Of a stretch of 64,000 bases of DNA, positions 1-64,000 are shown one piece after another. The first letter of the stretch is position 1. Every line of letters begins with the position of its first letter. This stretch comes from Thalassobius vesicularis (GTDB lineage Bacteria; Pseudomonadota; Alphaproteobacteria; Rhodobacterales; Rhodobacteraceae). Position numbers and translations under genes: made by a program. The notes under the pieces are model-generated. The model was not told the DNA's origin. It saw only the letters and a program-made list of their open reading frames with translations, and made no database searches. Location of the stretch: contig NZ_SSMD01000008.1 in the NCBI RefSeq assembly GCF_004799325.1, forward strand, positions 1-64,000. Reading direction: 5' to 3'.

Positions 1-288
1 GCGTTGTTCGACACCGCCCGCGCCGAGCGGATCGGTCTGTTGACCGAGGTTGTCGCGCCGGGCGACCTGGACGCCACGGTGAACCGGGTGGTGCATGATC
101 ACCTTCAGGCCGCGCCGGGTGCGGTGGCCGATACCAAGGCGCTGATCGCCTATGTCGCGTCCCACGATCTGGAGACCAACATGATCTACACCGCCGACCG
201 GCTGGCCGATGCGTGGGAGACGGAGGAAGGTATCGAAGGCATCAACAGTTTCATCAACAAGGGCGTTCCGTCATGGCGGGTGAAATGA
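1..288 (+). CDS. enoyl-CoA hydratase/isomerase, 3' end only
   Basis: The window opens inside this gene; about 95 C-terminal residues are visible up to the stop at 286-288. The helical tail, with an ADTKALI segment and a closing NKGVPSW motif, fits the C-terminus of crotonase-family enoyl-CoA hydratases, which hydrate 2-enoyl-CoA in beta-oxidation-like pathways. The catalytic part lies outside the window, so substrate cannot be read. The stop overlaps the start of the carboxylase gene (ATGA), so it is the upstream member of a hydratase-carboxylase-dehydrogenase operon of the kind used for leucine/isovalerate or branched terpenoid acids. Confidence 0.75.
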   Translation, partial: ALFDTARAERIGLLTEVVAPGDLDATVNRVVHDHLQAAPGAVADTKALIAYVASHDLETNMIYTADRLADAWETEEGIEGINSFINKGVPSWRVK

Positions 289-2288
289 GCTTCACCCGCG
301 TTCTGATCGCCAACCGGGGCGAGATTGCCCGGCGCATCCAGCGCGGGTGCCGCAAACTGGGGCTGGAAAGCGTAGCGGTGTTTTCGGACGCGGACCGCGA
401 CGCGCCCTTCGTGGCCGAGGCCGATCATGCCGTCTGCATCGGCGGGGCCGCCCCGTCGGACAGCTATTTGAACGTCGCGGCCATCCTTGAGGCCGCGCGG
501 GCGACGGGCGCGGATGCGGTACACCCGGGCTATGGTTTTCTGTCTGAGAATGCCGGTTTCGCGGCGGCGGTCGAGGCGGCGGGCCTTGTGTTCATCGGGC
601 CGGAACCCGACGCTATCGCGCGGATGGGCTCCAAGATCGAGGCCAAGGCTGCCGCCGAAGCCGCAGGCGTGCCCGTCCTGCCCGGCTATCGCGGCGAGGA
701 TCAGTCCGACGCGCGCCTGCTGCAAGAGGCCGAGGCGCTTGGCACCCCCTTTCTGGTCAAGGCCAGCGCCGGCGGCGGCGGACGCGGGATGCGGCTGGTC
801 TCCGATCTGGGCGACGCACCCGACGCGATTGCATCTGCCCGGGCCGAAGCGCAGAGCGCCTTCGACGATCCGGCGGTGTTCCTCGAACGCTATGCACCCC
901 GTGCCCGCCACGTCGAAGTGCAGGTTCTGGGCGACACTCACGGCACCGTGCTGCATCTGGGCGACCGCGATTGTTCGCTGCAACGCAACCACCAAAAGCT
1001 GATCGAAGAAGCCCCCGCCGCCGATCTTCCCGAGGCTGTGCGCGACCGCATGCGTGCGGCAGCGGTGCGGTTGGCGCAGGCGATCGGCTATCGCTCCGCC
1101 GGGACGGTGGAATACCTCTATGACCCCGGGCGCGGTGAATACTACTTTCTGGAAATGAATACCCGGTTGCAGGTGGAACACCCCGTGACCGAGGCGATCA
1201 CCGGCATCGATCTGGTCGAATGGCAGTTGCGCATCGCGCGGGGCGAGCCGCTGGCGCTGACGCAAGGCGATGTGCAGTTTGACGGGCACGCCATTGAAAT
1301 CCGCATCGCCGCCGAAAACCCGGCCGAGAATTTCCGCCCCGAAACGGGCGAGATCAGCCTTTGGGCTCCGCCCGCCGGCGTGCGGCTCGATACCGGGGTC
1401 GAGGCAGGCTCGGTCGTCAGCCACCATTACGATTCGATGATTGCCAAGCTGATCGTCCACGCGCCGGATCGGGCCGGTGCGATCCGCCGGGCGGTTGTCG
1501 CAATGGATGCCTTTGCAGTCGGTGGCGTCGGTCTGAACCTGGCCTATCAGCGCGCGTTGCTGACACACCCGGATTTTGAGGCGTTCCGGCACCATACCTC
1601 AGGCCTGCCCGAGATGTTTCCAGGCGGCTGGACTGAACCGTCCGCTGATCCCCGGGACATGGCCCTTGCCGCGATGGCGCTGCATCTGCATCTCGCCCCG
1701 GCGGGCGCGTCGCCCTGGGAAAGCCTGGGGTCATGGCGGCTCACGGCCCCTGCGGGGTGGCCCGGTGCAGCATCCTATTGGGAGACGACCAAAGACGACC
1801 CGATCCGCGTAAACGGCTCCGGGTCGGTGTTGACAGCCGTACAACCGGACGGCCAGACCATCGCGGTCGAGAGTGCCGCCTTAACAGGATGCCGTCTGAG
1901 CGGACGCATCGACGGGGTTCCGTTTTCGCGCACCGCCTATGTCGCGCGCGCGCCGGGTCACTGGCGGGTGCACCTGCAAACCCCTGCCGGAATGACCGCG
2001 ACAGACCTGCGCACGCTGGAAGACCAGCATCTGCAACGTGCCACCGGCGGGTCTGGCGTCGCTGACCTGTTGTCCGCACCCATGCCCGGCGCCGTTGCCG
2101 AGGTGCGTGTCGCACGCGGCGACCGCGTTAAAGCCGGTGACACGCTTGTGGTGCTTGAGGCCATGAAGCTGTTGCAAAGCCTGCCCGCGCCGGTCGCGGG
2201 CGTAGTGACGGAAATCTATTGTGCACCGGGCGACACGGTTGCCGGGCACGCCCCACTTATCAAACTCGATCCAGAGGAAAACACATGA
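285..2288 (+). CDS. acyl-CoA carboxylase alpha subunit (biotin carboxylase + BCCP)
   Basis: About 667 aa, the usual length for the alpha subunit of 3-methylcrotonyl-, propionyl- or geranyl-CoA carboxylase. It carboxylates its own biotin with ATP and bicarbonate and passes CO2 to a beta subunit not in this window. Visible are the N-terminal ANRGEIARR of biotin carboxylase, an ATP-grasp loop ASAGGGGRGM near residue 160, EMNTRLQVEHPVTE, and the C-terminal biotinylation motif EAMKL near residue 627. The start at 285 gives MSFTRVLIANRGE and an ATGA overlap with the hydratase; an in-frame ATG at 273 is possible. The next gene also overlaps by ATGA, so the three are translationally coupled. Which acyl-CoA is used cannot be settled without the beta subunit. 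Confidence 0.92.
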   Translation: MSFTRVLIANRGEIARRIQRGCRKLGLESVAVFSDADRDAPFVAEADHAVCIGGAAPSDSYLNVAAILEAARATGADAVHPGYGFLSENAGFAAAVEAAGLVFIGPEPDAIARMGSKIEAKAAAEAAGVPVLPGYRGEDQSDARLLQEAEALGTPFLVKASAGGGGRGMRLVSDLGDAPDAIASARAEAQSAFDDPAVFLERYAPRARHVEVQVLGDTHGTVLHLGDRDCSLQRNHQKLIEEAPAADLPEAVRDRMRAAAVRLAQAIGYRSAGTVEYLYDPGRGEYYFLEMNTRLQVEHPVTEAITGIDLVEWQLRIARGEPLALTQGDVQFDGHAIEIRIAAENPAENFRPETGEISLWAPPAGVRLDTGVEAGSVVSHHYDSMIAKLIVHAPDRAGAIRRAVVAMDAFAVGGVGLNLAYQRALLTHPDFEAFRHHTSGLPEMFPGGWTEPSADPRDMALAAMALHLHLAPAGASPWESLGSWRLTAPAGWPGAASYWETTKDDPIRVNGSGSVLTAVQPDGQTIAVESAALTGCRLSGRIDGVPFSRTAYVARAPGHWRVHLQTPAGMTATDLRTLEDQHLQRATGGSGVADLLSAPMPGAVAEVRVARGDRVKAGDTLVVLEAMKLLQSLPAPVAGVVTEIYCAPGDTVAGHAPLIKLDPEENT

Positions 2289-3451
2289 CCAGACAAGACA
2301 ACATCACCGCGGCCTCCGGCCCGTTCAACGAAGACCTCAACTTGATCCGCGACCAGCTGCGCCGGTTCATCGAAACCGAGGTGACCGCCAAGGCCGAGGC
2401 CTGGGAAGAGGAGGGCATGGTGCCCCGCGACGTGCTGCGCCGGATGGGTGATCTCGGCGTTCTGGGGATGCGCTATGACGAACAGTATGGCGGCGCGGGG
2501 CTGGACGTGATGTCCAGCGTGGTTTTGGCCGAAGAGGTCGGGCGATCCACCTTCGGCGGATTCTCGGCCACGGTTCTGGTCCACACCGACATGGCGTCGC
2601 CGCATCTGGAAAACGCCGGCACGCCCGAACAGAAGGCGCGGTGGATGCCGTCGATCACCTCTGGCGAAATGATCACCGCCGTCGCCGTGACCGAGCCGGG
2701 CGCGGGCTCGGACGTGGCCGGCATGCGCACCCGCGCGGTGCGGGACGGGTCGGATTGGGTGCTGAACGGCACCAAGATGTTCATCACCAACGGCGTGCAT
2801 GGCGATCTCTACTTTGTCGGTGCCAAGACCGATCCCGATGCCAAGGGGTCGCGCGGGATCACCATATTTGCGGTCGAAAAAGGCACGCCGGGCTTTTCGG
2901 TCGGACGGGCGTTGAACAAGACCGGCTGGCTGTGCTCGGACACTGCCGAACTGATCTTCGAAGATGTCCGCATCCCGGCCGAAAACGTTCTGGGCGAGGT
3001 CAACCGCGGCTTCTATTCGGTAATGAAGAACTTCCAGAACGAACGCATCGTCCTGGGTGCGATGGCCTGTGCCGAAGCGCAAACCGCGCTGGACATGACC
3101 GTGGATTACGTCAAGCAGCGCAGGGCCTTTGGCGGCGTTCTGTGGGACAAGCAGGCCGTGCGCCAACGGCTGGCCGACTGTCAGACGCGGATCGCGGCAG
3201 GACGTCAGCTGGTCTATCACGCCGCCGGTCTGGATGCCGCGGGCGGTGACTGCGTGAAAGAGGTCTCGATGGTCAAAGCCTATTGCGGCGAACTGGTGAA
3301 CAGCGTGCTTTATGACTGCGTCCAGTTTCACGGCGGCATGGGTTATATGCGCGAAACACCGGTGGAACGCATGTCACGCGATGCCCGTGTGCAGGCCATC
3401 GGCGGCGGGGCGAGCGAAGTCATGTTGGAAGAAGTCGCCAAGCGCATGTGA
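2285..3451 (+). CDS. acyl-CoA dehydrogenase
   Basis: 388 aa, a normal full-length FAD-dependent acyl-CoA dehydrogenase. The signature VTEPGAGSD sits near residue 135, FITNG follows, and the C-terminal part has QFHGGMGYMRE and GGGASEVMLEE. At the place where many family members carry the catalytic glutamate (EGT) this protein has glycine (GGGAS), as in isovaleryl-CoA dehydrogenase-like members that use a glutamate earlier in the chain. It should form the alpha,beta double bond before the carboxylase and hydratase steps. The start codon overlaps the carboxylase stop (ATGA at 2285-2288). Leucine/isovalerate or citronellyl/geranyl-type substrates are inferred alternatives. Confidence 0.9.
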   Translation: MTRQDNITAASGPFNEDLNLIRDQLRRFIETEVTAKAEAWEEEGMVPRDVLRRMGDLGVLGMRYDEQYGGAGLDVMSSVVLAEEVGRSTFGGFSATVLVHTDMASPHLENAGTPEQKARWMPSITSGEMITAVAVTEPGAGSDVAGMRTRAVRDGSDWVLNGTKMFITNGVHGDLYFVGAKTDPDAKGSRGITIFAVEKGTPGFSVGRALNKTGWLCSDTAELIFEDVRIPAENVLGEVNRGFYSVMKNFQNERIVLGAMACAEAQTALDMTVDYVKQRRAFGGVLWDKQAVRQRLADCQTRIAAGRQLVYHAAGLDAAGGDCVKEVSMVKAYCGELVNSVLYDCVQFHGGMGYMRETPVERMSRDARVQAIGGGASEVMLEEVAKRM

Positions 3452-3498
3452 GCTTACTATCCAAAAAATAACAATCTTCAGAAACAAGGACGAAAAAG

Positions 3499-4065
3499 AT
3501 GAATCTGGAAACCACTCAAAGCCAATCAGTCGCAAGACTGACCCGAGAAATCTCGATAATACTCGTCGGCACAATTCTTTTGGCACTATCCGCCAAAATC
3601 GTGGTGCCGTTCTACCCCGTACCTATGTCTACACAGACCCTGGTTGTCTTGGGTCTGGGCCTTTTCCTGGGGCCGGTGCGCAGTAGTCTTGTTGTTGTGA
3701 CATACCTTTTTGAAGGTCTGCTTGGCCTGCCGGTCTTCGCAGGCACGCCTCCGGCTCCGGCCGGACTGGCGTATATTGCGGGTCCCACAGGCGGATACCT
3801 GATAGGCTTCGCACTTGCAGCGGCGGCTGCCGGTTGGGTTGTTCAAGCACTGCAAGGACTTTGGCCTTCATTCAGAGCATCTGTCGCGGTCTTTTTGGGC
3901 TCGATACTCATGTATTGCGCAGGGCTGTTCTGGTTGGGTGGCTTTGTCGGCTATGGCGAAAAGTTGCTGAACGCCGGTCTTTACCCGTTCCTTCTCGGGG
4001 ATCTGACGAAGGCGACAATTGCTGTAGTTCTGTATACTGCTTACCATAATCGCCGCGCTGTGTGA
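3499..4065 (+). CDS. bioY: BioY biotin transporter S-component
   Basis: 188 aa integral membrane protein with about six hydrophobic segments and the BioY landmarks VPFYPVPMSTQTL, the LVVVTYLFEGLLGLPVFAG region, and GPTGGYLIGFA. BioY binds biotin with high affinity and works alone or with an ECF energising module, which is absent nearby. An AAGGA ribosome-binding site (3486-3490) lies 9 bases before the ATG. Its position 47 bases after a biotin-dependent carboxylase operon suggests that biotin uptake is provided along with the enzyme that needs it. I saw no BioR-type operator upstream. Confidence 0.93.
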   Translation: MNLETTQSQSVARLTREISIILVGTILLALSAKIVVPFYPVPMSTQTLVVLGLGLFLGPVRSSLVVVTYLFEGLLGLPVFAGTPPAPAGLAYIAGPTGGYLIGFALAAAAAGWVVQALQGLWPSFRASVAVFLGSILMYCAGLFWLGGFVGYGEKLLNAGLYPFLLGDLTKATIAVVLYTAYHNRRAV

Positions 4066-4071
4066 CTGCCA

Positions 4072-4116
4072 GACCAAGACTGTATCAGACTGTTTCAGTC
4101 TCATACGGTCTTGGTC
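4072..4116. repeat. long imperfect inverted repeat after bioY
   Basis: Two 20-base arms (4072-4091 and 4097-4116) flank a 5-base loop and match at 18 of 20 positions. It starts just after the bioY stop. There is no run of T after either arm, so a simple intrinsic terminator is not convincing; an RNA-stabilising hairpin or an operator is equally possible. Confidence 0.6.
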
Positions 4117-4251
4117 CAATATAAGTTGAAATGGTCCGATGCCGGATTTGACAGGCACCGGACGCCAGCCTGAGGTTTCCGGCGCCATGCGAGAGCAATG
4201 CGCAAAACTGTGCGAACCAAATTGTTCGCAATCAATACCTGGTCGCACACA

Positions 4252-5085
4252 ATGAAAAGAAGCAGCATGTTTTTCTCAGAGCCGGAGCCTTGCCGCGCGA
4301 AGGGAGTCGAATTGGCCCCTGGAATTCTGAGGATCGTCGCGAACAATCCCGGAAAGATGACCTACCACGGGACAAATAGCTACATCATTGATACGCCTGA
4401 TGGTCGGTTCATAATCGACCCCGGCCCAGCAGAAGACAGTACACATTTCGAGGCAATCATCAAAAATTTGGGGGCCAAACCATCCGGGATTCTGCTCACA
4501 CACCACCATTCTGATCATTTTGGAGTCGTCCCAGCCCTGCGAGCACGGACAGACGCACCTGTTTATGCCTCACGGGCATTCCCTGACGATGCATTTCGAC
4601 CTGACCGGTTTCTGGAGGACGGACAGGTCATTGCCGGTCTTACCGTCCTGCACACACCTGGTCACGCGAGCGACCACCTTTGTTTCGCGAGACCTGACGG
4701 AGTGCTCTTCACGGGCGACCACGTTATGAGTTGGAACAGTTCGATCGTCAGCCCCCCTGACGGAAACATGCACGACTACTGCGCGCAGCTACAGCGGCTG
4801 ATTGAGCGCGACGATAGGATCTACTTTCCGGGGCACGGACCTATACTCCGGGATCCGCAACCTTACGTCAAACGGTTGCTTTCCAACCGCATGCGTCGCG
4901 AGGCGGAGATCCTCGCCCACCTCTCAAACACCCCGGATTCGGTCCAGAATATCGCCGCTTCCGTCTACCAGAAAACCGACCCACATATCGCAATGGCCGC
5001 AGAACGAAACGTTGCGGCGCATCTGGAGAAGCTGTTGTCTGAGTCGCGGGTGGTACAAGATGGCGAGGCCTGGAAATTAACATAA
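4252..5085 (+). CDS. MBL-fold metallohydrolase
   Basis: 277 aa from the ATG at 4252 (MKRSSMFF); a longer form from 4198 is less likely. The zinc-binding motif THHHSDHFG of metallo-beta-lactamase-fold hydrolases lies near residue 85, followed by HTPGHASDH, TGDHVM and FPGHGP, which supply the remaining metal ligands. The layout, with a C-terminal winged-helix-like tail, is that of the LACTB2-like group, whose members include RNases and thioester hydrolases. The substrate is unknown. It is preceded by the inverted repeat at 4072-4116 and is probably its own transcription unit. Confidence 0.85.
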   Translation: MKRSSMFFSEPEPCRAKGVELAPGILRIVANNPGKMTYHGTNSYIIDTPDGRFIIDPGPAEDSTHFEAIIKNLGAKPSGILLTHHHSDHFGVVPALRARTDAPVYASRAFPDDAFRPDRFLEDGQVIAGLTVLHTPGHASDHLCFARPDGVLFTGDHVMSWNSSIVSPPDGNMHDYCAQLQRLIERDDRIYFPGHGPILRDPQPYVKRLLSNRMRREAEILAHLSNTPDSVQNIAASVYQKTDPHIAMAAERNVAAHLEKLLSESRVVQDGEAWKLT

Positions 5086-5150
5086 ACTTCACTATCGGAT
5101 CTTGACGTTCTCCGCGGGGTTTTCCCGGCTCCAAAGCTTGGCAAGCGAAC

Positions 5151-5993
5151 TTACCTGGAAATTTCCCCTGCCAGAACCGCCCGTCCGTGCACTGCCAACG
5201 TCGCTGAAAACCTCTGGCACCCAAACTTGCGGACTACATCGAGTACCCGCGCTTCGTAGGCAGCGTGCCCGATCAAACGACACAGGTCGGACGCATGGAA
5301 CTGGCGGTTCGCAGTCGGCGCGGCTTGCATCTGTTTCAGCAATTCGCGCTCTTTAGGGTCCGTTATTGGTCTCGCGGGCGGCTTGACCGCGGGTCGAGTT
5401 GGAGTTCCCGAAGAATTTCGCCATCGACGCATGAAGCCAAGCAGGAAGCCGGCCGGCACCCTGCCGTTGCCTCGGGACCGGTTGAAGGCGAGGAAGCGAT
5501 CCCAAATGACCTGGGTGTCGATGTTCCAGCAAGGCAACGTGGCCTTCGCTGCTTTGATGAGCTCTGCCCAACTGGTCTGGAAAACGTTCGAACTCGCGGT
5601 GATTTCGATCAGCCCTGAGAAGATAGTTTTGTTATTATTATCTCTAGATAGTGATGTGTCGCCTTCACCTGACACGAGATCATGGGTTTCACTCTCCTCG
5701 TCGAAGGCGGAAAACCGAAAGATCCAGGGCGCGAACTTGCCATTCGGCTTCGCCCGCTCGAGCTGCAACTCCGAAGCCTCAAGTTCGTTCAGAAGAACCG
5801 TAAGATACTGCCGTGAGACACCCATCTTCTCCGCCAGGGCCGAGAGGGTGAAGGCTGCCGTTCCGCGCGACAAACCGTTGTAGCCATCCTTCCAGGCGAT
5901 GGCGTCGAGGATGAGGGTGGCAAGCTTGTGCGCTGCAACAGAGAGATTTGTCTGCGTGATCCGTCGCAGGATCAGGCCGGTCGTAGGTTCCAT
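5151..5993 (-). CDS. winged helix-turn-helix DNA-binding protein, function unknown
   Basis: 280 aa from the ATG at 5993 (MEPTTGL); the frame stays open further upstream but without a good start. An N-terminal segment (about residues 20-85) reads as a winged helix, with LSALAEKMGVSRQYLTVLL as the likely helix-turn-helix. The middle is acidic and the C-terminal half, with CWNIDTQVIWDRFLAFNRSRGN, is not one I recognise. It lies at the border between the catabolic genes and the conjugation region, transcribed toward the former, with no close operon partner. A replication- or transfer-related regulator is a guess from position only. Confidence 0.6.
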   Translation of the reverse strand: MEPTTGLILRRITQTNLSVAAHKLATLILDAIAWKDGYNGLSRGTAAFTLSALAEKMGVSRQYLTVLLNELEASELQLERAKPNGKFAPWIFRFSAFDEESETHDLVSGEGDTSLSRDNNNKTIFSGLIEITASSNVFQTSWAELIKAAKATLPCWNIDTQVIWDRFLAFNRSRGNGRVPAGFLLGFMRRWRNSSGTPTRPAVKPPARPITDPKERELLKQMQAAPTANRQFHASDLCRLIGHAAYEARVLDVVRKFGCQRFSATLAVHGRAVLAGEISR

Positions 5994-6229
5994 GGTCGAG
6001 GTCTCCTTGGAGATCCGACGCCATGTCGTGAGACAACAACATTCTTGCCAGCAAAACAACTTTGCTGGTTGCAGGTGTTTTAGCGGTGCGCTAGGAAACT
6101 CTTGTTCACGGAGTTTTCTAGCACGGCGTCAGGCTTCACGGTCTGGCGTCGTCTCCTTTTTGGGCGTTTTGCACAGCCGTCCGTGCGGGGTTGTGAGGAC
6201 GCGCGCGGCAAAACCGCGTGCAGATTTTG

Positions 6230-6886
6230 TCAGTAGCGAACTTCTTCAGAACCATAGTTCCCGGCGTGATCACGCCAGTCGACGAAGACGGAGCGGTAGA
6301 AGTAGCTGCCGCATCCATTCGGAATGCTCAGGTCAGATGCAGCCGGCACTTGGCCCACGTTGGATCTTGTCCATCGGTAATCGCCTTGCACACCGTAGGA
6401 CCCCAATCGCGTGGAGTCGCTGCGATTGCAGTCACCATCACGGTTCTCGTGCTGGCGGTACTGGATGTGATAGACGCGAATGCTGCGCACGAAATCAAAG
6501 GCGTCGCCTGAGATGTCGATGTCGGCGCCATCTGTGGTTTGAACCTTGATCACCTGTCCGTCGTCCGGGAAGGACTGCCGGGGCAGGGTGGCTTGGAATG
6601 CGGTGTCGAACAGGCGCTCGGCCGGGCCGGGGCTTTCCAAAGGAGAGAACGCCACCCCCATAGGGCAGCGCCATATCTGGAGCGGCGGCTCGATGGGCCA
6701 AGGGGTGATCCGGCGTATGAATACGGCTCGAGCATGGGCACAAGGTGCCGATGCTGGCCAGCCACCAGCAAGACAGAGCAGGATGGCGCAATCCACTTGG
6801 TAGGCACTTGCGGGCGTCGCAAGAGGAACTTGGCCCGAAAGCGTCAATGTCGCGGCCATCGCCAGCCGCACGATATGGCGTCTCAT
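6230..6886 (-). CDS. TrbM/KikA-like secreted conjugation protein
   Basis: 218 aa with a clear signal peptide (MRRHIVRLAMAATLTLSG..., cleavage after ASA near residue 28). The mature N-terminus has DCAILLCLAGG followed by a spaced Cys and WRCP, the cysteine pattern of TrbM/KikA proteins of conjugation systems, which are periplasmic. The C-terminal half, with several Cys and aromatic residues, is specific to this version. It sits about 2.3 kb before the virB operon on the opposite strand. The family assignment rests on the short Cys-rich segment and its context, so it is moderate. Confidence 0.55.
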   Translation of the reverse strand: MRRHIVRLAMAATLTLSGQVPLATPASAYQVDCAILLCLAGGWPASAPCAHARAVFIRRITPWPIEPPLQIWRCPMGVAFSPLESPGPAERLFDTAFQATLPRQSFPDDGQVIKVQTTDGADIDISGDAFDFVRSIRVYHIQYRQHENRDGDCNRSDSTRLGSYGVQGDYRWTRSNVGQVPAASDLSIPNGCGSYFYRSVFVDWRDHAGNYGSEEVRY

Positions 6887-7048
6887 GTATCGACTCCCCA
6901 CAAAACTATTCGCGCGAATACAATACAACATGATTGACAGCAATCAGATTTCTTTGATTGGGATATCCGGCTCGAAGGCCCAGGATCTACGTTTTGGATG
7001 CGGCAATTGCTCGGAGAAGCCAGTCAGCGAGACTCAATCACTTGCTTT

Positions 7049-7438
7049 ATGTCTACTTATGCATACATAAAGGCCGCAATAAGACCGAGGATAGAAGCAT
7101 TGCCTGCGTCATACCTTCCGCCCCCCGCAGCCAAGCGGGCGATCCGCAAGCTCGGGTCCGATATCCGTGACGCACGTTTGCGCCGCGGCTTGCCGGCGTC
7201 TGTTGTCGCCGAGCGGGCGGGTATTGCGCGCTCAACCTACCACAAGATCGAAAAAGGTGATGCTGGCGTGTCCATCGGCATCTATGCTGCTGTGCTGCAA
7301 GCATTGAACCTGATGGATGGACTTGCAGATCTCGCTGATGCCAGGAACGATCCCCAAGGTGCACATGCAGCTCTTGAGCGCTTGCCGAAACGCGCGGTTC
7401 TTGCGCGCAAGAAGCCTGGCTCCAAGGAGAGCAGCTAG
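7049..7438 (+). CDS. hipB: HipB-like antitoxin (XRE family)
   Basis: About 129 aa from the ATG at 7049; an alternative start at 6998 adds 17 residues. The central part is a Cro/C1-type helix-turn-helix: GSDIRDARLRRGLPASVVAE, then ARSTYHKIEKGDAGVSI. It ends three bases before hipA, the standard antitoxin-first order. HipB neutralises HipA and represses the pair by binding its own promoter; I could not find a convincing TATCC-N8-GGATA operator upstream. Confidence 0.82.
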   Translation: MSTYAYIKAAIRPRIEALPASYLPPPAAKRAIRKLGSDIRDARLRRGLPASVVAERAGIARSTYHKIEKGDAGVSIGIYAAVLQALNLMDGLADLADARNDPQGAHAALERLPKRAVLARKKPGSKESS

Positions 7439-7441
7439 GCC

Positions 7442-8698
7442 ATGGCAGAACGGGTCGTCGAAATCGACATCGAGCTCGATGGTGCGATGGTGCCTGTCGG
7501 GACCATGCGTTGCGTGCCATCCCGGGCGCGCGAAACCGTCGTTTTCGAATACTCGGACGATTGGCTGAACCGGCCAGAGCGGTTTGCTATTGATCAGGGC
7601 GTGCCTCTCTCGCCCGGGCCGTTTGTGCCATCAGGCAACGGAGAAATGTTTCCAGCCCTTGGCGACAGTGCCCCAGACAACTGGGGTCGTGCCTTGATGC
7701 GGCGTCGGGAACGGCGCCGCGCTGCGCGGGAGGAACGTCCGGTTCGGACCTTGTTCGAGACAGATTATCTTATGGGTGTCTCCGATGTCAGCCGCATCGG
7801 AGCCTTGCGGCTGCGATGGCGGGGCGATGCCGACTATGCCGCGCCCATCCAAGATGGCGTTCCGGGGTACATCGCGCTCCAGCGCCTTCTCGACGCAGTC
7901 GGGCGTTTCGAAGCTGGCGAGGAACGAGACGAGGACCTCGATCTCCTTTTTGCGCCCGGAGCATCGCTTGGCGGTGCACGCCCAAAATGCTCGGTCTATG
8001 ATGTGCAGGGCAAGCTCTCGATTGCCAAGTTTCCCAAGGCTGACGACGATTACAGCAAGGAACGCTGGGAGGAAGTCGCCGCGCGATTGGCAGATCGGGC
8101 CGGCCTTGCCATGGCTGATCACTCTCTGGCAAACATCGGTGACCAGCCGGTCTATCTGAGCGCCCGGTTTGACCGACGCGCAGCTGGCGAACGCATCCCG
8201 TATATGTCAGCCATGACCATGACCCAGAACCGGGATGGCGTATCTGGCAGCTATCTCGAGATCGTAGACGCGATCACAAGGACTGGCAGCCAGGCTGCCA
8301 GGGATCGCGAAGAACTCTATCGCCGCCTTGTCTTCACTGTTCTGGTGTCGAATACGGATGACCATATGCGCAATCACGGGTTTCTATGGGATGGGCCAGC
8401 TGGATGGCGGCTGTCGCCGGCGTTCGACATCAACCCGACGTCCCAGTTGGAAAAACCGCGTGTCCTGCAGACACGGATCGATTTCGACGACGGGACCTGT
8501 GACATTGACCTGGTGTTGGCCGTGGCACCTGAATTCGGCCTCCGCACCCAACACGCCCGGGAGATCGTCTCTGAAGTGGCAAAAGCGACAGCGACGTGGC
8601 GCGAAGTTGCGCATCAGGTCGGGGCTCCGGCACGCGAGCTCGACTATCTTGAAAGTGCTTTCGAGCACGACGATCTGGAGAAGGCTTTGACGCTTTAA
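7442..8698 (+). CDS. hipA: HipA-like serine/threonine kinase toxin
   Basis: 418 aa, close to the usual HipA length. Kinase features: the glycine-rich loop SLGGARPK near residue 178, the ATP-binding lysine in SIAKFPKADD, the catalytic NTDDHMRNHG near residue 302, and the metal-binding SPAFDINP. In characterised systems HipA phosphorylates glutamyl-tRNA synthetase and causes growth arrest. It is coupled to hipB with three bases between, and a hairpin follows its stop. All key residues look intact, so it is likely a working plasmid-stabilising or stress module. Confidence 0.9.
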   Translation: MAERVVEIDIELDGAMVPVGTMRCVPSRARETVVFEYSDDWLNRPERFAIDQGVPLSPGPFVPSGNGEMFPALGDSAPDNWGRALMRRRERRRAAREERPVRTLFETDYLMGVSDVSRIGALRLRWRGDADYAAPIQDGVPGYIALQRLLDAVGRFEAGEERDEDLDLLFAPGASLGGARPKCSVYDVQGKLSIAKFPKADDDYSKERWEEVAARLADRAGLAMADHSLANIGDQPVYLSARFDRRAAGERIPYMSAMTMTQNRDGVSGSYLEIVDAITRTGSQAARDREELYRRLVFTVLVSNTDDHMRNHGFLWDGPAGWRLSPAFDINPTSQLEKPRVLQTRIDFDDGTCDIDLVLAVAPEFGLRTQHAREIVSEVAKATATWREVAHQVGAPARELDYLESAFEHDDLEKALTL

Positions 8699-8699
8699 C

Positions 8700-8715
8700 G
8701 TCCGCTTATGCGGAC
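8700..8715. terminator. hairpin after hipA
   Basis: Six-base perfect arms, GTCCGC and GCGGAC, around TTAT directly follow the hipA stop codon. The sequence after it is AT-rich (ATTAAATTC) but lacks a solid T run, so termination is plausible rather than certain. It also separates hipA from the convergent small gene. Confidence 0.4.
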
Positions 8716-8770
8716 ATTAAATTCATATAGTGTCTGCTTTCAAAGTCTCCAACATGGAGACGACGAAGAG

Positions 8771-9055
8771 TCATTCCAATATCTCGACCAGCCTTCCGTA
8801 GTCCCGGCTAACCTCCTGTGCCTCGTGAAAGGCGCGTTGGCGCTCGGCGTCCAAGCAGCGGAAGTATTCTTGTATGTCGGCAATGTAGCCCTCGAAATCA
8901 GAACGGAGCAGATCGGCATATTCTCGAATGTCTTCGGACCGCTCAGGCAGGAAAGGCCGTTCCGGCGCGGTACATGCATTGGCGATTTGGCCAATCGACG
9001 CGAGAGGCACAACAAGACCAAGCAAACCGTATCGAAATGCACAAAACATGCGCAT
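8771..9055 (-). CDS. small secreted protein, conserved type, unknown function
   Basis: 94 aa from the ATG at 9055 (one at 9079 is possible). A signal peptide (MRMFCAFRYGLLGLVVPLASIGQIANA) precedes a short mature chain with CTAPERPF and YFRCLDAE, two cysteines that could pair, and otherwise helical character. It faces hipA and is divergent from the virB operon, whose products act in the same compartment, so a periplasmic accessory role in conjugation is plausible but unproven. Confidence 0.6.
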   Translation of the reverse strand: MRMFCAFRYGLLGLVVPLASIGQIANACTAPERPFLPERSEDIREYADLLRSDFEGYIADIQEYFRCLDAERQRAFHEAQEVSRDYGRLVEILE

Positions 9056-9146
9056 GGCAAAACTCCTTTGCCACTTCAAATTTATGGTTTCGTGCGGTAG
9101 CTACCTATTGCAGCCAAAGACGGTTCGTCAACTCAAATAAATCGTC

Positions 9147-9560
9147 TTGAAGTCAATTATGTTGTCTTGTATCGCCCGTGTGGAAATGTCCCCGCGGGCC
9201 GATACTCATGATGAGGAGGGCCCTGGGGAGGTCATGATAGAAGAAGCACCGAATGTGGTCACCGAAGACGGACTGCGCGGCTTGCTCGCCGAGGGCTACC
9301 TCATTGAGGTGGTCTGCAAGGAGAGAGCGGAGAAGCGCCATAACAGCTGGTACGGCTCGTGGGTCATCCGCGCCGTCGCCTCTGATGGGCGTGACGACAA
9401 GATGCTCGTCACCAGCCGAAGCGTCCTCAAGCTCCGCGACTTCAAAACCATCGTTGGCCTTGTCAGTTTCCTGGCCGACATGGGCTGTACGACCGCTAAC
9501 ATCCCACTTGAAGAAGGTGGCCGCGAACGCCACGCCGCGCCTCCGGTCAAAGGCAGCTGA
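9147..9560 (+). CDS. hypothetical protein at the head of the virB operon
   Basis: Up to 137 aa in frame, but the start is uncertain: TTG at 9147, ATG at 9186 or ATG at 9234 (MIEEAPNVV). A GGGGAGG just before 9234 is too close for normal spacing. No signal peptide or membrane segment; the core has LRGLLAEGYLIEVVCKERAEK and LKLRDFKTIVGLVSFLADMG, compact and mixed alpha/beta. The 3' end overlaps the start of the transglycosylase gene, placing it first in the virB operon. I do not recognise the family. Confidence 0.6.
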   Translation: MKSIMLSCIARVEMSPRADTHDEEGPGEVMIEEAPNVVTEDGLRGLLAEGYLIEVVCKERAEKRHNSWYGSWVIRAVASDGRDDKMLVTSRSVLKLRDFKTIVGLVSFLADMGCTTANIPLEEGGRERHAAPPVKGS

Positions 9561-10200
9561 CCGCGCGACTGCGCTCGTCGTTGCTTTGGGTACAGGCGTT
9601 TGTTCCGCGCCCCCGGCCCTGGCCGACGGTTTCATCTTTTCGGTTGGCCCAGACGGCCAATTGATTTCCTCTTCTCAAGAGGCAAACGGGCGCCTTTTTC
9701 TCTTCGCAGAACCTCGCGGTCCTGACGCAACGAGCGAGACAGCGATCCCGGCTCGATCCGCCGCCCGCGCCACCCCAGAAATCCTCCATGCGATCGAGAC
9801 CACGGCTCTGCGGTATGCCGGGCATGGTGCGCTGCGTCGCGCAGGGCTTTCAGTCACTGATTGGGCGCTCCTTTACCGGGCCAATATCGAAGTCGAAAGC
9901 GCATACAATCCGGCTGCACGTAGCCCTGTCGGTGCCATAGGCCTTGGCCAGCTTATGCCGGATACCGCCCGCGACCTCGGCGTAGACCCACATGACATTG
10001 CGCAGAACCTCGACGGATCAGCCCGCTACTTGCTGATGATGCTCGACCAGTTCGGCGAAGGCTCTCTGGCCCTTGCGGCCTACAACGCTGGCCCTGAGGC
10101 GGTCACACGCCACGGCGGCATCCCCCCTTTTCGAGAAACCCAAGGGCATGTGGCCCGTGTGACTGCCGTGTTTGAACGGCTCAGAGGAGATCTTTCATGA
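9508..10200 (+). CDS. virB1: VirB1-like lytic transglycosylase
   Basis: About 230 aa if it starts at the TTG at 9508, which gives a basic MKK start and a signal peptide ending at APPALA; a GTG at 9517 is an alternative. The lytic transglycosylase fold is shown by ANIEVESAYNPAA with the catalytic Glu, PVGAIGLGQLMPDTARDLG, and ALAAYNAGPEAV. It cleaves peptidoglycan so the secretion channel can span the wall. The stop overlaps the virB2 start (ATGA at 10197-10200). The frame is open further upstream, but that part only shadows the previous gene. Confidence 0.85.
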   Translation: MKKVAANATPRLRSKAADRATALVVALGTGVCSAPPALADGFIFSVGPDGQLISSSQEANGRLFLFAEPRGPDATSETAIPARSAARATPEILHAIETTALRYAGHGALRRAGLSVTDWALLYRANIEVESAYNPAARSPVGAIGLGQLMPDTARDLGVDPHDIAQNLDGSARYLLMMLDQFGEGSLALAAYNAGPEAVTRHGGIPPFRETQGHVARVTAVFERLRGDLS

Positions 10201-10487
10201 CATCGAGACCTTCGATCGTCGCGCTCGGCGCGATGGCCCTTATCGTGCTGGCGGGTCCAGCGCTTGCACAGAGCATCGACCTCTCGCCGGTACAAACCCT
10301 GCTTCAAGGAATTGTCGATGCGATCACCGGTCCCTTGGGGATCGTGATTGGCACGCTCGCACTGATCGGGGTGTTCCTTTCCTGGCTCTTTGGCATCCTC
10401 GACTTTCGTCAGGCGCTCTGGGTCGTGGTTGCAATCGCCGGCATCGCCGCAGCACCCACCATCGTCGCCGCCATCTGGACCACCTGA
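10197..10487 (+). CDS. virB2: VirB2/TrbC-type pilin subunit
   Basis: 96 aa with a signal peptide (cleavage after GPALAQ near residue 25) and two hydrophobic segments joined by a short polar turn (FGILDFRQ), the standard architecture of VirB2/TrbC pilins. The short region before the first segment reads VQTLLQGIVDAITGPLG. It forms the conjugative pilus. It follows virB1 with an ATGA overlap and is ten bases before virB3. Confidence 0.88.
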   Translation: MTSRPSIVALGAMALIVLAGPALAQSIDLSPVQTLLQGIVDAITGPLGIVIGTLALIGVFLSWLFGILDFRQALWVVVAIAGIAAAPTIVAAIWTT

Positions 10488-10496
10488 GCTCCATCC

Positions 10497-10775
10497 ATGG
10501 CTGACCAGTCCCGCGTGTTCATCGGTCTTCTCAGGCCACCCAAGCTGATGGGCTTGCCGATCATGTACGCCATGGTCTGGCTCTTCGGCTCGACGCTTCT
10601 ATTCCTCTGGGTGCAGAGCTGGGTGGTGGCTGTGTTCGCGGGGCTGGCCTGGCCGGCACTCTGGAAGGCCGCAGACTGGGATCCGAACTTCCTCGATGTC
10701 CTGGTGATCACCCTGCAGGAAACCCCGCCCACGACGAACCGCAAGCTGCACGGAGGCGATAGCTATGCCCCGTGA
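10497..10775 (+). CDS. virB3: VirB3 inner-membrane protein
   Basis: 92 aa, normal for VirB3. It begins with VFIGLLRPPKLMGLPIM, the conserved N-terminal pattern, followed by two closely spaced hydrophobic stretches. VirB3 works with VirB4 in the inner membrane and the two are fused in some systems; here the 3' end overlaps the virB4 start by 11 bases, which fits tight co-expression. Confidence 0.88.
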   Translation: MADQSRVFIGLLRPPKLMGLPIMYAMVWLFGSTLLFLWVQSWVVAVFAGLAWPALWKAADWDPNFLDVLVITLQETPPTTNRKLHGGDSYAP

Positions 10776-13149
10776 TGGACTTGCCAATGACGTGGCGGAG
10801 GCGCTCGATCCGCTGACTGCGCTACCCTCATGGGTCAAGGGCGAGAAGCGGCTCTCAATGATGCTGCCTTACGTGAGCCTCGCGACCGACCGGACGATCC
10901 GGACGCGCGGCAACGAGCTGATGCAATGCATCCGGCTCGAGGGGGTGAACAGCACCACGAGCGAGGACGGGCATCTCGACCGGATCGGAGGGTTGCTGGC
11001 TGGCATCGTGGCGCAGGTCGGGACGGAGTTCTCTTTCTACCTGCACAAGGTGTCGAAAGCGGTCGATGTGACCCTGCCGCCCGTTCCGGGCGAAGGGTTT
11101 GCGGCTGCCGTCGACGAACGATGGCACGCGCATCTCGGCCGCGCGGGTTTGCGCGACAAGACGCTGACCCTGACGGTGCTGAAGCGACCTGAGACAGGCA
11201 GCCGCTTGCCGTTCGGACTTGGGGCGTCTCGCTCGCGACATGCGGCCGACACCAACCGCCGCTTGCGCAAGCTCGACGAGGTTGTGGGGTTTCTGCTGTC
11301 GTCCTTCGATGAGCTGAAGCCCCGCCTGCTGGCCGCAAGCACCGGCGAGCTTCTGGGCTTCCTCGGTTCACTCAACACAGGCGAGGAGCACCCGCTCTTC
11401 CCCCGGTCGCGCCTCGGTGTGATCGCCGAGGACGTAGCCAATACCCGCGTCACCTTCCGCGGTACGACCATCGCACTCTCGGACGGTGCCGTCGGCGACA
11501 AGCTCGGGGCGATCTTTGCGGTGAAGAACTACCCCGCCAAGACCGATAGCCTGATGCTCGACGAGTTGAATCTGCCCGTCGACATGGTGGTCACGCACTC
11601 TTTTGTGCCGATCAACGCCAACATCATGGCGGGCCGGATCAAGCGGCAGCTGCGGCTGATGCAGGCCGCCAATGACGGAGCCGTCAGCCTCGCGCAGGAA
11701 CTGGAACTCGCGCAGGACGATCTGGAATCGAAACGCCTGATCTTCGGCGAGCACCACATGACTGTGGCGGTCTATGCGCGATCCCAAGCCGCGCTTGACG
11801 ATATCGCGGCCGAAATCCGCAACATCTCCGCCACTTCCGGGATCAACCTGATCTCGGAGGCCTTCGGGGCGCGGGCGCATTTCATGGCGCAGCATCCCGG
11901 AAACACAGGGGCGCGCAGCCGAAAGGCAGCGATCACGAACCACAACTTCGCCGATCTCGCCACCTTCCACCGCACACCCCTTGGCAAGACAGGTCGAGAA
12001 GTCCCTTGGGGCGTGCCGATCACGCTTTTCCCGACACCCGAGCGCAGCGGGTTCCGCTTCAACTTCCACGAACAGGGCGCGCCGGATCGCGAGCCCACTG
12101 GCGGGCACACGCTGATCCTCGGTCGTCCCGGCTCCGGCAAATCCGTCCTGGCGGCTTTCCTGATGACCATGGCACGGCGGGCAGGTGCGCGGGTCTTCGT
12201 ATTCGACTATCGCGCGGGCATGGAGATGGCCGTCCGTGCGCTCGGCGGCAGCTATTCGACGATACGTGCCGGACGGCCCACGGGCCTCAATCCGCTCCAG
12301 ACCGAGATCGACATGCGGGGCCAAGCATGGCTTGCTGATTGGCTCGCGAGCCTCTTGGAGCGGCGCGATCGACCGCTAACTCCGATTCAGACCAACCGAC
12401 TGCAGGAAGTCGTGCGCCAGAACGCGAGCGCAGGACATGCGGGCCTGCGAAACTGGTCGGATTTCGCCTCGCTGCTGGTCTCGACCGATGACGAGGGCGA
12501 TCTCTTCGAGCGTATGCAGGAGTGGACGGCCGAGGGCCGCTATGGCTGGATCTTCGGGGCCAATGCCGAGGACAGTTTCAGCATCGATGGAGACGTCGCG
12601 GGCTTTGACCTCACCGGCATCCTCGATTCCGAGAGCGAGCGGGAACGCATGGCGGTCCTGTCCTATCTTTTCCGCCGGGTCGAGCGCGTGATCGAGGACC
12701 GCAAGCCCACGATCATCGTCATCGACGAGGCATGGAAAGCCCTCGACAACGCCTACTTCGCGGAGCGACTCAGCAACTGGCTGGTGACCGCCCGCAAGCA
12801 GAACGCCGTCGTCGTGATGATGACCCAATATGCCAGCCAGCTTGAACGCACGCGGACCGGCAAGACCATCGTGGAAGCCGTGCCGACCCAGGTGCTGCTG
12901 CCCAACATCCGCGCCTCAGCCGCCGACTACGCCATGCTCGGCCTGACCGAGAAAGAGCTCGACGTGCTTCTGGGCGTCGGCTCCGCCTCGCGGCTGGCCC
13001 TCGTGCGCGATGACCGGGGTTCGGTCGTGATCGATGCCGATCTCAGCGCCCTCGGCCCCCTCGTGACCATCCTTGGCGGCATGGAGAAGGGCGAGGCCCT
13101 TGTCGGCGCCGATTATCGCGAACGTCCTGATTTCTGGAGAGTGACATGA
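10765..13149 (+). CDS. virB4: VirB4 conjugation ATPase
   Basis: 794 aa, full length. The Walker A motif LGRPGSGKS lies near residue 455, Walker B TIIVIDEAWKAL near residue 650, and MMTQYASQLE follows in the C-terminal ATPase domain; the N-terminal half is the CagE/TrbE/VirB family domain. VirB4 powers pilus assembly and substrate transfer at the inner membrane. It overlaps both neighbours (ATGA with the lipoprotein gene). No damage is visible. Confidence 0.95.
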   Translation: MPRDGLANDVAEALDPLTALPSWVKGEKRLSMMLPYVSLATDRTIRTRGNELMQCIRLEGVNSTTSEDGHLDRIGGLLAGIVAQVGTEFSFYLHKVSKAVDVTLPPVPGEGFAAAVDERWHAHLGRAGLRDKTLTLTVLKRPETGSRLPFGLGASRSRHAADTNRRLRKLDEVVGFLLSSFDELKPRLLAASTGELLGFLGSLNTGEEHPLFPRSRLGVIAEDVANTRVTFRGTTIALSDGAVGDKLGAIFAVKNYPAKTDSLMLDELNLPVDMVVTHSFVPINANIMAGRIKRQLRLMQAANDGAVSLAQELELAQDDLESKRLIFGEHHMTVAVYARSQAALDDIAAEIRNISATSGINLISEAFGARAHFMAQHPGNTGARSRKAAITNHNFADLATFHRTPLGKTGREVPWGVPITLFPTPERSGFRFNFHEQGAPDREPTGGHTLILGRPGSGKSVLAAFLMTMARRAGARVFVFDYRAGMEMAVRALGGSYSTIRAGRPTGLNPLQTEIDMRGQAWLADWLASLLERRDRPLTPIQTNRLQEVVRQNASAGHAGLRNWSDFASLLVSTDDEGDLFERMQEWTAEGRYGWIFGANAEDSFSIDGDVAGFDLTGILDSESERERMAVLSYLFRRVERVIEDRKPTIIVIDEAWKALDNAYFAERLSNWLVTARKQNAVVVMMTQYASQLERTRTGKTIVEAVPTQVLLPNIRASAADYAMLGLTEKELDVLLGVGSASRLALVRDDRGSVVIDADLSALGPLVTILGGMEKGEALVGADYRERPDFWRVT

Positions 13150-13361
13150 CCCGTATCCTCATCCGCAGCATCGTGCTGCTCGGGCTCGGGCTGAGCCTGA
13201 CAGCCTGTGCACAGCATAACCCCCCGCAAGCCAACTGCTTCAATTTTCGCGAGGCTCCTGCGCAGGCAGGAACCGCCACCGCCACGATCTCGACCATGGG
13301 GGCGGAAGTCACGCGCCGCGACACGGCCTGCGATTTCGTCCTCTTGGGTGCGGGCAGTTGA
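13146..13361 (+). CDS. VirB7-like small lipoprotein
   Basis: 71 aa with a lipoprotein signal: a basic N-terminus, the hydrophobic VLLGLGLSL, and lipobox LTAC so that the Cys near residue 21 would be acylated. Two further cysteines occur in the mature chain (NCFNF and TACDF). Size, lipidation and position match VirB7, which tethers VirB9 to the outer membrane through a disulfide. Sequence similarity to VirB7 is too low to be sure, so the name is functional inference. Confidence 0.7.
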   Translation: MTRILIRSIVLLGLGLSLTACAQHNPPQANCFNFREAPAQAGTATATISTMGAEVTRRDTACDFVLLGAGS

Positions 13362-13365
13362 GCCA

Positions 13366-14532
13366 ATGCGGACCTGGCTTCCTCTCTCGATGATCGGCTT
13401 TGCACTGGCAGTTCCCGCGGCGGGGCCGGCGGTCGCCCAGGGCGTGCCAACCTTCGATCTGCGCCTGTTCGCAGAGCGGCAGGCGATCCTCGAGCAGACC
13501 GATCGGGACCTGACACTGCAGCAGGACCGGCTAAGCCGCGAGGAGGAACTGGCCGAGATCGAGCGTCAGCAACTCGCCTCCCTCGAAGGGCTGATGGATG
13601 CCATGTCGCTTGGCGCTGGAGATGTGGCCGGCACCGTGGCCGGGCTCGAGGCGGGGCAGGGGGCGGTTGACGACGTCGAAAGCGCGGCCGCCAGTCTTTA
13701 TGCACCCGAGGACACCAATCCAGCGGCGGCGCGGATGTTCGGCGATGCCCGGGAGGGGATCGAGGAGCTGATCATCCGCGCAGCACGCGACACCCATAGT
13801 CTGTCCGGGGTCGGCCGTGCGGGCCTTTCGCTCGTGCAATGGCGCTGCCTTTTGCAGGCGCTGATCTGGCAGGAAAGCCGTTTCCAGATTGGGGCACGCT
13901 CACCCGTGGGGGCCTTCGGACTTACCCAGATCATGCCCGGTACCGCGGGCGATCTCGGGATCTACCCGGCCTATTACGACGATCCCTATCTGCAGGTCAC
14001 CGGCGGTGCGCGATACCTCGCACAAATGCTGAACATGTTCGACGGCAACATCATCCATGCGCTCGCCGCCTATAACGCCGGTCCGGGCAATGTGCAGGAT
14101 TATGGCGGTGTGCCGCCCTTCGCGGAAACCCAGCACTATGTCGTGGTGATCCCGCAGCAGTACAACAGCTACCTCGCGGCCGTAGGCGGCATCGATGCGC
14201 TCGGCACCATCGACCCTGTGCTCCTCGCCAACGCGAGTTTCAGCCTCTCGGCCCACGGCGCAGGGGTCTATGGCGACTATTCGCTGGTCTCGGTCCGTGC
14301 CGCCGCCCTGCGGGTTCAGGACATCATCACCCGCATTGGTGAGACCGAGGATCTCCACGAGGCCATCGCGCTCAACACCTATGCCCGGGCCGAACTGGCC
14401 CGGCTGGTCGCAATCCGGACCCGGATCAAGGCCGCCCGAACCGAGCCACTCAGCGCCGAGCAGATCGCCTTGGCGGCGGCCCAGGCTGCCGAGCGGCAAT
14501 ACATGGATTTTAGTCAGGAGGATTTGCGTTGA
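13366..14532 (+). CDS. VirB5-like protein with an internal lytic transglycosylase domain
   Basis: 388 aa from the ATG at 13366, with a signal peptide ending near AGPAVA. The mature N-terminus starts QGVPTFDLRLF and runs into a coiled coil; the C-terminus ends AERQYMDF. Both ends match the next gene, virB5 (AQGVPTVDTQN at the start, EERRYMDF at the end). Between them, near residues 150-270, is a transglycosylase domain with ALIWQESRFQIGARSP, VGAFGLTQIMPGTAGDLG and ALAAYNAGPGNVQDYGG. It is therefore a VirB5-type minor pilus subunit with a wall-cutting enzyme inside, in addition to the separate virB1 at 9508. Confidence 0.85.
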   Translation: MRTWLPLSMIGFALAVPAAGPAVAQGVPTFDLRLFAERQAILEQTDRDLTLQQDRLSREEELAEIERQQLASLEGLMDAMSLGAGDVAGTVAGLEAGQGAVDDVESAAASLYAPEDTNPAAARMFGDAREGIEELIIRAARDTHSLSGVGRAGLSLVQWRCLLQALIWQESRFQIGARSPVGAFGLTQIMPGTAGDLGIYPAYYDDPYLQVTGGARYLAQMLNMFDGNIIHALAAYNAGPGNVQDYGGVPPFAETQHYVVVIPQQYNSYLAAVGGIDALGTIDPVLLANASFSLSAHGAGVYGDYSLVSVRAAALRVQDIITRIGETEDLHEAIALNTYARAELARLVAIRTRIKAARTEPLSAEQIALAAAQAAERQYMDFSQEDLR

Positions 14533-15326
14533 ACCTGCGCCTGCCCCGTTCCCTTTTCGCCGGTAGCATCGCTCTCGCACTTGCCCTCAATGTCACCGGA
14601 CCTGCCGGGGCACAGGGTGTGCCCACGGTGGACACCCAGAACATTGCCCAGGAAATCCGTCAGCTTCAGCAGATGCTGCAGGATTTCGGGATCCAGACCG
14701 ATCTTCTGGACAATGCGTTGGAGCAACTGGACATGCTGCAAAGCCAACTCGATCAGCTGAACGAGATGTATGCCTCGCTCACCGGGCCGCGCAGCATCCT
14801 CGGGCTTGCCATGGGCGGGGACCTCGACACCTTGCTTCAGGCCAACTTCGAAGACATCCCCGGCCTGATCCGAGGCATCCAGGCGGGCGATTGGAGCGCT
14901 CTCATCGGGCCCAATGCCGGGCCCATGCGCACGCAGATGGAACAGGCGCTGGCAAGTGCAGGGTTCGACGAAGATTCTCTCCGCGAAATCGCCACCAGCG
15001 GCAATCCGGGAGCTGAAGGCGTGGCCACCCGGGCAACCACAGGTGCTGTGATGTCGGCGGCGGCGCAGAACAGCCACGCAGAGGCGGAACAGTCTCTCGA
15101 ACGAGTGGAACGTCTGGTCGAGATGATCCCGGACATGGAGGATCTCAAAGCCTCGATGGATCATAACACGCGCGTCACGGCGGAACTCGCCATCGCCATG
15201 ACCCGGATGTGGGAGCTGGAAGCGATCCAAACCCTCGGCGCAGGCAATGCAGGCGTGGTTGATGCCGCCACCGTTGCCGAAGAACGCCGCTACATGGACT
15301 TCACCTTGCCGGATCTTGAGCCATGA
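14529..15326 (+). CDS. virB5: VirB5 minor pilin / pilus-tip protein
   Basis: 265 aa. The start is a TTG at 14529 overlapping the previous stop, supported by AGGAGG at 14517-14522 and by the signal peptide it yields (cleavage after GPAGAQ). The mature protein is mostly helical with coiled-coil segments (IRQLQQMLQDF, LEQLDMLQSQLDQL), typical of VirB5/TrbJ, and ends YMDFTLPDLEP. VirB5 sits at the pilus tip and helps contact recipients. The stop overlaps virB8 (ATGA). Confidence 0.85.
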   Translation: MNLRLPRSLFAGSIALALALNVTGPAGAQGVPTVDTQNIAQEIRQLQQMLQDFGIQTDLLDNALEQLDMLQSQLDQLNEMYASLTGPRSILGLAMGGDLDTLLQANFEDIPGLIRGIQAGDWSALIGPNAGPMRTQMEQALASAGFDEDSLREIATSGNPGAEGVATRATTGAVMSAAAQNSHAEAEQSLERVERLVEMIPDMEDLKASMDHNTRVTAELAIAMTRMWELEAIQTLGAGNAGVVDAATVAEERRYMDFTLPDLEP

Positions 15327-15988
15327 GTGGGGCAGGGGTGATGACTGCGCGCGAACTCGTGGAAGAGGAACTTGTCTACGGTGCCCTGCGCCGGGAACAG
15401 CTTTGGCGGATGATCGGCCTTTCCGGGGCAGGCTTCGGCGTATTCGGCTGTTTGACGGCTGCGGCTGTCGCGCTGATGGTCGAGACGCCGCCGCCCGTAG
15501 TTGTACCCTACGATCCAGCGACCGGGATGGCGCTCCCCAATGCCACGGTTGAAACCGTTTCGCTTGCCGAACGACCTGCCGTGATCGAAGCACAAATCTA
15601 TCGCTACATTCTCGACCGCGAGGCCTACAATCGGCTCGACAACGATCTGCGCGTGCGCCGGGTGCTGGCGCAATCCACCGGGGCGGCCGAGGCCAGCATG
15701 CGCGCCATGTGGACCTCCGGGCAGGAGAGCTATCCGCCGACGCGATACGGGGCTGCGGCCGAGATGGCTGTTGAGATCGCCTCGATCACCCTTATTGGCG
15801 ATAACCGCGCCCAGGTGCGGCTCAGAAAGCGTCTGACAAGCCCGCAAGGGGTACAGGATGGATCGTTCACTGCCACGTTGATGTTCGAATTCCGGCCCGA
15901 GCGGACCCGCGCGATCGACGATGTCTGGCAAAACCCTTTCGGTTTCACCGTTACACAATATGCCATCCGATCGGACCGTTCCGAATGA
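15323..15988 (+). CDS. virB8: VirB8 inner-membrane assembly factor
   Basis: 221 aa. A short cytoplasmic N-terminus and one transmembrane helix (about residues 30-52) precede a periplasmic NTF2-like domain with VVPYDPATG, YRYILDREAYN and RAIDDVWQNPFGFTVTQY, the last being a family hallmark. VirB8 links the inner-membrane ATPases to the core complex. It overlaps virB5 and virB9 (ATGA). Confidence 0.9.
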   Translation: MSGAGVMTARELVEEELVYGALRREQLWRMIGLSGAGFGVFGCLTAAAVALMVETPPPVVVPYDPATGMALPNATVETVSLAERPAVIEAQIYRYILDREAYNRLDNDLRVRRVLAQSTGAAEASMRAMWTSGQESYPPTRYGAAAEMAVEIASITLIGDNRAQVRLRKRLTSPQGVQDGSFTATLMFEFRPERTRAIDDVWQNPFGFTVTQYAIRSDRSE

Positions 15989-16686
15989 CTCGCACTCCAA
16001 TCTCTGCGCTGCTGGCCGCCGGTATTCTCGCGTTCGCGGGAACGACTGCCTTGGCCGAAACTACGCCCCGTCCAGGTTCTCATGACAATCGCGTGCGCGT
16101 CGCGACCTGGACTGAAGGCCAGGTTTACCGTGTCGTCACGACTCTGACCCGCGTCACCACAGTCGAATTCGGTGAGGGTGAAACCATCCGCTCGATCATC
16201 GCCGGCGATACGGTCGGGTTTCAATTCGACGGTGTCCCGGGTGGCCGTGCCTTCGCCATCAAGCCAACAGCATCTGGCGTCGCCACCAACATCACCGTCT
16301 ACACCAACCGTCGCTCCTACTACTTCCATGTCGTCGAAGCCCGGGAGACGCCGCATTATGTCGTACAGTTCCGCTATCCTGAAAACCGCGTGCAACCCAC
16401 CAGGGCGGTTGCGGCCGATGCGCCGAATGCGAACTATGCGGTCAGCGCCCGAGGAGAGTTCACGCCGACGGCCATCTGGGATGATGGTACCTTCACGTAT
16501 TTCCGGTTCGCACGGAACGCGCCGGTGCCCGCCATCTTCCGATATTCGAACGGCAGGGAACGCGCGGTGAACAGCCAGGCCTTGAGTGACGGCGTCATCC
16601 GCGTGTCTGGCGTCAACCGACAATGGGTCCTTCGCCTTGGCGAAGATGTGGTTTGCGTCCAGGAAGCGGGACAGGCCACATTATGA
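15985..16686 (+). CDS. virB9: VirB9 outer-membrane core protein
   Basis: 233 aa with a signal peptide (cleavage near ALAET). The N-terminal part contains VRVATWTEGQVYRVVT and GETIRSIIAGDTVGF; the C-terminal domain has TAIWDDGTFTYFRF and GVNRQWVLRLGEDVVC, all typical of VirB9/TrbG. The Cys near the C-terminus could pair with the lipoprotein. It overlaps the virB10 start (ATGA at 16683). Confidence 0.92.
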   Translation: MTRTPISALLAAGILAFAGTTALAETTPRPGSHDNRVRVATWTEGQVYRVVTTLTRVTTVEFGEGETIRSIIAGDTVGFQFDGVPGGRAFAIKPTASGVATNITVYTNRRSYYFHVVEARETPHYVVQFRYPENRVQPTRAVAADAPNANYAVSARGEFTPTAIWDDGTFTYFRFARNAPVPAIFRYSNGRERAVNSQALSDGVIRVSGVNRQWVLRLGEDVVCVQEAGQATL

Positions 16687-18008
16687 CCGAAGGTACGGAA
16701 GACCTCGCCGCGCGCCTCGCGGCTCTCGAAGGATCGACAGGCAAAGCGAAGGCAAACAAGCGGCCTGCACCGCTTGCCGCGATCCTTGGGGTCGTCGGCA
16801 TCGCGGCAGCAGGCGGTCTGGCATGGGCTGCCCTGCAGCCGTCGGCAGAAGCACCAATGGCGACCGCCGCGCCGGAGGAGTTCCAGAGCAGCGGCCCCGG
16901 ATTCGGAGATCTGGCGCCGATTTCTGCCCCGGAGCCCAGCCAAGTCCCGCCTGCGGACACAGGTCCGAGCGAGTCGGAACTCGCGCTGATGGAAAGTCTT
17001 GCGACATTGAGAGCGGAACTCGAGGACCTGCGCGCAAGACCGGCCGAGGCCGCGGACAGCGGGACGGAGCAGGCTATTGCGGACCTGACGGCGCAAATTG
17101 CCACCTTACAGGAAGCATCCGCCGAGGCTCAGCGTGCCCTCGAGCGGCAACTGACCGAGCGGGATCGCGAATTGGATCAGCTCCGAATGGACTTGGAACT
17201 TGCAAGGCTTGCACCACCAGAGCCGACCTCATTGGGACCAAGTGAAGAAGAATTGCGGCTGGCCGAGCTCGAAAGGCGGCGCGCAGCCGAAGCCGAGGCC
17301 CGCGCAGAGCGTATCGCGTCTCCTATGATCGCCTTCTCCGGGATGGGCGCAGGTGCGGATAGGGAGAATACGCTGGAAGCCGCACGTCTGAATGCAGATG
17401 AAGCCTTTGTTCGTTCGGGCGCGCAACCAGCACAGGTGACACGTGCCGAAGTGATCGCGAACCCATCGAACACGGTTGTTCAGGGCACCATGATTCAGGC
17501 TGTGACAGAGACGGCCCTCGACAGCACACTGCCCGGCGCGATCCGCGCCATTGTCTCGGAAGACGTCCATTCTTTCGATGGAACGCGTATCCTGATCCCG
17601 CGCGGCGCGCGGCTGATCGGGCGCTACCGCTCCGATGTCGCACTTGCCCAATCGCGCGTCATGGTGGCATGGGATCGGATCATCTTGCCCGATAATCAGA
17701 CCGTGCAGATCAGCGCCTTCGGGGGAGACGAACTCGGCCGTACTGGCACCACCGGGTTTGTCGACACCCGTTTCGCGCAACGCTTCGGCTCCGCCGCGCT
17801 GATCTCCTTGATCGGCGCCCTGCCAGCGGCTGCAGCGGGTCAAATCGACAGCGAGGCGGCGGCCGATGTTGCGAGTGATGTCGGCACCGACCTGCGCGAT
17901 AGCACGCAAAGCGTGATGCAGGACTATCTGGCGATCCGGCCAGTGATACATGTCGATCAGGGTACACGGATCACGGTCATGGTTGATCGTGACCTCGAGA
18001 TTTTCTGA
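16683..18008 (+). CDS. virB10: VirB10 core-complex protein
   Basis: 441 aa from the ATG at 16683. Cytoplasmic N-terminus, a single membrane helix (LAAILGVVGIAAAGGLAW, near residues 35-55), a Pro/Glu-rich and coiled-coil periplasmic linker to about residue 215, then the beta-barrel domain with GTMIQAVTETALDS, IPRGARLIGRY, DNQTVQISAFGGDELG and the closing RITVMVDRDLEIF. VirB10 spans both membranes and senses ATP use. It ends one base before virB11. Confidence 0.94.
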   Translation: MTEGTEDLAARLAALEGSTGKAKANKRPAPLAAILGVVGIAAAGGLAWAALQPSAEAPMATAAPEEFQSSGPGFGDLAPISAPEPSQVPPADTGPSESELALMESLATLRAELEDLRARPAEAADSGTEQAIADLTAQIATLQEASAEAQRALERQLTERDRELDQLRMDLELARLAPPEPTSLGPSEEELRLAELERRRAAEAEARAERIASPMIAFSGMGAGADRENTLEAARLNADEAFVRSGAQPAQVTRAEVIANPSNTVVQGTMIQAVTETALDSTLPGAIRAIVSEDVHSFDGTRILIPRGARLIGRYRSDVALAQSRVMVAWDRIILPDNQTVQISAFGGDELGRTGTTGFVDTRFAQRFGSAALISLIGALPAAAAGQIDSEAAADVASDVGTDLRDSTQSVMQDYLAIRPVIHVDQGTRITVMVDRDLEIF

Positions 18009-18009
18009 C

Positions 18010-19044
18010 ATGGCTGCAAGTTATCTGGAAGCGTCGCTCGACCGTTTCGGCCCCGAGGTCCTGCGCGACGACACGATCGAGATCTGCATCAATCCCGACG
18101 GACAAGTCTGGGGCGAATTCCAGGGCGATCACTTCATGCGAGGTCTCGGCAGCACGCTGAGCCAGACCGAGATCAAGGACCTCGGCAACCAGATCGCCTC
18201 GGCCGCCTCGACGACGCTCAGCACGAAGAAGCCCATTATCTCGGTCTCGATCCTATATCGAGATCGCCCGATCCGCGCGCAGGTGATCCAGCCGCCGGCA
18301 GTCGAGGGCGGGTTTTCAATATCGTTGCGCTTCTTCTCCTCCCTGCCGCTGGAGGCAATCCGGCTCGGCTTCCTCTATGGAATGGAGCGCAGCCTCGAAG
18401 GTCTGCGGCGCGAACGAAACGCCGCGCTGCGCGATGTGGTTGCCTCCGGCGACATCGACGCCGCGCTGCGCTTCTGCGTCGAGAACAAGCTCAACATGAT
18501 CGTTTCGGGTGGTACATCGACCGGCAAGACGGTCGCGGCGCGCAAGATCCTTTCGCTGATCCCGCCCGAAGAGCGGATCATCACCATCGAGGAGGCGACC
18601 GAGCTGCGCCCCGAGCAGCCCAATGCCGTGACGTTGATCGCGGACCGGGACACGGATGCCCGCAGTGCCGATGTGCTCTTGGCCTCAACGCTTCGCATGC
18701 GACCTGACCGGATCGTCCTGGGCGAAGTCCGCGGGCGCGAGGCGATGACGTTTCTCGAGGCAATCAACACCGGCCACGGTGGATCGCTGACCACGCTGCA
18801 TGCCGAGACCCCACAACTTGCTGTTCGCCGTCTCGCCATCGCCGCCCTGAAAACGGATTTGCCGATGAACTACGCCGACATGATCGATTATATTGAGGGC
18901 TCGATCGACGTGATCATTCAGGCAGGCCGCCATGAAGGCGCGCGCGGAATCACCGAGTTCTTCCTCCCGGGTCAAACCAAAGATTTGAATCTCGACACGG
19001 TCGACGGCAGAGGCAACAAGAGCCCCTCCGTTGCCGCTGAGTAA
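18010..19044 (+). CDS. virB11: VirB11 hexameric ATPase
   Basis: 344 aa. Walker A GGTSTGKTVAARK near residue 167, Asp box IITIEEATELR, Walker B RPDRIVLGEVRGREA, and His box TGHGGSLTTLHAET identify the VirB11 secretion ATPase. It assembles as a ring below the channel and switches VirB4/VirD4 between pilus making and transport. It follows virB10 at one-base spacing. Confidence 0.95.
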   Translation: MAASYLEASLDRFGPEVLRDDTIEICINPDGQVWGEFQGDHFMRGLGSTLSQTEIKDLGNQIASAASTTLSTKKPIISVSILYRDRPIRAQVIQPPAVEGGFSISLRFFSSLPLEAIRLGFLYGMERSLEGLRRERNAALRDVVASGDIDAALRFCVENKLNMIVSGGTSTGKTVAARKILSLIPPEERIITIEEATELRPEQPNAVTLIADRDTDARSADVLLASTLRMRPDRIVLGEVRGREAMTFLEAINTGHGGSLTTLHAETPQLAVRRLAIAALKTDLPMNYADMIDYIEGSIDVIIQAGRHEGARGITEFFLPGQTKDLNLDTVDGRGNKSPSVAAE

Positions 19045-19060
19045 AAAAGGACCCCCCCAG

Positions 19061-19480
19061 ATGCGAAAACCAATTCTCGCACTCATGCTTGCCGCCTTGG
19101 CGGGCCCCCTTGTGGCGCAGACTTCGCCTCAGGTCTCAAACGATCTCACAGTCGATATGTCGCCTCAACAATACCGGATCTGCAACGAACGTCCGGCGCG
19201 CCCGACCTGGATGGACGAAATCGACCCGCGGGAAGCCTACAAGGCTCGAACCATGATGCGGCTCTATGAATTGCGTTCTTGGCAGGCGATCAAGTCATCA
19301 GGAGATTGTGGCTGTGACATCCGCTTCCCACCATGGGATGCTGCCTCGGCGGAATATGAAGAACGTTTTGCGACAAGTACTCAGGCGGAACATACTCAAG
19401 CTCGGTTAGCCCTCAGGGACCAACAAAACCAGATCGCCCGTGAAGTGCAGGATATCTGCGAAGCGCAAGGGACCTGGTAG
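19061..19480 (+). CDS. small secreted protein between virB11 and virB6
   Basis: 139 aa from the ATG at 19061, with a signal peptide (MRKPILALMLAALAGPLVAQ). Mature part: YRICNERPARPTW, then SGDCGCDIRFPPWD and a helical tail ending DICEAQGTW; at least four cysteines, suggesting disulfides. Its stop shares one base with the GTG start of virB6, so it is produced with the channel. I do not recognise the family; its position is that of the small periplasmic accessory proteins often found before virB6. Confidence 0.7.
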   Translation: MRKPILALMLAALAGPLVAQTSPQVSNDLTVDMSPQQYRICNERPARPTWMDEIDPREAYKARTMMRLYELRSWQAIKSSGDCGCDIRFPPWDAASAEYEERFATSTQAEHTQARLALRDQQNQIAREVQDICEAQGTW

Positions 19481-20493
19481 TGGGTGTCGTCAGTTGGATG
19501 GTCGGAACCGCAGACGCGTTCCTTGTCGATGCGGCCGAGTCCCAGTTCGGGGCTGTGGCAAGCAATGTCGGCGCGATCGTCCTGCTGATGGCCACAATTT
19601 CGCTGATCGGCGTCTGCATTAATATGGCCTTCCAATTCCGCAGCATGGATGGGGCCAGCTTCTTTTGGTACCTGATCAAGCTGATGTTGATAGGGCTCTT
19701 CGCCTTCAACTGGGCCAACTTCAACGCGGTCGCGAATGCCATCATCGGCGGGCTCGACTATGTTGCTGGAGCCCTGATTTCCTCGGTCGGCGGCGGAGGG
19801 GCGGGGGCCACATACTTCGCGGCCGAGTTCGATGATCTCATTACAGAGTTCAGCCAATACTTGAACGCCATCGGCAGCAACCTGAACTGGATGACAGGTG
19901 CGATCTTGGGCGGCATAGGGCTCGTTCTGTTGAGCCTTCTTGGCTTCATGACCGGCATCGTACTCATTTTCGCCAAGATGATGCTGACACTCATGCTTGG
20001 CCTCGCTCCGATCATGATCGCACTGTCGCTCTTCGATGCGACCAAAGACTTTTTCCATAGGTGGGTCTCGACGACGGTCAGCTATGGCTTCTACCCCATT
20101 GTCATCGCAGCCATGTTCTCAACCGTCGTTGGCATGGCAAACTCCCTCCTCGCTCAGTTGGGTGACCCTAGCTCCGCGACCAACATCGGATCGCTGGTGC
20201 CGTTCTTCGTGATGGTGTTCCTGGCCAAGGGCTTCGTCGCCGCAACGCCCCTGATCGTGCGGGGGATCTCGGGCAACTTGATGGTGGCAGCCGCGCCCGC
20301 CGTTGTCGCCGGATCGACCGGGATCATGCGCGGGCTCTTCAATACAGCGGGCGTCAAAGGGAGGTCACGGATCGGGGCGTTGACCACCGGGGAGGTGATC
20401 GGACGGGGCGTTACGCAGAGCCCGGCGGCTATACGGACGGCTAGCGTACGACTGGCCAGGATGGCGGAACGAGCTAGAAGACTGGGTGCATAG
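19480..20493 (+). CDS. virB6: VirB6/TrbL polytopic channel protein
   Basis: 337 aa starting at a GTG that overlaps the previous stop by one base. At least six hydrophobic segments are visible, with ASFFWYLIKLMLIGLFAFNW and MLTLMLGLAPIMIALSLF typical of the VirB6/TrbL central region. It forms part of the inner-membrane pore. It is the last gene of the operon; a converging qatD follows. No virD4 coupling-protein gene comes after it. Confidence 0.9.
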   Translation: MGVVSWMVGTADAFLVDAAESQFGAVASNVGAIVLLMATISLIGVCINMAFQFRSMDGASFFWYLIKLMLIGLFAFNWANFNAVANAIIGGLDYVAGALISSVGGGGAGATYFAAEFDDLITEFSQYLNAIGSNLNWMTGAILGGIGLVLLSLLGFMTGIVLIFAKMMLTLMLGLAPIMIALSLFDATKDFFHRWVSTTVSYGFYPIVIAAMFSTVVGMANSLLAQLGDPSSATNIGSLVPFFVMVFLAKGFVAATPLIVRGISGNLMVAAAPAVVAGSTGIMRGLFNTAGVKGRSRIGALTTGEVIGRGVTQSPAAIRTASVRLARMAERARRLGA

Positions 20494-20613
20494 TGTACGT
20501 AGACCACCATCTCTGCAGCGTTCAAGCTGTGTGATTGGGGGAAGGTTCATTCCAACGGAAATTCGCGTGTTCGTCGCCGAATACCTTTCCCCAAAGACAT
20601 CAAGATGTGTGTT

Positions 20614-21369
20614 CTAACCGGTATTCAATAACCTCTTGAGATTCAGTAAAATTTGCATGCGGGTGGCCTCCGCCGACAATCCAATCGTCGAGGCGATCAC
20701 TTCTACAGTATAACCTACGTCGCCGGGATCAACTGGCTTGTCGCCACGAGCTACGAAGGGGCCGTCCGTCTCTGTCAACACCCGGTCGATTGGAATTTCG
20801 CGCATCACGCGCATCCCGGTGTCGGAAGCGAGCATGCCCTCGTTAACGGAGAAATAGCAGCCGCGATCAACGGCCCTGCGCACATCGGCCTTGCTGCCAG
20901 TGAACCAATGCAAGACGACGCCCGCCCGATCTGGCGGTAGATGCTCATCGAGCATGTCCAGGACCGGCTTCGTCGCCCTGACGCTATGCAGACTCAAGAT
21001 CTTGTCGCCTTGCTGAGCGCAGGCTCGAAGAATTCTGCCGAAGACAGACTGTTGCAACTCGAAAGAGCGATAATGAGCGGGTCCGCGATCAAGCCCGATT
21101 TCCCCTACGTAACGCGTCCGCGGCAAGAGCTTCTCGAACAGGTCGAGCTCAAGATGGCGATCGGCGACGAGCTGCGGATGCAGACCGAGCCCAACCCTTA
21201 CGAAATCGCTGTCTGCGGACAGTTCAACATTCCTTTGAAACGCCTTCGGGGTCGTCGTGACCGCCAAGGTCGCTACGCGCTTGCGATCGCAGGCTGCAAT
21301 CGCCCTCGCGAGGTCGGGATAGAGGTCGAGATGCGTATGGAAATCCACGTAGTCAGGCCGCATGGTCAC
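20614..21369 (-). CDS. qatD: TatD-family metal-dependent hydrolase, QatD-like
   Basis: 251 aa. TatD/amidohydrolase landmarks are present: VDFHTHLD (metal-binding HxH), GLHPQLV, YVGEIGLD, LHSVRAT and RVLTETDGPF. Its start overlaps the stop of a QueC-like gene end (ATGA), the arrangement of qatC-qatD in the four-gene Qat anti-phage system (QatA ATPase, QatB, QatC QueC-like, QatD TatD-like). qatA and qatB are absent and qatC is only a fragment, so the gene appears to be a surviving remnant rather than part of a working defence. Confidence 0.85.
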   Translation of the reverse strand: MTMRPDYVDFHTHLDLYPDLARAIAACDRKRVATLAVTTTPKAFQRNVELSADSDFVRVGLGLHPQLVADRHLELDLFEKLLPRTRYVGEIGLDRGPAHYRSFELQQSVFGRILRACAQQGDKILSLHSVRATKPVLDMLDEHLPPDRAGVVLHWFTGSKADVRRAVDRGCYFSVNEGMLASDTGMRVMREIPIDRVLTETDGPFVARGDKPVDPGDVGYTVEVIASTIGLSAEATRMQILLNLKRLLNTG

Positions 21370-21827
21370 CCGCCCGGCCGTGCCCGAACACCTTTCAGGA
21401 GCTCGGCGACTTCAAGGACGCCACGTCGAAACACGTCGGCATAATCCGGTATCTCATCCGGCTTATCATGTAGCGGACCGGGCTTGTGGACCAGTATCTT
21501 CGCGAGATCCGGCTTCGCCCTGATCCGCTTGGCCATCAGCTGGAAGGACCTGACGTGCTCCCCTTCGGGCTGGTCGGAGGCCAGGATATGCCCCTTCAGA
21601 TCCTCAACCGTGTAAAGCGTCTCATCGTCTCCATCGAGACCGACTTCGAGCGAAGCTCTACGGATCAGGCACGGAACGCAGTACCCGCAGTGTCGAGGGG
21701 AGAGCTTCTTGTAGCGCGCCTTCGCCGGCGACGAGCAAGACATGGAGTTCGCCACGATCTTCTGAAGGAAAAGTTTGTCGGCGCAGTTCGCAACCATCTC
21801 GCCCTTCGTCATGTGCCTGTATGGGTC
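21366..21827 (-). pseudogene. qatC: qatC 3' fragment (QueC-like)
   Basis: The readable frame begins with DPYRHMTKGEM and includes NSMSCSS and HCGYCVPCLIRRA, the C-terminal part of QueC-like QatC proteins with the zinc-binding cysteines. About 150 residues remain of a protein usually near 400. The 5' part, with the ATP-binding site, is missing: upstream the DNA becomes the start of a relaxase gene in another frame. An ATG at 21812 could still give a 148-residue peptide. The join lies at about 21812-21840. Confidence 0.8.
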
Positions 21828-22042
21828 GACTTCGTCGTGAGATATGTGAGCTGCGCCCGTAACTGCACCCCGGTGTGGCAGCCCCCTTTCGAGATAGCCT
21901 TGAAGATCGCTGGCGAATAGCCGCGCGCGGCCCGAACCATCTGCGCGCCCTTGGAAAGCCCCTGCCAGGATCCCGAAACTCGGCTCCAGCCGCGGTCAAA
22001 TAGCGCCGGGTCGATGCCACGGACCCGGTCACTCCGCGCCAT
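21809..22042 (-). pseudogene. relaxase (VirD2-like) gene, 5' fragment
   Basis: Only 77 codons: MARSDRVRGIDPALFDRGW, then ARGYSPAIFKAI, SKGGCHTGVQLRAQLTYL, TTKS and an abrupt end. The GG-HT...RAQLTYLTTKS pattern is the N-terminal start of VirD2/TraI-type relaxases of alphaproteobacterial plasmids. The catalytic tyrosine and histidine motifs should follow but are replaced by qatC sequence. It overlaps mobC by 14 bases, the usual mobC-relaxase order. This copy cannot nick DNA. Confidence 0.75.
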
Positions 22043-22616
22043 TCTCATTCCTCTCGGCGAGGCCCGCCAGGGCAGAGCTGATCTCAAGGTCCAGCACGCT
22101 GCGCCGCGCACGCGACATCTCCTGGACCTGGTCGGCCAGATCGAAGACCAGACCTGCAAGGGCGCGGACGTCACGGTGACTTGAGGCCGGGTAGGACAGT
22201 CTCTCGCCCCGCACCTTGGCCTCGTTCAGACGTCGCGCGATCTGGTTCACATTGTTGCCGACCCGGTTGAGCGCGGCGCCGAGGTTGCGCAACTCGTCAC
22301 ACATCTCGTCGTCGGGCAGGAAGACACCTTCGGCCGCCAGCATCAGGCGGCGCATGGCATCCGAGCGGTGCGCAATCCCGCGCCGCGACAGCGCCGCGTC
22401 GAACCGGCGCAGGTCGTCGTCCGAGACCCGGATCCCTACAACCCGCGATCGGCTGCCGTTCGCTGTCTGACGCTCATCCCGGTGGTTCACCACGTTGTAG
22501 ATCGTCTTCAGGCTGACATCGTAGCGCGCGGCCAATGACGCCGCGGAGACGCCGTTCCGGCGCTCCTGGGCGATGGTCGATCGCTCGATCTCTGACAGTC
22601 TGCGGCGGCGGGGCAT
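22029..22616 (-). CDS. mobC: MobC-like relaxosome protein
   Basis: 195 aa from the ATG at 22616. An N-terminal helix-turn-helix (LSEIERSTIAQERRNGVS, SLKTIYNVVNHR), a ribbon-helix-helix-like stretch (SRVVGIRVSDDDLRRFDAAL) and a MobC region with LRNLGAALNRVGNNVNQIARR. MobC proteins bind oriT and help the relaxase open the strands. The presumed oriT lies just upstream. The protein looks complete, unlike its relaxase partner. Confidence 0.82.
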   Translation of the reverse strand: MPRRRRLSEIERSTIAQERRNGVSAASLAARYDVSLKTIYNVVNHRDERQTANGSRSRVVGIRVSDDDLRRFDAALSRRGIAHRSDAMRRLMLAAEGVFLPDDEMCDELRNLGAALNRVGNNVNQIARRLNEAKVRGERLSYPASSHRDVRALAGLVFDLADQVQEMSRARRSVLDLEISSALAGLAERNENGAE

Positions 22617-23036
22617 TTTGAAGTTAACGTTCCTATTTCTTGCCAACTTCGTACAAGCCCGCCGACTCCCAACGCAAGTAGAGTCGGCCATAAGGGCTTG
22701 TACTCAATGTAGAAAATCGCCCTGCAGGGGCGATTTCCCGTCCTTTGTCAAATGGATCGCGCGTCGCGCTCATTGCACCACGCGATGCGGTCTCCGCACC
22801 GCGCATCGCGTCTTTCGCGCCCCGTCTCTTGCACCCCGCAAGACGGATTTTGCCGCGTGCTGACCGTCTAGCGTCACCCGCAGAACGACATACGCGAGAC
22901 TGCCTCCCGTCGTCTGGAGCGCGCTATCCGTCACCTGCATTCCGTCCGCAGTACATCGCCGAGCGCATCCCGACATTTGGAGGGTGTGTGGTGCCCCGCG
23001 ACGAATGCTGAAGGCGCCACGGCAGACGTCGCACGT
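22617..23036. other. oriT-like non-coding region with several hairpins
   Basis: No gene in about 420 bases. Three inverted repeats: 22651-22668 with 22681-22703 (18 matching bases per arm, the second arm interrupted by a 5-base CATAA bulge, 12-base loop); 22714-22722 with 22728-22736 (AAATCGCCC/GGGCGATTT); and CGCGATGCG/CGCATCGCG around 22778-22810. A cluster of hairpins directly upstream of mobC and a relaxase gene is what an origin of transfer looks like. The right edge is the scar where the helicase gene is cut (about 23090). The nick site cannot be assigned. Confidence 0.6.
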
Positions 23037-25874
23037 TCATCGCACAACGCCGCCCGCTGCATGCCAAACGCGGGTCTGGTCGAGCGCACCCGGCACCGGC
23101 GGCAGCGAAGCCAGTTTCTCGATCAGCGCGTCACGACGCCGGACGGCTTCGCGGCACTCCACCGGTTGGCCGTCGCGCGTGACGGGGCGCGACGAGAGAT
23201 TGCCCTCGCTGTCGGTGAAAGGCTCGTAGAGCTGCACCGGGAAGGAATGGGCGAGGTAATCGAGGACATATTCCCTGGGAGTGATGTCACAGCGGATATC
23301 GTTCCATTCGTCGGTTGGGATCTCCGACAGACGGCGTTCCAAAAGTGCCTCACCCGTCGAGACGATCTGGATGACCGCCACGTGACCCGCTGCCAGATCG
23401 GCCTCGATGGAGGCGATCAGCGTAGGGGTCTTCATCGAGGTGAGCAGGTGACCGAAGAACCGCTGCTTGGCGCTCTCGAAGGCTGACCGCGCGGCGGACT
23501 TGGCCTGGCGGTTCAGCGTGCCCGACCCGCTCGGCCCGTCGGCCGCGCCGGAAATGTTCGCCGCCTCCAGCGCCGCGGTCAGGTTGTTGTGGATGATCGC
23601 GAAGGCCCCGGCATAGGCATCGTAGATACCGCGCTGCTCGGGGCTAAGCTCGTGTTCCAGCATCTCGTATTCGACACCGTCATAGGACAGCGACCGCGCC
23701 GTGTAGAGGCCGAGCGCCCGGAGGTCGCGGGCCAGAACCTCCATCGCCGCGACACCGCCAGCCTCGATGGCTTCCACAAACTCGGCGCGAGTAGCAAATG
23801 GAAAATCCTCCCCGCCCCAGAGCCCGAGACGCTGCGCGTAGGCGAGGTTGTGGACCGTCGTCGCGCCCGTGGCCGAGACATAGACCACGCGGGCATTCGG
23901 AAGTTTGTGTTGAAGGCGCAGGCCCGCCCTGCCCTGCTGCGAGGCCATGATATCGCCGCGCTCGCCTTTGCCGCCGGCGGCATTGGCCATGGCATGGCTT
24001 TCGTCGAAGAGGATCACCCCGTCGAAATCTGCCCCGAGCCAGTCGACGATCTGGTCGACGCGGGATTTCTTCCCACCTCGTTCTTCCGAACGCAGCGTCG
24101 CATAGGTGGTGAAGACAATGCCCTCGGTAAGCGGGATGTCGCGGCCTTGTGCAAAGCGCGAGAGCGGCGTGACCAGCAGGCGCTCCTGCCCGAGCGCCGA
24201 CCAGTCGCGCTGCGCATCTTCCAGCAGCTTGTCGCTCTTCGAAATCCAGAGCGCCTTGCGGCGGCCCTGGCACCAATTGTCGAGCAGGATCCCGGCCGAT
24301 TGGCGGCCCTTGCCCGCCCCGGTGCCATCGCCGAGGAAGAAACCCCGGCGGAAGCCGATAGCGTCAGCGGCGTCCTCCGGTGCTGCGGATACCACGTCGC
24401 CGGCCTCATCGACGGCCCAGGACCCCGCGAGATATGCGCCGTGGGCTTCGCCGGCGTAGATGACGGTCTCAAGCTGCGCGTCGGACAGCTGGCCGTCGCG
24501 CAGGACGGCCGCCGGAAGCTTGGGGCGGTACGTGGGTTTCGGAGGTGCGACAGAGGCCATGGCCGCCGATTGCACAAGCTTGGTCGGGTGTGGGGCCGCT
24601 GCGGGGATGTCGATCGTCTGCAGGCGGAAGGTCTCGTAGATCGCGTCGGACAGCCGTGCGGAGTCTTCGTCCTCGGCGGCGTCGCGGAGAGCGTAGTCCA
24701 GTTCCTCGGCCTCAATCGGTGTGTCTGGTTTCGCCGGTTGAGCTGCGGAGGTCGCGCGCGATCGGCTAACCGGTTTGCGTGTGATGAGGGCAGGATTTCC
24801 CGGGAGGGGGAATGAGCTGCCCTGGCCTGCCGACGCGGCATGATCCAGTTCGAGACGCGGCGGAACCTCGGTCACAATTCTGGACAGAAGATGCGCTGCG
24901 TCAGGGGACATCGGCTGGCGCAGGTCGGCGGTGATGCCGCCCGGCTCGCCGCCGCGGCATTTGTCAAAGACAGAAATCCGCGTCTCGAAGCTGGTGCCGT
25001 GTTTGGCGAAAGCTGCGCCCGACACCGCGCCGGTGAAGATGAGATGGGCCGTCTCGGTCAGACGGCCGAAGGTCTCGGCCCAGGCCGGCGCATCCGGCGC
25101 GAAACCGGCCCCTGTGATGGCAACGATCCGTCCGCCGGGGACCAAGCGCGCGAGGGCCGAGCGCAGATGCCGGGCCGTCGCCTCGGTCGACCGACCATCG
25201 ACATTGGCTTGGGCCGAAAAGGGCGGGTTCATCAGGATGACGCTCGGACTTGAGGAGACATCGAGATGATCGTCGATCTGCGCGGCATCAAAGGTGGTGA
25301 CGGGGCGCCCCGGAAAGAGGAGGCGCAGAAGGTCGGCGCGCGTGTCAGCAAGCTCGTTCAGCGCGAGGCCGCCACCCGCGATCTCTGCGAGGATCGCCAG
25401 GAGTCCGGTCCCGGCGGACGGCTCCAAGACTAAATCGCGGGGCGTGATCTGTGCTGCCGTCAGTGCCGCGATTCCCATGGGCAATGGCGTGCTGAATTGC
25501 TGAAATCGCTCCATCTCTTCCGACCGCCGGGTGTGCGTGGGCAAGAGGCCTGCCACCTTGGTGAGGATCGGCAAGAGCGCCGCAGGCGAGCCGGCACGCG
25601 CAAGCAGCGCCCGACCGAACTTTCGTAGAAAGAGGATCAGCGCCACCTCGCCCGCCTCATAGGCGAGCTTCCAGTCCCAGGCACCGGTCGCATCGGAACC
25701 GCCAAAGGCATGTTCCATCTCGCGGCGCAGGCGCAGCGCGTCGATCTGAAGCCCTTGCGCCAGATCGGGCTGCAGCGCTTCGGCAACAGCAACGATCGCA
25801 GGGGCAGGATTTGCTGCCAACGGGACAATGGGCGCAGGCAAGGACGCCTGCGCAACAGGGGCAAGATGGGTCAT
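23037..25874 (-). pseudogene. methyltransferase-strawberry notch helicase, C-terminally truncated
   Basis: 945 aa are readable. Residues about 140-330 hold an N6-adenine-type methylase-like domain (VLEPSAGTGLLA, VILMNPPFSA). From about 530 comes a strawberry-notch-type helicase core: GDGTGAGKGRQSAG (Walker A-like), VILFDESHAMANA (Walker B), YVSATGATTVHN. Members from related plasmids are, to my knowledge, about 1,400 aa with a second helicase domain; here the frame leaves the family after LPPVPGALDQ and ends 10 residues later, where the oriT-like region begins. Plasmid anti-restriction or DNA-protection roles have been suggested; this copy may be inactive. A structured leader precedes it. Confidence 0.8.
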
Positions 25875-25899
25875 CGGGAAACTCCGGAATGAAGGACAG

Positions 25900-25943
25900 G
25901 ATCAGGCCCGTACACCCTCTCTCGGGCAGCCTCGGACCTGATC
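25900..25943 (-). promoter_or_regulatory. structured 5' leader of the helicase gene
   Basis: Outer arms GATCAGG (25900-25906) and CCTGATC (25937-25943) enclose an inner hairpin GCCCG/CGGGC with an AGAGAG-containing loop when read on the minus strand. Between it and the start codon is CATTCCGGAGTTTCC, identical in the leader at 32115-32130. It probably folds in the mRNA just upstream of the GGAG ribosome-binding site. Confidence 0.6.
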
Positions 25944-26052
25944 TTTCCCGGCCCCTCTCTCCCTCTCGAATCCGACGCGTCCCGGAAGCTCGGCTTGATT
26001 TTGTTCTTGTTATGTTCTATATTCTGAGCCAAGCCAGAAAGGGGGTTCCACC

Positions 26053-26349
26053 ATGGAAATCACCACGCACGCCCTGCCGGCAACGCCCAAGCAGATCGCC
26101 TATGCGCGGTCGCTCGCCCTGCGCAACCGGACGCTCCTGCCCTGGGAGGGTCAGCAAGGCCGGCGATCTTTGAGCGCTTGGATCGAGGCTCAGGCCTGGC
26201 TGAAGCCGGTATCGGACATGGACCGGCTGCCCACGTCCAAGCAGGTAGCCTTCGCTGAGAAACTCGCCCAGATCAAACGGCGCGCCGTTCCGGACGAATG
26301 CTTCCGCGACAAGCGGCTCATGTCCAAGTGGATCGACGGGAATAAGTGA
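26053..26349 (+). CDS. small hypothetical protein
   Basis: 98 aa with two related segments: PATPKQIAYARSLALRNRTLLP and PTSKQVAFAEKLAQIKRRAVP, each followed by a polar stretch and W (SAWIEA, SKWIDG). This internal duplication of a T/S-KQ-A-A-L helix looks like a pair of small helical DNA- or protein-binding units; such repeats appear in plasmid/phage DUF3072-like proteins, a link I cannot confirm. Divergent from the helicase gene, with GAAAGGGGGT before its ATG as ribosome-binding site. Confidence 0.65.
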   Translation: MEITTHALPATPKQIAYARSLALRNRTLLPWEGQQGRRSLSAWIEAQAWLKPVSDMDRLPTSKQVAFAEKLAQIKRRAVPDECFRDKRLMSKWIDGNK

Positions 26350-26391
26350 GCACCGCACCGGCTAGTGACGCTCTGTGCGATCGTCCAGCTT

Positions 26392-26447
26392 TTTGCCACA
26401 TCATAGTTTGGCAAACCGAGCGCAGCTGCCAACCTGTAGGTTGGCAG
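26392..26447. promoter_or_regulatory. two neighbouring inverted repeats, possible operators
   Basis: TTTGCCA (26392-26398) and TGGCAAA (26409-26415) flank 10 bases; ten bases further CTGCCAACCT (26426-26435) and AGGTTGGCAG (26438-26447) form a 22-base dyad. Both share a TGCCA/TGGCA core. They lie in the 373-base gene-free stretch 26350-26722 upstream of the abiE pair; AbiEi antitoxins autoregulate by binding inverted repeats, so these are candidates, though about 275 bases from the start. I see nothing else in this stretch. Confidence 0.45.
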
Positions 26448-26722
26448 ACTGGCCCTTCGGGACATCAGCCTCGGTCAAGCTCCTGTCCGAAGGACCAAGG
26501 TCTGGTTCCGGCGGCACGCCGGGATGTGCACCGCTGCGACCTTCGGTAACCACCGCAAGTCGTAGCCGTCTCTCAACCCAGCGTCTTCAGATCTCCCTCC
26601 CCTTGGGGCTAGTCCCTAAGTTCTTTGGAAATGGTGAGATAGGAGCGTCCATAACGCAGGAAAAGCATTTTCATCAAAGAAAACTGTAGATGTCTCTTTG
26701 AAAATCTGTCACTTTAGGTATC

Positions 26723-27535
26723 ATGGACACCGCAAGGTCACAGAATCTGAAGAAAGTGCTCGATGCCGTACCCGCCGGGTATCTGGTCGACGCGGCATGG
26801 CTCGTCTCGCAGGGCATCGCCTATGAGAGCTTCCGTGACTATGTGAAACGCGGCTGGCTGGAGCGCATCGCACGCGGTGTCTTCCGCCGACCAGTCCCGA
26901 ATATGCAGGCGTCCAACAGCATCGACTGGAAGACCTGCATCCTTTCGATGCAACATATCATGGGTCATGATCTGCATGTCGGGAGCACAACGGCACTCGG
27001 TGAACAAGGACATGCCCATTACCTCCGCCTGGGGGAAAGCGCTCCAGTCTGGGTCTATGGGGACAAGGTCCCGAACTGGCTGATCAAACTGCCGACGGAT
27101 GCCCCTTTCAGTATCCGCCCCCGTTCCTTATTCACCGATCCGAAGCTGGGCGTGATCGAGGGCAAGAATTCTGGCCTGCCATGGGACTGGGGTCTGACGA
27201 TGTCGACGCCGGAGCGCGCAATCCTGGAAGCCATGGACGAGTTGCCCCACCATGAGAGTTTCCACACGCTCGACATGGTCTTCGAGAGCCTGACAACCCT
27301 GCGCCCAAGGCTGATTTCCGACCTCCTGCAAGCGTGCCAGAAAATCAAGGTCAAGCGCCTGTTCTTCGTCTTCGCGGACCGCCACGATCATCCCTGGCGC
27401 AAACGGATCGACCCGCAGGCATTCGACCTCGGCAGCGGCGACCGAGCCTTGATCCAGGGCGGCAAGATCCACCCGCGCTATCGGATCATGGTGCCAGAAG
27501 AATTCGTGAAACCGGAGGCCGAAAATGGCGCGTGA
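26723..27535 (+). CDS. abiEi: AbiEi-type antitoxin
   Basis: 270 aa. The N-terminal winged helix is clear: VPAGYLVDAAWLVSQGIAYE and YVKRGWLERIARGVFRRP, the pattern of AbiEi and related transcriptional-regulator antitoxins of type IV systems. The C-terminal part, with STPERAILEAMDELP, is the AbiEi_3-like domain. It precedes and overlaps the toxin gene by 11 bases. AbiEi represses its own promoter and counteracts the toxin without direct contact. Confidence 0.85.
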   Translation: MDTARSQNLKKVLDAVPAGYLVDAAWLVSQGIAYESFRDYVKRGWLERIARGVFRRPVPNMQASNSIDWKTCILSMQHIMGHDLHVGSTTALGEQGHAHYLRLGESAPVWVYGDKVPNWLIKLPTDAPFSIRPRSLFTDPKLGVIEGKNSGLPWDWGLTMSTPERAILEAMDELPHHESFHTLDMVFESLTTLRPRLISDLLQACQKIKVKRLFFVFADRHDHPWRKRIDPQAFDLGSGDRALIQGGKIHPRYRIMVPEEFVKPEAENGA

Positions 27536-28442
27536 GACCTATGAAGCCCAGGTTGCGCTCCTGGTGCGCGTCCTGCCCAATGTCGCGGGCGAAAGCGTCT
27601 TCGCGCTCAAGGGCGGGACGGCCATCAACCTCTTCCACCGCGACCTGCCTCGGCTGTCGGTCGACATCGACCTGACCTACCTGCCAATCAAGGAACGCGC
27701 CGAGAGCCTGGACGAGATCAACGCCGCGATGGATCGCATCGCGGCTTCCATCGAGACCGGAATCCGAGGCGCGAAATCGCAGCGCATCCAAGGGGGCGGC
27801 GGCGGAGCCACCCGGCTCCTGGCGCGTCTCGGGAATGCCGAGATCAAGATCGAAACCTCGCCCGTGACCCGGGGCGTGGTCCACGACCCGGAAGTCCGGA
27901 CCGTCTCTGTCGCCGTGGAGGATGCCTATGGCTATGCCGAAATGCAGATCGTCTCGTTCGAGGACCTGTTCGCGGGAAAGCTGCACGCCGCCCTGGACAG
28001 GCAGCATCCCCGGGATCTCTACGACGTCACACTCCTCTACGAAAACGAGAGCCTGACGCAGGACCTGTTCCACACCTTCCTGATCTATGTCGCCAGTTCG
28101 CCGCGACCGGCGCATGAGCTGCTCGATCCGAACCTGATCGATCTCGAGCAACCCTACGCGCGGGAATTCGAAGGCATGACCAGAACACCCGTCCCGCTCG
28201 CTACGCTTTTGGCGACGCGCCTCAAGTTGGTCGCCGATCTGCAATCGAGGCTCGATGACAAGGCGAGGCAGTTCCTCCTGACGCTTCAGGACGGCGAGCC
28301 TGACTTCGCGGCGATCGACCGTTCGCAGGCCGCTGACCTACCGGCCGTGAAGTGGAAACTTCTCAACCTGAACAAACTGAAGCGCGACAACCCCGAAAAG
28401 CACGCAGCGCAGCGCGACGCCTTGTTGAAGCTCCTGGGTTGA
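27525..28442 (+). CDS. abiEii: AbiEii-type nucleotidyltransferase toxin
   Basis: 305 aa. It begins near residue 26 with FALKGGTAINLFHRDLPR and LSVDIDLTYLP, the nucleotide-binding GG-x9-12-S-x-DxD motif of AbiEii/DUF1814 toxins; FEDLFAGKLHAALDRQHPRDLYD, the second conserved motif, follows near residue 150. Such toxins transfer nucleotides to targets such as tRNA and give abortive infection or plasmid stability. All motifs look intact and the antitoxin is adjacent, so the pair is probably active. Confidence 0.88.
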   Translation: MARETYEAQVALLVRVLPNVAGESVFALKGGTAINLFHRDLPRLSVDIDLTYLPIKERAESLDEINAAMDRIAASIETGIRGAKSQRIQGGGGGATRLLARLGNAEIKIETSPVTRGVVHDPEVRTVSVAVEDAYGYAEMQIVSFEDLFAGKLHAALDRQHPRDLYDVTLLYENESLTQDLFHTFLIYVASSPRPAHELLDPNLIDLEQPYAREFEGMTRTPVPLATLLATRLKLVADLQSRLDDKARQFLLTLQDGEPDFAAIDRSQAADLPAVKWKLLNLNKLKRDNPEKHAAQRDALLKLLG

Positions 28443-28524
28443 GCCACGGCCATCACCGTCGTAAGGGGCGCTTTGCGTTGGCCGTCCTCATCGCGTCGAT
28501 GGGAGGCGCCGAAGACGGGTGAAC

Positions 28525-28701
28525 TCAGTCGGCGCTTCCAAGCCCTGTGTTTCGCTGAAATGACCACGTTTTCGCCCGACGAAAGGCAGAGCGCAGTGCT
28601 TCGGTCAGCAAAGGCGGCGAGTCCATCGCTTCAAAGAAGTGCGCATGGTCAATCTGCTTGAGATCGGTGCGGTCAGGGCTTTCAATATCAGGCGTTGCCA
28701 T
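28525..28701 (-). CDS. possible 58-aa protein after the RES toxin gene
   Basis: A short frame (MATPDIESPDRTDLKQID..., start 28701) preceded by GGAGG about ten bases upstream. It lies downstream of the RES toxin gene on the same strand, within the 295-base stretch 28443-28737 that otherwise holds nothing. No recognised domain; amphipathic C-terminal part. It could equally be chance. Confidence 0.25.
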   Translation of the reverse strand: MATPDIESPDRTDLKQIDHAHFFEAMDSPPLLTEALRSAFRRAKTWSFQRNTGLGSAD

Positions 28702-28737
28702 CCTTATAGGCCTCCGGGGCAATTACGGTTTTGCGGA

Positions 28738-29439
28738 TTAGCTGACAGCCGCAATCGAGTAGTGCGGTGTCCCATCCCAAACAAGATCCCAAGACGCGCC
28801 CGGACGAACGTTCTGAATTGCGTGGGGCTCGAAGCAGACCAGGCAATTCCCGCCCGGTGCAGGAGCCCGGACCGAAGGGTAAATCAGGCCCTTGGATCCG
28901 CCCCGACGCAGATGCTGTGCCAGGCTTTGGCCCTCGGGATACCCGACAGCCGGATCCGGATGCAGCGCCGGATGACCTGCCTCATCGGTCATGTCATCGA
29001 AGACGCCGATGAAGTCGGCCAGCAATTCCACATAGCGGGCGCTGTCGTGGAAGCTGCCGGTAAAGCCGAGTTCGCGTGTGCGGTGCCAGGCCACTTCGCT
29101 GACAGAAACCATCACATCCCATGCGCAGTACCACGCGCCGCGCTCCTCGGCGTTGAAGCGGTTTCCGCCGGCGCGGGTGTAGGTGAAGGCGGCATTGACA
29201 TGACTGTCGCCATAGATGCGGAGATCGCGGCTGCGGCGTTGCCAAGCGAGTTCGCGCGGGTCCAGATGCGGGTTGCGCCCGCGTTCGGCCTGTAGACGTC
29301 CACTGGTCAGGCCCTCGATCTCTGCCAAGATATCCATCTCGTCATCGGAATCGACGAGACCGCGCAGCGATGGCGGTTTGTGGTAGGTGGCGGGCAGGAG
29401 GCGAACGAGACCGCGATCGGAAATCTCGGTCTGCTTCAT
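28738..29439 (-). CDS. RES-domain toxin
   Basis: 233 aa. The family's R-x-S-type residues are in LVRLLPATYHKPP and GGNRFNAEERGAWYCAWDV (Arg, Glu, Tyr, a typical RES stretch), with EVAWHRTRELGF and YPSVRAPAPGGNCLVCF farther on. RES toxins degrade or modify NAD+ and arrest growth. The gene overlaps the stop of its Xre/DUF2384 antitoxin (ATGA at 29436-29439). No damage is seen. Confidence 0.88.
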   Translation of the reverse strand: MKQTEISDRGLVRLLPATYHKPPSLRGLVDSDDEMDILAEIEGLTSGRLQAERGRNPHLDPRELAWQRRSRDLRIYGDSHVNAAFTYTRAGGNRFNAEERGAWYCAWDVMVSVSEVAWHRTRELGFTGSFHDSARYVELLADFIGVFDDMTDEAGHPALHPDPAVGYPEGQSLAQHLRRGGSKGLIYPSVRAPAPGGNCLVCFEPHAIQNVRPGASWDLVWDGTPHYSIAAVS

Positions 29440-29825
29440 GCCCCACCACGCAACGCATCAAGATAGGTCCGAACCGCGAGGATCTGCGGCAAACCCCCGT
29501 CGATGGCGGTGTCGACTGGTCGGCTTCCACCAAAGAGCGGCCCCTTGTTCGGTCGGGTGAACCAGCTTTTTGCCAGAGGCTCCGAGAAGTAGAGTTCGAG
29601 CGACTTGAAGATGCCAATTACAGCGCTGAGCCGCAGCAGTTGGTCCTTGGTGAGCTCTCCGGCGAAATCCGGCTTCTTGGCGCGCTTCCACGTGCTCTCT
29701 GACATGTCGGCAAGGCCAGCCGCTTCCTTGAGACTGAGACCCCAAGCATCGGCCACGCGTGCATAAGCTTTCAACGCGACAGCGTTGATCTGTGCGGGTT
29801 CCCGGATTTTCTCTGCAACGTACAT
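29436..29825 (-). CDS. Xre/MbcA/ParS-type antitoxin (DUF2384)
   Basis: 129 aa from the ATG at 29825, preceded by GGAGG. An N-terminal helix-turn-helix (WGLSLKEAAGLADMSESTW) is followed by a DUF2384 toxin-binding domain with LRLSAVIGIFKSLELYF, WFTRPNKGPLFGG and the GGLPQILAVRTYLDAL tail. The antitoxin-first order and overlap with the RES gene make it the partner of that toxin and the probable autorepressor. Confidence 0.88.
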   Translation of the reverse strand: MYVAEKIREPAQINAVALKAYARVADAWGLSLKEAAGLADMSESTWKRAKKPDFAGELTKDQLLRLSAVIGIFKSLELYFSEPLAKSWFTRPNKGPLFGGSRPVDTAIDGGLPQILAVRTYLDALRGGA

Positions 29826-29902
29826 GGCGTCCTCCATTGGCTTCAATATAGTCCATATGGACTTAATGTAAAGATCAAATGAACCTTGCGCTTTGATCTC
29901 TG

Positions 29903-30547
29903 TTACCCGAGCCGCCGCCCTCTTTCCGTAAACGTATATGCGTTCGCGATGATCCCCTCCTCGATAGCCTCGTCCGACGTGAGGTGGTCGTATTCGGCCT
30001 CAAGCTGGCGGTAGAGCCAGCGGGCCAGATCACGCAGCGCCTCGGTCACGATCTCTTCCGCGTCCTCGGTCGGCAGCTGCCAGGTCGGGCTGTCCCGCGT
30101 GACATCAACGGCCATGGTGTATTCGTGGTAGTAGCGCCCGCGATGGCTGACCTCGGCGGCGAGTTGGTAAAAGTTCCGCCGCTGGATGGCCTGCAGCCGG
30201 TCGGCGATGCCTTGCAAAGCCGCGTCTTGGGGCGCGTAGTCCCGGATGCGCGCGGACGCGCCCTTGGCGTGGGACCAGTAGCCCTCGAAGCAGGCCCCGT
30301 CGCCTTGGCTCCAGAACCCTGAGAACCAGATGCAGGGCTTGGCCCGAGTCCCGCCGCCCATCAAGCGGACGGGGTTGGTTTTCAGGCGGATGCCGAGGAT
30401 CTCGCAGACCCGCTCAAAATCCTCATAGACCGCGTCCCACCAATCGTCATGGGGGCCAAGCTCGCGGTACCAGCTGCGCGCCTTCTCCTTGGCGGCATCC
30501 GAGAGTTCGGGGAACTGGTAGACGGTGGTGCAGATCACCTCAGGCAT
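29903..30547 (-). CDS. conserved plasmid-type protein, function unknown
   Basis: 214 aa. N-terminus CTTVYQFPELSDAAKEKARSW; then DFERVCEILGIRL, CIWFSGFWSQGDGACFEGYW and a closing EEGIIANAYTFTERGRR. I have seen this type annotated loosely as 'antitoxin of a stability system', but nothing in the sequence shows it. Its start overlaps the stop of the gene upstream (30540-30959) by 8 bases, so the two are co-translated. Confidence 0.75.
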   Translation of the reverse strand: MPEVICTTVYQFPELSDAAKEKARSWYRELGPHDDWWDAVYEDFERVCEILGIRLKTNPVRLMGGGTRAKPCIWFSGFWSQGDGACFEGYWSHAKGASARIRDYAPQDAALQGIADRLQAIQRRNFYQLAAEVSHRGRYYHEYTMAVDVTRDSPTWQLPTEDAEEIVTEALRDLARWLYRQLEAEYDHLTSDEAIEEGIIANAYTFTERGRRLG

Positions 30548-30959
30548 CGATGTCCTCCCCGTTTAATGCGGCGGCCAGCCATTCTTGCGTGCTGGACCAG
30601 CCGATGGATTTGCGCGCGCTGAGATCGATGGCATGCGCGCCGCCACCAAAGGCGTCAAGTCGTGGCCGAGAGCAGGTCAGAGAATACTGGAACCCCCAAA
30701 GGCCGGTGAGGTCGAGCTCTTTAGCAAGACGCAGGACGAAGCGGATGACGGCTTCGACATCGCCGTTCCCGTCATCATGGATCCAGAGGCTGCTGCCCTC
30801 GGGCGCGTCCTGGCGCACGAGATCAAAGCCCGCAACCTCCGGGTCGTCGGCGTCCTGATCCGCAGCGCGCAGATCGTGAAACAGCGCGAGTGCACGGGCA
30901 GCCTTGTCAGGGCTGCCGACGTCGATCAGGCACGAGAAATGGGTGAAGTAATCCGCCAT
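30540..30959 (-). CDS. hypothetical protein paired with the 29903 gene
   Basis: 139 aa, soluble, acidic. It contains FSCLIDVGSPDKAARAL, SSLWIHDDGNGDVEAVIRF and LWGFQYSLTCSRPRLDAFGGGAH, suggesting a compact alpha/beta fold. Its start follows AGGAGGT. Co-transcribed with the gene at 29903-30547. Function unknown; typical of the small conserved genes between DUF932, SSB and ParB-like genes on related plasmids. Confidence 0.72.
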   Translation of the reverse strand: MADYFTHFSCLIDVGSPDKAARALALFHDLRAADQDADDPEVAGFDLVRQDAPEGSSLWIHDDGNGDVEAVIRFVLRLAKELDLTGLWGFQYSLTCSRPRLDAFGGGAHAIDLSARKSIGWSSTQEWLAAALNGEDIDA

Positions 30960-31034
30960 GGGGACCTCCTGAATGGGGAAGACCCGGCCAGGAGGCCGGG
31001 CGATCGATTGGGATGAAGGGGTAGTTGGGAACGA

Positions 31035-31232
31035 TCAGCCGGTCGGCGTGTCGTCCGCTGCCTGTCGCGCGGCATGCGCGGAGAGCATCTGCCGGTAGAA
31101 GCGTTTGCGTGCGGCCCGGAAGCCGCGCAGTGCGCGTGTGTTCGGGTGCAGCGCCCGGACCGCCGCGCGGACCACTGCCAGTGGCGGCGCGGTCGGCGGC
31201 AAGCCAAGACTTAGATAGGTGGGATCGGTCAT
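31035..31232 (-). CDS. small basic protein, unknown function
   Basis: 65 aa: YLSLGLPPTAPPLAVVRA, then a basic helix HPNTRALRGFRAARKRFYRQ. The start of the 31035 gene is separated by one base from the stop of the DUF6915-like gene upstream, so it belongs to that operon. Between it and the next gene (30960-31034) is a strong hairpin CCCGGCC/GGCCGGG near 30983-31002 that could end the transcript. Confidence 0.5.
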   Translation of the reverse strand: MTDPTYLSLGLPPTAPPLAVVRAAVRALHPNTRALRGFRAARKRFYRQMLSAHAARQAADDTPTG

Positions 31233-31233
31233 G

Positions 31234-31611
31234 TCACATGACCTCGACCACGGGCGAAGCGAGATGCGGATCGACCTGTGCCTCGATCCGTTCGGTCCGA
31301 CCCATCCAGGGCTCGGGCCGGATGGCCTTCACCCAGTCGGCAAAACTCGGGATGAAGCCGAGGTCTTCCTTCACATGCTGCTCGCCGACCCACCGGGTCG
31401 GGATGATGCGTCCGGTCGAGAGGGTCAGGGTCGGCCCAAAGATGGTCTCGGCCATGAAGATACCCTCCGCATGGTGGCGCAGCGCGCGGTGCCGAAAATC
31501 GGCCGTGATCTCCTTGCTCTGGTCAAACCAGGAATGCACAGCCATGAAGTCGTCGACCGTGCCGCCCCATTTCTTCACCGAGGACAAGGCGTGGTGGTAG
31601 GGATGTGCCAT
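31234..31611 (-). CDS. DUF6915-like protein
   Basis: 125 aa from the ATG at 31611. It begins MAHPYHHALSSVKKWGG and continues DFMAVHSWFDQSKEI and RHRALRHHAEGIFMAETIFG, the His-rich conserved pattern of this family; the clustered histidines suggest a metal site. It lies ten bases after the 31622 gene. Function unknown. The assignment is from memory of the family pattern. Confidence 0.65.
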   Translation of the reverse strand: MAHPYHHALSSVKKWGGTVDDFMAVHSWFDQSKEITADFRHRALRHHAEGIFMAETIFGPTLTLSTGRIIPTRWVGEQHVKEDLGFIPSFADWVKAIRPEPWMGRTERIEAQVDPHLASPVVEVM

Positions 31612-31621
31612 CGCCGCCCCC

Positions 31622-32113
31622 TCAGAAATCGTGCGTGTAGAGTTCGGACGAGGTGAAGCGCTCGTTGAACTCAAGGTGGATGGTGCGAGCGCTCGCGTCG
31701 AAGCAGAATTCGCCGTAAGCCCCGTCGTTGTTCTCCCAGCCGCCATGGGTGTCGGAGAGGAAGTCGTAGGCCAGTTGCTCCACGACATCTTCGAGCGAGA
31801 GCGCCCGCATCTCGACCTCCGGGTCGTCCCAGGTCAATGCGGCATAGGCGATCTGGGTCTGGGGGAAAGCAACCTCGGTCTCGCCAGCGTAGGCCACGAT
31901 GCTCTCAACCTGACCACTGTCGCCATAGCCGTCGAAACACACAGTCACATGTGTGATGCCCGCGGCAGTCAGGCCATCGAAGAGGCGCTCCTTGTTGGCC
32001 GGAAGCAAAGCTGCGATCCGCGCGCCACGCTCGGACTGCCGAGCCAGCACGGCAGCGAAATCAATCCTGGACGGCGCCATCGGCGCGGCCAGGGTGGGAT
32101 CGATCTTGGACAT
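31622..32113 (-). CDS. DUF6878-like protein
   Basis: 163 aa from the ATG at 32113. The motif VTVCFDGYGDSGQVESI near residue 55 and DFLSDTHGGWENNDGAYGEFCFD near 120, followed by LEFNERF, mark the family. It is soluble and acidic. It has a structured leader at 32137-32180 closely like that of the helicase gene, so it likely heads the small operon 32113-31035. Function unknown. Confidence 0.65.
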   Translation of the reverse strand: MSKIDPTLAAPMAPSRIDFAAVLARQSERGARIAALLPANKERLFDGLTAAGITHVTVCFDGYGDSGQVESIVAYAGETEVAFPQTQIAYAALTWDDPEVEMRALSLEDVVEQLAYDFLSDTHGGWENNDGAYGEFCFDASARTIHLEFNERFTSSELYTHDF

Positions 32114-32136
32114 TGGAAACTCCGGAATGAGGAAAG

Positions 32137-32180
32137 GGATCTGAACCCCGAGGCTCTCTCGTCCTCGCAGGCTCACATCC
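32137..32180 (-). promoter_or_regulatory. structured 5' leader of the DUF6878-like gene
   Basis: Read on the minus strand, an outer stem (bases GGAT-TGA-CC with TCA-ATCC, one mismatch and a wobble) encloses an inner hairpin CGAGG (32149-32153) / CCTCG (32163-32167) whose loop carries GAGAGAG. The 16 bases GGAAACTCCGGAATGA next to the start (32115-32130, plus-strand reading) are identical at 25877-25892. Confidence 0.55.
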
Positions 32181-32208
32181 TCCCCTGCCCTTCTCTGACT
32201 CTCGGGCG

Positions 32209-32733
32209 TCACGCCGCGATCTGCAGTGCGCGAGACGCGAAGACACGCCAGAGCGGATCGACAAGACGGGCATCGAGAAGGTCGGCGTGATGCCGCAGCC
32301 GTCGCGCGAGGCCATGTTCATGCCACTCGGCCGCCCTCATGGCCTGCTCGCGGGTCTGGCTGGCCTTGGACACGACGGCGCGGGCTTCGGCGGCATCCGA
32401 GACCGGGTGGCACCATGCAACCCCGCCACCATGGACAGCCCCGGCCAGAACGAGGCGGCCCTCTCGATCGAGGATCGCCAGGATGCGCGGCGCGTCTTCA
32501 GGGGTGACATTTTCGGCATGAACGATTGCCCCCTGCATGGCTTCGGCCAGCGTGGCAAACCGCTCCAGTACCTTGGGGTGCGCCTGCCCGGACATTAGAG
32601 CCGCCGACGCGTGGCAAGCCGTCGTGAGCGCAAACGGCAAGTCTTGATCTGCAAGAACGGTCAGGAAGCTCGGCGGCAAACCTGTTTTCTGCGTTTCCGG
32701 CTGAGTTTGGAGAGGAAGGTCGAACATGGGCAT
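32209..32733 (-). CDS. hypothetical plasmid protein
   Basis: 174 aa; an ATG at 32727 is an alternative start two codons in. Predicted helical and soluble, with LPFALTTACHASAALMSGQAHP, AMQGAIVHAENVTPEDAPRI and HADLLDARLVDPLWRVF. I do not recognise it. It has its own leader of the GACGG...CCGTC type (32740-32777), shared with the DUF932 and ParB-like genes. Confidence 0.65.
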   Translation of the reverse strand: MPMFDLPLQTQPETQKTGLPPSFLTVLADQDLPFALTTACHASAALMSGQAHPKVLERFATLAEAMQGAIVHAENVTPEDAPRILAILDREGRLVLAGAVHGGGVAWCHPVSDAAEARAVVSKASQTREQAMRAAEWHEHGLARRLRHHADLLDARLVDPLWRVFASRALQIAA

Positions 32734-32739
32734 ATCTCC

Positions 32740-32777
32740 GACGGTGCGGAGAGCCTCTCTCCCCGCTTCAAACCGTC
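32740..32777 (-). promoter_or_regulatory. structured 5' leader, GACGG/CCGTC type
   Basis: Outer arms GACGG (32740-32744) and CCGTC (32773-32777) enclose an inner hairpin GGAGAG (32748-32753) / CTCTCC (32757-32762). A GGAGA ribosome-binding site follows on the minus strand. The same fold, with compensating base changes, precedes the genes starting at 34617 and 45553. Confidence 0.6.
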
Positions 32778-32823
32778 AAAGACCAAACCGCCCCCTCGGA
32801 CTCTCTGTCGCTGATCGGGCCGA

Positions 32824-33324
32824 TCATTTCGGCGTTGGTAAATCGCCCCATCGAACCCGCAAGTAGCGCCCTTCGCGCTTTGGAAGATCTTTTCGGTCGA
32901 TCATCCGACCCGAGACCTGAAAATCCTCGTTGATCTTTACAACCAAGAGCTTGTTGAAATGCCCATTTGTATCGACCACGACCACATCCTTTGTCTTGAA
33001 TGGCGTAATGGTCTTGACCTCGACATGATCATTGCCAAGTCTTCCGTCAGCACCCTGGGCATAGGTCTTGTTCAGCTTGATACCGTACGTGATAGCACCG
33101 AACAGCTCACCGATATCGCCGTAGACAGAGAGGTGAAGGCCGGTCTCGAGGTGATAGCTTTCCGCGAGGGACAGGAGATCCTCAAAATATGGGATCATAG
33201 ACCGGATCGCGTTCGGGTATTTTGCGCCCCACTCCTTGTAGCGAAGCTGCTCGTCGATTTCCGACCAGGTAACCCATTCACCGTCATCATAAAATGCACG
33301 ATCTGACCAATCAATTTCGTCCAT
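32824..33324 (-). CDS. possible PD-(D/E)xK nuclease-like protein
   Basis: 166 aa. The stretch LGNDHVEVKTITPF followed by VVVVDTNGHFNKLLVVKI has the acidic...E-V-K pattern of restriction-endonuclease-like folds, with YGDIGELFGAITYGI before it. Similar to DUF6998-type proteins by memory, not by search. Codon use is a little more AT-rich than the neighbours, hinting at later arrival. No methylase partner is next to it. Confidence 0.55.
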   Translation of the reverse strand: MDEIDWSDRAFYDDGEWVTWSEIDEQLRYKEWGAKYPNAIRSMIPYFEDLLSLAESYHLETGLHLSVYGDIGELFGAITYGIKLNKTYAQGADGRLGNDHVEVKTITPFKTKDVVVVDTNGHFNKLLVVKINEDFQVSGRMIDRKDLPKREGRYLRVRWGDLPTPK

Positions 33325-33417
33325 GCGCGTACTTCCAACACCTAATCGTGTCGGGCACAGTAGCAGATCGATGAAACAGGAACGAGACCGGAGGCGATAT
33401 CGCCTCCGGTCGCCACC

Positions 33418-34617
33418 TCAACCAACGCGGTCGAGAAGCTTCTTGGCGCGCCCTTCCATATCAAGGCGGGCGTCCTGCTGGGTCTTGTCGCGCGCAAGCC
33501 GGGTAATCCCCTGCACGAAATCGAAGATGCTCTCGGGCGGGCGGCCTTCCTCCATCAGCACCTTCTCGATGATCTTGCCGGATTCGGCTTTCGAGAAACC
33601 GCGCTTACGCAGGAAATCCGCGCGGTCCTCATCGCCGCGCGCCACGATCTGCTGCCGCGCCGCCTTGATCCCGTTTACGAACCCCTGCGGCGAGGAATTG
33701 GCAAACCGCGTCAACGCGGGCGCCGCCTCATGTGCAAAGCGCGAGGCGGCGTATTTCGAGTGACGGATCTTGATCTCTTGGAAGTCCTCGACACCCCAGA
33801 GATTGCGGTTCTGGCACACCGCCCGCAGATAGAAGCTCGCCATACCAAGGGTCTTCGCGCCCACCTCGGAATTCCAGCAATAGAAGCCCCGGAAATAGAG
33901 ATCGGGGGAGCCGTCGGGTAACTTGCCTGCTTCGATCGGATTGCGGTCGTCGACCAGGAACAAGAAGACGTCGCGGTCCGAGGCGTAGAGCGTGGTCGTG
34001 TCGCGACTGATTTCGACATCGGGGTTGTAGACCCCGGTCGACCAGTCGAGCACACCCGGCACCTTCCAGCGCGTATCGCCCGTGCCATTGCCCGCGATGC
34101 GCTGCACCGCCTCGACAAGCTCGAAGTCATGGATGCGACCGTAGTCGGGACCGGTCACGGCGCGCAGTTCGGTCCGGCCGTCTTCCGTCTCGAAAGTCTT
34201 CACCTGCTCGGCGCGGTGGTTGGTCAGGCCGTATTGCAGGTTGATCCCCGCCAGCGGCGCGGGCAACTGCCGCAGGTAGGAGGCCGGCGCGCCGACGATG
34301 CTGGAAAGCTGGCCAAAGGCCCAATGCGTGGGCGCGACCGGCTCATGCGCTTTCGGCAGCATCAGATGCAAGCGCTCGGGGTTATCGCGCGCGGCCTCTA
34401 CGCGGATGTCCGCCGTCTGCACCACGCGGCTGCGGCTGCGCTCGGAGCGACTCTTCACATTGGCCCAGAGATCGTCGAGCGACAGATACCGCTCGTCATC
34501 CGGCCGGTTGAACCATTCGGACGACACCCGCCCGTTCCGCTCACCCCGGCTTACATCCACTTTCCAGCCACCAGCCCGCGCCGGCTGAACCGGATCCAGA
34601 ACTTCCACAACGCCCAT
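33418..34617 (-). CDS. DUF932 family plasmid protein
   Basis: 399 aa, the usual length. Characteristic segments are MLPKAHEPVAPTHWAFGQL, GLTNHRAEQVKTFET, RDVFLFLVDDRNPIEAG and RGFYCWNSEVGAKTLG. DUF932 proteins are very common on conjugative plasmids and phages and are thought to act in DNA processing or replication; the biochemical role is not known. A GACGG/CCGTC leader precedes it. It ends the module below the Hsp70 operon. Confidence 0.85.
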   Translation of the reverse strand: MGVVEVLDPVQPARAGGWKVDVSRGERNGRVSSEWFNRPDDERYLSLDDLWANVKSRSERSRSRVVQTADIRVEAARDNPERLHLMLPKAHEPVAPTHWAFGQLSSIVGAPASYLRQLPAPLAGINLQYGLTNHRAEQVKTFETEDGRTELRAVTGPDYGRIHDFELVEAVQRIAGNGTGDTRWKVPGVLDWSTGVYNPDVEISRDTTTLYASDRDVFLFLVDDRNPIEAGKLPDGSPDLYFRGFYCWNSEVGAKTLGMASFYLRAVCQNRNLWGVEDFQEIKIRHSKYAASRFAHEAAPALTRFANSSPQGFVNGIKAARQQIVARGDEDRADFLRKRGFSKAESGKIIEKVLMEEGRPPESIFDFVQGITRLARDKTQQDARLDMEGRAKKLLDRVG

Positions 34618-34631
34618 CAGCTATCTCCCGC

Positions 34632-34671
34632 GACGGGCGCCGGGAGCCACTCTCCCAGCCCTCAACCCGTC
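34632..34671 (-). promoter_or_regulatory. structured 5' leader of the DUF932 gene
   Basis: Outer arms GACGGG (34632-34637) and CCCGTC (34666-34671); inner hairpin GGGAG (34642-34646) / CTCCC (34652-34656) with a five-base loop. It is very close in sequence to 45568-45608 and keeps the fold of 32740-32777. A GGGAGA ribosome-binding site lies between it and the ATG. Confidence 0.65.
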
Positions 34672-34802
34672 ACCGGGAAACCGGCACGCCTCTCACTCTA
34701 CAGACGAACGGCGGCGGACAATGATGCGGTATAAACGTATCCAACCACCGCCTGAATGACGTAGCCTTGTGTTTTGCGTTCTCCTAAATGGCGAGAAACG
34801 GT

Positions 34803-37319
34803 TTAAGAACCCAAAAGATGTGCTAGCTCGACAATGTCGGCTGCATCAGCGCCCGTGGACACTCTGTTGCTCATCATTTGACCTATCACGTATCTTAGCC
34901 GATCTACATCACCGGCCTTAGCAGCTTCTACGCCAGCAGCGACAAGTTGTTCGTGCAGCCCCTCGTCAACGACCAGATGCCTCTCTGTTGCAAGAAGTTT
35001 CAGAATCTCGATCAAGAAATCTGGGGTTTCCGCCAGGACTTTCATTCGGATGCCATGCATTTCGCCCAGCGATCGTCGCGCGGAATCGAAATTCTTCTCA
35101 CGAATTGACCGACGCGCCGTGACAAGCAGCTTGTCATGTCGTTCCGCATCGACGGGCTGTGCCACATTCCTCAACTCATCAAACGACAGCTCGGCCTTGG
35201 CAGCCTCATCCGCCAGCACACGTTCTTCATTCTCAGGGGACATCTTCAATAGAGCAACGTCCTGGCGCAGTTTCCGGGCTTCCTCGGCTACGGAACGATG
35301 GGTGTCAGCATCCACAGAGGTGGATAGCGCCGCATGCTGCCGCTCGATACGTTTCCGAATGCTACCGGACGGGTCAGGATCGTGCTCCAATGCACTTTCA
35401 AGCTCTTGCAGATCACTTTCTACCCGAGAAAGCATTGTTGCCGCGACTTCTGCGCCCCGTTCACCTTCGTAGTTTATCCCACCGTCGTCATGGCGATAAA
35501 GATTCGAAGCGTCAATTATCCTGCCAAGAGCAGGCAGTTCGACAGCAAAGCTCAGCGTGCCATTGTCACTCATCTTCCAGTCAATAATGAATTCGTCGCC
35601 GCGGTTGATCCGCTCTCCCCGCTCCAACTCATCTAGGCTGTTCAGGCGGAAGTTGCCGATGTGAAGATTGTGTTCCGGGCTGTCTACGTCATCCGCCATG
35701 TCATAGAACTCTACCGCAATGAAGTCATCTTCCCCGCCAATGAGCGTTTTGCCAGAACGAAATTTCTGCCGACCTTGCGCTGGCAGCGCAGTTCCCTTCT
35801 TGACCAATACGTCCAGCTTGTTTCGCTCATACCCAACCATGCCATGTTGAACTTTCACGGCCAGGTTGTAGGTCATCGGAACGCTAGCCGCGCTGGCTTC
35901 GGCTCGCGTAATGCTGATTTCTCGTGAAGCGCTTTCAACCTTGCTACCGGTCTGGTCGAAAACGTTGACCATGTATCGGTTCTTGCCGTTCTTTCGAACG
36001 CTAACACCAACGTTTAGCGGACCGTTCAACGGTATCCGACCAGAAGACGAGCCTTCTTCATCAAGGATTTCGAGTTCAAAGCCACTGGGAATTTCGCCCG
36101 CAGGTTTAACCCGGATCTTTGTGCTTTCGGACGAGACGCGGGACTTAAAGTCCAACGAAAGACTGATGTCACCTGTGACTGTTTCCCGGTGCTTTGATGT
36201 TTTCTGAGTGGAGCTGTTACCTTCCCATTCTCGGCTCTCAGCAAATATCGCCGCACCGGTGGCAACGGCGGTCATGGGGTCCAGTCCGCTATCTACAGCA
36301 ATAGCAAGTTCTGCTTCCAGCATCTCCCGGATGATGGGCATCTTCGAAGGTCCGCCGATCGGCACAATCTTCGATATGTCTTCGTTCTTGTAGCCGTTTG
36401 CGGCGATGATCTTTCGACACAAAGCAATTGAATCTTCGATCCGGTCGCGAACCAGTTCAGTCATCTCGTCGCGGGAAAGGTCGATAGAGATGTAAATCTC
36501 TTCGCCGTTTTCATCAGTAGCACGCACCTCATCTTCAGTGGCAAAGATTGAAGCTGTTTCAGATGCAGACAATTGGATTTTTGCCTTTTCAGCTGCGTGT
36601 TTGCTGACATCGGCAAGATGCTTGTATCTCTCGTCGGCCTGAAAATTGGCTGGCAGGCTGAAATTATGCGAAAGCCATGGCCGGACGACGCTATCGAAAA
36701 TAATCCTGTCGAAGTCTCTGCCGCCGAGCATATTGATGCCCTCGTGGGCAACAACGTTAACAACGCCAGCGGTACTCATCACGAGGGCGAGGTCGAATGT
36801 CCCGCCGCCAAGATCATAGATAAGGAAAACGCCGTCTTTCTGCTTGCTGTTGGAGATTGCGGCCAAAGCGGCAGCAACCGGCTCTTGCAGCAGGCTGACC
36901 TTTTCCAACCCTGCGAGCCGCGCGGCTGAAATAGTGTCCTCGCTCTGCATCTGATTAAACGCGGCCGGTGTGGTAATGACTACGCCTTCGATTTCTTGCG
37001 AACCGGCCTCAGTCATGGCCTGGCCAACCAACGTTTTGATGATCTCTGCCGAGCACTCCACCGGGGTCCAGTTCTCCCCAGCTAGGGCAATTGGATTCTT
37101 GGTTCCCATGGAACGCTTAAAGCCATGCGCGACATTCTTTGGCGCAGAGAGCAAACGGTCATAGGCCGTCTTTCCGATGAACCGGTGTCCGCGCTTATCC
37201 AGGTAGATAACGCTTGGCAGCACATCGGTGCCGTCGGCAGTCTTAAAGAGACGGAGCGCCCCATCGACATGCCCAACAACAGCAGAGTTCGATGTTCCGA
37301 GATCGATACCTAGATACAC
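34803..37319 (-). CDS. divergent Hsp70 (DnaK-like) ATPase
   Basis: 838 aa, longer than DnaK (about 640). It starts at a GTG at 37319 with GAGGA upstream. The ATPase domain is intact: GIDLGTSNSAV (phosphate 1), FLIYDLGGGTFDLAL near residue 170 (phosphate 2) and IVPIGGPSKMPIIREML near 325 (adenosine). Residues about 380-510 form a substrate-binding-like beta region; a second beta-rich part with YDMADDVDSPEHNLHIGNF and a long helical C-terminus follow, without the DnaK C-terminal tail motif. It is the last gene of a J-like/GrpE-like/Hsp70 operon with lower GC than its surroundings. A dedicated, possibly defence-related chaperone is inferred. Confidence 0.9.
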   Translation of the reverse strand: MYLGIDLGTSNSAVVGHVDGALRLFKTADGTDVLPSVIYLDKRGHRFIGKTAYDRLLSAPKNVAHGFKRSMGTKNPIALAGENWTPVECSAEIIKTLVGQAMTEAGSQEIEGVVITTPAAFNQMQSEDTISAARLAGLEKVSLLQEPVAAALAAISNSKQKDGVFLIYDLGGGTFDLALVMSTAGVVNVVAHEGINMLGGRDFDRIIFDSVVRPWLSHNFSLPANFQADERYKHLADVSKHAAEKAKIQLSASETASIFATEDEVRATDENGEEIYISIDLSRDEMTELVRDRIEDSIALCRKIIAANGYKNEDISKIVPIGGPSKMPIIREMLEAELAIAVDSGLDPMTAVATGAAIFAESREWEGNSSTQKTSKHRETVTGDISLSLDFKSRVSSESTKIRVKPAGEIPSGFELEILDEEGSSSGRIPLNGPLNVGVSVRKNGKNRYMVNVFDQTGSKVESASREISITRAEASAASVPMTYNLAVKVQHGMVGYERNKLDVLVKKGTALPAQGRQKFRSGKTLIGGEDDFIAVEFYDMADDVDSPEHNLHIGNFRLNSLDELERGERINRGDEFIIDWKMSDNGTLSFAVELPALGRIIDASNLYRHDDGGINYEGERGAEVAATMLSRVESDLQELESALEHDPDPSGSIRKRIERQHAALSTSVDADTHRSVAEEARKLRQDVALLKMSPENEERVLADEAAKAELSFDELRNVAQPVDAERHDKLLVTARRSIREKNFDSARRSLGEMHGIRMKVLAETPDFLIEILKLLATERHLVVDEGLHEQLVAAGVEAAKAGDVDRLRYVIGQMMSNRVSTGADAADIVELAHLLGS

Positions 37320-37322
37320 AGC

Positions 37323-37700
37323 CTATTCCTCTTCTTGTTCAACTGGCGCAACGATCACGCGCCCTAGCCGGATAACAGTCATGTCGGACATGACTGTGGG
37401 TTCTATTGTCTTGCCAACGACAAGTGCTTCATCTTCTTCAAAATCGCCTGAATTATCGACCGAAACCGCCAAGCCAGGATGGAAACGCTCACCTGAAAAG
37501 TCGACTAGTCTCAACCCCAAATCTTGGAGGAGGACGTCCAACTGGCGTTTGGAGAATTTCAACTGCGCCTCTAAGCGCTTTCCATCACTGGCAAGTACGC
37601 CACTCAACGCTTTCTCAGTCGCAGCCGCAAGCTTCCAGTATTCGACACAGAGTTGAGCAACGCTTTCAATTTTCATGTCATTTTTTCCACCATCTACCAT
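37323..37700 (-). CDS. GrpE-like nucleotide exchange factor
   Basis: 125 aa; an inner ATG at 37676 (MKIESVAQ) is also possible. A short N-terminal helix leads to a domain with LGLRLVDFSGERFHPGLAVSV, then VVGKTIEPTVMSDMTVIRLG and RVIVAPV. This follows the order of the GrpE beta-domain (GE-x-FdP..., then ...vlRpA.V.V). GrpE releases ADP from Hsp70; a small cognate version beside a divergent Hsp70 makes sense. It overlaps the upstream gene by 7 bases and ends 3 bases before the Hsp70 start. Confidence 0.72.
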   Translation of the reverse strand: MVDGGKNDMKIESVAQLCVEYWKLAAATEKALSGVLASDGKRLEAQLKFSKRQLDVLLQDLGLRLVDFSGERFHPGLAVSVDNSGDFEEDEALVVGKTIEPTVMSDMTVIRLGRVIVAPVEQEEE

Positions 37701-39613
37701 GAGGCAACAATCCTTCGTGCATCCGCCGTGAATTCAGCGGTTTTTCCTTGTGCTTCTCGGCGCACTGAACTCAGCACACCGCTTGTGTATCGGAAATTTG
37801 AGCACCTCGAATTGTAGTCATCAATGAGCGCATTAAACTGGCTGATCTGATAGTTCGTTGTAGTCAAAGACCTCATAGCCTCGAGCCGCTCGCCCTGAAA
37901 AACACAATATCGCACTTGTGCTCTGTTCAGAGCGAGGCCTTGACCAACAGGTGGCCTTGTTTCGGCGCTTGTATTTGAACTTGGGCTAGTTGTGGTCTGC
38001 CGTGGTGTCGAAGGCTGATAAGTGGTTGTAGGCTGGTAGGATGTTCGTGAGGTGGGCCTATCAAGTTCATCGGAAATAACAAAGAAACCAATGACAGCCG
38101 CGATACCGCCATAGATCAACCACTTTACTTTTTTGCCAGCTTGCTTGCGCTCAATCCTTGACTTCAGCTGCACCAGTTCGGCGCGATCATTGCCCTTTGC
38201 GTATTTGAGCATTTCATCGACGACCTTCGCCATTCCGCCGAGATTGCCCGACTGCCGATCCAATTCTGGCATTTTCCAGTTGCGATGCAGCACGGACCGC
38301 TCTTCATCAAGTTTACTACTCACATCTTGGGACGGTTTCGCTCCGCGATACGTGATCAGCCCGTCGACCAACCTGAAAGCCGTTTCAGGGTCATTCCGAT
38401 CGTTGTTCACGAACAACGCAAGGTCTCGAACAACAAGGAATGCAGCATCCCCGGTGCCTGGAGCTTTTGCAGCGGTATCGAACGCTGCAAAGATTTCTTT
38501 TACGGCCCCCTTACGCGCTGGTACAAAGCCTGAACTTTGCAACGCCGACTTCAGCTTCGGAACTTGTGATTTGGCGGCCTCACAAGCGGCAACAAGCGGC
38601 TCCAGCACTGAAAACTTCTTCTGCTGTTCATCGAGGTTCTCCAGCGCCTCGACATCACCCTTGAGCACCTCAGCAACTGATTCCAGCTCTGGAAACGTGT
38701 GCAACAGCGCTTCAGACAAACGCTTTGCGTGACGAAACTCGCCTCTTTCGTTCGCGAGCTCGAGGCATAGCGATCGAAGTCTTTCGTAGATTTGCTTGGA
38801 CCGACCTTCTTCATGTCCTTGATGCTGCTCAAATACTTGAACGGGCTGGTTGACATCATCCCACTGCCGCAGGAGTTCAGCGATTTCACTCGTCACGGCC
38901 TCTAGCTGTTGTCTCGGTTGACGGGCAAGTTCGATCTGCTGATCAATAGCTTCACTAATCCTCGCCAGGCGGGGTTCGCTCAAGATATCGTATTCACGAA
39001 CAAATTCGGCCAATATTCTGCTTGCCCGGTCCCTCTTTAGCTCCGCCTCAACTAGCCTCTCCATCACCTTTCCGGGTTCATCCAATCGCCACACGGACAG
39101 CGCAGCGCTTCGCGCATGAGTGCTTTCTAGAACTCTGATCGACGCCGCAAGTTGGCTGCTTTCGATTTTTGGGAAGTCGGCCGCTTGGCGCTGAGAATTT
39201 AAGAATTCCAATAGAGCCAACTGATCAACATCATCCCAAGCACGAAGTAGGTCTTGCAGGAGCGTTTCGTCCGCAGATTCGGTGCCACACAAATGCGCGA
39301 GAACGTTGGCCTTTGGCAAATCGGGGAGAAATGCAATTGCTTCACGGAGATCGGTTATCTTCCCCGCCTCCAACAAGGAACCAATCTCATTAATTTGCGT
39401 AGTGCTGAGCTCTGGCAGCCAACTTAATTCTTGATCCAGGCGGGCAATCGGGGACAGCAGGGCCTGCTGAGATCGCTGAATGATTTCTTGAGAATGTTGT
39501 TCATCGAACTCAGCATCCTCGACTAGATCGGAAATCTCAGCGTGGTTTGATGCATAACCGGCCTTTAGAATTGAAAATGCGTTCAAGAAAATGCTGAAAT
39601 TCGCGCTTTCCAA
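37694..39613 (-). CDS. J-domain-like membrane protein of the Hsp70 operon
   Basis: About 639 aa from a TTG at 39613 with AAGGA six bases upstream; the frame is open to 39664. The N-terminal 70 residues (SIFLNAFSILKAG, QQALLSPIARLDQELSWLPE) resemble degenerate J-domain modules found next to bacterial Hsp70 genes, without the HPD triad. A long helical repeat-like region follows, then one membrane helix (WLIYGGIAAVIGFFVIS, near 495-513), a Thr/Pro/Ser linker and a periplasmic domain with VRYCVFQGERLEAM and FNALIDDYNSRCSNFRY, whose two Cys may pair. It likely brings the Hsp70 machine to the membrane. Confidence 0.7.
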   Translation of the reverse strand: MESANFSIFLNAFSILKAGYASNHAEISDLVEDAEFDEQHSQEIIQRSQQALLSPIARLDQELSWLPELSTTQINEIGSLLEAGKITDLREAIAFLPDLPKANVLAHLCGTESADETLLQDLLRAWDDVDQLALLEFLNSQRQAADFPKIESSQLAASIRVLESTHARSAALSVWRLDEPGKVMERLVEAELKRDRASRILAEFVREYDILSEPRLARISEAIDQQIELARQPRQQLEAVTSEIAELLRQWDDVNQPVQVFEQHQGHEEGRSKQIYERLRSLCLELANERGEFRHAKRLSEALLHTFPELESVAEVLKGDVEALENLDEQQKKFSVLEPLVAACEAAKSQVPKLKSALQSSGFVPARKGAVKEIFAAFDTAAKAPGTGDAAFLVVRDLALFVNNDRNDPETAFRLVDGLITYRGAKPSQDVSSKLDEERSVLHRNWKMPELDRQSGNLGGMAKVVDEMLKYAKGNDRAELVQLKSRIERKQAGKKVKWLIYGGIAAVIGFFVISDELDRPTSRTSYQPTTTYQPSTPRQTTTSPSSNTSAETRPPVGQGLALNRAQVRYCVFQGERLEAMRSLTTTNYQISQFNALIDDYNSRCSNFRYTSGVLSSVRREAQGKTAEFTADARRIVASW

Positions 39614-39745
39614 AGTATTATCCTTCAAGTTCAAGATCACGCCCGGCTGGCAGGCTCCCAACAAGTGGTGCGGTTTGGTTGTAGTGCATCATCGGGCAGG
39701 CTTCATCCGAATTCCAGTCGGAGTTTTTGACTTGCGGTAGTACGC

Positions 39746-39773
39746 GGGCCCGGCGTTTATCCCCGCCGGGCCC
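39746..39773 (-). terminator. GC-rich hairpin after ssb
   Basis: Perfect ten-base arms GGGCCCGGCG and CGCCGGGCCC around an 8-base loop, 19 bases past the ssb stop on the minus strand. There is no T run after it, but its strength and place suggest it separates ssb from the Hsp70 operon. The rest of 39614-39791 shows only the start region of that operon. Confidence 0.5.
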
Positions 39774-39791
39774 GAGGGGAAGACCCCGTTC

Positions 39792-40196
39792 TCAGAACGG
39801 GATCTCGTCGTCGCGGTCGACCAGCTCGGGGTTTTCGTTCTCAGCCGACTTCGGTCGGCTCAGGAAGTCGACCTTCTCGGCGATGATCTCGCAGCCGTAG
39901 CGGTCGTTCCCCATGCTGTCGATCCATTTGGTGTAGTGGATGCGGCCGTGGACGAGGACCTTCATGCCCTTTTCGCAGTGCTCAGCGACCGTCTTGCCAA
40001 GACCGTTGAAGCAGGTGATGCGGTGCCATTCGGTGTCCATGACCCGATAGCCGTTCTCGTCGCGCATCACACGGCCTTCCGAGAGGCGGGGGCGCGAGGT
40101 GGCGAGGCTGAAGTTGGTGATCTTGGTGCCGCTCTGGGTGGTGCGGACTTCGGGGGTCTGACCGATGTTGCCGGCGAGGATGACGATGTTCTGCAT
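39792..40196 (-). CDS. ssb: single-stranded DNA-binding protein
   Basis: 134 aa from the ATG at 40196. OB-fold landmarks: NIVILAGNIGQTPEVRTTQSG, TEWHRITCFNGLGKTVAEHCEKG, KVLVHGRIHYTKW; it ends DDEIPF, the acidic tip that recruits partner proteins. Shorter than chromosomal SSB, with a reduced linker, as in plasmid copies; it protects single-stranded DNA during transfer or replication. Upstream is a palindromic leader (GTCTTCGGGAC...GTCCCTTCGAC near 40218-40240). Confidence 0.95.
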   Translation of the reverse strand: MQNIVILAGNIGQTPEVRTTQSGTKITNFSLATSRPRLSEGRVMRDENGYRVMDTEWHRITCFNGLGKTVAEHCEKGMKVLVHGRIHYTKWIDSMGNDRYGCEIIAEKVDFLSRPKSAENENPELVDRDDEIPF

Positions 40197-40949
40197 GATA
40201 AGCTCCTGTGTTTCCTGTCTTCGGGACCGTCCCTTCGACAAGGCCCTGAAAAAGCCCGTCGGGTGACGCGTGCACGGTGGCCAGCATGGACACCGGACAC
40301 CCCCAGAAGACCGGGGTGGAGCGGGCAGGACGCCAAAGGCGGCCAACACGGCCCGGACTGACGCGGGGTTGCGCGCGAGAGCCCGAACGGGATTAGGGGA
40401 TTGTCAGTCGAAGGGATGGCCCAGGAGACAGAGAGATACGGTGAGCCCATGCCAGACCATCACCCCTTGCCAATCGGACTGTTTGACCCAAAGCCCAGCA
40501 CCCCACCAGCGGCGCAAGTGTCGATCACCGGCTCTCGCCCCCTTGCGCTTCCCTGCAGGGGAATGCAGGGCCTTGCCGAGACAGGCTATCGATGCCGGAA
40601 TATTCAGGACAGGAACCGCACCAACGGCTGATTTCGATCTCGGGACACTGTCGCCCAACGCTCTGCAGAAAATGCGGAAGAACGTCGCCAGGTCAATCTC
40701 CACGATCTAGGATTGGCAGATGGCGAAAGGTTGCACCAAGGCGGAAGCCATCGCCACGGGATGGACCACTTCCTGGCCGAACTGATCGGGGAGAATTGAA
40801 ACCGCTTGTGCGCCGGCATCTCAGGGTTTCCGGCACCCTGAGCTCTTGGCGCCGACCTAGTCAGATCACGGCCGAAAACTACGGGGGTTCGTCGATGTGC
40901 CGGCAATAGATTGACGGCCGACGACATGACCGCGCGGAAAACTCCGGGT
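40197..40949. other. gene-free stretch upstream of ssb
   Basis: About 750 bases. The open frames here have the composition of GC-rich noise and no domain. The ssb leader occupies the first 60 bases or so, with GACA/TGTC and GGGAC/GTCCC arms on the minus strand and the CACAGGAGC ribosome-binding module that also precedes the small gene at 42421. Around 40550-40575 CCCTGCAGGGGAATGCAGGG is partly self-complementary. I see no tRNA, IS or iteron array. Confidence 0.5.
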
Positions 40950-42080
40950 TCAGTCTGGGTCGGACGGATCACCTGCGTCCAACTCGAAAATCGTTGCCTC
41001 GGGTTTTGGCCCCATCACACGCGTTGGCAGATTAGGCGCAGGCAATTGCCCTCTGTGGTGCCCCTTCACCAACACAACTTTACCGCTGCGATAGCGCCGC
41101 TCATGTTCGCTCACCCAATGGCGAACAGGGCCGCTTCGCCCGTCCTGGACCTGACGCTCGAACTCAAGGCGAGCCTGCCGCTCCTGCATGTGAGCCGCGG
41201 CCTGCGGACCAATGCGGATTGTAAGATGGGATTTCTGCGCACCTAGAATCCAGGACTTCCCGAATTTTCGAGCGGTCTTGGCATCCTTGGCTGTGAACGT
41301 CTCGTTTTCCGTGGGAATGATGCCACCCAAGTCCGGGGAAACCAGCATCGCAAAGAGCGCGTAGGGGATGAAAAGATCGTAACCTGTTTCAACTTGGTGC
41401 ACCGTGCGCCGACCGTTGATCATTTCCTTCGTATCACCGCTCCGCACACGAAAATCGACCATGGAACGGCTCAATTCGACTTCGACGTTGTCGTAGTTCA
41501 ATTCGCCTGTCGGAGTTCGCTTCACAAGCAAAGCGCAGATTGGGTCGACGACCCGCGAATTCTCGCGGCGATGGAACATCGTGATGCGCAAGTGACCCTT
41601 GTTTCGATCATCGATGAGATAGCCGCGTAGACCAGTGCCTATGGGTTTGTCGTCATGTCTCGTTACAGGTGAAGCCCGTTCAAAGCGCGCGACACCCAGC
41701 TCTCGATCATCAAATTCGACCCAAACAACGTCGGCGGGGAGCTTTACCTCACCCAGAATGGCCATTGCGGGAAGACCGGTTTCCGAAGCCTGCTTGGCGA
41801 CTGCGTCATGAAGCGTATCGGCATAGGCTGCAGCCATATGGTCGAGCAGGTACACTTTCGCCTGCTGCAGGGCATCGAGCGCATACTCGCGAAAAAGCCT
41901 CAGATCCTCGGACGGCGTAAAGTGCCAAACTAAGTCGTCAGCAGGAGCCGATTTACCCGCAAGCGATGAACCGTATAAGGAAATCAATGATTTGTAGAGC
42001 ATGCGACGTAACCTGAACCAAATACGACGCAGTTTCCGACGAACCCTGACGATGTTCAAGCTGCATTCATTGCACTGCAA
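40950..42080 (-). CDS. hypothetical protein, unknown function
   Basis: Up to 376 aa; the first 26 residues are very basic and an ATG at 42002 (MLYKSLISLYG) may be the true start. Recognisable only as a soluble mixed protein with WHFTPSEDLRLFREYALDAL, a central region of beta character and a C-terminal basic stretch SEHERRYRSGKVVLVKGHHRG. It faces no operon partner. GC is slightly lower than the plasmid backbone around it. I cannot name a family. Confidence 0.6.
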   Translation of the reverse strand: MQCNECSLNIVRVRRKLRRIWFRLRRMLYKSLISLYGSSLAGKSAPADDLVWHFTPSEDLRLFREYALDALQQAKVYLLDHMAAAYADTLHDAVAKQASETGLPAMAILGEVKLPADVVWVEFDDRELGVARFERASPVTRHDDKPIGTGLRGYLIDDRNKGHLRITMFHRRENSRVVDPICALLVKRTPTGELNYDNVEVELSRSMVDFRVRSGDTKEMINGRRTVHQVETGYDLFIPYALFAMLVSPDLGGIIPTENETFTAKDAKTARKFGKSWILGAQKSHLTIRIGPQAAAHMQERQARLEFERQVQDGRSGPVRHWVSEHERRYRSGKVVLVKGHHRGQLPAPNLPTRVMGPKPEATIFELDAGDPSDPD

Positions 42081-42256
42081 TTGACCGCTGATGTCTGGGC
42101 AAAGTCAGATTGGCTGACGCTCGAGCTTGTTTTCTTAATGCAAAGGCATGTCGACCATCGTCGGCTCATTTTGCCGGTCGGCCGGAACGGTGGACAGGCG
42201 AAAGGCCCGGATCGGAGCCTTGCTCCGAACCCGAGCCGTCTTCGACCCCGTTGGCT

Positions 42257-42421
42257 TCACGCCCACGGGTCGATCTCACCCACCACCTGAACCTCGTCTC
42301 CGTCGATTTCATCGGCGGGGACGGCGCCATAGGTTCCATCGCCTGCCTGGAAGACGACGATCGAGACCATGAGCGTGGCGGCGAGAGAGGCGGCGAAGGC
42401 GTGAGCATCTTTGCGGGACAT
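42257..42421 (-). CDS. 54-aa single-span membrane protein
   Basis: MSRKDAHAFAASLAATLMVS begins it; a hydrophobic helix (about residues 10-25) is followed by an acidic exposed tail (DEIDGDEVQVVGEIDPWA). The ribosome-binding module CACAGGAGC stands 8 bases upstream, the same as before ssb, and the leader is GC-rich and foldable. Small size and clean start with a shared leader element support it as real; role unknown. Confidence 0.55.
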   Translation of the reverse strand: MSRKDAHAFAASLAATLMVSIVVFQAGDGTYGAVPADEIDGDEVQVVGEIDPWA

Positions 42422-42811
42422 CTGTTTGGCTCCTGTGCTTTTAAGGCGGAGGACCATCCCCCGCGCGACAGGACCCCGCAGGCCCGAAGACTGGCTGACA
42501 TCACCGGGTGCGTTCGGCTCGTCCGAATCCACCCGGCGGCACGGGCTCGCCCGTAGTCCGACCCCTCGCGGGTTGATCTCGAAGACGGGATTCGGGGCAA
42601 GGAAGGGAATGGCGAGCGGGGGATGGTGCGACCGCTGACTGGAGCCGGGTGTCCCGCTGATGCCATCGGTGCCAGCCTCCTGGGCAGGCTTTTCAAGGAA
42701 TACGTCTTTCCGTGTTGGATTGGATTCTATGGTGCCCCGCGATTTCGCGGGACAGGGTCGTGATGGGTGAGAGGCCCGCGCTTTGGCGGGCCCCTTGGGT
42801 TCTACATGGGC
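42422..42811. other. gene-free stretch with two hairpins
   Basis: The first part is the leader of the 54-aa gene. CCCGCG/CGCGGG around ATTT (42736-42751) and GGCCCGC/GCGGGCC around a 6-base loop (42773-42792) lie just beyond the stop of the gene at 42812 on the minus strand and may act as its terminator. No convincing gene. Confidence 0.5.
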
Positions 42812-43285
42812 TCAGGCGGCAAGCTCCGCGCCCCCTGCCCTATCGCCGTCCTCGCTGCCGACGATCTCCAGCCGCGCGTTGCGATAGCCTTCTTTGGCGA
42901 TCCAGAGTTCGGCAGCCGTGACAGACTCGGCCAGGTGGAGCAACTCCGTGCAACCGCCGAAATCCAGCAGAACACGCACCTGCCCAGGCTGTGGTTCCTC
43001 AGCGACCTCGAAGGTCAAGGCGCTATCCGCCGAATGGGTCCGCATGATGGTGACGAGAATGACCCCGTCCGAGGAGAAGTTCCCCTCGTGCAGCGTGAAC
43101 GAAGCCGGTGCGATCCAGGTCGGATAGGGTCGCGGCGGCTCCTTCTTGACGAGACGGCCGATGCCGTTCGAGCGTTCCCAGGCCGCGAGCTTCTTCGTGA
43201 ACCGCGCAGGTGGTTTCGGACTGTTGTCGGTGTAGCGAATGAGCGCCCCCAGGGGCGCGGTGTCGAGAATGGTGATTGCAGACAT
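42812..43285 (-). CDS. hypothetical plasmid protein
   Basis: 157 aa from the ATG at 43285. It starts SAITILDTAPLGALIRYTD, has RFTKKLAAWERSNGIGRLVKK and RPYPTWIAPASFTLH, and ends with VTAAELWIAKEGYRNARLEIV. Mostly beta, soluble. A family of this look sits between ParB-like and SSB genes on related plasmids; no function is known to me. It lies 99 bases after the ParB-like gene and is probably a separate unit. Confidence 0.65.
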   Translation of the reverse strand: MSAITILDTAPLGALIRYTDNSPKPPARFTKKLAAWERSNGIGRLVKKEPPRPYPTWIAPASFTLHEGNFSSDGVILVTIMRTHSADSALTFEVAEEPQPGQVRVLLDFGGCTELLHLAESVTAAELWIAKEGYRNARLEIVGSEDGDRAGGAELAA

Positions 43286-43384
43286 GATTCCTCTTCCCGA
43301 ATGCACAAAATTGCATTCATCGTATTGATATTATTGTATTTTATGTGATTGAGGGCGGGTTTCCCCGCCCTCGGATGGCGCGGA

Positions 43385-45553
43385 TCACTCCGCAGCCATC
43401 ATCGATGCATCATCACCCGGCAGGTCAGCGGTGAGGAAGGCAGGCAGGTCGACATCCTCGGTCTGGCCGGCGTCGGAAACGGGCTCAGGCGCCCCCCGCC
43501 CTTCCGCACCGTCGAGTGCCGCCGGATCATGACGACGAAGAACCTCCGGCAACCAGCCACTACCCTTCAAGAGGCGCTCGGCTTCGGTCGCCATCTCGCC
43601 CTTCTTCAGGTGATCGAGGAGTTGCGCCGTCCCTTCACCTTTCGCCTCGCGCACGGCCTCGAGGATCCGTGCCTTGGGCACGCGGTTCAGGTAGGTATCG
43701 GCCGTCGGCTGCCAACCCGCCTCGACCATGTCGAGTTCGACCGCCTGTGCGACCAAGTCCGACTGGGTCATCCGCCTGGTCAAACCGCTGGCGGAGATAC
43801 CGGCACCATAAGGGTTCACCTTCTCATGGAGCGCGTTGATCCCGAAGCTGAGGCAATGCGCGAGTAGCGACAGCCGGCTCCCTTGATCAAGGGAGGTCAG
43901 GTAGTCCCAGAGCGCGGCATCGTTGCCGAGCGGCAAGTCGGCCTCCCACCCCGCGTGGCGGTCGTCCACCAGCTTGGCCACCACGCTGTCCTTCAGATCG
44001 CTCGCCTGCGCGGACATGTAGACGTGACGCACGGAAGCCTCGAGGCAGCTGCTGGCCGAACTGGACGTCTGGAAGGTGTCATTGACGAGCTTCAGGAGCA
44101 GCAGCGTCAACGCGACGTCGGGAGAACGCCCGACAGCTTCGCGCAGTGCCAATGTCCGGTGCGCCGTCAGCTCCATGACCAACCGCTCGGGCAAGGGCTT
44201 CAACGCACCATCGTCCTCGTCGTCGGGCATGTTCGCGCCAAGCGCTTGACCAGCAGAGGTGATCACCGTGCCGTGGCCGACACCATCCGTCCTGCTCGCA
44301 GATGAAAGCTTAGCGACCTGCCCGTCTGCCGCCTGTTCACCGCTGTGGACGTCGGCATCTTCCCGAGACTCATCCTCGGGTCGCACAAAGCCCCGATAGA
44401 CTGCAAGCTCGCCATAGCGATCAAGCGTCACGAAAGCCCCTGCCCGCGCGATCTCCTCCGCGTCGAAAATCAGCGGCCGGGCCTCGAGCTTCTCCATCGC
44501 GACTTCCAACTCGCCAAGACGCGCGTCGATCTCTTCGGGGAATTCATCCTGGCCCCCGTATTCCTCTTCGAGCGCTCGGTATTCGGCAAGCAGCTTGGCA
44601 TGGGCCGCACCTTCGTCATCCGTCATCGGCGCCGGGTCTCCGCTAAGCCGCCGCAAGCCGTGGCTGTAGCCATAGGGCAGGTCGAGCGAGACCTCGATCC
44701 ATTTCCAACCTTCGGTCGCGATCGCTTCGGCTTCAGCCTGAAGCTTTTCGCGAACCAGACGATCGAGTAGGGCAGAGTCTTCCAGCCAACCGCCGTCATC
44801 GCCCTGGAAGAGGTCATGCAACATGGTGCCGCCAGCAGCCTCATAGGCATCGACGCCGACAAAGACGGCCCGACGGTCAGAGGCGCGAACAGAGGTTTCC
44901 GTCAGCATCCGCCGGATCTGATACGGCTCCTTGTTCCACGACGACTTGATCGCCTCCCAGACCTGAACCTGACGCTCGTGATCCGGATTGACCGTGAAGG
45001 CCATCAGCTGCTCCAGCGTCATCTCGTCCTCGGCGTAAAGCTCGAGCAGGGCAGGGGCCACGGAGGCGAGTTTCAGGCGCTGTTTGACCACCTGCGGCGT
45101 GACGAAGAAAGCGGCCGCGATCTCTTCATCGCCCTGTCCCTTCTCCCGCAGCGCCACGAAGGCGCGGAACTGATCGAGCGGATGCAAGGCAGCGCGCTGC
45201 AGGTTCTCAGCGAGCGAGTCGTCTTCGGCGAGGATCGTGGACTTGGCATCCCGAACAATGCAGGGAATGGGCGTCGTCTTGGCCAAGCGTTTCTGCTTCA
45301 CCAGGAGCGAGAGTGCTTGGAAGCGCCGGCCGCCAGCGGGGATTTCGAACTTGCCGGTCTCGGATCCGTCATCCGCCAGAACGGGCCGAACGCTCAGGCT
45401 CTGCAGCAACCCGCGGCGGGCGATGTCTTCGGCCAGTTCCTCGACCGAGATGCCGGCCTTGATGCGCCGGACGTTTGACTGGCTCAGCACGAGCGTGTCG
45501 AAGGGAATGTCCCGGGACGGGGACAGGGTGACTTTCTGGGCAGATTTCGCCAT
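43385..45553 (-). CDS. large ParB/RepB-domain DNA-binding protein
   Basis: 722 aa from the ATG at 45553. The N-terminal 200 residues are ParB-like: LSQSNVRRIKAGISVEELAE, GGRRFQALSLL, LAENLQRAALHPLDQFRAF and a helix-turn-helix with EEIAAAFFVTPQVVKQRLKLA. The long C-terminal part, acidic with QDEFPEEIDARLGELE and ending in HLKKGEMATEAERLLKGSGWLPEVLR, is unlike partition ParB, and a true repB lies nearby. Such large ParB-like proteins are standard accessory genes of alphaproteobacterial plasmids, probably in DNA maintenance. It has a GACGG/CCGTC leader. Confidence 0.88.
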   Translation of the reverse strand: MAKSAQKVTLSPSRDIPFDTLVLSQSNVRRIKAGISVEELAEDIARRGLLQSLSVRPVLADDGSETGKFEIPAGGRRFQALSLLVKQKRLAKTTPIPCIVRDAKSTILAEDDSLAENLQRAALHPLDQFRAFVALREKGQGDEEIAAAFFVTPQVVKQRLKLASVAPALLELYAEDEMTLEQLMAFTVNPDHERQVQVWEAIKSSWNKEPYQIRRMLTETSVRASDRRAVFVGVDAYEAAGGTMLHDLFQGDDGGWLEDSALLDRLVREKLQAEAEAIATEGWKWIEVSLDLPYGYSHGLRRLSGDPAPMTDDEGAAHAKLLAEYRALEEEYGGQDEFPEEIDARLGELEVAMEKLEARPLIFDAEEIARAGAFVTLDRYGELAVYRGFVRPEDESREDADVHSGEQAADGQVAKLSSASRTDGVGHGTVITSAGQALGANMPDDEDDGALKPLPERLVMELTAHRTLALREAVGRSPDVALTLLLLKLVNDTFQTSSSASSCLEASVRHVYMSAQASDLKDSVVAKLVDDRHAGWEADLPLGNDAALWDYLTSLDQGSRLSLLAHCLSFGINALHEKVNPYGAGISASGLTRRMTQSDLVAQAVELDMVEAGWQPTADTYLNRVPKARILEAVREAKGEGTAQLLDHLKKGEMATEAERLLKGSGWLPEVLRRHDPAALDGAEGRGAPEPVSDAGQTEDVDLPAFLTADLPGDDASMMAAE

Positions 45554-45567
45554 CAGATCTTCTCCGC

Positions 45568-45608
45568 GACGGGCGCCGGAAGCCACTCTCCCGATCTCAC
45601 TTCCCGTC
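45568..45608 (-). promoter_or_regulatory. structured 5' leader of the ParB-like gene
   Basis: Outer arms GACGGG (45568-45573) and CCCGTC (45603-45608). The inner hairpin on the minus strand is CGGGAG/CTTCCG, where a G-T wobble replaces the G-C pair of the DUF932 leader, a base change that keeps the fold. A GGAGA ribosome-binding site follows. Confidence 0.65.
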
Positions 45609-45640
45609 ACCCCTTTCACAGCCCATCTCTACCTCTCGAC

Positions 45641-45660
45641 ATGTCCACCGCGGTGGACAT
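45641..45660. promoter_or_regulatory. parS-like palindrome at the repC end
   Basis: A perfect 20-base palindrome whose 16-base core GTCCACCGCGGTGGAC matches the repABC parS form GTTnnCnGCnGnnAAC except for symmetric changes at positions 3 and 14. It overlaps the last base of the repC stop. The core recurs exactly at 46092-46107. Confidence 0.65.
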
Positions 45661-46715
45661 CACGCAGTTGCTGCCCCAGAACGAGAAAGCCTCTCCAACA
45701 ACAGTGATGGGTTGAAGTCAGTTTCTCTGCGACCGAGCGTGATGCTGTGGAAATACGCTCCAAAGTCTCGGATGCGATTGCTCATCTGGAGAATTATGAA
45801 GATGGCGCATGATGCTTTTTGAGAGCCTATCTTCTTAGCAGCCTTTTCGAAGGTGCTTTCGTGGATTCCCATCATTGGAGCGAGCGTTCTCGCGTGGCTT
45901 TCGACATCGTGCCAGTTGCTAAGTGAGTTCGTTGCGAAAGATGTAGCCTGGTCACAAACGGTTGTGAGCGTTTGCAGGGGAGGTGTTTGGCTGTTGGTCC
46001 CGCTTTCTAAATCTTTTTGTTCTTTTTTAGACTTAGAATGGTGGCGGACAGTTTGCCCGTCATTGGCGGGCAGTTTCATTGTTTCTGGTGCGTCCACCGC
46101 GGTGGACATCTGTTTGCATTGAGCCTCCAGTTCGCCGAGCAAAGTACGATACTCCGCGATCGAGAGCTTCCTCCGAAGAACTCGGCGTACCTGATGAGTG
46201 AGTTCGTTCTCGGGGTCAGCTTCGTCGATCTGAGCAAGTTTGGTTAGGATTTGCTTTCGCAAAAACACGCGATCCCGACGAGCGTTTTCCATCGCTTGGG
46301 CTGTCGCAAGTAGTTCGCCGGCACGCGCGAGCAACGGAGCCAGCGACAACCCATAGCTAATGGACTGACCTTCGGAGGACTTCACTCGGTATCTCTTGCG
46401 ATTTGGGCTGTCGTGGCGCTTCATGAAACCGAGTTCAACAAAGCGATCGATGTGCCTACGGAGGGTTCGTTCATCGATCCCGCCAACTCGACGGCAGATT
46501 TCGTTGTTGGAAGCGAAGACTGTGTCTCCATGCCCAGGCTTGAGAAAGCTCAGCATCGCTTGGAGCGTTTGAACATGTCCTGGACGGAGACCGAACAGGC
46601 TGCGAGTATCTCTGAGCGCGCGGAAGACTGCCCAGATGTCGGTTTCAGGTGTTGACGTGGCGGGGGTGCCCTTGCCGACGCCAAAGGTCTGAACGGAAAG
46701 CTTTGTGAATGCCAT
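45660..46715 (-). CDS. repC: RepC replication initiator
   Basis: 351 aa from the ATG at 46715, somewhat shorter than the usual 400. N-terminal winged helices: LFGLRPGHVQTLQAMLSFLKP, FASNNEICRRVGGIDERTLRRH, ELGFMKRHDSPNRKRYRV. The C-terminal half, with MMGIHESTFEKAAKKIGSQKA, is the RepC tail. RepC starts replication at an origin that lies within its own gene in repABC plasmids. It is last in the repABC order and its translation should be limited by the ctRNA upstream. Confidence 0.93.
   Translation of the reverse strand: MAFTKLSVQTFGVGKGTPATSTPETDIWAVFRALRDTRSLFGLRPGHVQTLQAMLSFLKPGHGDTVFASNNEICRRVGGIDERTLRRHIDRFVELGFMKRHDSPNRKRYRVKSSEGQSISYGLSLAPLLARAGELLATAQAMENARRDRVFLRKQILTKLAQIDEADPENELTHQVRRVLRRKLSIAEYRTLLGELEAQCKQMSTAVDAPETMKLPANDGQTVRHHSKSKKEQKDLESGTNSQTPPLQTLTTVCDQATSFATNSLSNWHDVESHARTLAPMMGIHESTFEKAAKKIGSQKASCAIFIILQMSNRIRDFGAYFHSITLGRRETDFNPSLLLERLSRSGAATA
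46092..46107. promoter_or_regulatory. second parS-like palindrome, inside repC
   Basis: GTCCACCGCGGTGGAC, an exact copy of the core at 45643-45658, within the repC coding sequence. A less perfect relative (GTCCACCGAATCGGTGAC) is at 46798-46815 between repB and repC. Several ParB-binding sites within one repABC module are normal. Confidence 0.6.
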
Positions 46716-46797
46716 GTTTGTTGAACGACGACCGTTGCGGCCCACAACTTCCCCGGCTCTTCCCGCTGTTTTTGGCGAGAAAAGGCAACAAAAAGAC

Positions 46798-46815
46798 GTC
46801 CACCGAATCGGTGAC
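46798..46815. promoter_or_regulatory. imperfect parS-like repeat, repB-repC gap
   Basis: GTCCACCG-AA-TCGGTGAC: half-sites related to the two perfect palindromes with one break in symmetry. It lies directly before the predicted ctRNA promoter, so bound RepB could affect ctRNA transcription. Confidence 0.35.
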
Positions 46816-46852
46816 TCTTGACCGGTATGTCGGAGATTGCTACATCACAGGT

Positions 46853-46905
46853 GCTAATCAGATGATGAGGGCTCTCCGGGGGAAACCTTGGGGGGCTCTT
46901 TTCTT
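46853..46905 (+). ncRNA. incA: predicted repABC counter-transcribed RNA (ctRNA)
   Basis: On the strand opposite repABC, a promoter-like pair TTGACC (46818-46823) and TACATC (46841-46846) is 17 bases apart and points to a terminator at 46872-46908. The transcript would be about 50-60 nt, the usual size of ctRNAs that base-pair with the repC leader and set copy number. All known repABC operons carry such an RNA in this gap. The start point is estimated, not observed. Confidence 0.6.
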
Positions 46906-46908
46906 TTT
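46872..46908 (+). terminator. intrinsic terminator of the ctRNA
   Basis: A ten-pair stem (46872-46881 with 46886-46895, several G-T wobbles) is capped by a GAAA loop and followed by CTCTTTTCTTTTT. This is the clearest intrinsic terminator in the window and runs on the plus strand, against the rep genes, as expected for the ctRNA. Confidence 0.7.
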
Positions 46909-46955
46909 GGTCTTCGCCTTTCTCCTCTGCTCGTGTTTTTGGTTATGACCGGGGA

Positions 46956-47924
46956 TCAGCTCCCCGAGCCTCTCTCATTCTGCCATTGTTCAAAAAGCTG
47001 TCGCAGCGTGGTTTCCGCGCGCTCTTCGAGCCATTGGCCGAATTCCGGGTTGTCTTTGCGGGTGATCTTGATAGCGATCGACTTGCCATCGACTGAAAGT
47101 GTGCCGACAGGGCTACCACTATTGTCCTTTACCACGGTCGTTTGGCCACGGGCGCTTTGGTCGGCTGCGCCACGCGCCTTGCTGGAGCAAGCAACATAGA
47201 CGGCTTGAAACTTGTCCGAGCTTGGAGTGGTGTCAGGCAGAGAGGCAAGTGTCTCACGCGCAATGTCGACAAGCGGAACCTTCTCTGAAAGTGCAGCAAG
47301 ATCACCCCATTGGCGTCGACCTACGCCATGAGCCGGGCCGATAAGCCGGACAAGTTCGTCAGGCAGCTGCTCGATGACTACACGATGGTTCGACACACCT
47401 TGCCGGGTGAGGCCTAGGGCGTCCTGAATGACGCCAGGCTTGTAACCGGCCTCCTGCATCTCTTTGATAAAAATAGATTTTTCAATGAAGGACGGATCCA
47501 GCCGCAGGTTGTTTTCCTGACCTTGCGCGATCAGAGAAGCATCATCATCGAGCGTTCGAACGATCGCTTTGACGGTTCCACCAACTCTTCGAATGGCTGC
47601 AAGTCTGCGACGCCCGTAGATGATGCGGTATCGATCCGGTTGGTCAGAGGGGCGAACCATGATCGGCACTTGCTGACCATGCTTGCGAATGCTTTCGGCG
47701 AGATCTTCAATGCTACTATCTTCCAGGATCAGGCGATCCCGGAGGCCATCCATATCGATCCGGTTGGGTTCGATATCTCGGATTGAGTTGGCAGTGATTT
47801 CCCGGAGAGAGTCCCGCAATCCGCCAACCGAGCCAGGTAGCTTCGAGGATTTGACCGGGGCAGGGGAGGGGGCTGCCGACTCTTTCTCGTCTTTCGGTGG
47901 CTGGTTGAAGATATTTCGAGCCAT
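46956..47924 (-). CDS. repB: RepB partition protein
   Basis: 322 aa from the ATG at 47924. ParB domain: LILEDSSIEDLAESIRKHGQ, QVPIMVRP, YRIIYGRRRLAAIRR, AQGQENNLRLDPSFIE and the helix-turn-helix GYKPGVIQDALGLTRQGVSN. RepB binds parS and segregates the plasmid with RepA. Its ATG shares one base with the repA stop. Confidence 0.95.
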   Translation of the reverse strand: MARNIFNQPPKDEKESAAPSPAPVKSSKLPGSVGGLRDSLREITANSIRDIEPNRIDMDGLRDRLILEDSSIEDLAESIRKHGQQVPIMVRPSDQPDRYRIIYGRRRLAAIRRVGGTVKAIVRTLDDDASLIAQGQENNLRLDPSFIEKSIFIKEMQEAGYKPGVIQDALGLTRQGVSNHRVVIEQLPDELVRLIGPAHGVGRRQWGDLAALSEKVPLVDIARETLASLPDTTPSSDKFQAVYVACSSKARGAADQSARGQTTVVKDNSGSPVGTLSVDGKSIAIKITRKDNPEFGQWLEERAETTLRQLFEQWQNERGSGS

Positions 47925-49123
47925 CAGCGGCGCCCCCATGCCATTTGGATTGTCTGCTCCAGCTCATCGGCAACGCTGTTCACGCTGGTCAAAGCCCGAT
48001 CAATGGTCTTCCGAATGAGCTGGCTCGGGTCTACCTCATAGATGGTTTGCTGAGTCATGCCGGCGTCAGAAATGGCTGTCGACTTCAGCATCGGTTCAGT
48101 CATGACTTGGCCCGCAAGGATTGAACGTAGGTACCCGGCCATTTGCGTTTGTGGTCCGTCCGACGGCTCGTAGCGTGTGATCAGGAACTTTACGAAGTCC
48201 CAAGTGACATGTCGTCCAATCGCCTCTTCGACGGCTTTGACCGTTTCCGAAGCGAGTTTGAGGAACTGGCTCATCGAAGCGATGTCGAGCATGCCGGGGA
48301 CGACCGTCACAAGTAAGCCCGTGGACGCTGCCAATGCTGTCAATGTCAGGAAGCCCAACTGCGGAGGGCAATCGATCAGCACGATGTCATAGTCTGAGTC
48401 GACTTCCTCTAGCGCCAGAGCAAGACGCTCTGCAAAAATCGGCTGAACCCTGCGCGCAAGGGCATTCGCTGTCTCGGTTTCGTACTCGGACAACATCAAG
48501 CCAGCCGGGACCATGTCGAGCTTGTGGAAGTATGTTTTCTGGATGACCTCCGAGAGCGGAACCTGATCATCGTATCTCAATGCGTCGTAGATTGTGCCGC
48601 CTTCGGCGAATTCGAGCTCAGGCCGGAAGCCGAAAAATGTCGTCAAACTGGCCTGCGGGTCGAGGTCCAGCACAAGCACGCGGTAGCCACGCAGGGCATA
48701 CCTGTGTGCCAAATGGATTGTCGCTGTTGTCTTCGAGCTGCCGCCTTTGAAATTCACGACCGAAATGACCTGAAGACGGTCACCGTCTCGGCGGCCAGGT
48801 CTGTACGCGTCAGCATTTTTGCCTGTCCGCGCCAAAATGTTGCGGAGGTCGTCAACTTCTTCGGCCGTGTAGAACCTATGACCGCGACCGTCAGTGTGAA
48901 CTTCTGGGAAGCTGCCATCTTTGTGGCGGTTGCGCAGGTTCGACGTACTAACGCGCAGCAACTCGGCGACCTCGGTCGAGCTGAAGCGGCGCAAGGACTT
49001 GCGTTCTTCTGGCTCGAACGCAACTTTCATCTGCCGGTCAAGCGACTCAGCAAGACTGTCTGCAAATGCTCCGATGTCGGAAGAGCCTATGCCTTGCGCG
49101 TAGCCCGTATTTCGATCATCCAT
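47924..49123 (-). CDS. repA: RepA partition ATPase
   Basis: 399 aa from the ATG at 49123, with GAGAGGCGG upstream. An N-terminal MerR-like helix-turn-helix (FSSTEVAELLRVSTSNLRNR) for autorepression precedes the deviant Walker A VNFKGGSSKTTATIHLA near residue 130, VLVLDLDPQASLT and IVLIDCPPQLG. This is the ParA-type ATPase of repABC that moves plasmids and represses the operon with RepB. Confidence 0.96.
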   Translation of the reverse strand: MDDRNTGYAQGIGSSDIGAFADSLAESLDRQMKVAFEPEERKSLRRFSSTEVAELLRVSTSNLRNRHKDGSFPEVHTDGRGHRFYTAEEVDDLRNILARTGKNADAYRPGRRDGDRLQVISVVNFKGGSSKTTATIHLAHRYALRGYRVLVLDLDPQASLTTFFGFRPELEFAEGGTIYDALRYDDQVPLSEVIQKTYFHKLDMVPAGLMLSEYETETANALARRVQPIFAERLALALEEVDSDYDIVLIDCPPQLGFLTLTALAASTGLLVTVVPGMLDIASMSQFLKLASETVKAVEEAIGRHVTWDFVKFLITRYEPSDGPQTQMAGYLRSILAGQVMTEPMLKSTAISDAGMTQQTIYEVDPSQLIRKTIDRALTSVNSVADELEQTIQMAWGRR

Positions 49124-49164
49124 GTTCTGCCGCCTCTCATGGCCTTTGCTAAGGCTCTTTGTCG

Positions 49165-49207
49165 TTCTGACGGTCGAAGCCACGTCTGACGCGTTTTGCC
49201 GTCAGAA
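49165..49207. promoter_or_regulatory. TCTGACG repeats upstream of repA
   Basis: TTCTGACGG (49165-49173), TCTGACG (49185-49191) and CCGTCAGAA (49199-49207) form direct and inverted copies 40-85 bases before the repA start. The last two make a 7-base dyad with 8 bases between. This is where the RepA/RepB operator of a repABC operon is expected. The rest of 49124-49489 holds the DnaA box and no gene. Confidence 0.55.
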
Positions 49208-49263
49208 TGGAGATGCCACGAACATCTGAGTCCGGCAAGAAGAATCTAGATGTAGTGGAAAAG

Positions 49264-49272
49264 TTATCCACA
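49264..49272 (+). promoter_or_regulatory. DnaA box
   Basis: TTATCCACA, a perfect match to the DnaA-binding consensus, about 140 bases upstream of repA. A single box may serve transcription or replication control; the repABC origin itself is usually within repC. Confidence 0.5.
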
Positions 49273-49489
49273 GCACCAATTTGGTCGCGCGGGGCTTACG
49301 CTAGATAACGCATTGATTAACAACGATAAAAACCGTGTCTGGCGAAGCTGACACCCTTCGAGATATTTTCTGCTCGCGCGAACTAACCCCAAGGCATTGT
49401 TGGATATTTACGTGGTTTTCGTCCAATTGAGGCGATGATTCTGGAAGAATTGGGCCGAGCGAACAGGGTGGTTTGCCGACCATTAGCGC

Positions 49490-50371
49490 CTACAAAAGGC
49501 CGAGGCGCTCTGCACGCTCCAGCAGCATTCTGACTGAGGAAGGCTGCCAGCTGGTTCGACCGCGAGGGGTGCGCTCACGCATGGATTCGAGTCGGTCGCA
49601 GATTGCCTGCAAGGTGATCTCGGGGTCAGCACCTTTGATTGCGGCGACAATCGCAGGCAGGCGATCGTCGGTTTCGCGACGTCCAGCGCGTCCAAGCACT
49701 TCAGCGGGCAGGAATCCGTCCCCCACGTATGCCTTCACGGCGCGGAGCAAACGGCTTTGGGTCCAGTGGCGGTCGTGGGGCAGGGGAGCATTGATGATAC
49801 GCAGCACGTCTTCCCAGGCCATATCCGGCCGCAGGCGGCGTACATGGGGCACCCAATCCTGCGCTGTCTCGTGCAAGCGGTCCATGTAGCCGTCCTGTCG
49901 TGCCAACCGCACCTTGCGCAGCGCTTCAGGGTCCTTGGCGCGAAGACCTGGGTTGCCGCCGACGCGGCCCTTTGAGCGTGCCGAGGCAAGTCCGGCTTTG
50001 GTACGCTCGCGGATCAGAGCGCGTTCGAACTCAGCCGCAGCGCCCAGAACCTGCAACGTGAACTTGCCCTGGGGCGAGGCAGTGTCAATCGGGTCCTGGA
50101 GCGAGCGGAAGAACGCCCCCTTGCCCTCCAGTCTTTCGATCACCTCAAGCAAGTGCGACAAAGACCGCGCAAGCCGGTCGATCCGCACGACAACCAGCGT
50201 GTCGCCCTTGCCAATCCGCTCCAGCACACGTGCAAGCACGGGCCGCGCGCGATTGCCGCCCGAGGCGTGCTCTTCAAAGATCTCGGCGCATCCCGCAGAC
50301 TGCAGTGCCTCAGACTGGGGGAGGGGGGTCTGATCCTCGGTGGAGACGCGCGCATAGCCAATCAGGGGCAT
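49490..50371 (-). CDS. serine recombinase (resolvase/invertase family)
   Basis: 293 aa from the ATG at 50371. IGYARVSTEDQ with the catalytic Ser begins it, then EIFEEHASGGNRARP, VVRIDRLARSL and AAEFERALIRERTKAGLASARSKGRVGG, the Tn3-resolvase catalytic domain. About 130 residues follow in place of a simple helix-turn-helix, with DMAWEDVLRIINAP and WQPSSVRMLLERA, resembling the Recombinase-type DNA-binding extension. It may resolve plasmid multimers. A possible crossover site lies directly upstream. Confidence 0.9.
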   Translation of the reverse strand: MPLIGYARVSTEDQTPLPQSEALQSAGCAEIFEEHASGGNRARPVLARVLERIGKGDTLVVVRIDRLARSLSHLLEVIERLEGKGAFFRSLQDPIDTASPQGKFTLQVLGAAAEFERALIRERTKAGLASARSKGRVGGNPGLRAKDPEALRKVRLARQDGYMDRLHETAQDWVPHVRRLRPDMAWEDVLRIINAPLPHDRHWTQSRLLRAVKAYVGDGFLPAEVLGRAGRRETDDRLPAIVAAIKGADPEITLQAICDRLESMRERTPRGRTSWQPSSVRMLLERAERLGLL

Positions 50372-50381
50372 GAAACCGGGC

Positions 50382-50412
50382 CGTTTGCAATTTAATATAT
50401 CGCCAATAAACG
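50382..50412. promoter_or_regulatory. candidate res crossover site
   Basis: CGTTT (50382-50386) and AAACG (50408-50412) bound a 31-base AT-rich core; further half-sites CGTTT (50415) and AAACG (50422) follow. This size and symmetry match resolvase subsite I, and the position, 10 bases before the recombinase start, is usual. No T-A-nicking dinucleotide can be assigned. Confidence 0.4.
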
Positions 50413-50569
50413 ACCGTTTGTAAACGAATGCAAGTGGGTGTTCTCTCGTCGTGCTGGCGTACAATCCCTGGTTTCCTTGCGCTGAGCGCGATCTGAGAGG
50501 TTCCGCCGGCAGTCGCGTGCGCGTACTATATAAAGGGCGCAGGCAGCGACCACAAAAATGCTTGGGTAA

Positions 50570-50595
50570 TGTGCAAAAGATCATTATTTTGCACA
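50570..50595. promoter_or_regulatory. perfect operator-like dyad abutting a start codon
   Basis: TGTGCAAAA (50570-50578) and TTTTGCACA (50587-50595) are exact 9-base arms around 8 bases, ending one base before the ATG at 50597. No ribosome-binding site fits between, so the message may be leaderless or the protein may bind here to control itself. A TATATAAAG element lies about 35 bases upstream. Confidence 0.6.
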
Positions 50596-50596
50596 T

Positions 50597-51667
50597 ATGA
50601 CGACGCAAGCCTCTACTTTAAATAATGATTACGACAACCCCCTCATCACTATTGAGGAGGATGAAGAGGCTCACGAAGACGATCTCTGGTTCCTGCCTGG
50701 GCCACTCGAAGAAGAACCGGATGATTTGCCTCCCGGACCGCGTGCGGAACCGCCCGACACCGCTGTCGTCCATGACTGGGCAAAGGCAGAGGGGCTTCAC
50801 GCTGCGCGGCTGGCACGCGTGGCTGGACGCCTGGGTGCTCTGGATGACCGGCTGCTGCGCGGCCCGGAAGGCTGGCCGCATCGCCTCGCTCTTATCGAGG
50901 CGGCGGATCTTAGCTGGTTCACAGGGGACCGGGTGAGTTCTGATCGTCTGGCGCTCTGGATATCGATGCGGCTCTCGGGCGCACAGGATGACCCACATGC
51001 CCTGGCAAGAGTTGGGTGGGCTGTTCGGCGGCTTATAGGAGGTCCAGGACCGGAGGCTGACTTGGCCGCCTTCCTGGATCGCCGCGATCCAGAGAACATT
51101 GAAGACAGCGATGAGCGTTTCGAAGATCGGGCAGGCGGATGGCTGGACGTAATGGCAGCCGCAGCCGATCTCCACCCGATCACGCGAGCTTGCATGGGCT
51201 TTCATCTCTGGAGCCTGGCCGGCCTCGGACAGCACGGTGACCAAATCGAAGCCGCAGTCACGGCCGCGCGGATCGCGGCCAGCGAGGGCAAGGGAGCAGT
51301 GTTTGCACCTCTGGCCATGGGTGGGGCAGGGGGGCTGCGCGCTGGCGGCCCACCCGCTGACCGTTTGGCGCGCTGGCTTGACGGGATGGAGACCGCATGT
51401 CTGACCGCGATGCGGCACCTCGACGATATTGAAGCGTGGTCAGTTCGGGCGGAAGCCGAGATGACCTCACTTTCGGGCAAGACCCCGCGCGCCTTGCGCG
51501 CTGTGCTGACCGAATGGCCCCTTGTCTCTGCCCCGATGGGTGAGGTCCTGACCAACGCTAGCCGCGCCGCGGTCCAGCGCAACCTCACCTGGATGGAAGC
51601 GCGAGGCCTGATCCGCGAGGTGACCGGCCAGGGGCGATTCAGGTTATGGGCAGCGGCACGATCTTGA
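50597..51667 (+). CDS. RHE_PE00001/DUF1612-type HTH protein
   Basis: 356 aa. Acidic N-terminus, a helical central region with LHAARLARVAGRLGALDDRLL and WLDVMAAAADLHPITRACMGFHLW, and a C-terminal winged helix VLTEWPLVSAPMGEVLTNASR, then AVQRNLTWMEARGLIREVTGQGRFR. This is the pattern of RHE_PE00001 (DUF1612) proteins found on rhizobial and roseobacter plasmids close to repABC. It may be a plasmid regulator, and the dyad at its start may be its site. Assigned from memory of the family. Confidence 0.75.
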   Translation: MTTQASTLNNDYDNPLITIEEDEEAHEDDLWFLPGPLEEEPDDLPPGPRAEPPDTAVVHDWAKAEGLHAARLARVAGRLGALDDRLLRGPEGWPHRLALIEAADLSWFTGDRVSSDRLALWISMRLSGAQDDPHALARVGWAVRRLIGGPGPEADLAAFLDRRDPENIEDSDERFEDRAGGWLDVMAAAADLHPITRACMGFHLWSLAGLGQHGDQIEAAVTAARIAASEGKGAVFAPLAMGGAGGLRAGGPPADRLARWLDGMETACLTAMRHLDDIEAWSVRAEAEMTSLSGKTPRALRAVLTEWPLVSAPMGEVLTNASRAAVQRNLTWMEARGLIREVTGQGRFRLWAAARS

Positions 51668-51724
51668 AACTTACGGTTCAATGCGTGAAAGCTTCAAGAG
51701 TTCGGGAAGTTCATGTCATCGTTT

Positions 51725-52141
51725 TCAGCTTCCAGAAATCGCGTCGAGCACCGGACAGTCGGGAACTTCGGCGCCAGAACACCTCAATGCCGTCGCAGCG
51801 AGGACGGCCTCGATCCGCCGGAGATCCGCAATCTTGGCCCGCACCTCTGCAAGGTGACGCTCCGTCCGCTCCTTGACCTCCGCGCAGGTCGGCGCGGCGC
51901 CATCTTCGAGCCCCATCAACCCGCGAATGTCCTCCATCGAGAACCCGAGTTCGCGGGCGCGCAGGATGAAGCGAAGGCGCGTGGCGTGCGCGGCGGAATA
52001 GATGCGGTAGCCGGCGTCGGTCCGGGGCGGGTCGGGCAGAACGCCGGTCTTCTCGTAGTAGCGGATCGTCTCGATGTTGCAGCCGGTGGCCCGGGCCAGG
52101 TCTCCGCGTGTGAAGCCGCTCTCGCGCTCGTGATCGGTCAT
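51725..52141 (-). CDS. merR: MerR mercury-responsive regulator
   Basis: 138 aa from the ATG at 52141. Helix-turn-helix RGDLARATGCNIETIRYYEKTG, FILRARELGFSMEDIRGLM, and the Hg(II)-binding cysteines in PTCAEV and RCSGAEVPDCPVLDAI. MerR represses and, with Hg(II), activates the divergent mer operon by untwisting its long-spacer promoter. It faces merT across an 79-base region that holds this promoter. Confidence 0.93.
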   Translation of the reverse strand: MTDHERESGFTRGDLARATGCNIETIRYYEKTGVLPDPPRTDAGYRIYSAAHATRLRFILRARELGFSMEDIRGLMGLEDGAAPTCAEVKERTERHLAEVRAKIADLRRIEAVLAATALRCSGAEVPDCPVLDAISGS

Positions 52142-52155
52142 GGGCAGGTTTCCTC

Positions 52156-52186
52156 TTGAGCCTGTAGTTACTACAGACCTTACACC
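52156..52186 (+). promoter_or_regulatory. MerR-controlled mer promoter
   Basis: TTGAGC (52156-52161) and TACACC (52181-52186) are 19 bases apart, with the dyad CTGTAG-TTA-CTACAG (52162-52176) in the spacer. The overlong 19-base spacing with a central dyad is the hallmark of MerR-family promoters. Confidence 0.75.
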
Positions 52187-52220
52187 TTCCTTCAACCACG
52201 GACGAGAGGAGGTGCGCGAC

Positions 52221-52610
52221 ATGGCGCTGACAGACGACAGAGCTGACAACTCCGAAGCGGATCGGCCGGCCCGAAAGGGCTGGCTCGCGGCGGGCGGGGT
52301 GATGGGCGCGTTCTTCGCCTCGGCCTGCTGCATCGGGCCGCTAGTCCTGCTAACCCTCGGCATCTCGGGGGCCTGGATCGGCAACCTGACGGCGCTGGAG
52401 CCTTACAAGCCGATCTTCGCCGTGATCGCGCTCGGCTTCATCGGGGCGGGTTTCCGGCAGGTGTATTTCCGCAAGCCGAACGTCTGCGAGCCCGGTTCCT
52501 ACTGTGCGCGCCCATCCTCGGCTTGGATCACCAAAACCGCGCTCTGGGCGTCCCTGATCCTCGTCGTCGCCGCGCTCACCATCGACTGGTGGGCCCCGCT
52601 TCTCTACTGA
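52221..52610 (+). CDS. merT: MerT mercuric ion transporter
   Basis: 129 aa, starting at the ATG at 52221 after GAGAGGAGG. Three membrane helices; ASACCIGPLVLLTLGISGAW has the vicinal Cys pair of the first helix and KPNVCEPGSYC the second pair on the cytoplasmic loop. MerT takes Hg(II) from MerP and carries it to the reductase. Confidence 0.94.
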   Translation: MALTDDRADNSEADRPARKGWLAAGGVMGAFFASACCIGPLVLLTLGISGAWIGNLTALEPYKPIFAVIALGFIGAGFRQVYFRKPNVCEPGSYCARPSSAWITKTALWASLILVVAALTIDWWAPLLY

Positions 52611-52628
52611 TCCCGAAAGGAGACCCTT

Positions 52629-52934
52629 ATGAAGAAGATCCTTGCCCTTGCCCTGTTCGGCCTGACCGCTGTTGCGCCCGTCACCGCCATCCCGGTCGCC
52701 GCGCAGACCGTCGCCGCCGAGCAGACCGTCACCTTCGCGGTCGACAACATGACCTGCGCGCTCTGCCCCGTGACGGTGAAGCGCGCGATGGAAAGCGTCG
52801 ATGGCGTGCGCGCCGTCGAGATCGACTTCGAGGCGCGCACCGCCACGGTCGTCTTCGACACCGCCGCGACCAGCGCCGAGGCCATCGCGACCGCGTCGGC
52901 CAATGCAGGCTATCCGGCGCGCGTCTCGGGCTGA
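52629..52934 (+). CDS. merP: MerP periplasmic mercury-binding protein
   Basis: 101 aa with a signal peptide (cleavage near VAAQT) and a single HMA fold with the ligand motif NMTCALCPVTV. It binds Hg(II) in the periplasm and passes it to MerT. GGAG stands upstream and the gene ends five bases before the merF start. Confidence 0.94.
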   Translation: MKKILALALFGLTAVAPVTAIPVAAQTVAAEQTVTFAVDNMTCALCPVTVKRAMESVDGVRAVEIDFEARTATVVFDTAATSAEAIATASANAGYPARVSG

Positions 52935-52938
52935 CGGG

Positions 52939-53171
52939 ATGACCGAGCAGACCGACCGCAAGCTGATCGCGACAGGTGTCGTCGGCACGTCATCGCGGCG
53001 CTCTGCTGCTTCACGCCGGTGCTCGTCGTGCTTTTGGGCGCCGTGGGCCTGTCGGCCTGGCTGGGTTGGCTCGACTATGTGCTGCTGCCCGCGCTGGCGT
53101 TCTTCATTGGGCTGACCGCCTATGCCGTCTGGCGCAGGCAGCGGCGGCAAACCACGCAAACGGATGGATGA
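52939..53171 (+). pseudogene. merF: merF, frameshifted
   Basis: It begins at ATG 52939 as TEQTDRKLIATGVVGT and then loses frame near 52986-52991; if one base is restored it continues as VIAALCCFTPVLVVLLGAVG, the Cys-pair motif of MerF, to a stop at 53169-53171. One G appears to be missing (ACG-TCATC where ACG-GTCATC is expected). Two membrane helices would follow. MerT may make MerF dispensable. A sequencing error cannot be excluded. Confidence 0.85.
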
Positions 53172-54600
53172 TTTCATGAGAGACGATTGCTGCGCGCCCA
53201 AGAGTGAGTTCGACGTTGCCGTGATCGGTGCCGGATCGGCCGGGTTCTCGGCCGCGATAACCGCCGCCGAGGGCGGCAAGCGCGTCGCGCTGATCGGGCA
53301 CGGCACCATCGGCGGCACCTGCGTGAACGTGGGCTGCGTGCCCTCCAAGACGATGATCCGGGCCGCCGAGGCCCTGCACGGTGCGCGGGCGGCGTCCCGG
53401 TTTCCGGGCCTGCACGGTGAGGCGCGGGTCGCGGGCTGGGCTGCGCTGATTGCGGCCAAGGACGATCTCGTCTCGACGCTGCGGCAGAAGAAATATGCCG
53501 ACCTGCTGCCCGACTACGACGGTGTCGCTTACATTGATGAGGGTCCGGCGCGGCTCATCCCCGGCGGGGTCGAGGTCGGCGGTCGCAAGATCACGGCTCC
53601 GAGGGTCATCGTCGCCACGGGCGACCGGCCCGCCGCGCCCGACATCCCCGGGATCCAGGACGCCCCGACGCTCGACAGCACGTCGCTGCTGGAGCTGGAC
53701 CAGTTGCCCGAGAGCCTGATCTTTCTCGGCGGCGGCTATATCGGCGTCGAACTCGCCCAGATGATGGCGCGGATGGGCACCGAGGTGACCATCGTCTGCC
53801 GCTCGCGCCTGTTGCCGCGCACCGAGCCGAAGGTGTCCGAAGCGCTCACCGAGGTCTTGCGCGCCGAGAGTGTCACGGTCCTCGATGGCGCAACCTATCA
53901 CGCCGCGCGGCGCGACGGTGACCTTGCGGCGCTGACCGTGTCGGTGGACGGCGCGGAGCTCGACCTGACGGCCGACCGCCTCGTCCTGACCACGGGACGC
54001 ACACCCAACACCGAGGGGCTGGGCCTCGCCGAAATTGGCGTCGAGACCGATGCACGCGGTGCGATCCGGGTTGGCGACGACATGCAGACCACGAAGCCCG
54101 GGATCTTTGCCGCGGGTGATGTCACGGACCGCGACCAGTTCGTCTACATGGCCGCCTATGGCGCCAAGCTCGCAGCCCGCAACGCCGTGCTGGGCGGGGC
54201 GGAGCGTTACGACAACGCCGCGATGCCCTGGGTCGTGTTCACCGATCCGCAGGTGGCGGGCGTCGGGCCGACCGAGGCGCAGGCGCGTGATGCCGGATAT
54301 GACGTCAAGACCAGCGTGCTCGCGCTCGAGAATGTCCCCCGTGCGCTCGCCGCCCGCGACACGCGCGGGCTGATCAAGCTGGTCGCGGACCGGGCGAGCG
54401 ACCGGCTTCTCGGCGGCGTGATCATGGCGCCGGAGGGGGCAGACAGTGTCCAGACGCTCGTGATGGCAATCAAGTTCGGCATGACGACGAGGGCTTTAGG
54501 CGAGACAATCTTCCCCTACCTCACCACGGTCGAGGGCGTGAGGCTCGCCGCGCAGACATTCGAAATGGATGTCGCGAAGCTGTCGTGCTGCGCAGGGTGA
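53164..54600 (+). CDS. merA: MerA mercuric reductase
   Basis: 478 aa from the ATG at 53164 (or 53176), inside the end of merF. VIGAGSAGFSAA (FAD), GGTCVNVGCVPSKTM (redox Cys pair), GGGYIGVELAQ (NADPH), GIFAAGDVTDRDQ, and a final LSCCAG with the vicinal cysteines that hand Hg(II) to the active site. It reduces Hg(II) to volatile Hg(0). There is no N-terminal MerP-like domain, as is common in alphaproteobacteria. Confidence 0.96.
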   Translation: MDDFMRDDCCAPKSEFDVAVIGAGSAGFSAAITAAEGGKRVALIGHGTIGGTCVNVGCVPSKTMIRAAEALHGARAASRFPGLHGEARVAGWAALIAAKDDLVSTLRQKKYADLLPDYDGVAYIDEGPARLIPGGVEVGGRKITAPRVIVATGDRPAAPDIPGIQDAPTLDSTSLLELDQLPESLIFLGGGYIGVELAQMMARMGTEVTIVCRSRLLPRTEPKVSEALTEVLRAESVTVLDGATYHAARRDGDLAALTVSVDGAELDLTADRLVLTTGRTPNTEGLGLAEIGVETDARGAIRVGDDMQTTKPGIFAAGDVTDRDQFVYMAAYGAKLAARNAVLGGAERYDNAAMPWVVFTDPQVAGVGPTEAQARDAGYDVKTSVLALENVPRALAARDTRGLIKLVADRASDRLLGGVIMAPEGADSVQTLVMAIKFGMTTRALGETIFPYLTTVEGVRLAAQTFEMDVAKLSCCAG

Positions 54601-54680
54601 AGCAGTGCTGTACGAGCGTTCAAATCACGAAGGGCGTAGAGTACTCTGAGACGAGTCATCTGTCACCCCAACCGTCTCGT

Positions 54681-55136
54681 TCAGGCATGTCGCTCGAAGA
54701 TCTCGGTAGAGCTGTCTTTCAGCAGCAACAGTGTCTCGAACGCATCACGCTGGTTGCCCATCTCCATGCCAGGTGAGCCGATCGGCATACCGGGAACCGA
54801 CAGGCCGATGGCTTCGGGACGTTCGGCGAGCAGTCGTTCGACATCTGCAGCCGGCACATGGCCCTCAATGACATACCCATCTACGAGCGCCGTATGGCAC
54901 GAGGCCAGGTTGGGCGTGATCCCGGATTGCGCCTTGAACGCATACAGGGCGTCTTGGTCGACATTGCGTGCGTCCACGACGAAGCCGGCGCGCTCCATAT
55001 GCTCGATCCAGGCCGAGCAGCATCCGCAGGTTGGCGATTTGTAGACCTCGACGCGCGGTGCGAGTGACTGAGTGTGGACCACACCGGGCAGCCCGGCGGC
55101 AGCGCCGCCCGCGACAATGAATTCTCGTCTGTTCAT
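54681..55136 (-). CDS. DUF411 periplasmic metal-binding protein
   Basis: 151 aa. MNRREFIVAGGAAAGLPG is a twin-arginine-like signal. The mature domain begins VEVYKSPTCGCCSAWIEHM, the DUF411 motif with a CxCC cluster, followed by HTALVDGYVIEGHVPAADV and PGMPIGSPGMEMG. DUF411 proteins bind copper or related metals and occur with efflux genes. Last gene of the leftward cluster, facing merA. Confidence 0.88.
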   Translation of the reverse strand: MNRREFIVAGGAAAGLPGVVHTQSLAPRVEVYKSPTCGCCSAWIEHMERAGFVVDARNVDQDALYAFKAQSGITPNLASCHTALVDGYVIEGHVPAADVERLLAERPEAIGLSVPGMPIGSPGMEMGNQRDAFETLLLLKDSSTEIFERHA

Positions 55137-55203
55137 GCGTATTTCCAGCTCCAATCCTGTTCGGTTTTGACGGCTATTCGTTAAAGATTTCACATAGAGT
55201 TCA

Positions 55204-55398
55204 TCAAGCCGGAGTTGCGGGGTAGTCGGCCTCCTTGAGGGCGACCTGTAATGCAGTGGCATCCTTGGCGGACGCAACCGTGACGGTCTTCGATGTCAGG
55301 TCTGTATCTACCGTGGCATTCGGGTCGATCGCCTTGAGCGCCTTTTCGATGGCCGCCGTGCAATGACCGCAACTCATGTCGGGCACGTAGAACTTCAT
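55204..55398 (-). CDS. CopZ-like HMA metallochaperone
   Basis: 64 aa, a single ferredoxin-like HMA domain: YVPDMSCGHCTAAIEKALKA holds the M-x-C-x-x-C site. It would carry Cu(I) to the P-type ATPase encoded upstream in the same cluster. The ATG at 55398 lies about 20 bases after the EamA gene. A Hg-related role is possible given the neighbours. Confidence 0.9.
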   Translation of the reverse strand: MKFYVPDMSCGHCTAAIEKALKAIDPNATVDTDLTSKTVTVASAKDATALQVALKEADYPATPA

Positions 55399-55417
55399 CT
55401 CGATTTATCCTTCCATT

Positions 55418-56353
55418 TCAGGCACCAAATGCATTCATTCGCTCGCATTGGCAAGGGTGGACGGCGGCGGTTTCCTTGCCGCGGCTCATCTCGCGCGTCA
55501 GCCAGAAACCGGACAGGAGCAACAATCCGCCACCAAGGATCATGCCCTGCGTTGGAACTTCGCTAAAGACAAGGGATCCCAGAGTCGCCGCCACGATCGG
55601 CGAGACGATAATATCGACCAGCGAATAGATGTTCGCCGAGATCTTCTTGAGCACCAGCGAAATCCCGAAATAGGCGAACCCCGTCGAGACGACGCCGAGG
55701 CAGACCGGCCACAGCATCACCGGCAGCGAAAGGCTCAGGGCGGGATAGGCATTGAACCTGCCGATCTCGCCCGGCCCGGCGAGAACCAGCGCCGGCGACA
55801 GCAGGATCGCCCCGGCCGCCATCGACCAGAAGATATCGTTGCCCGCCTCCTCGCGTCCTTCATGGCGCATGTATGTGACCATTCCGGCATAGATCGCCCC
55901 GGTGCTGAGCGCGACGAGGTTGCCAAACCACTCGCCGCCCGCCAGCGGCCTGGCCAGCACGATGCCTGTCAGCGCGAGCCCGAAGATCAGCATATAGCTT
56001 TTCTTCGCGGGCTCGCCGAGGAACAGGGCCGAGAAGATGAACACGAAGAAGGGGGCCACGCTCCAGAACACCACGGCATTGGCGATCGGCACGAGCGTCA
56101 TCGCATAGTTGAAGACGCTGATCTGCGCGGCGATGAGCGCCCCGATAATGACCGTGTCCTTCACGTTGCCACGGGGAAACCGCAGAGGGCGTCCGGTCGC
56201 GTGCGGGATGGCCATTGCCAGGAACGCGGCTGCAAAGCTCAGTGCGTAGAAATTCAACGTCTGGATCGGGATCGCATCCCCGGTCAGCTTGACGAAGACG
56301 CCGATCGTGGCTTCGGAGACGGTGATCAGGACGAGTAGAAGAACGATGCGCAT
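55418..56353 (-). CDS. EamA/DMT-family transporter
   Basis: 311 aa from the ATG at 56353 (56371 also in frame). Ten hydrophobic segments in two halves; VPIANAVVFWSVAPFFVFIFSALFLGE and DIIVSPIVAATLGSLVFSEVP are the typical EamA turns. Members export amino acids, metabolites or are of unknown substrate. In the cluster with metal genes its role is unclear. Confidence 0.85.
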   Translation of the reverse strand: MRIVLLLVLITVSEATIGVFVKLTGDAIPIQTLNFYALSFAAAFLAMAIPHATGRPLRFPRGNVKDTVIIGALIAAQISVFNYAMTLVPIANAVVFWSVAPFFVFIFSALFLGEPAKKSYMLIFGLALTGIVLARPLAGGEWFGNLVALSTGAIYAGMVTYMRHEGREEAGNDIFWSMAAGAILLSPALVLAGPGEIGRFNAYPALSLSLPVMLWPVCLGVVSTGFAYFGISLVLKKISANIYSLVDIIVSPIVAATLGSLVFSEVPTQGMILGGGLLLLSGFWLTREMSRGKETAAVHPCQCERMNAFGA

Positions 56354-56354
56354 G

Positions 56355-57134
56355 TTATTTCTTCGGAGCATGTGGCGCGGTCTCTTGCCGTTGCGACCGC
56401 GCTGCCCAACACATGTCGCAGACGTCATCCCCATGCGACAACGTCCGGCGCCTGCGATAATGACCGCGTACTCCGTCGCCCGCGATCAGATCAGCGCCCG
56501 GCCAATCATAGGTGCACCAACTTTGCCGGAATGCTTCGAGCGTATCGGGGTCGTCGTCGATCTCGGCCAGCCGACGCACGAGGCTCTGTGGCGGGCAGCA
56601 GGTGAAATGTGTGAGAATGTCGTCGCCGTCGCGCCGGGTCTCCACGGCATAACCGGGCGCACCCGGAGCATTGAACGGGAAATACAGCAGCGCGCGGATC
56701 GTCCAGCGCAGTCTCCGCCCCGGGTCGCGCGTGACCAGCCGCGCGGGCAGCGAACTCAGCCGCAGCATCCGGCGGTAGACGTCCCATCCGAGGTCGGCCA
56801 CCACGCGGCGCGCGGTCTCGGGCGTCACGCCGAGATGGCGCAGGCTGCGGTCGGCGGCTGTGGTCCACACGGCGAATTCGACCATCACCCTGTTGCCAAG
56901 ACCAGGGAGCGCGACGAAATCCGCCCGCGCCCGCAAGCGGAGCACCTCGCTGTCCATCGCCTCAAGGAACCGCGCGATCTCGGGATCGAGCCAACGGGTT
57001 TGCGTTCCGTCCACATATGTAAGAAGGTTGTCGGCCAGCCCTTTGCGCGCGGCTCGCCTGGTGACAAGCCGGATGATCCGGCGCGCCAGTCGAAGGCGAA
57101 GCGATGGGACGGATTGGGTCGCGGGGCCGGTCAA
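56355..57134 (-). CDS. ATC-hydrolase-like protein (L-2-amino-thiazoline-4-carboxylate hydrolase family)
   Basis: 259 aa. Helical N-terminal part; the C-terminal region has THFTCCPPQSLVRRL, ...WCTYDWPGADLIAG, RRRRTLSHGDDVCDMCW. These spaced cysteines, Asp and 'tla-G-x-x-x-C' pattern match ATC hydrolase-like proteins. Similar genes go with mer operons in roseobacters and may handle thiols or metals. Its ATG overlaps the CDF stop (57131-57134). Confidence 0.7.
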   Translation of the reverse strand: MTGPATQSVPSLRLRLARRIIRLVTRRAARKGLADNLLTYVDGTQTRWLDPEIARFLEAMDSEVLRLRARADFVALPGLGNRVMVEFAVWTTAADRSLRHLGVTPETARRVVADLGWDVYRRMLRLSSLPARLVTRDPGRRLRWTIRALLYFPFNAPGAPGYAVETRRDGDDILTHFTCCPPQSLVRRLAEIDDDPDTLEAFRQSWCTYDWPGADLIAGDGVRGHYRRRRTLSHGDDVCDMCWAARSQRQETAPHAPKK

Positions 57135-58060
57135 GTCGTGGTCCTTTCGGTGGTTGGCGCACGGGTGATGTCGATCATCTCGGCACCGCTTTCATCGAGG
57201 CACCGGTCCTCAACCTGAAGAGTCACGAAGAAGAAGCCGAAGCGGTCACGCAGCATGCCGTGCGCTGCCTTGAGTACCCCCTGTGGCTCGGCGCCCTCTT
57301 GCACCCGCAGGTGACCGGAAAAGACGTGCTTCCCGCTGGTCAGGGCCCAGGCGTGAACGTGGTGCGCGTCGGCCACCCCGTCGAGGGACTCGAGTGCCTG
57401 CGTGACCTCCGGAAGGCTGACATCGGCCGGCGTACCCTCCATCAGCAGGTGCATGGAGTCGCGCAGGATACCCCAGCTTGCCCAGAGCAGCACAAAGCCG
57501 AACGCCATGCCGAGGATCGGGTCGATAAGCAGGAAGCCCGTGAACTTGATCACCAATGCGGTGACGATGATCAGGAGGCTGCCGACGAAGGTCTGGATGA
57601 TATGCCACAACGCACCCTTCACGTTGAGGTCGCTCTTGCTTTGCTTCCAGATCAGCCCCAGCGATATGAACTCGGTCACCAGCCCGCCGGCAGCGGCTAG
57701 CAACATCGGGCCGGTCGGCAACGCGATCGGATCCGACAGGCGCATGGCCGCCATAACGATCACCACCAGCGCCATGCCGAGCAGGAAGCCGCCGTTGACC
57801 AGCGCGCCGATGATCTCGGCGCGATACCAGCCGAAGCTGCGATCCGGATCGGCGGGACGCCGGGCCAGACGCGCGGCGACGATGGCCACCAGGACGCCGC
57901 CAACGGCGGAGAAGGTGTGGAACGCGTCGGAGATCACTGCGATCGACCCGGTCCAGAGCCCGATGCCCATCTCGATGACGAAATAGACCCCCGTCAGCCA
58001 TGCGGAGATCGCCATTCCGCGCCCACTCGACGGCATGTGCCCGTGATGTGAACTGGACAT
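57131..58060 (-). CDS. CDF-family transporter with altered metal site
   Basis: 309 aa, six membrane helices and a C-terminal cytoplasmic domain (HHVHAWALTSGKHVFSGH), His-rich N-terminus (SSSHHGHMPSS). In the standard family, helices 2 and 5 each hold an H-x-x-x-D metal site. Here they read DAFHTFSAV and ALWHIIQTF: the histidines remain but Asp is replaced by Ala and Thr. Transport of a metal other than Zn(II), or a sensing role, is possible. Its start is 16 bases from the ATPase stop. Confidence 0.82.
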   Translation of the reverse strand: MSSSHHGHMPSSGRGMAISAWLTGVYFVIEMGIGLWTGSIAVISDAFHTFSAVGGVLVAIVAARLARRPADPDRSFGWYRAEIIGALVNGGFLLGMALVVIVMAAMRLSDPIALPTGPMLLAAAGGLVTEFISLGLIWKQSKSDLNVKGALWHIIQTFVGSLLIIVTALVIKFTGFLLIDPILGMAFGFVLLWASWGILRDSMHLLMEGTPADVSLPEVTQALESLDGVADAHHVHAWALTSGKHVFSGHLRVQEGAEPQGVLKAAHGMLRDRFGFFFVTLQVEDRCLDESGAEMIDITRAPTTERTTT

Positions 58061-58076
58061 CGCGGCTTCCTTTCTT

Positions 58077-60410
<2,334 letters not shown>

Positions 60411-60423
60411 CTGTTATCTCTTT

Positions 60424-60555
60424 TCAGGTTTTGATCATCATTGTCGGGTTTCCAGTGGCGGGAGAGTCAAGCCGCGATGCACCGAAGCTCACGACGGCTC
60501 CCAGCGCCACGGCGTCGGGCAGGCTGGGGCTGTTTTTCTTGTCGTCGGAGCTCAT
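60424..60555 (-). CDS. 43-aa protein coupled to the TVP38 gene
   Basis: MSSDDKKNSPSLPDAVALGA begins it; the start overlaps the TVP38 stop (ATGA at 60552-60555) and the stop is 14 bases before copA's start. A hydrophobic stretch (VALGAVVSFGAS) lies between charged ends. Its exact fit between two genes argues that it is translated. Too short for most gene finders. Function unknown. Confidence 0.55.
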   Translation of the reverse strand: MSSDDKKNSPSLPDAVALGAVVSFGASRLDSPATGNPTMMIKT

Positions 60556-61283
60556 GACCCTTCGGCCGCTGCGGTATCTTTCCTGGGGCTGTCTTTTCGC
60601 GAAGCCGCTCCGCGCCGAAGCGCAAGCAGCAGGAGGGGAAGCCCCGTCACCAGCCCCAGTCCGAGCGCGATCCATTCCGCGCCGCCGAAGGTGCCCGCCA
60701 TCGCCGCGCTGCCGAAATGCGCGAGCACGAAGCTCGCGGGCAAAATGCCGGCCATCGTGGCCAGGGCGAAGCGCCAGAACTGCAACCGGCTGACCCCCGC
60801 GGCATAGCTCATCGCGTCGAAAGACACGAAGGGCAGAAGGCGGCTTGCGAAAACCGTGAGCGTCAGCGCGTTCTGCGACCCCAACAGGCCGTGATCCGCC
60901 TTGTCGCCGAGAAGTCGCTCGACCGTCCCGCGCCCCAGCCCGCGGGCGATGAGGAAGGCGACGAGCGCGCCGGTCTCGGCCCCCACGGCGACATAGACGG
61001 TGCCCGCATAGTGGCCAAAAGCGGCCCCCGAGGCCAGCGCGACAGGCGCGCTTGGAATGGGGCTGGCAACGACCGCAGCCGTCATGAGGGCGACGATCGC
61101 GAGCGGCCCCCAAGGACCCGCGCGCGCGACCCATGCCTCGACCGCGGCGCGGTCCAGGTCGAACGACCACCACCCTGCGGCCCAGCCGAGGAGGCCCAGG
61201 CCAAGGATGGCTCCGACGACAAGGACCGTGCCCTTGCCGAGAGACAGGTAGTTATTTCTCTTTGAGGCGCTCTCTTCGGGCAC
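60552..61283 (-). CDS. TVP38/TMEM64 (DedA-like) membrane protein
   Basis: 243 aa from a GTG at 61283, two bases after the rhodanese stop. Six hydrophobic segments; PIPSAPVALASGAAFG and SRLLPFVSFDAMSYAAGVSRLQF are the two re-entrant TVP38 motifs. In mercury operons, TVP38-type proteins (MerT-like roles) have been proposed as metal or selenite transporters. It belongs to the leftward metal cluster. Confidence 0.88.
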   Translation of the reverse strand: MPEESASKRNNYLSLGKGTVLVVGAILGLGLLGWAAGWWSFDLDRAAVEAWVARAGPWGPLAIVALMTAAVVASPIPSAPVALASGAAFGHYAGTVYVAVGAETGALVAFLIARGLGRGTVERLLGDKADHGLLGSQNALTLTVFASRLLPFVSFDAMSYAAGVSRLQFWRFALATMAGILPASFVLAHFGSAAMAGTFGGAEWIALGLGLVTGLPLLLLALRRGAASRKDSPRKDTAAAEGS

Positions 61284-61284
61284 G

Positions 61285-61758
61285 TCAGGCAAGGTCCTCC
61301 GGCATCGAGGCAAGCGCTGCGTCCAGCGGAACCACGGGCAGACCGGCAGCAAGCCAGCCGGGACCCCGGCGAGATCCCAGCATTCCCTCGGAGATGTCCA
61401 CGTAGCCATCGTAGCGAGCCTGCCGGAGCGCACGGAGCAGGGACGCCGAACGCCCCCCGGTCGCGCAGATCAGGCCGACGTCTCGGGATCCGGCCAGCGC
61501 CTTCGCCGCAAAGAGGCGATCCGGAAATCGGTCCTCGTGCATGCTGATCGGCCAGACCCCGGCCCCGACGCCGGTTTCCAGCCACTCCTCGCGCGACCTC
61601 ACATCGACGACGCGCGCGCTGTCTGCCAGAAGGGCGTCATAGGCCTCGTCCGCCGACCAGATTGTCCGGGCCTGTGCGGTCAGGGGAGACGTGATGAGGG
61701 TGACAGGCGCTGCCGCCAGCCCAAGAATGAAGAGGCGCCGACCGTGTGCCGTTGTCAT
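61285..61758 (-). CDS. periplasmic rhodanese-like sulfurtransferase
   Basis: 157 aa. GRRLFILGLAAA is a twin-arginine-like signal. Rhodanese domain: RVVDVRSREEWLETG, and the catalytic loop LICATGGRSASLLRAL with the active Cys. It may move sulfane sulfur, perhaps to help bind thiophilic metals. A GGAGAC ribosome-binding site is before the ATG at 61758, 12 bases after the DUF302 gene. Confidence 0.9.
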   Translation of the reverse strand: MTTAHGRRLFILGLAAAPVTLITSPLTAQARTIWSADEAYDALLADSARVVDVRSREEWLETGVGAGVWPISMHEDRFPDRLFAAKALAGSRDVGLICATGGRSASLLRALRQARYDGYVDISEGMLGSRRGPGWLAAGLPVVPLDAALASMPEDLA

Positions 61759-61770
61759 CGGTTGTCTCCT

Positions 61771-62157
61771 TCAGGCCGCATCCACAGCGCGCACGAGCAT
61801 GTCGCGGACCTGACCGGCGACCGCGTGCAGGTCGGGGTTTTCCACGGCCGACATGGAGGCAACCGGGTCGATGGCGCTCACCTCGGTGCCGCCCTCGACG
61901 CTGCGCAGGATCACGTTGCAGGGCAGCATCGCGCCGATCCGCGGCTCCAGCCCGATGGCCTGCCAGGCCATGTTCGGATTGCAGGCGCCAAGGATCTTGT
62001 AGCCCGCCATGTCCTTGTCGATCTTCTTCTTCATCGTCGCCTTGACGTCGATCTCGGTCAGAACGCCGAAACCAGCGTCGGCCAGCGCCGCGCGCACGCG
62101 GGTCTCTGCGTCGTCAATGCCGGTATTTGCCAGCAGGCGGTCATGAGTGTATGCCAT
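61771..62157 (-). CDS. DUF302 protein
   Basis: 128 aa, single DUF302 domain: AALADAGFGVLTEIDVKATM, KILGACNPNMAWQAI, IGAMLPCNVILRS and SAVENPDLHAVA. No signal peptide. Its two conserved cysteines suggest a metal or sulfur link. It commonly sits beside rhodanese and metal genes. Function not known. Confidence 0.9.
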   Translation of the reverse strand: MAYTHDRLLANTGIDDAETRVRAALADAGFGVLTEIDVKATMKKKIDKDMAGYKILGACNPNMAWQAIGLEPRIGAMLPCNVILRSVEGGTEVSAIDPVASMSAVENPDLHAVAGQVRDMLVRAVDAA

Positions 62158-62232
62158 TCTGTCTGTCCTTTCGTGGTCAAGGCCCGGCCCCGCAGTCTGC
62201 GGGACCGGGCGAGGGGTGGCGGAAAGGCGGGC

Positions 62233-62853
62233 TCAGTTGTTGCCCATGCGGCCCTGGCCGGGTGTCCCCATCATGCCGCCGTCGCGCTGCATGCCACCAT
62301 TCGGTCCGGGCATCATGCCGTCGCGCATCGTCTGCATGCGCTCCATCATGTCGGCAGGCTTGACGATTTCTGCCACCGACACCGCGCCGTCGCCATCGTC
62401 GTCGAGGAACTGGAAGCGGTCCACCATGGTTTCGCGGATGAGCGCGCTGTGGAGCGTCTCGAATTCGGCGAGCGACAGGGTTTCGTCGCCATCGGCATCG
62501 TATTCCGCCAGCAGGGCTTGCAATCCTTCGTGGGCTTCTTCGGGCGTCACCGTGCCATCGCCATCGGCGTCGAACCGCTCCAGGCCCATGCCCATCAGCG
62601 ACGCGCCGCCGCCCATCATGCCCTGGCCCATGCCGCCCATGGGCCCACCGGAGCCCATCATGCCCATGCCGCCCTGCATCATTTGCCCATGCATCCGCAT
62701 CATCATCTGCATCATGTCATGATTTCCGGCGGCCGGACCCTGCGCTCCCGGAGCACCCTGGCCACCATGCCCGTGATTGCCTGCGGCCAAGGCTGCACCG
62801 CCCAGAGCCATAAAGATGGCGGTCGCTGCCGCGAGTTTCGCTGTGGTTTTCAT
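62233..62853 (-). CDS. secreted Met-rich EF-hand protein
   Basis: 206 aa from the ATG at 62853. A signal peptide (cleavage after ALAA), then a His/Met/Gly-rich stretch (HDMMQMMMRMHGQMMQGGMG), then three EF-hands: FDADGDGTVTPEE, YDADGDETLSLAE, LDDDGDGAVSVAE. The C-terminal tail is again Met-rich. Methionine clusters bind Cu(I)/Ag(I), so it may be a periplasmic metal sponge. First gene of the leftward cluster. Confidence 0.85.
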   Translation of the reverse strand: MKTTAKLAAATAIFMALGGAALAAGNHGHGGQGAPGAQGPAAGNHDMMQMMMRMHGQMMQGGMGMMGSGGPMGGMGQGMMGGGASLMGMGLERFDADGDGTVTPEEAHEGLQALLAEYDADGDETLSLAEFETLHSALIRETMVDRFQFLDDDGDGAVSVAEIVKPADMMERMQTMRDGMMPGPNGGMQRDGGMMGTPGQGRMGNN

Positions 62854-62933
62854 GTCTGTATCCTTTCTCGTGTGAAACGCCTCACCGACATGGGAAGACA
62901 TGAAGGACCGCCAAGGCCGTGTCATTCCCGATC

Positions 62934-62982
62934 TTGTATCCGTTCGTCGCAATGCGCGTAGCTGATACAAAGCGTTACAATC
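62934..62982. promoter_or_regulatory. candidate response-regulator boxes in the divergent promoter
   Basis: TACAAAG (62966) and TACAATC (62976) are direct repeats with a 10-base period, the spacing bound by OmpR-type regulators; TTGTATC (62934-62940) is the inverse of GATACAA (62964-62970). They lie between the two-component genes and the metal cluster (62854-63014). Confidence 0.45.
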
Positions 62983-63014
62983 CCGGTGCTGACCGCGCGC
63001 CGCCACACTGCCAA

Positions 63015-63746
63015 ATGAGAAGTATGAACAGTTTGCCGCATATCCTCGTCGTCGACGATCACCGCCAGATCCGGGACTCGGTCACGCGATTTCTGGAACG
63101 CAATGGCATGCGGGCGACGGCGGCCAAGGATGCCCGGGAGATGGACGAAAAGCTCGCGAAAGGTCACTTCGACCTGATGGTGCTCGACGTCATGATGCCG
63201 GGCGAGGACGGGCTTTCGATCTGCAAGCGCCTGTCGGCCGAGAAACGGCTTCCGATCATCATGCTCACGGCCCTCGGGCAGGATCAGGACCGGATCGTGG
63301 GCCTCGAGATCGGCGCGGACGACTATCTGCCGAAACCGTTCAACCCCCGCGAGCTGTTGGCACGGATCAAGGCGGTCCTGCGCCGCGCGCCCGAGGAGAG
63401 ACGCGAGGCCGGGCCGCTTTCGGGGCGCATCCTGCGGTTCGGCGGACTGACGCTCGATACCGACGCGCACATGCTGACCGACCGGGACGGCAATCGCGTG
63501 CAACTGACGACGGCGGATTTCCGGCTGTTGACGGTCCTTCTGGCGCGTCCGCGCACGGTTCTGAGCCGCGAGCAGCTTCTCGACCTCACGGCCGGGCGCG
63601 CGGCGGGGCCGCTCGATCGTACGATCGACAACCAGATCAGCCGGCTGCGGCGCAAGATCGAGATGGACCCGTTGCGCCCGACGCTCATCACCACCGTGCG
63701 AAGCCAGGGCTACAGTCTGAACGCCGATGTCGAGGTGGTCGAATGA
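63015..63746 (+). CDS. OmpR-family response regulator
   Basis: 243 aa; the start may be 63015 or 63024. Receiver domain: LVVDDHRQIRD (acidic pocket), VLDVMMPGEDGLS with the phosphorylatable Asp near residue 57, LTALG and LPKPFNPRELLARI; then a winged helix with LTTADFRLLTVLL, LDRTIDNQISRLRRKIE and TVRSQGYSL. Its target is probably the divergent metal cluster. Its stop overlaps the kinase start. Confidence 0.93.
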   Translation: MRSMNSLPHILVVDDHRQIRDSVTRFLERNGMRATAAKDAREMDEKLAKGHFDLMVLDVMMPGEDGLSICKRLSAEKRLPIIMLTALGQDQDRIVGLEIGADDYLPKPFNPRELLARIKAVLRRAPEERREAGPLSGRILRFGGLTLDTDAHMLTDRDGNRVQLTTADFRLLTVLLARPRTVLSREQLLDLTAGRAAGPLDRTIDNQISRLRRKIEMDPLRPTLITTVRSQGYSLNADVEVVE

Positions 63747-64000
63747 CCCGGCCGCGGATAGGCAGCCTGCGCGCGCAACTCGTGCTTCTCATCCTCGGGG
63801 CCCTGGGCCTAGCGCAGGTGGTGAGCCTGTGGCTCTTCGCGGACGAGCGCAGCCTTGCCGTCCGCGCCGCCCTGGGTTTCGAGGCGGCGGGGCGAGCCGC
63901 CAATGTCGTGCGGCTGCTGGAAGAAGCGCCGCCCGATCTGTCCGCGTCCATCGTGCGGGCGGCGAACTCACCGCTCGTGCGGTTCGGTCTTGCGCCCGCG
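63743..64000 (+). CDS. sensor histidine kinase, 5' part
   Basis: 86 codons before the window ends. MTRPRIGSLRAQLVLLILGA is a membrane-anchored N-terminus (LVLLILGALGLAQVVSLWLF), followed by the start of a periplasmic loop. With an ATGA overlap with the response regulator it is the partner kinase. The signal sensed is not visible; metal is inferred from the neighbours. Confidence 0.82.
   Translation, partial: MTRPRIGSLRAQLVLLILGALGLAQVVSLWLFADERSLAVRAALGFEAAGRAANVVRLLEEAPPDLSASIVRAANSPLVRFGLAPA

Follow-up and report, generated by a model that had tools for sequence, protein, structure and literature searches.

A mobile three-gene cassette encodes a divergent Hsp70 with a predicted minimal GrpE and a predicted membrane partner bearing a J-like head

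Why would three adjoining genes outside the housekeeping chaperone set encode what appear to be an Hsp70, its own exchange factor, and a membrane-anchored partner, and what might such a set do? We investigated one such trio in the window, the whole 64,000-nt stretch of Thalassobius vesicularis DNA analyzed here. A previous sequence-only reading had proposed a J-like membrane protein, a GrpE-like factor, and a divergent Hsp70, and this make-up proved largely right. All three open reading frames (ORFs) are present on the minus strand within 34803-39613. Chance ORFs are ruled out by the recurrence of this trio in dozens of genomes.

39613 to 37694, minus strand: gene A, 639 aa, TTG start; J-like head, helical-repeat arm, one membrane span, and periplasmic Cys domain
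37700 to 37323, minus strand: gene B, 125 aa; predicted minimal GrpE-like nucleotide exchange factor, by profile and fold
37319 to 34803, minus strand: gene C, 838 aa, GTG start; divergent Hsp70, Pfam HSP70 E 7.8e-60, above cut-off

An AAGGA motif, spotted by eye, lies ahead of the TTG start of gene A; starting instead at the in-frame TTG at position 39664 would lengthen A to 656 aa. The three genes had been described as overlapping, which held for A and B (7 bases) and not for B and C, which lie 3 bases apart. B-C spacing fell between -30 and +40 bases in 66 of the 69 loci with both genes, so tight spacing is general. The trio stretch has a GC content of 52.2% versus 62.2% for the remaining window, and all 592 sliding stretches of equal length were richer in GC. 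The operon lies on a RepABC plasmid carrying a VirB4-type gene, with RepABC-type and plasmid maintenance genes close by; AbiEi/AbiEii and RES/Xre are also nearby.

Domain composition of the three proteins

Gene C was divided as follows.

36210-37319, minus strand: C residues 1-370, nucleotide-binding domain; catalytic residues and GrpE-signature stretch retained, with R167/N170/T173 equivalents replaced
35904-36167, minus strand: C residues ~385-472, Ig/filamin-like beta domain replacing the canonical interdomain linker
35520-35822, minus strand: C residues ~500-600, substrate-binding beta domain, by PDB sequence matches

Its sequence shows C to be an Hsp70 that has both intact ATPase residues and a substrate-binding domain. 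Across 84 aligned C rows, among them L001, which duplicates the window gene, and L043, which lacks its start, equivalents of K70, E171, D194, and T199 were found in all 84, D8 in 81, and T11 in 80. The substrate-binding region matched 50 PDB sequences at E values up to 1, and 49 of these were Hsp70s (best E, 7.8e-4). In contrast to these retained features, R167, N170, and T173 occur in 0/84 C rows versus 20/20 DnaK (20 of 21 fetched sequences were used) and 4/4 HscA/HscC proteins, and the LLLDVTP interdomain linker in 0/84 versus 20/20 DnaK. R167 also works in Hsp70 interdomain allostery (PMC4022485). The GrpE-signature loop stretch spans 73 residues in 81/84 C rows, compared with 69-71 in the 20 DnaK and 63-64 in the 4 HscA/HscC sequences. 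The claim of an 838-aa Hsp70 with intact ATPase motifs thus held by Pfam match and conserved catalytic residues. By alignment, C has an Ig-like domain where the linker normally sits, ahead of the substrate-binding domain; PDB sequence matches to this domain were weak (E 0.09-0.9, filamin among them). Assignment of C as DnaK, HscA, or HscC was ruled out by equivalog cut-offs and diagnostic residues: C scored 211.7 bits against the NCBIfam DnaK equivalog, with a cut-off of 822.55, and fell far under the HscA cut-off.

For gene B, a profile comparison with GrpE (hhalign; 29 GrpE sequences after a length cut) gave 94% probability and an E value of 1.1e-7 over 111 columns, starting at GrpE column 104 of 236, and none of 200 shuffles did as well. 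The structural model (pLDDT 88), its PDB matches, and the profile alignment support the GrpE fold of helices followed by a beta wing. The 12 best PDB matches in Foldseek were all GrpE chains, the best at E 0.0072 and none at or below 0.001. At the Pfam GrpE gathering score no family was assigned to the window B protein; Pfam GrpE was nonetheless the commonest weak match among B members (8/55; best E, 0.002). The long N-terminal paired (dimerization) helix of GrpE is not found in B, whose first helix covers residues 5-33 only.

Gene A had no convincing match in Pfam, PADLOC, NCBIfam, or PDB sequences. Its homologues share one domain layout, and its full-length AF2 model has a pLDDT of 84.7.

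39416-39592, minus strand: A residues ~8-66, four-helix J-like head; HPD loop absent, helix II acidic
38072-38128, minus strand: A residues ~496-514, predicted transmembrane span, by hydropathy; N-terminus inside
37694-37951, minus strand: A residues ~555-639, helical domain predicted to be periplasmic, carrying Cys570 and Cys604, by alignment and model

The profile of A heads aligned with that of 44 J-domains at 47% and E 1.9e-4 (hhalign), and 0/300 column shuffles were as good; wrong-frame rows L131 and L142 and two wrong A rows were excluded from these counts. The modeled helices (12-16, 24-37, 42-53, and 55-64) follow the J-like order. Helix II carries a mean charge of -4.6 in A heads versus +2.6 in J-domains, the HPD tripeptide was found in 0/53 A heads, and no Pfam DnaJ match appeared at E 0.01 in 41 A members. 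Assignment of the head as an ordinary J-domain was rejected, both HPD and a Pfam match being absent. Foldseek with the full-length A model returned no J-domain among the 50 rows shown, listing TPR/HAT-like and other helical repeats instead. We therefore consider a J-like head, inferred from sequence and model, to be supported and not proven; it rests on a modest profile score. Relationship of A to Rad50/SMC or JetC was ruled out (11 to 19 bits only).

The predicted A span is flanked by six K/R residues before and two after, and its Kyte-Doolittle mean exceeds 1.6 in 35/41 homologues. Each of the two Cys positions is kept in 34/41 A rows, with gaps in 4 to 5 of the remaining rows, and the C-terminal Cys domain is helical in the AF2 model.

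The claims for A and B can now be judged. The minimal GrpE-like factor held by profile and fold, with fold E values short of 0.001; the degenerate J-domain-like head is supported by profile and helix order, with no fold-library J-domain match seen; the membrane protein with a periplasmic cysteine domain held as a prediction, resting on hydropathy, the conserved Cys pair, and the model. The refuting outcome named beforehand, no structural similarity to J-domain or GrpE folds, did not occur: B is GrpE-like by profile and fold, and the A head is J-like only in the supported sense. No effector domain was recognized in A, B, or C, nor was a toxin or nuclease domain found, and none of the three convincingly matched a PADLOC 2.0.0 (2023) model (best, 18.1 bits).

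The three genes are inherited together and travel as a cassette

Among the best 80 of 267 genome relatives, A- and B-type genes adjoin C in 59 loci. The conserved co-occurrence that the sequence-only reading had made a check on itself therefore held, and its refuting outcome, three genes not conserved together elsewhere, was not met. The 21 loci without the full trio comprise 15 of a solo group, 5 cut by contig ends (L026, L071, L081, L082, and L095), and 1 rearranged; at L043, C lacks its start and is joined there to an unrelated gene.

In the solo group C is kept, and A and B are not detectable. The 14 members included in the tree form one clade (L088 was too short), and several lie in ordinary-looking chromosomal surroundings. 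Solo-group C proteins also lack the R167/N170/T173-type J residues, which indicates that their loss is not linked only to A. The possibility that solo C is preceded by a GrpE-like gene was rejected, the small upstream genes tested giving E values of at least 0.09 against B and at least 0.35 against GrpE. The single better value in that test (E 0.0036) came from a distant plasmid locus, L015, whose A-B-C layout is judged from gene sizes alone.

The operon is 88-98% identical in four genera with unrelated flanks, and blastn blocks delimit a common unit.

34749-39687 (approximate), strand not given: cassette common to several genera, by blastn blocks

The blocks are 34810-37662 and 38186-39600 (L017), 34749-39651 (L019), 34810-39687 (L020), and 34260-39737 (L018). 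With the whole window queried against 84 relatives, no alignment longer than 250 bases fell outside 34260-39737. Together with the GC scan, this comparison bears out the claim of a lower-GC cargo block. On sequence evidence, we conclude that the three genes are passed on jointly and spread as one cassette. Its relatives also occur on chromosomes, on other replicons, and in one Tn7-like element, mainly in proteobacterial hosts. Their distribution is patchy: 3/385 genomes of the class matched (the source genome included, and one a weak partial match), 1/195 relatives (the source genome itself), and 1/5426 E. coli genomes by DNA similarity only. A second branch carries an AAA+ ATPase partner and further J-like or peptidoglycan-binding proteins.

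One explanation for the location of the window operon could be that the trio is a plasmid replication or conjugation helper that works at the membrane to remodel plasmid initiator or transfer proteins. The P1 initiator is reportedly remodeled by host DnaK/DnaJ/GrpE, and RepABC-type and plasmid maintenance genes lie close by. Against this, cassettes more than 88% identical have no neighboring replication or transfer gene in common within their 10-kb flanks, and relatives reside in other replicons and on chromosomes. We regard this explanation as very unlikely.

Defense genes in the flanks

Flanking proteins were scanned with PADLOC models. The nearest 126 of 211 eligible ORFs were taken from 48 of 62 candidate loci (Hsp70 less than 93% identical), and 5 AAA-variant operon genes, 3 ORFs off a contig end, and 1 second transposase frame were dropped by hand, leaving 117 proteins from 42 loci, some AAA partner genes still among them. 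The control consisted of 118 proteins: 30 were drawn from 186 ORFs on stretches of seven other contigs, and the other 88 make up every ORF in the remainder of contig C8.

At E<=1e-60, the flanking proteins matched 22 models, representing at least 8 proteins: MkoC, type IIG RM, DrmMI, JetC, JetD, BilD, TIR effector/PycTIR, PycC, LmuA, ThsB, and DinG. The figure of 8 is a lower count derived from the model names, with DinG omitted and ThsB pooled with the TIR models. No control protein reached this threshold (flank 8 versus control 0; Fisher p 0.003); the control was not rescanned at 1e-60 and is bounded by its best match, 3.1e-24. At E 1e-10, a flank-control difference was not established when counted by protein, and the count by model (140 in flanks, 8 in control) was rejected as inflated, many GajB models falling on the same helicases. 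When 9 of the 10 longest flanks were scanned singly, 7/9 had a match at 1e-10. Because a single genome supplied the control whereas the flanks span 42 loci, the two are unmatched for mobile-region background, and some flank matches share a locus and are not independent.

Individual variants lie in similar company. An E. coli HeN100 variant, a five-gene operon made up of B, C, the AAA gene, and two genes after it, sits in an island with RdrB (RADAR) and CbtA, a Polaromonas variant is near ZorA and BrxD, and a distant Haliscomenobacter relative adjoins BrxL/PglZ. A defense role, earlier called plausible, thus gained independent support from its neighborhood; the function itself remains inferred. 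Our preferred reading, which we put at roughly 0.6, is that the trio is a membrane-anchored, HPD-independent, mobile Hsp70 module, most likely serving anti-phage or mobile-element defense. The defense function is an inference without functional data, and both the lack of a recognized effector domain in the trio and the existence of the solo group count against it.

A possible alternative is a mobile envelope or protein quality-control module, in which a membrane-tethered Hsp70 would assist folding or assembly of membrane, secreted, or conjugative proteins and be carried for its fitness value, without any part in immunity. Its parts are chaperone parts; the A arm resembles helical repeats; a periplasmic Cys domain is predicted in A, and peptidoglycan-binding proteins occur in the second branch; the window plasmid is of RepABC type with a VirB4-type gene; and the solo group looks chromosomal. 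Against it, no plasmid or conjugation genes travel with the cassette, which is also found on chromosomes and in a Tn7-like element, its spread is patchy, and its flanks carry unrelated known defense systems.

Relation to known systems and a proposed mechanism

To the sequence-only reading, a transferable membrane chaperone machine with its own exchange factor would be new. A predicted precedent exists among GAP1-N2 GTPase conflict systems, in their Hsp70/GrpE/DnaJ-FNIII theme (Kaur et al. 2020, PMC7159879). Both pair an Hsp70 with a dedicated GrpE and with a partner carrying a J or TPR domain, in a predicted chaperone conflict system near the membrane. The published theme, however, is GTPase centered, mostly from actinobacteria and firmicutes, and has a DnaJ domain named as such, whereas the window system has mainly proteobacterial hosts and a head without HPD. 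The GAP1-N2 component that membership in that theme would require had no match in any of the 20 genomes or records searched. The comparison rests on the published description, with no sequence alignment to its proteins.

By analogy with this theme, C and B could be a regulatory or threshold module gating an effector supplied by variable neighbors. The published prediction of Hsp70 and GrpE alongside an FNIII protein that carries a DnaJ or TPR fusion (PMC7159879) favors this, as do the AAA+ partner and extra genes of the second branch and the Ig-like insert in C. Against it stand the absence of any GAP1-N2 match (0/20 genomes or records searched) and the unrelated neighbors of near-identical cassettes, and we consider it unlikely.

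Other systems share single features with the trio. CoCoNuT CnuD proteins (PMC11090510) are Hsp70 nucleotide- and substrate-binding domain homologues among antiviral genes, but have degenerate Walker-type motifs and McrBC/HEPN partners, with GrpE unmentioned in the main text, whereas C retains its ATPase residues and has a GrpE encoded alongside. DnaK/DnaJ/GrpE (PMC8215388) has the same three-part logic of ATPase chaperone, J-type partner, and exchange factor; in the trio, HPD, R167 and its neighbors, and the LLLDVTP linker are gone, and an Ig-like insert, membrane anchor, minimal GrpE, and accessory distribution are its own. HscA and HscC are likewise bacterial Hsp70s distinct from DnaK, yet show the opposite pattern, with R167/N170/T173 kept and a shorter GrpE-signature stretch (4/4). 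Pam16 and trypanosome Pam18-type proteins (PMC11349236) have membrane-anchored J-like domains without a working HPD; they are mitochondrial, and the likeness is one of features, not shown homology. bNACHT25 (PMC12169576) also involves an Hsp70-system component in phage sensing, but uses the host housekeeping DnaJ and no private machine.

Under the preferred defense reading, the periplasmic Cys domain or helical arm of A would sense an infection event at the envelope, and A would present its J-like head to C through an interface no longer using HPD. At the membrane, C may then bind either a foreign protein, incoming or nascent, or a trigger protein of the host, with B resetting its ATP cycle. 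Loss of HPD in A, together with loss of the matching residues and linker in C, suggests by inference that this private A-C interface would insulate the module from the housekeeping DnaK/DnaJ/GrpE. In the second branch, the AAA+ ATPase and J-like/peptidoglycan-binding proteins would extend the machine. The end effect could be arrest of the foreign particle or cell shutdown, between which we cannot decide. A bolder version, to which we give rather less than even odds, is an orthogonal immune Hsp70 machine in which a membrane scaffold senses infection and a new coupling operates without HPD, the residues of C that would contact it, and the linker, with the GrpE retained and the cycle insulated from the chaperones of the cell.

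If the defense reading is true, the known parts of bacterial immunity would come to include an entire ATP-driven chaperone cycle that brings an exchange factor of its own. A natural Hsp70/J-like pair without HPD would also make the HPD requirement for J-protein action testable in nature, and the E. coli variant makes phage tests easy in laboratory strains.

Operon layout and replicon setting

The sequence-only reading had described a three-gene operon at 34803-39613, and this observation was confirmed. The genes, here called A, B, and C and together the trio, are coupled on the minus strand, A and B overlapping by 7 bases and B and C being separated by 3.

39613-37694, minus strand: gene A, membrane protein, 639 aa
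37700-37323, minus strand: gene B, GrpE-like protein, 125 aa
37319-34803, minus strand: gene C, divergent Hsp70, 838 aa

GC content is 52.2% in the operon block versus 62.2% in the remaining window, and none of 592 equal-length sliding stretches was as low. The same replicon carries a VirB4-type gene together with RepC, ParB-domain, and ParA-type genes, ordered as in RepABC. About 6 kb off the operon is an abortive infection pair, AbiEi/AbiEii (type IV toxin-antitoxin; 26723-28442, plus strand), and a RES-domain/Xre toxin-antitoxin pair (28738-29846, minus strand) is on the same replicon. Another contig of the genome, C1, encodes DnaK, a DnaJ, and one GrpE.

Predicted cochaperone features of proteins A and B

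Neither A nor B had a convincing family in Pfam, NCBIfam, or PADLOC. Profiles of 55 B homologues and 29 alphaproteobacterial GrpE sequences were aligned with hhalign (94%, E 1.1e-7, 111 collinear columns); the best of 200 column shuffles reached 28.2 versus 50.2 for the real alignment, and the cross-comparison with J-domains was null. For the AlphaFold model of B (pLDDT 88.4), the top 12 PDB fold matches were all GrpE and the remainder noise. Their E values ranged from 0.0072 to 0.43 and none reached 0.001; therefore, the ranking rather than the E value carries the point. Of the 55 members, 8 had a weak Pfam match to GrpE, more than to any other family (best E 0.002); the window's own B had no Pfam GrpE match. 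Unlike GrpE, B lacks the long N-terminal helix. Profile and fold ranking, on sequence and a predicted model, give us high confidence that B is a minimal GrpE.

Heads of A (n = 53) aligned with J-domains (n = 44) at a score of 24.1 (47%, E 1.9e-4), never reached in 300 shuffles (best, 16.0). The alignment has an 11-residue gap at the position of the HPD loop, and HPD occurs in 0/53 heads. The model of A (pLDDT 84.7) places helices at residues 12-16, 24-37, 42-53, and 55-64; the mean charge of helix II is acidic in A heads (-4.6) versus basic in J-domains (+2.6). Beyond the head, helical repeats lead to one predicted membrane span with positive-inside flanks and then to a two-cysteine helical domain; each cysteine is present in 34 of 41 rows. 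We infer from sequence and model that the head is probably J-like without HPD, although Pfam DnaJ matched none of 41 A members at E 0.01 and the leading fold matches of the full-length A model were helical repeats, with no J-domain among them.

Hsp70 features of protein C

The nucleotide-binding domain of C is clear. Among 84 aligned C sequences, the equivalents of K70, E171, D194, and T199 are retained in all, that of D8 in 81, and that of T11 in 80. R167, N170, and T173 are among the DnaK residues for DnaJ binding or stimulation (PMC4022485), and R167 contacts the HPD aspartate (PMC8215388). These three residues are retained in 20/20 DnaK and 4/4 HscA/HscC sequences versus 0/84 for C, and the interdomain linker motif is found in 20/20 DnaK versus 0/84 C sequences. 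Near the usual place of the linker, C has a ∼90-residue beta domain with only weak PDB matches, filamin among them, followed by a substrate-binding beta domain for which 49 of 50 matched PDB sequences were Hsp70s. The stretch with the GrpE-signature loop spans 69 to 71 residues in DnaK, 63 to 64 in HscA/HscC, and 73 in 81/84 C sequences. Thus, C has lost the J side and retained the GrpE side, the pattern predicted from its operon partners, and HscA/HscC show the reverse. Two points call for caution: R167 has a second role, in interdomain allostery (PMC4022485), and the same three-residue loss occurs in the solo group, loci with a C homologue and no detectable A or B, so the loss cannot simply be tied to A. 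From sequence alone, C is a full Hsp70 and is probably rewired. These results support the earlier interpretation of the operon as a J-like, GrpE-like, and Hsp70 machine.

Mobility, inheritance, and defense setting

A blastn comparison of the window with 80 genome and 4 plasmid loci found nothing longer than 250 bases beyond 34260-39737. Operon identity is 97.9% to the Falsigemmobacter copy, 92.0% to an Aestuariivita MAG copy, 89.4% to the Halovulum copy, and 94.4% and 87.6% to the two pieces of the Thioclava copy; such identity with unrelated flanks indicates a cassette that moves by itself. A second branch, ordered B-C-AAA ATPase-J-like/peptidoglycan-binding proteins, is carried as cargo by a Tn7-like element on plasmids from Aeromonas and Shewanella (L007:7456-19082 and L006) and occurs in Vibrio and Polaromonas. 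That cargo has a tail of genes without a clear Pfam match. By DNA similarity, 1 of 5,426 Escherichia coli genomes, HeN100, carries the branch, as a five-gene AAA variant (L231:14002-20785). Viral contigs yielded 6 relatives, one with open reading frames sized like A-B-C; of the 39 matching records in the phage collection, none covered >80% of C.

The genome loci were the best 80 of 267 relatives. Beside C, 59 have A and B types, 4 have B alone, and 17 have neither; the B-C distance is -30 to +40 bases in 66/69 loci. Contig ends cut L026, L071, L081, L082, and L095 on the side where A or B could be, and in L043 an unrelated gene adjoins C, whose start is missing. The remaining 15 loci form the solo group, 14 of them a single clade with 0.999 support, nested among branches that carry the trio. 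These Hsp70s may, tentatively, be a domesticated form. By eye, some adjoin epimerase-like or Hsp20-like genes.

Solo group loci
Clade: L045, L048, L049, L051 (also cut upstream), L052, L053, L056, L059, L060, L061, L063, L067, L068, L076
Left out of the tree as too short: L088

Among 117 flank proteins, 22 PADLOC models matched at E ≤ 1e-60, representing at least 8 proteins: MkoC (Mokosh), a type IIG restriction-methylation enzyme, JetC and JetD (Wadjet), BilD, a TIR effector (PycTIR; ThsB perhaps separate), PycC, and LmuA. A DinG helicase matched additionally. MkoC (1,214 bits, L042), IIG (1,544, L077), and JetC (725, L085) matched at near full length. The best PADLOC match among 118 control proteins from the T. 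vesicularis genome was no better than 3.1e-24 (8 versus 0, Fisher P = 0.003). This test assumes protein independence, which is untrue for proteins sharing one locus, and controls were not matched for mobile regions. The HeN100 variant shares its chromosomal island with RdrB, a DptF remnant, and CbtA/YeeU; the Polaromonas variant neighbors ZorA and BrxD; and a distant Haliscomenobacter Hsp70 relative (L016:9060-14870), with AAA and TerB genes, lies beside BREX (BrxL, PglZ) and SIR2. A Sinorhizobium locus neighbors a restriction endonuclease and Fic/VbhA. In S. medicae T10 (L009:703-16688), the trio has genes of the caspase-like, S8 peptidase, and MBL-fold types upstream and a methyltransferase nearby; an ISNCY element interrupts its C gene. 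No such clear defense neighbor was seen at the plasmid loci from Aminobacter and Pseudomonas hygromyciniae. The flank scan and named neighbors favor a defense setting without proving it.

In the proposed mechanism, A would be a membrane scaffold holding C, and B a private exchange factor resetting its cycle. With no functional data, defense is the best-supported inferred role (probability about 0.6). Our search of open-access titles and abstract starts for the trio, or for Hsp70/GrpE/J-domain parts in defense, found no description of the trio. Among published concepts, the Hsp70/GrpE/DnaJ-FNIII theme of GAP1-N2 systems (PMC7159879) comes closest; GAP1-N2 was absent from 20/20 genomes or records tested. 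CnuD of CoCoNuT is likewise an Hsp70-like immune component, but its ATPase is described as degenerate (PMC11090510). The trio appears to belong to an already predicted kind, chaperone-based conflict systems, in which the likely rewiring of the Hsp70-J interface is unexpected and, for that reason, worth an experiment.
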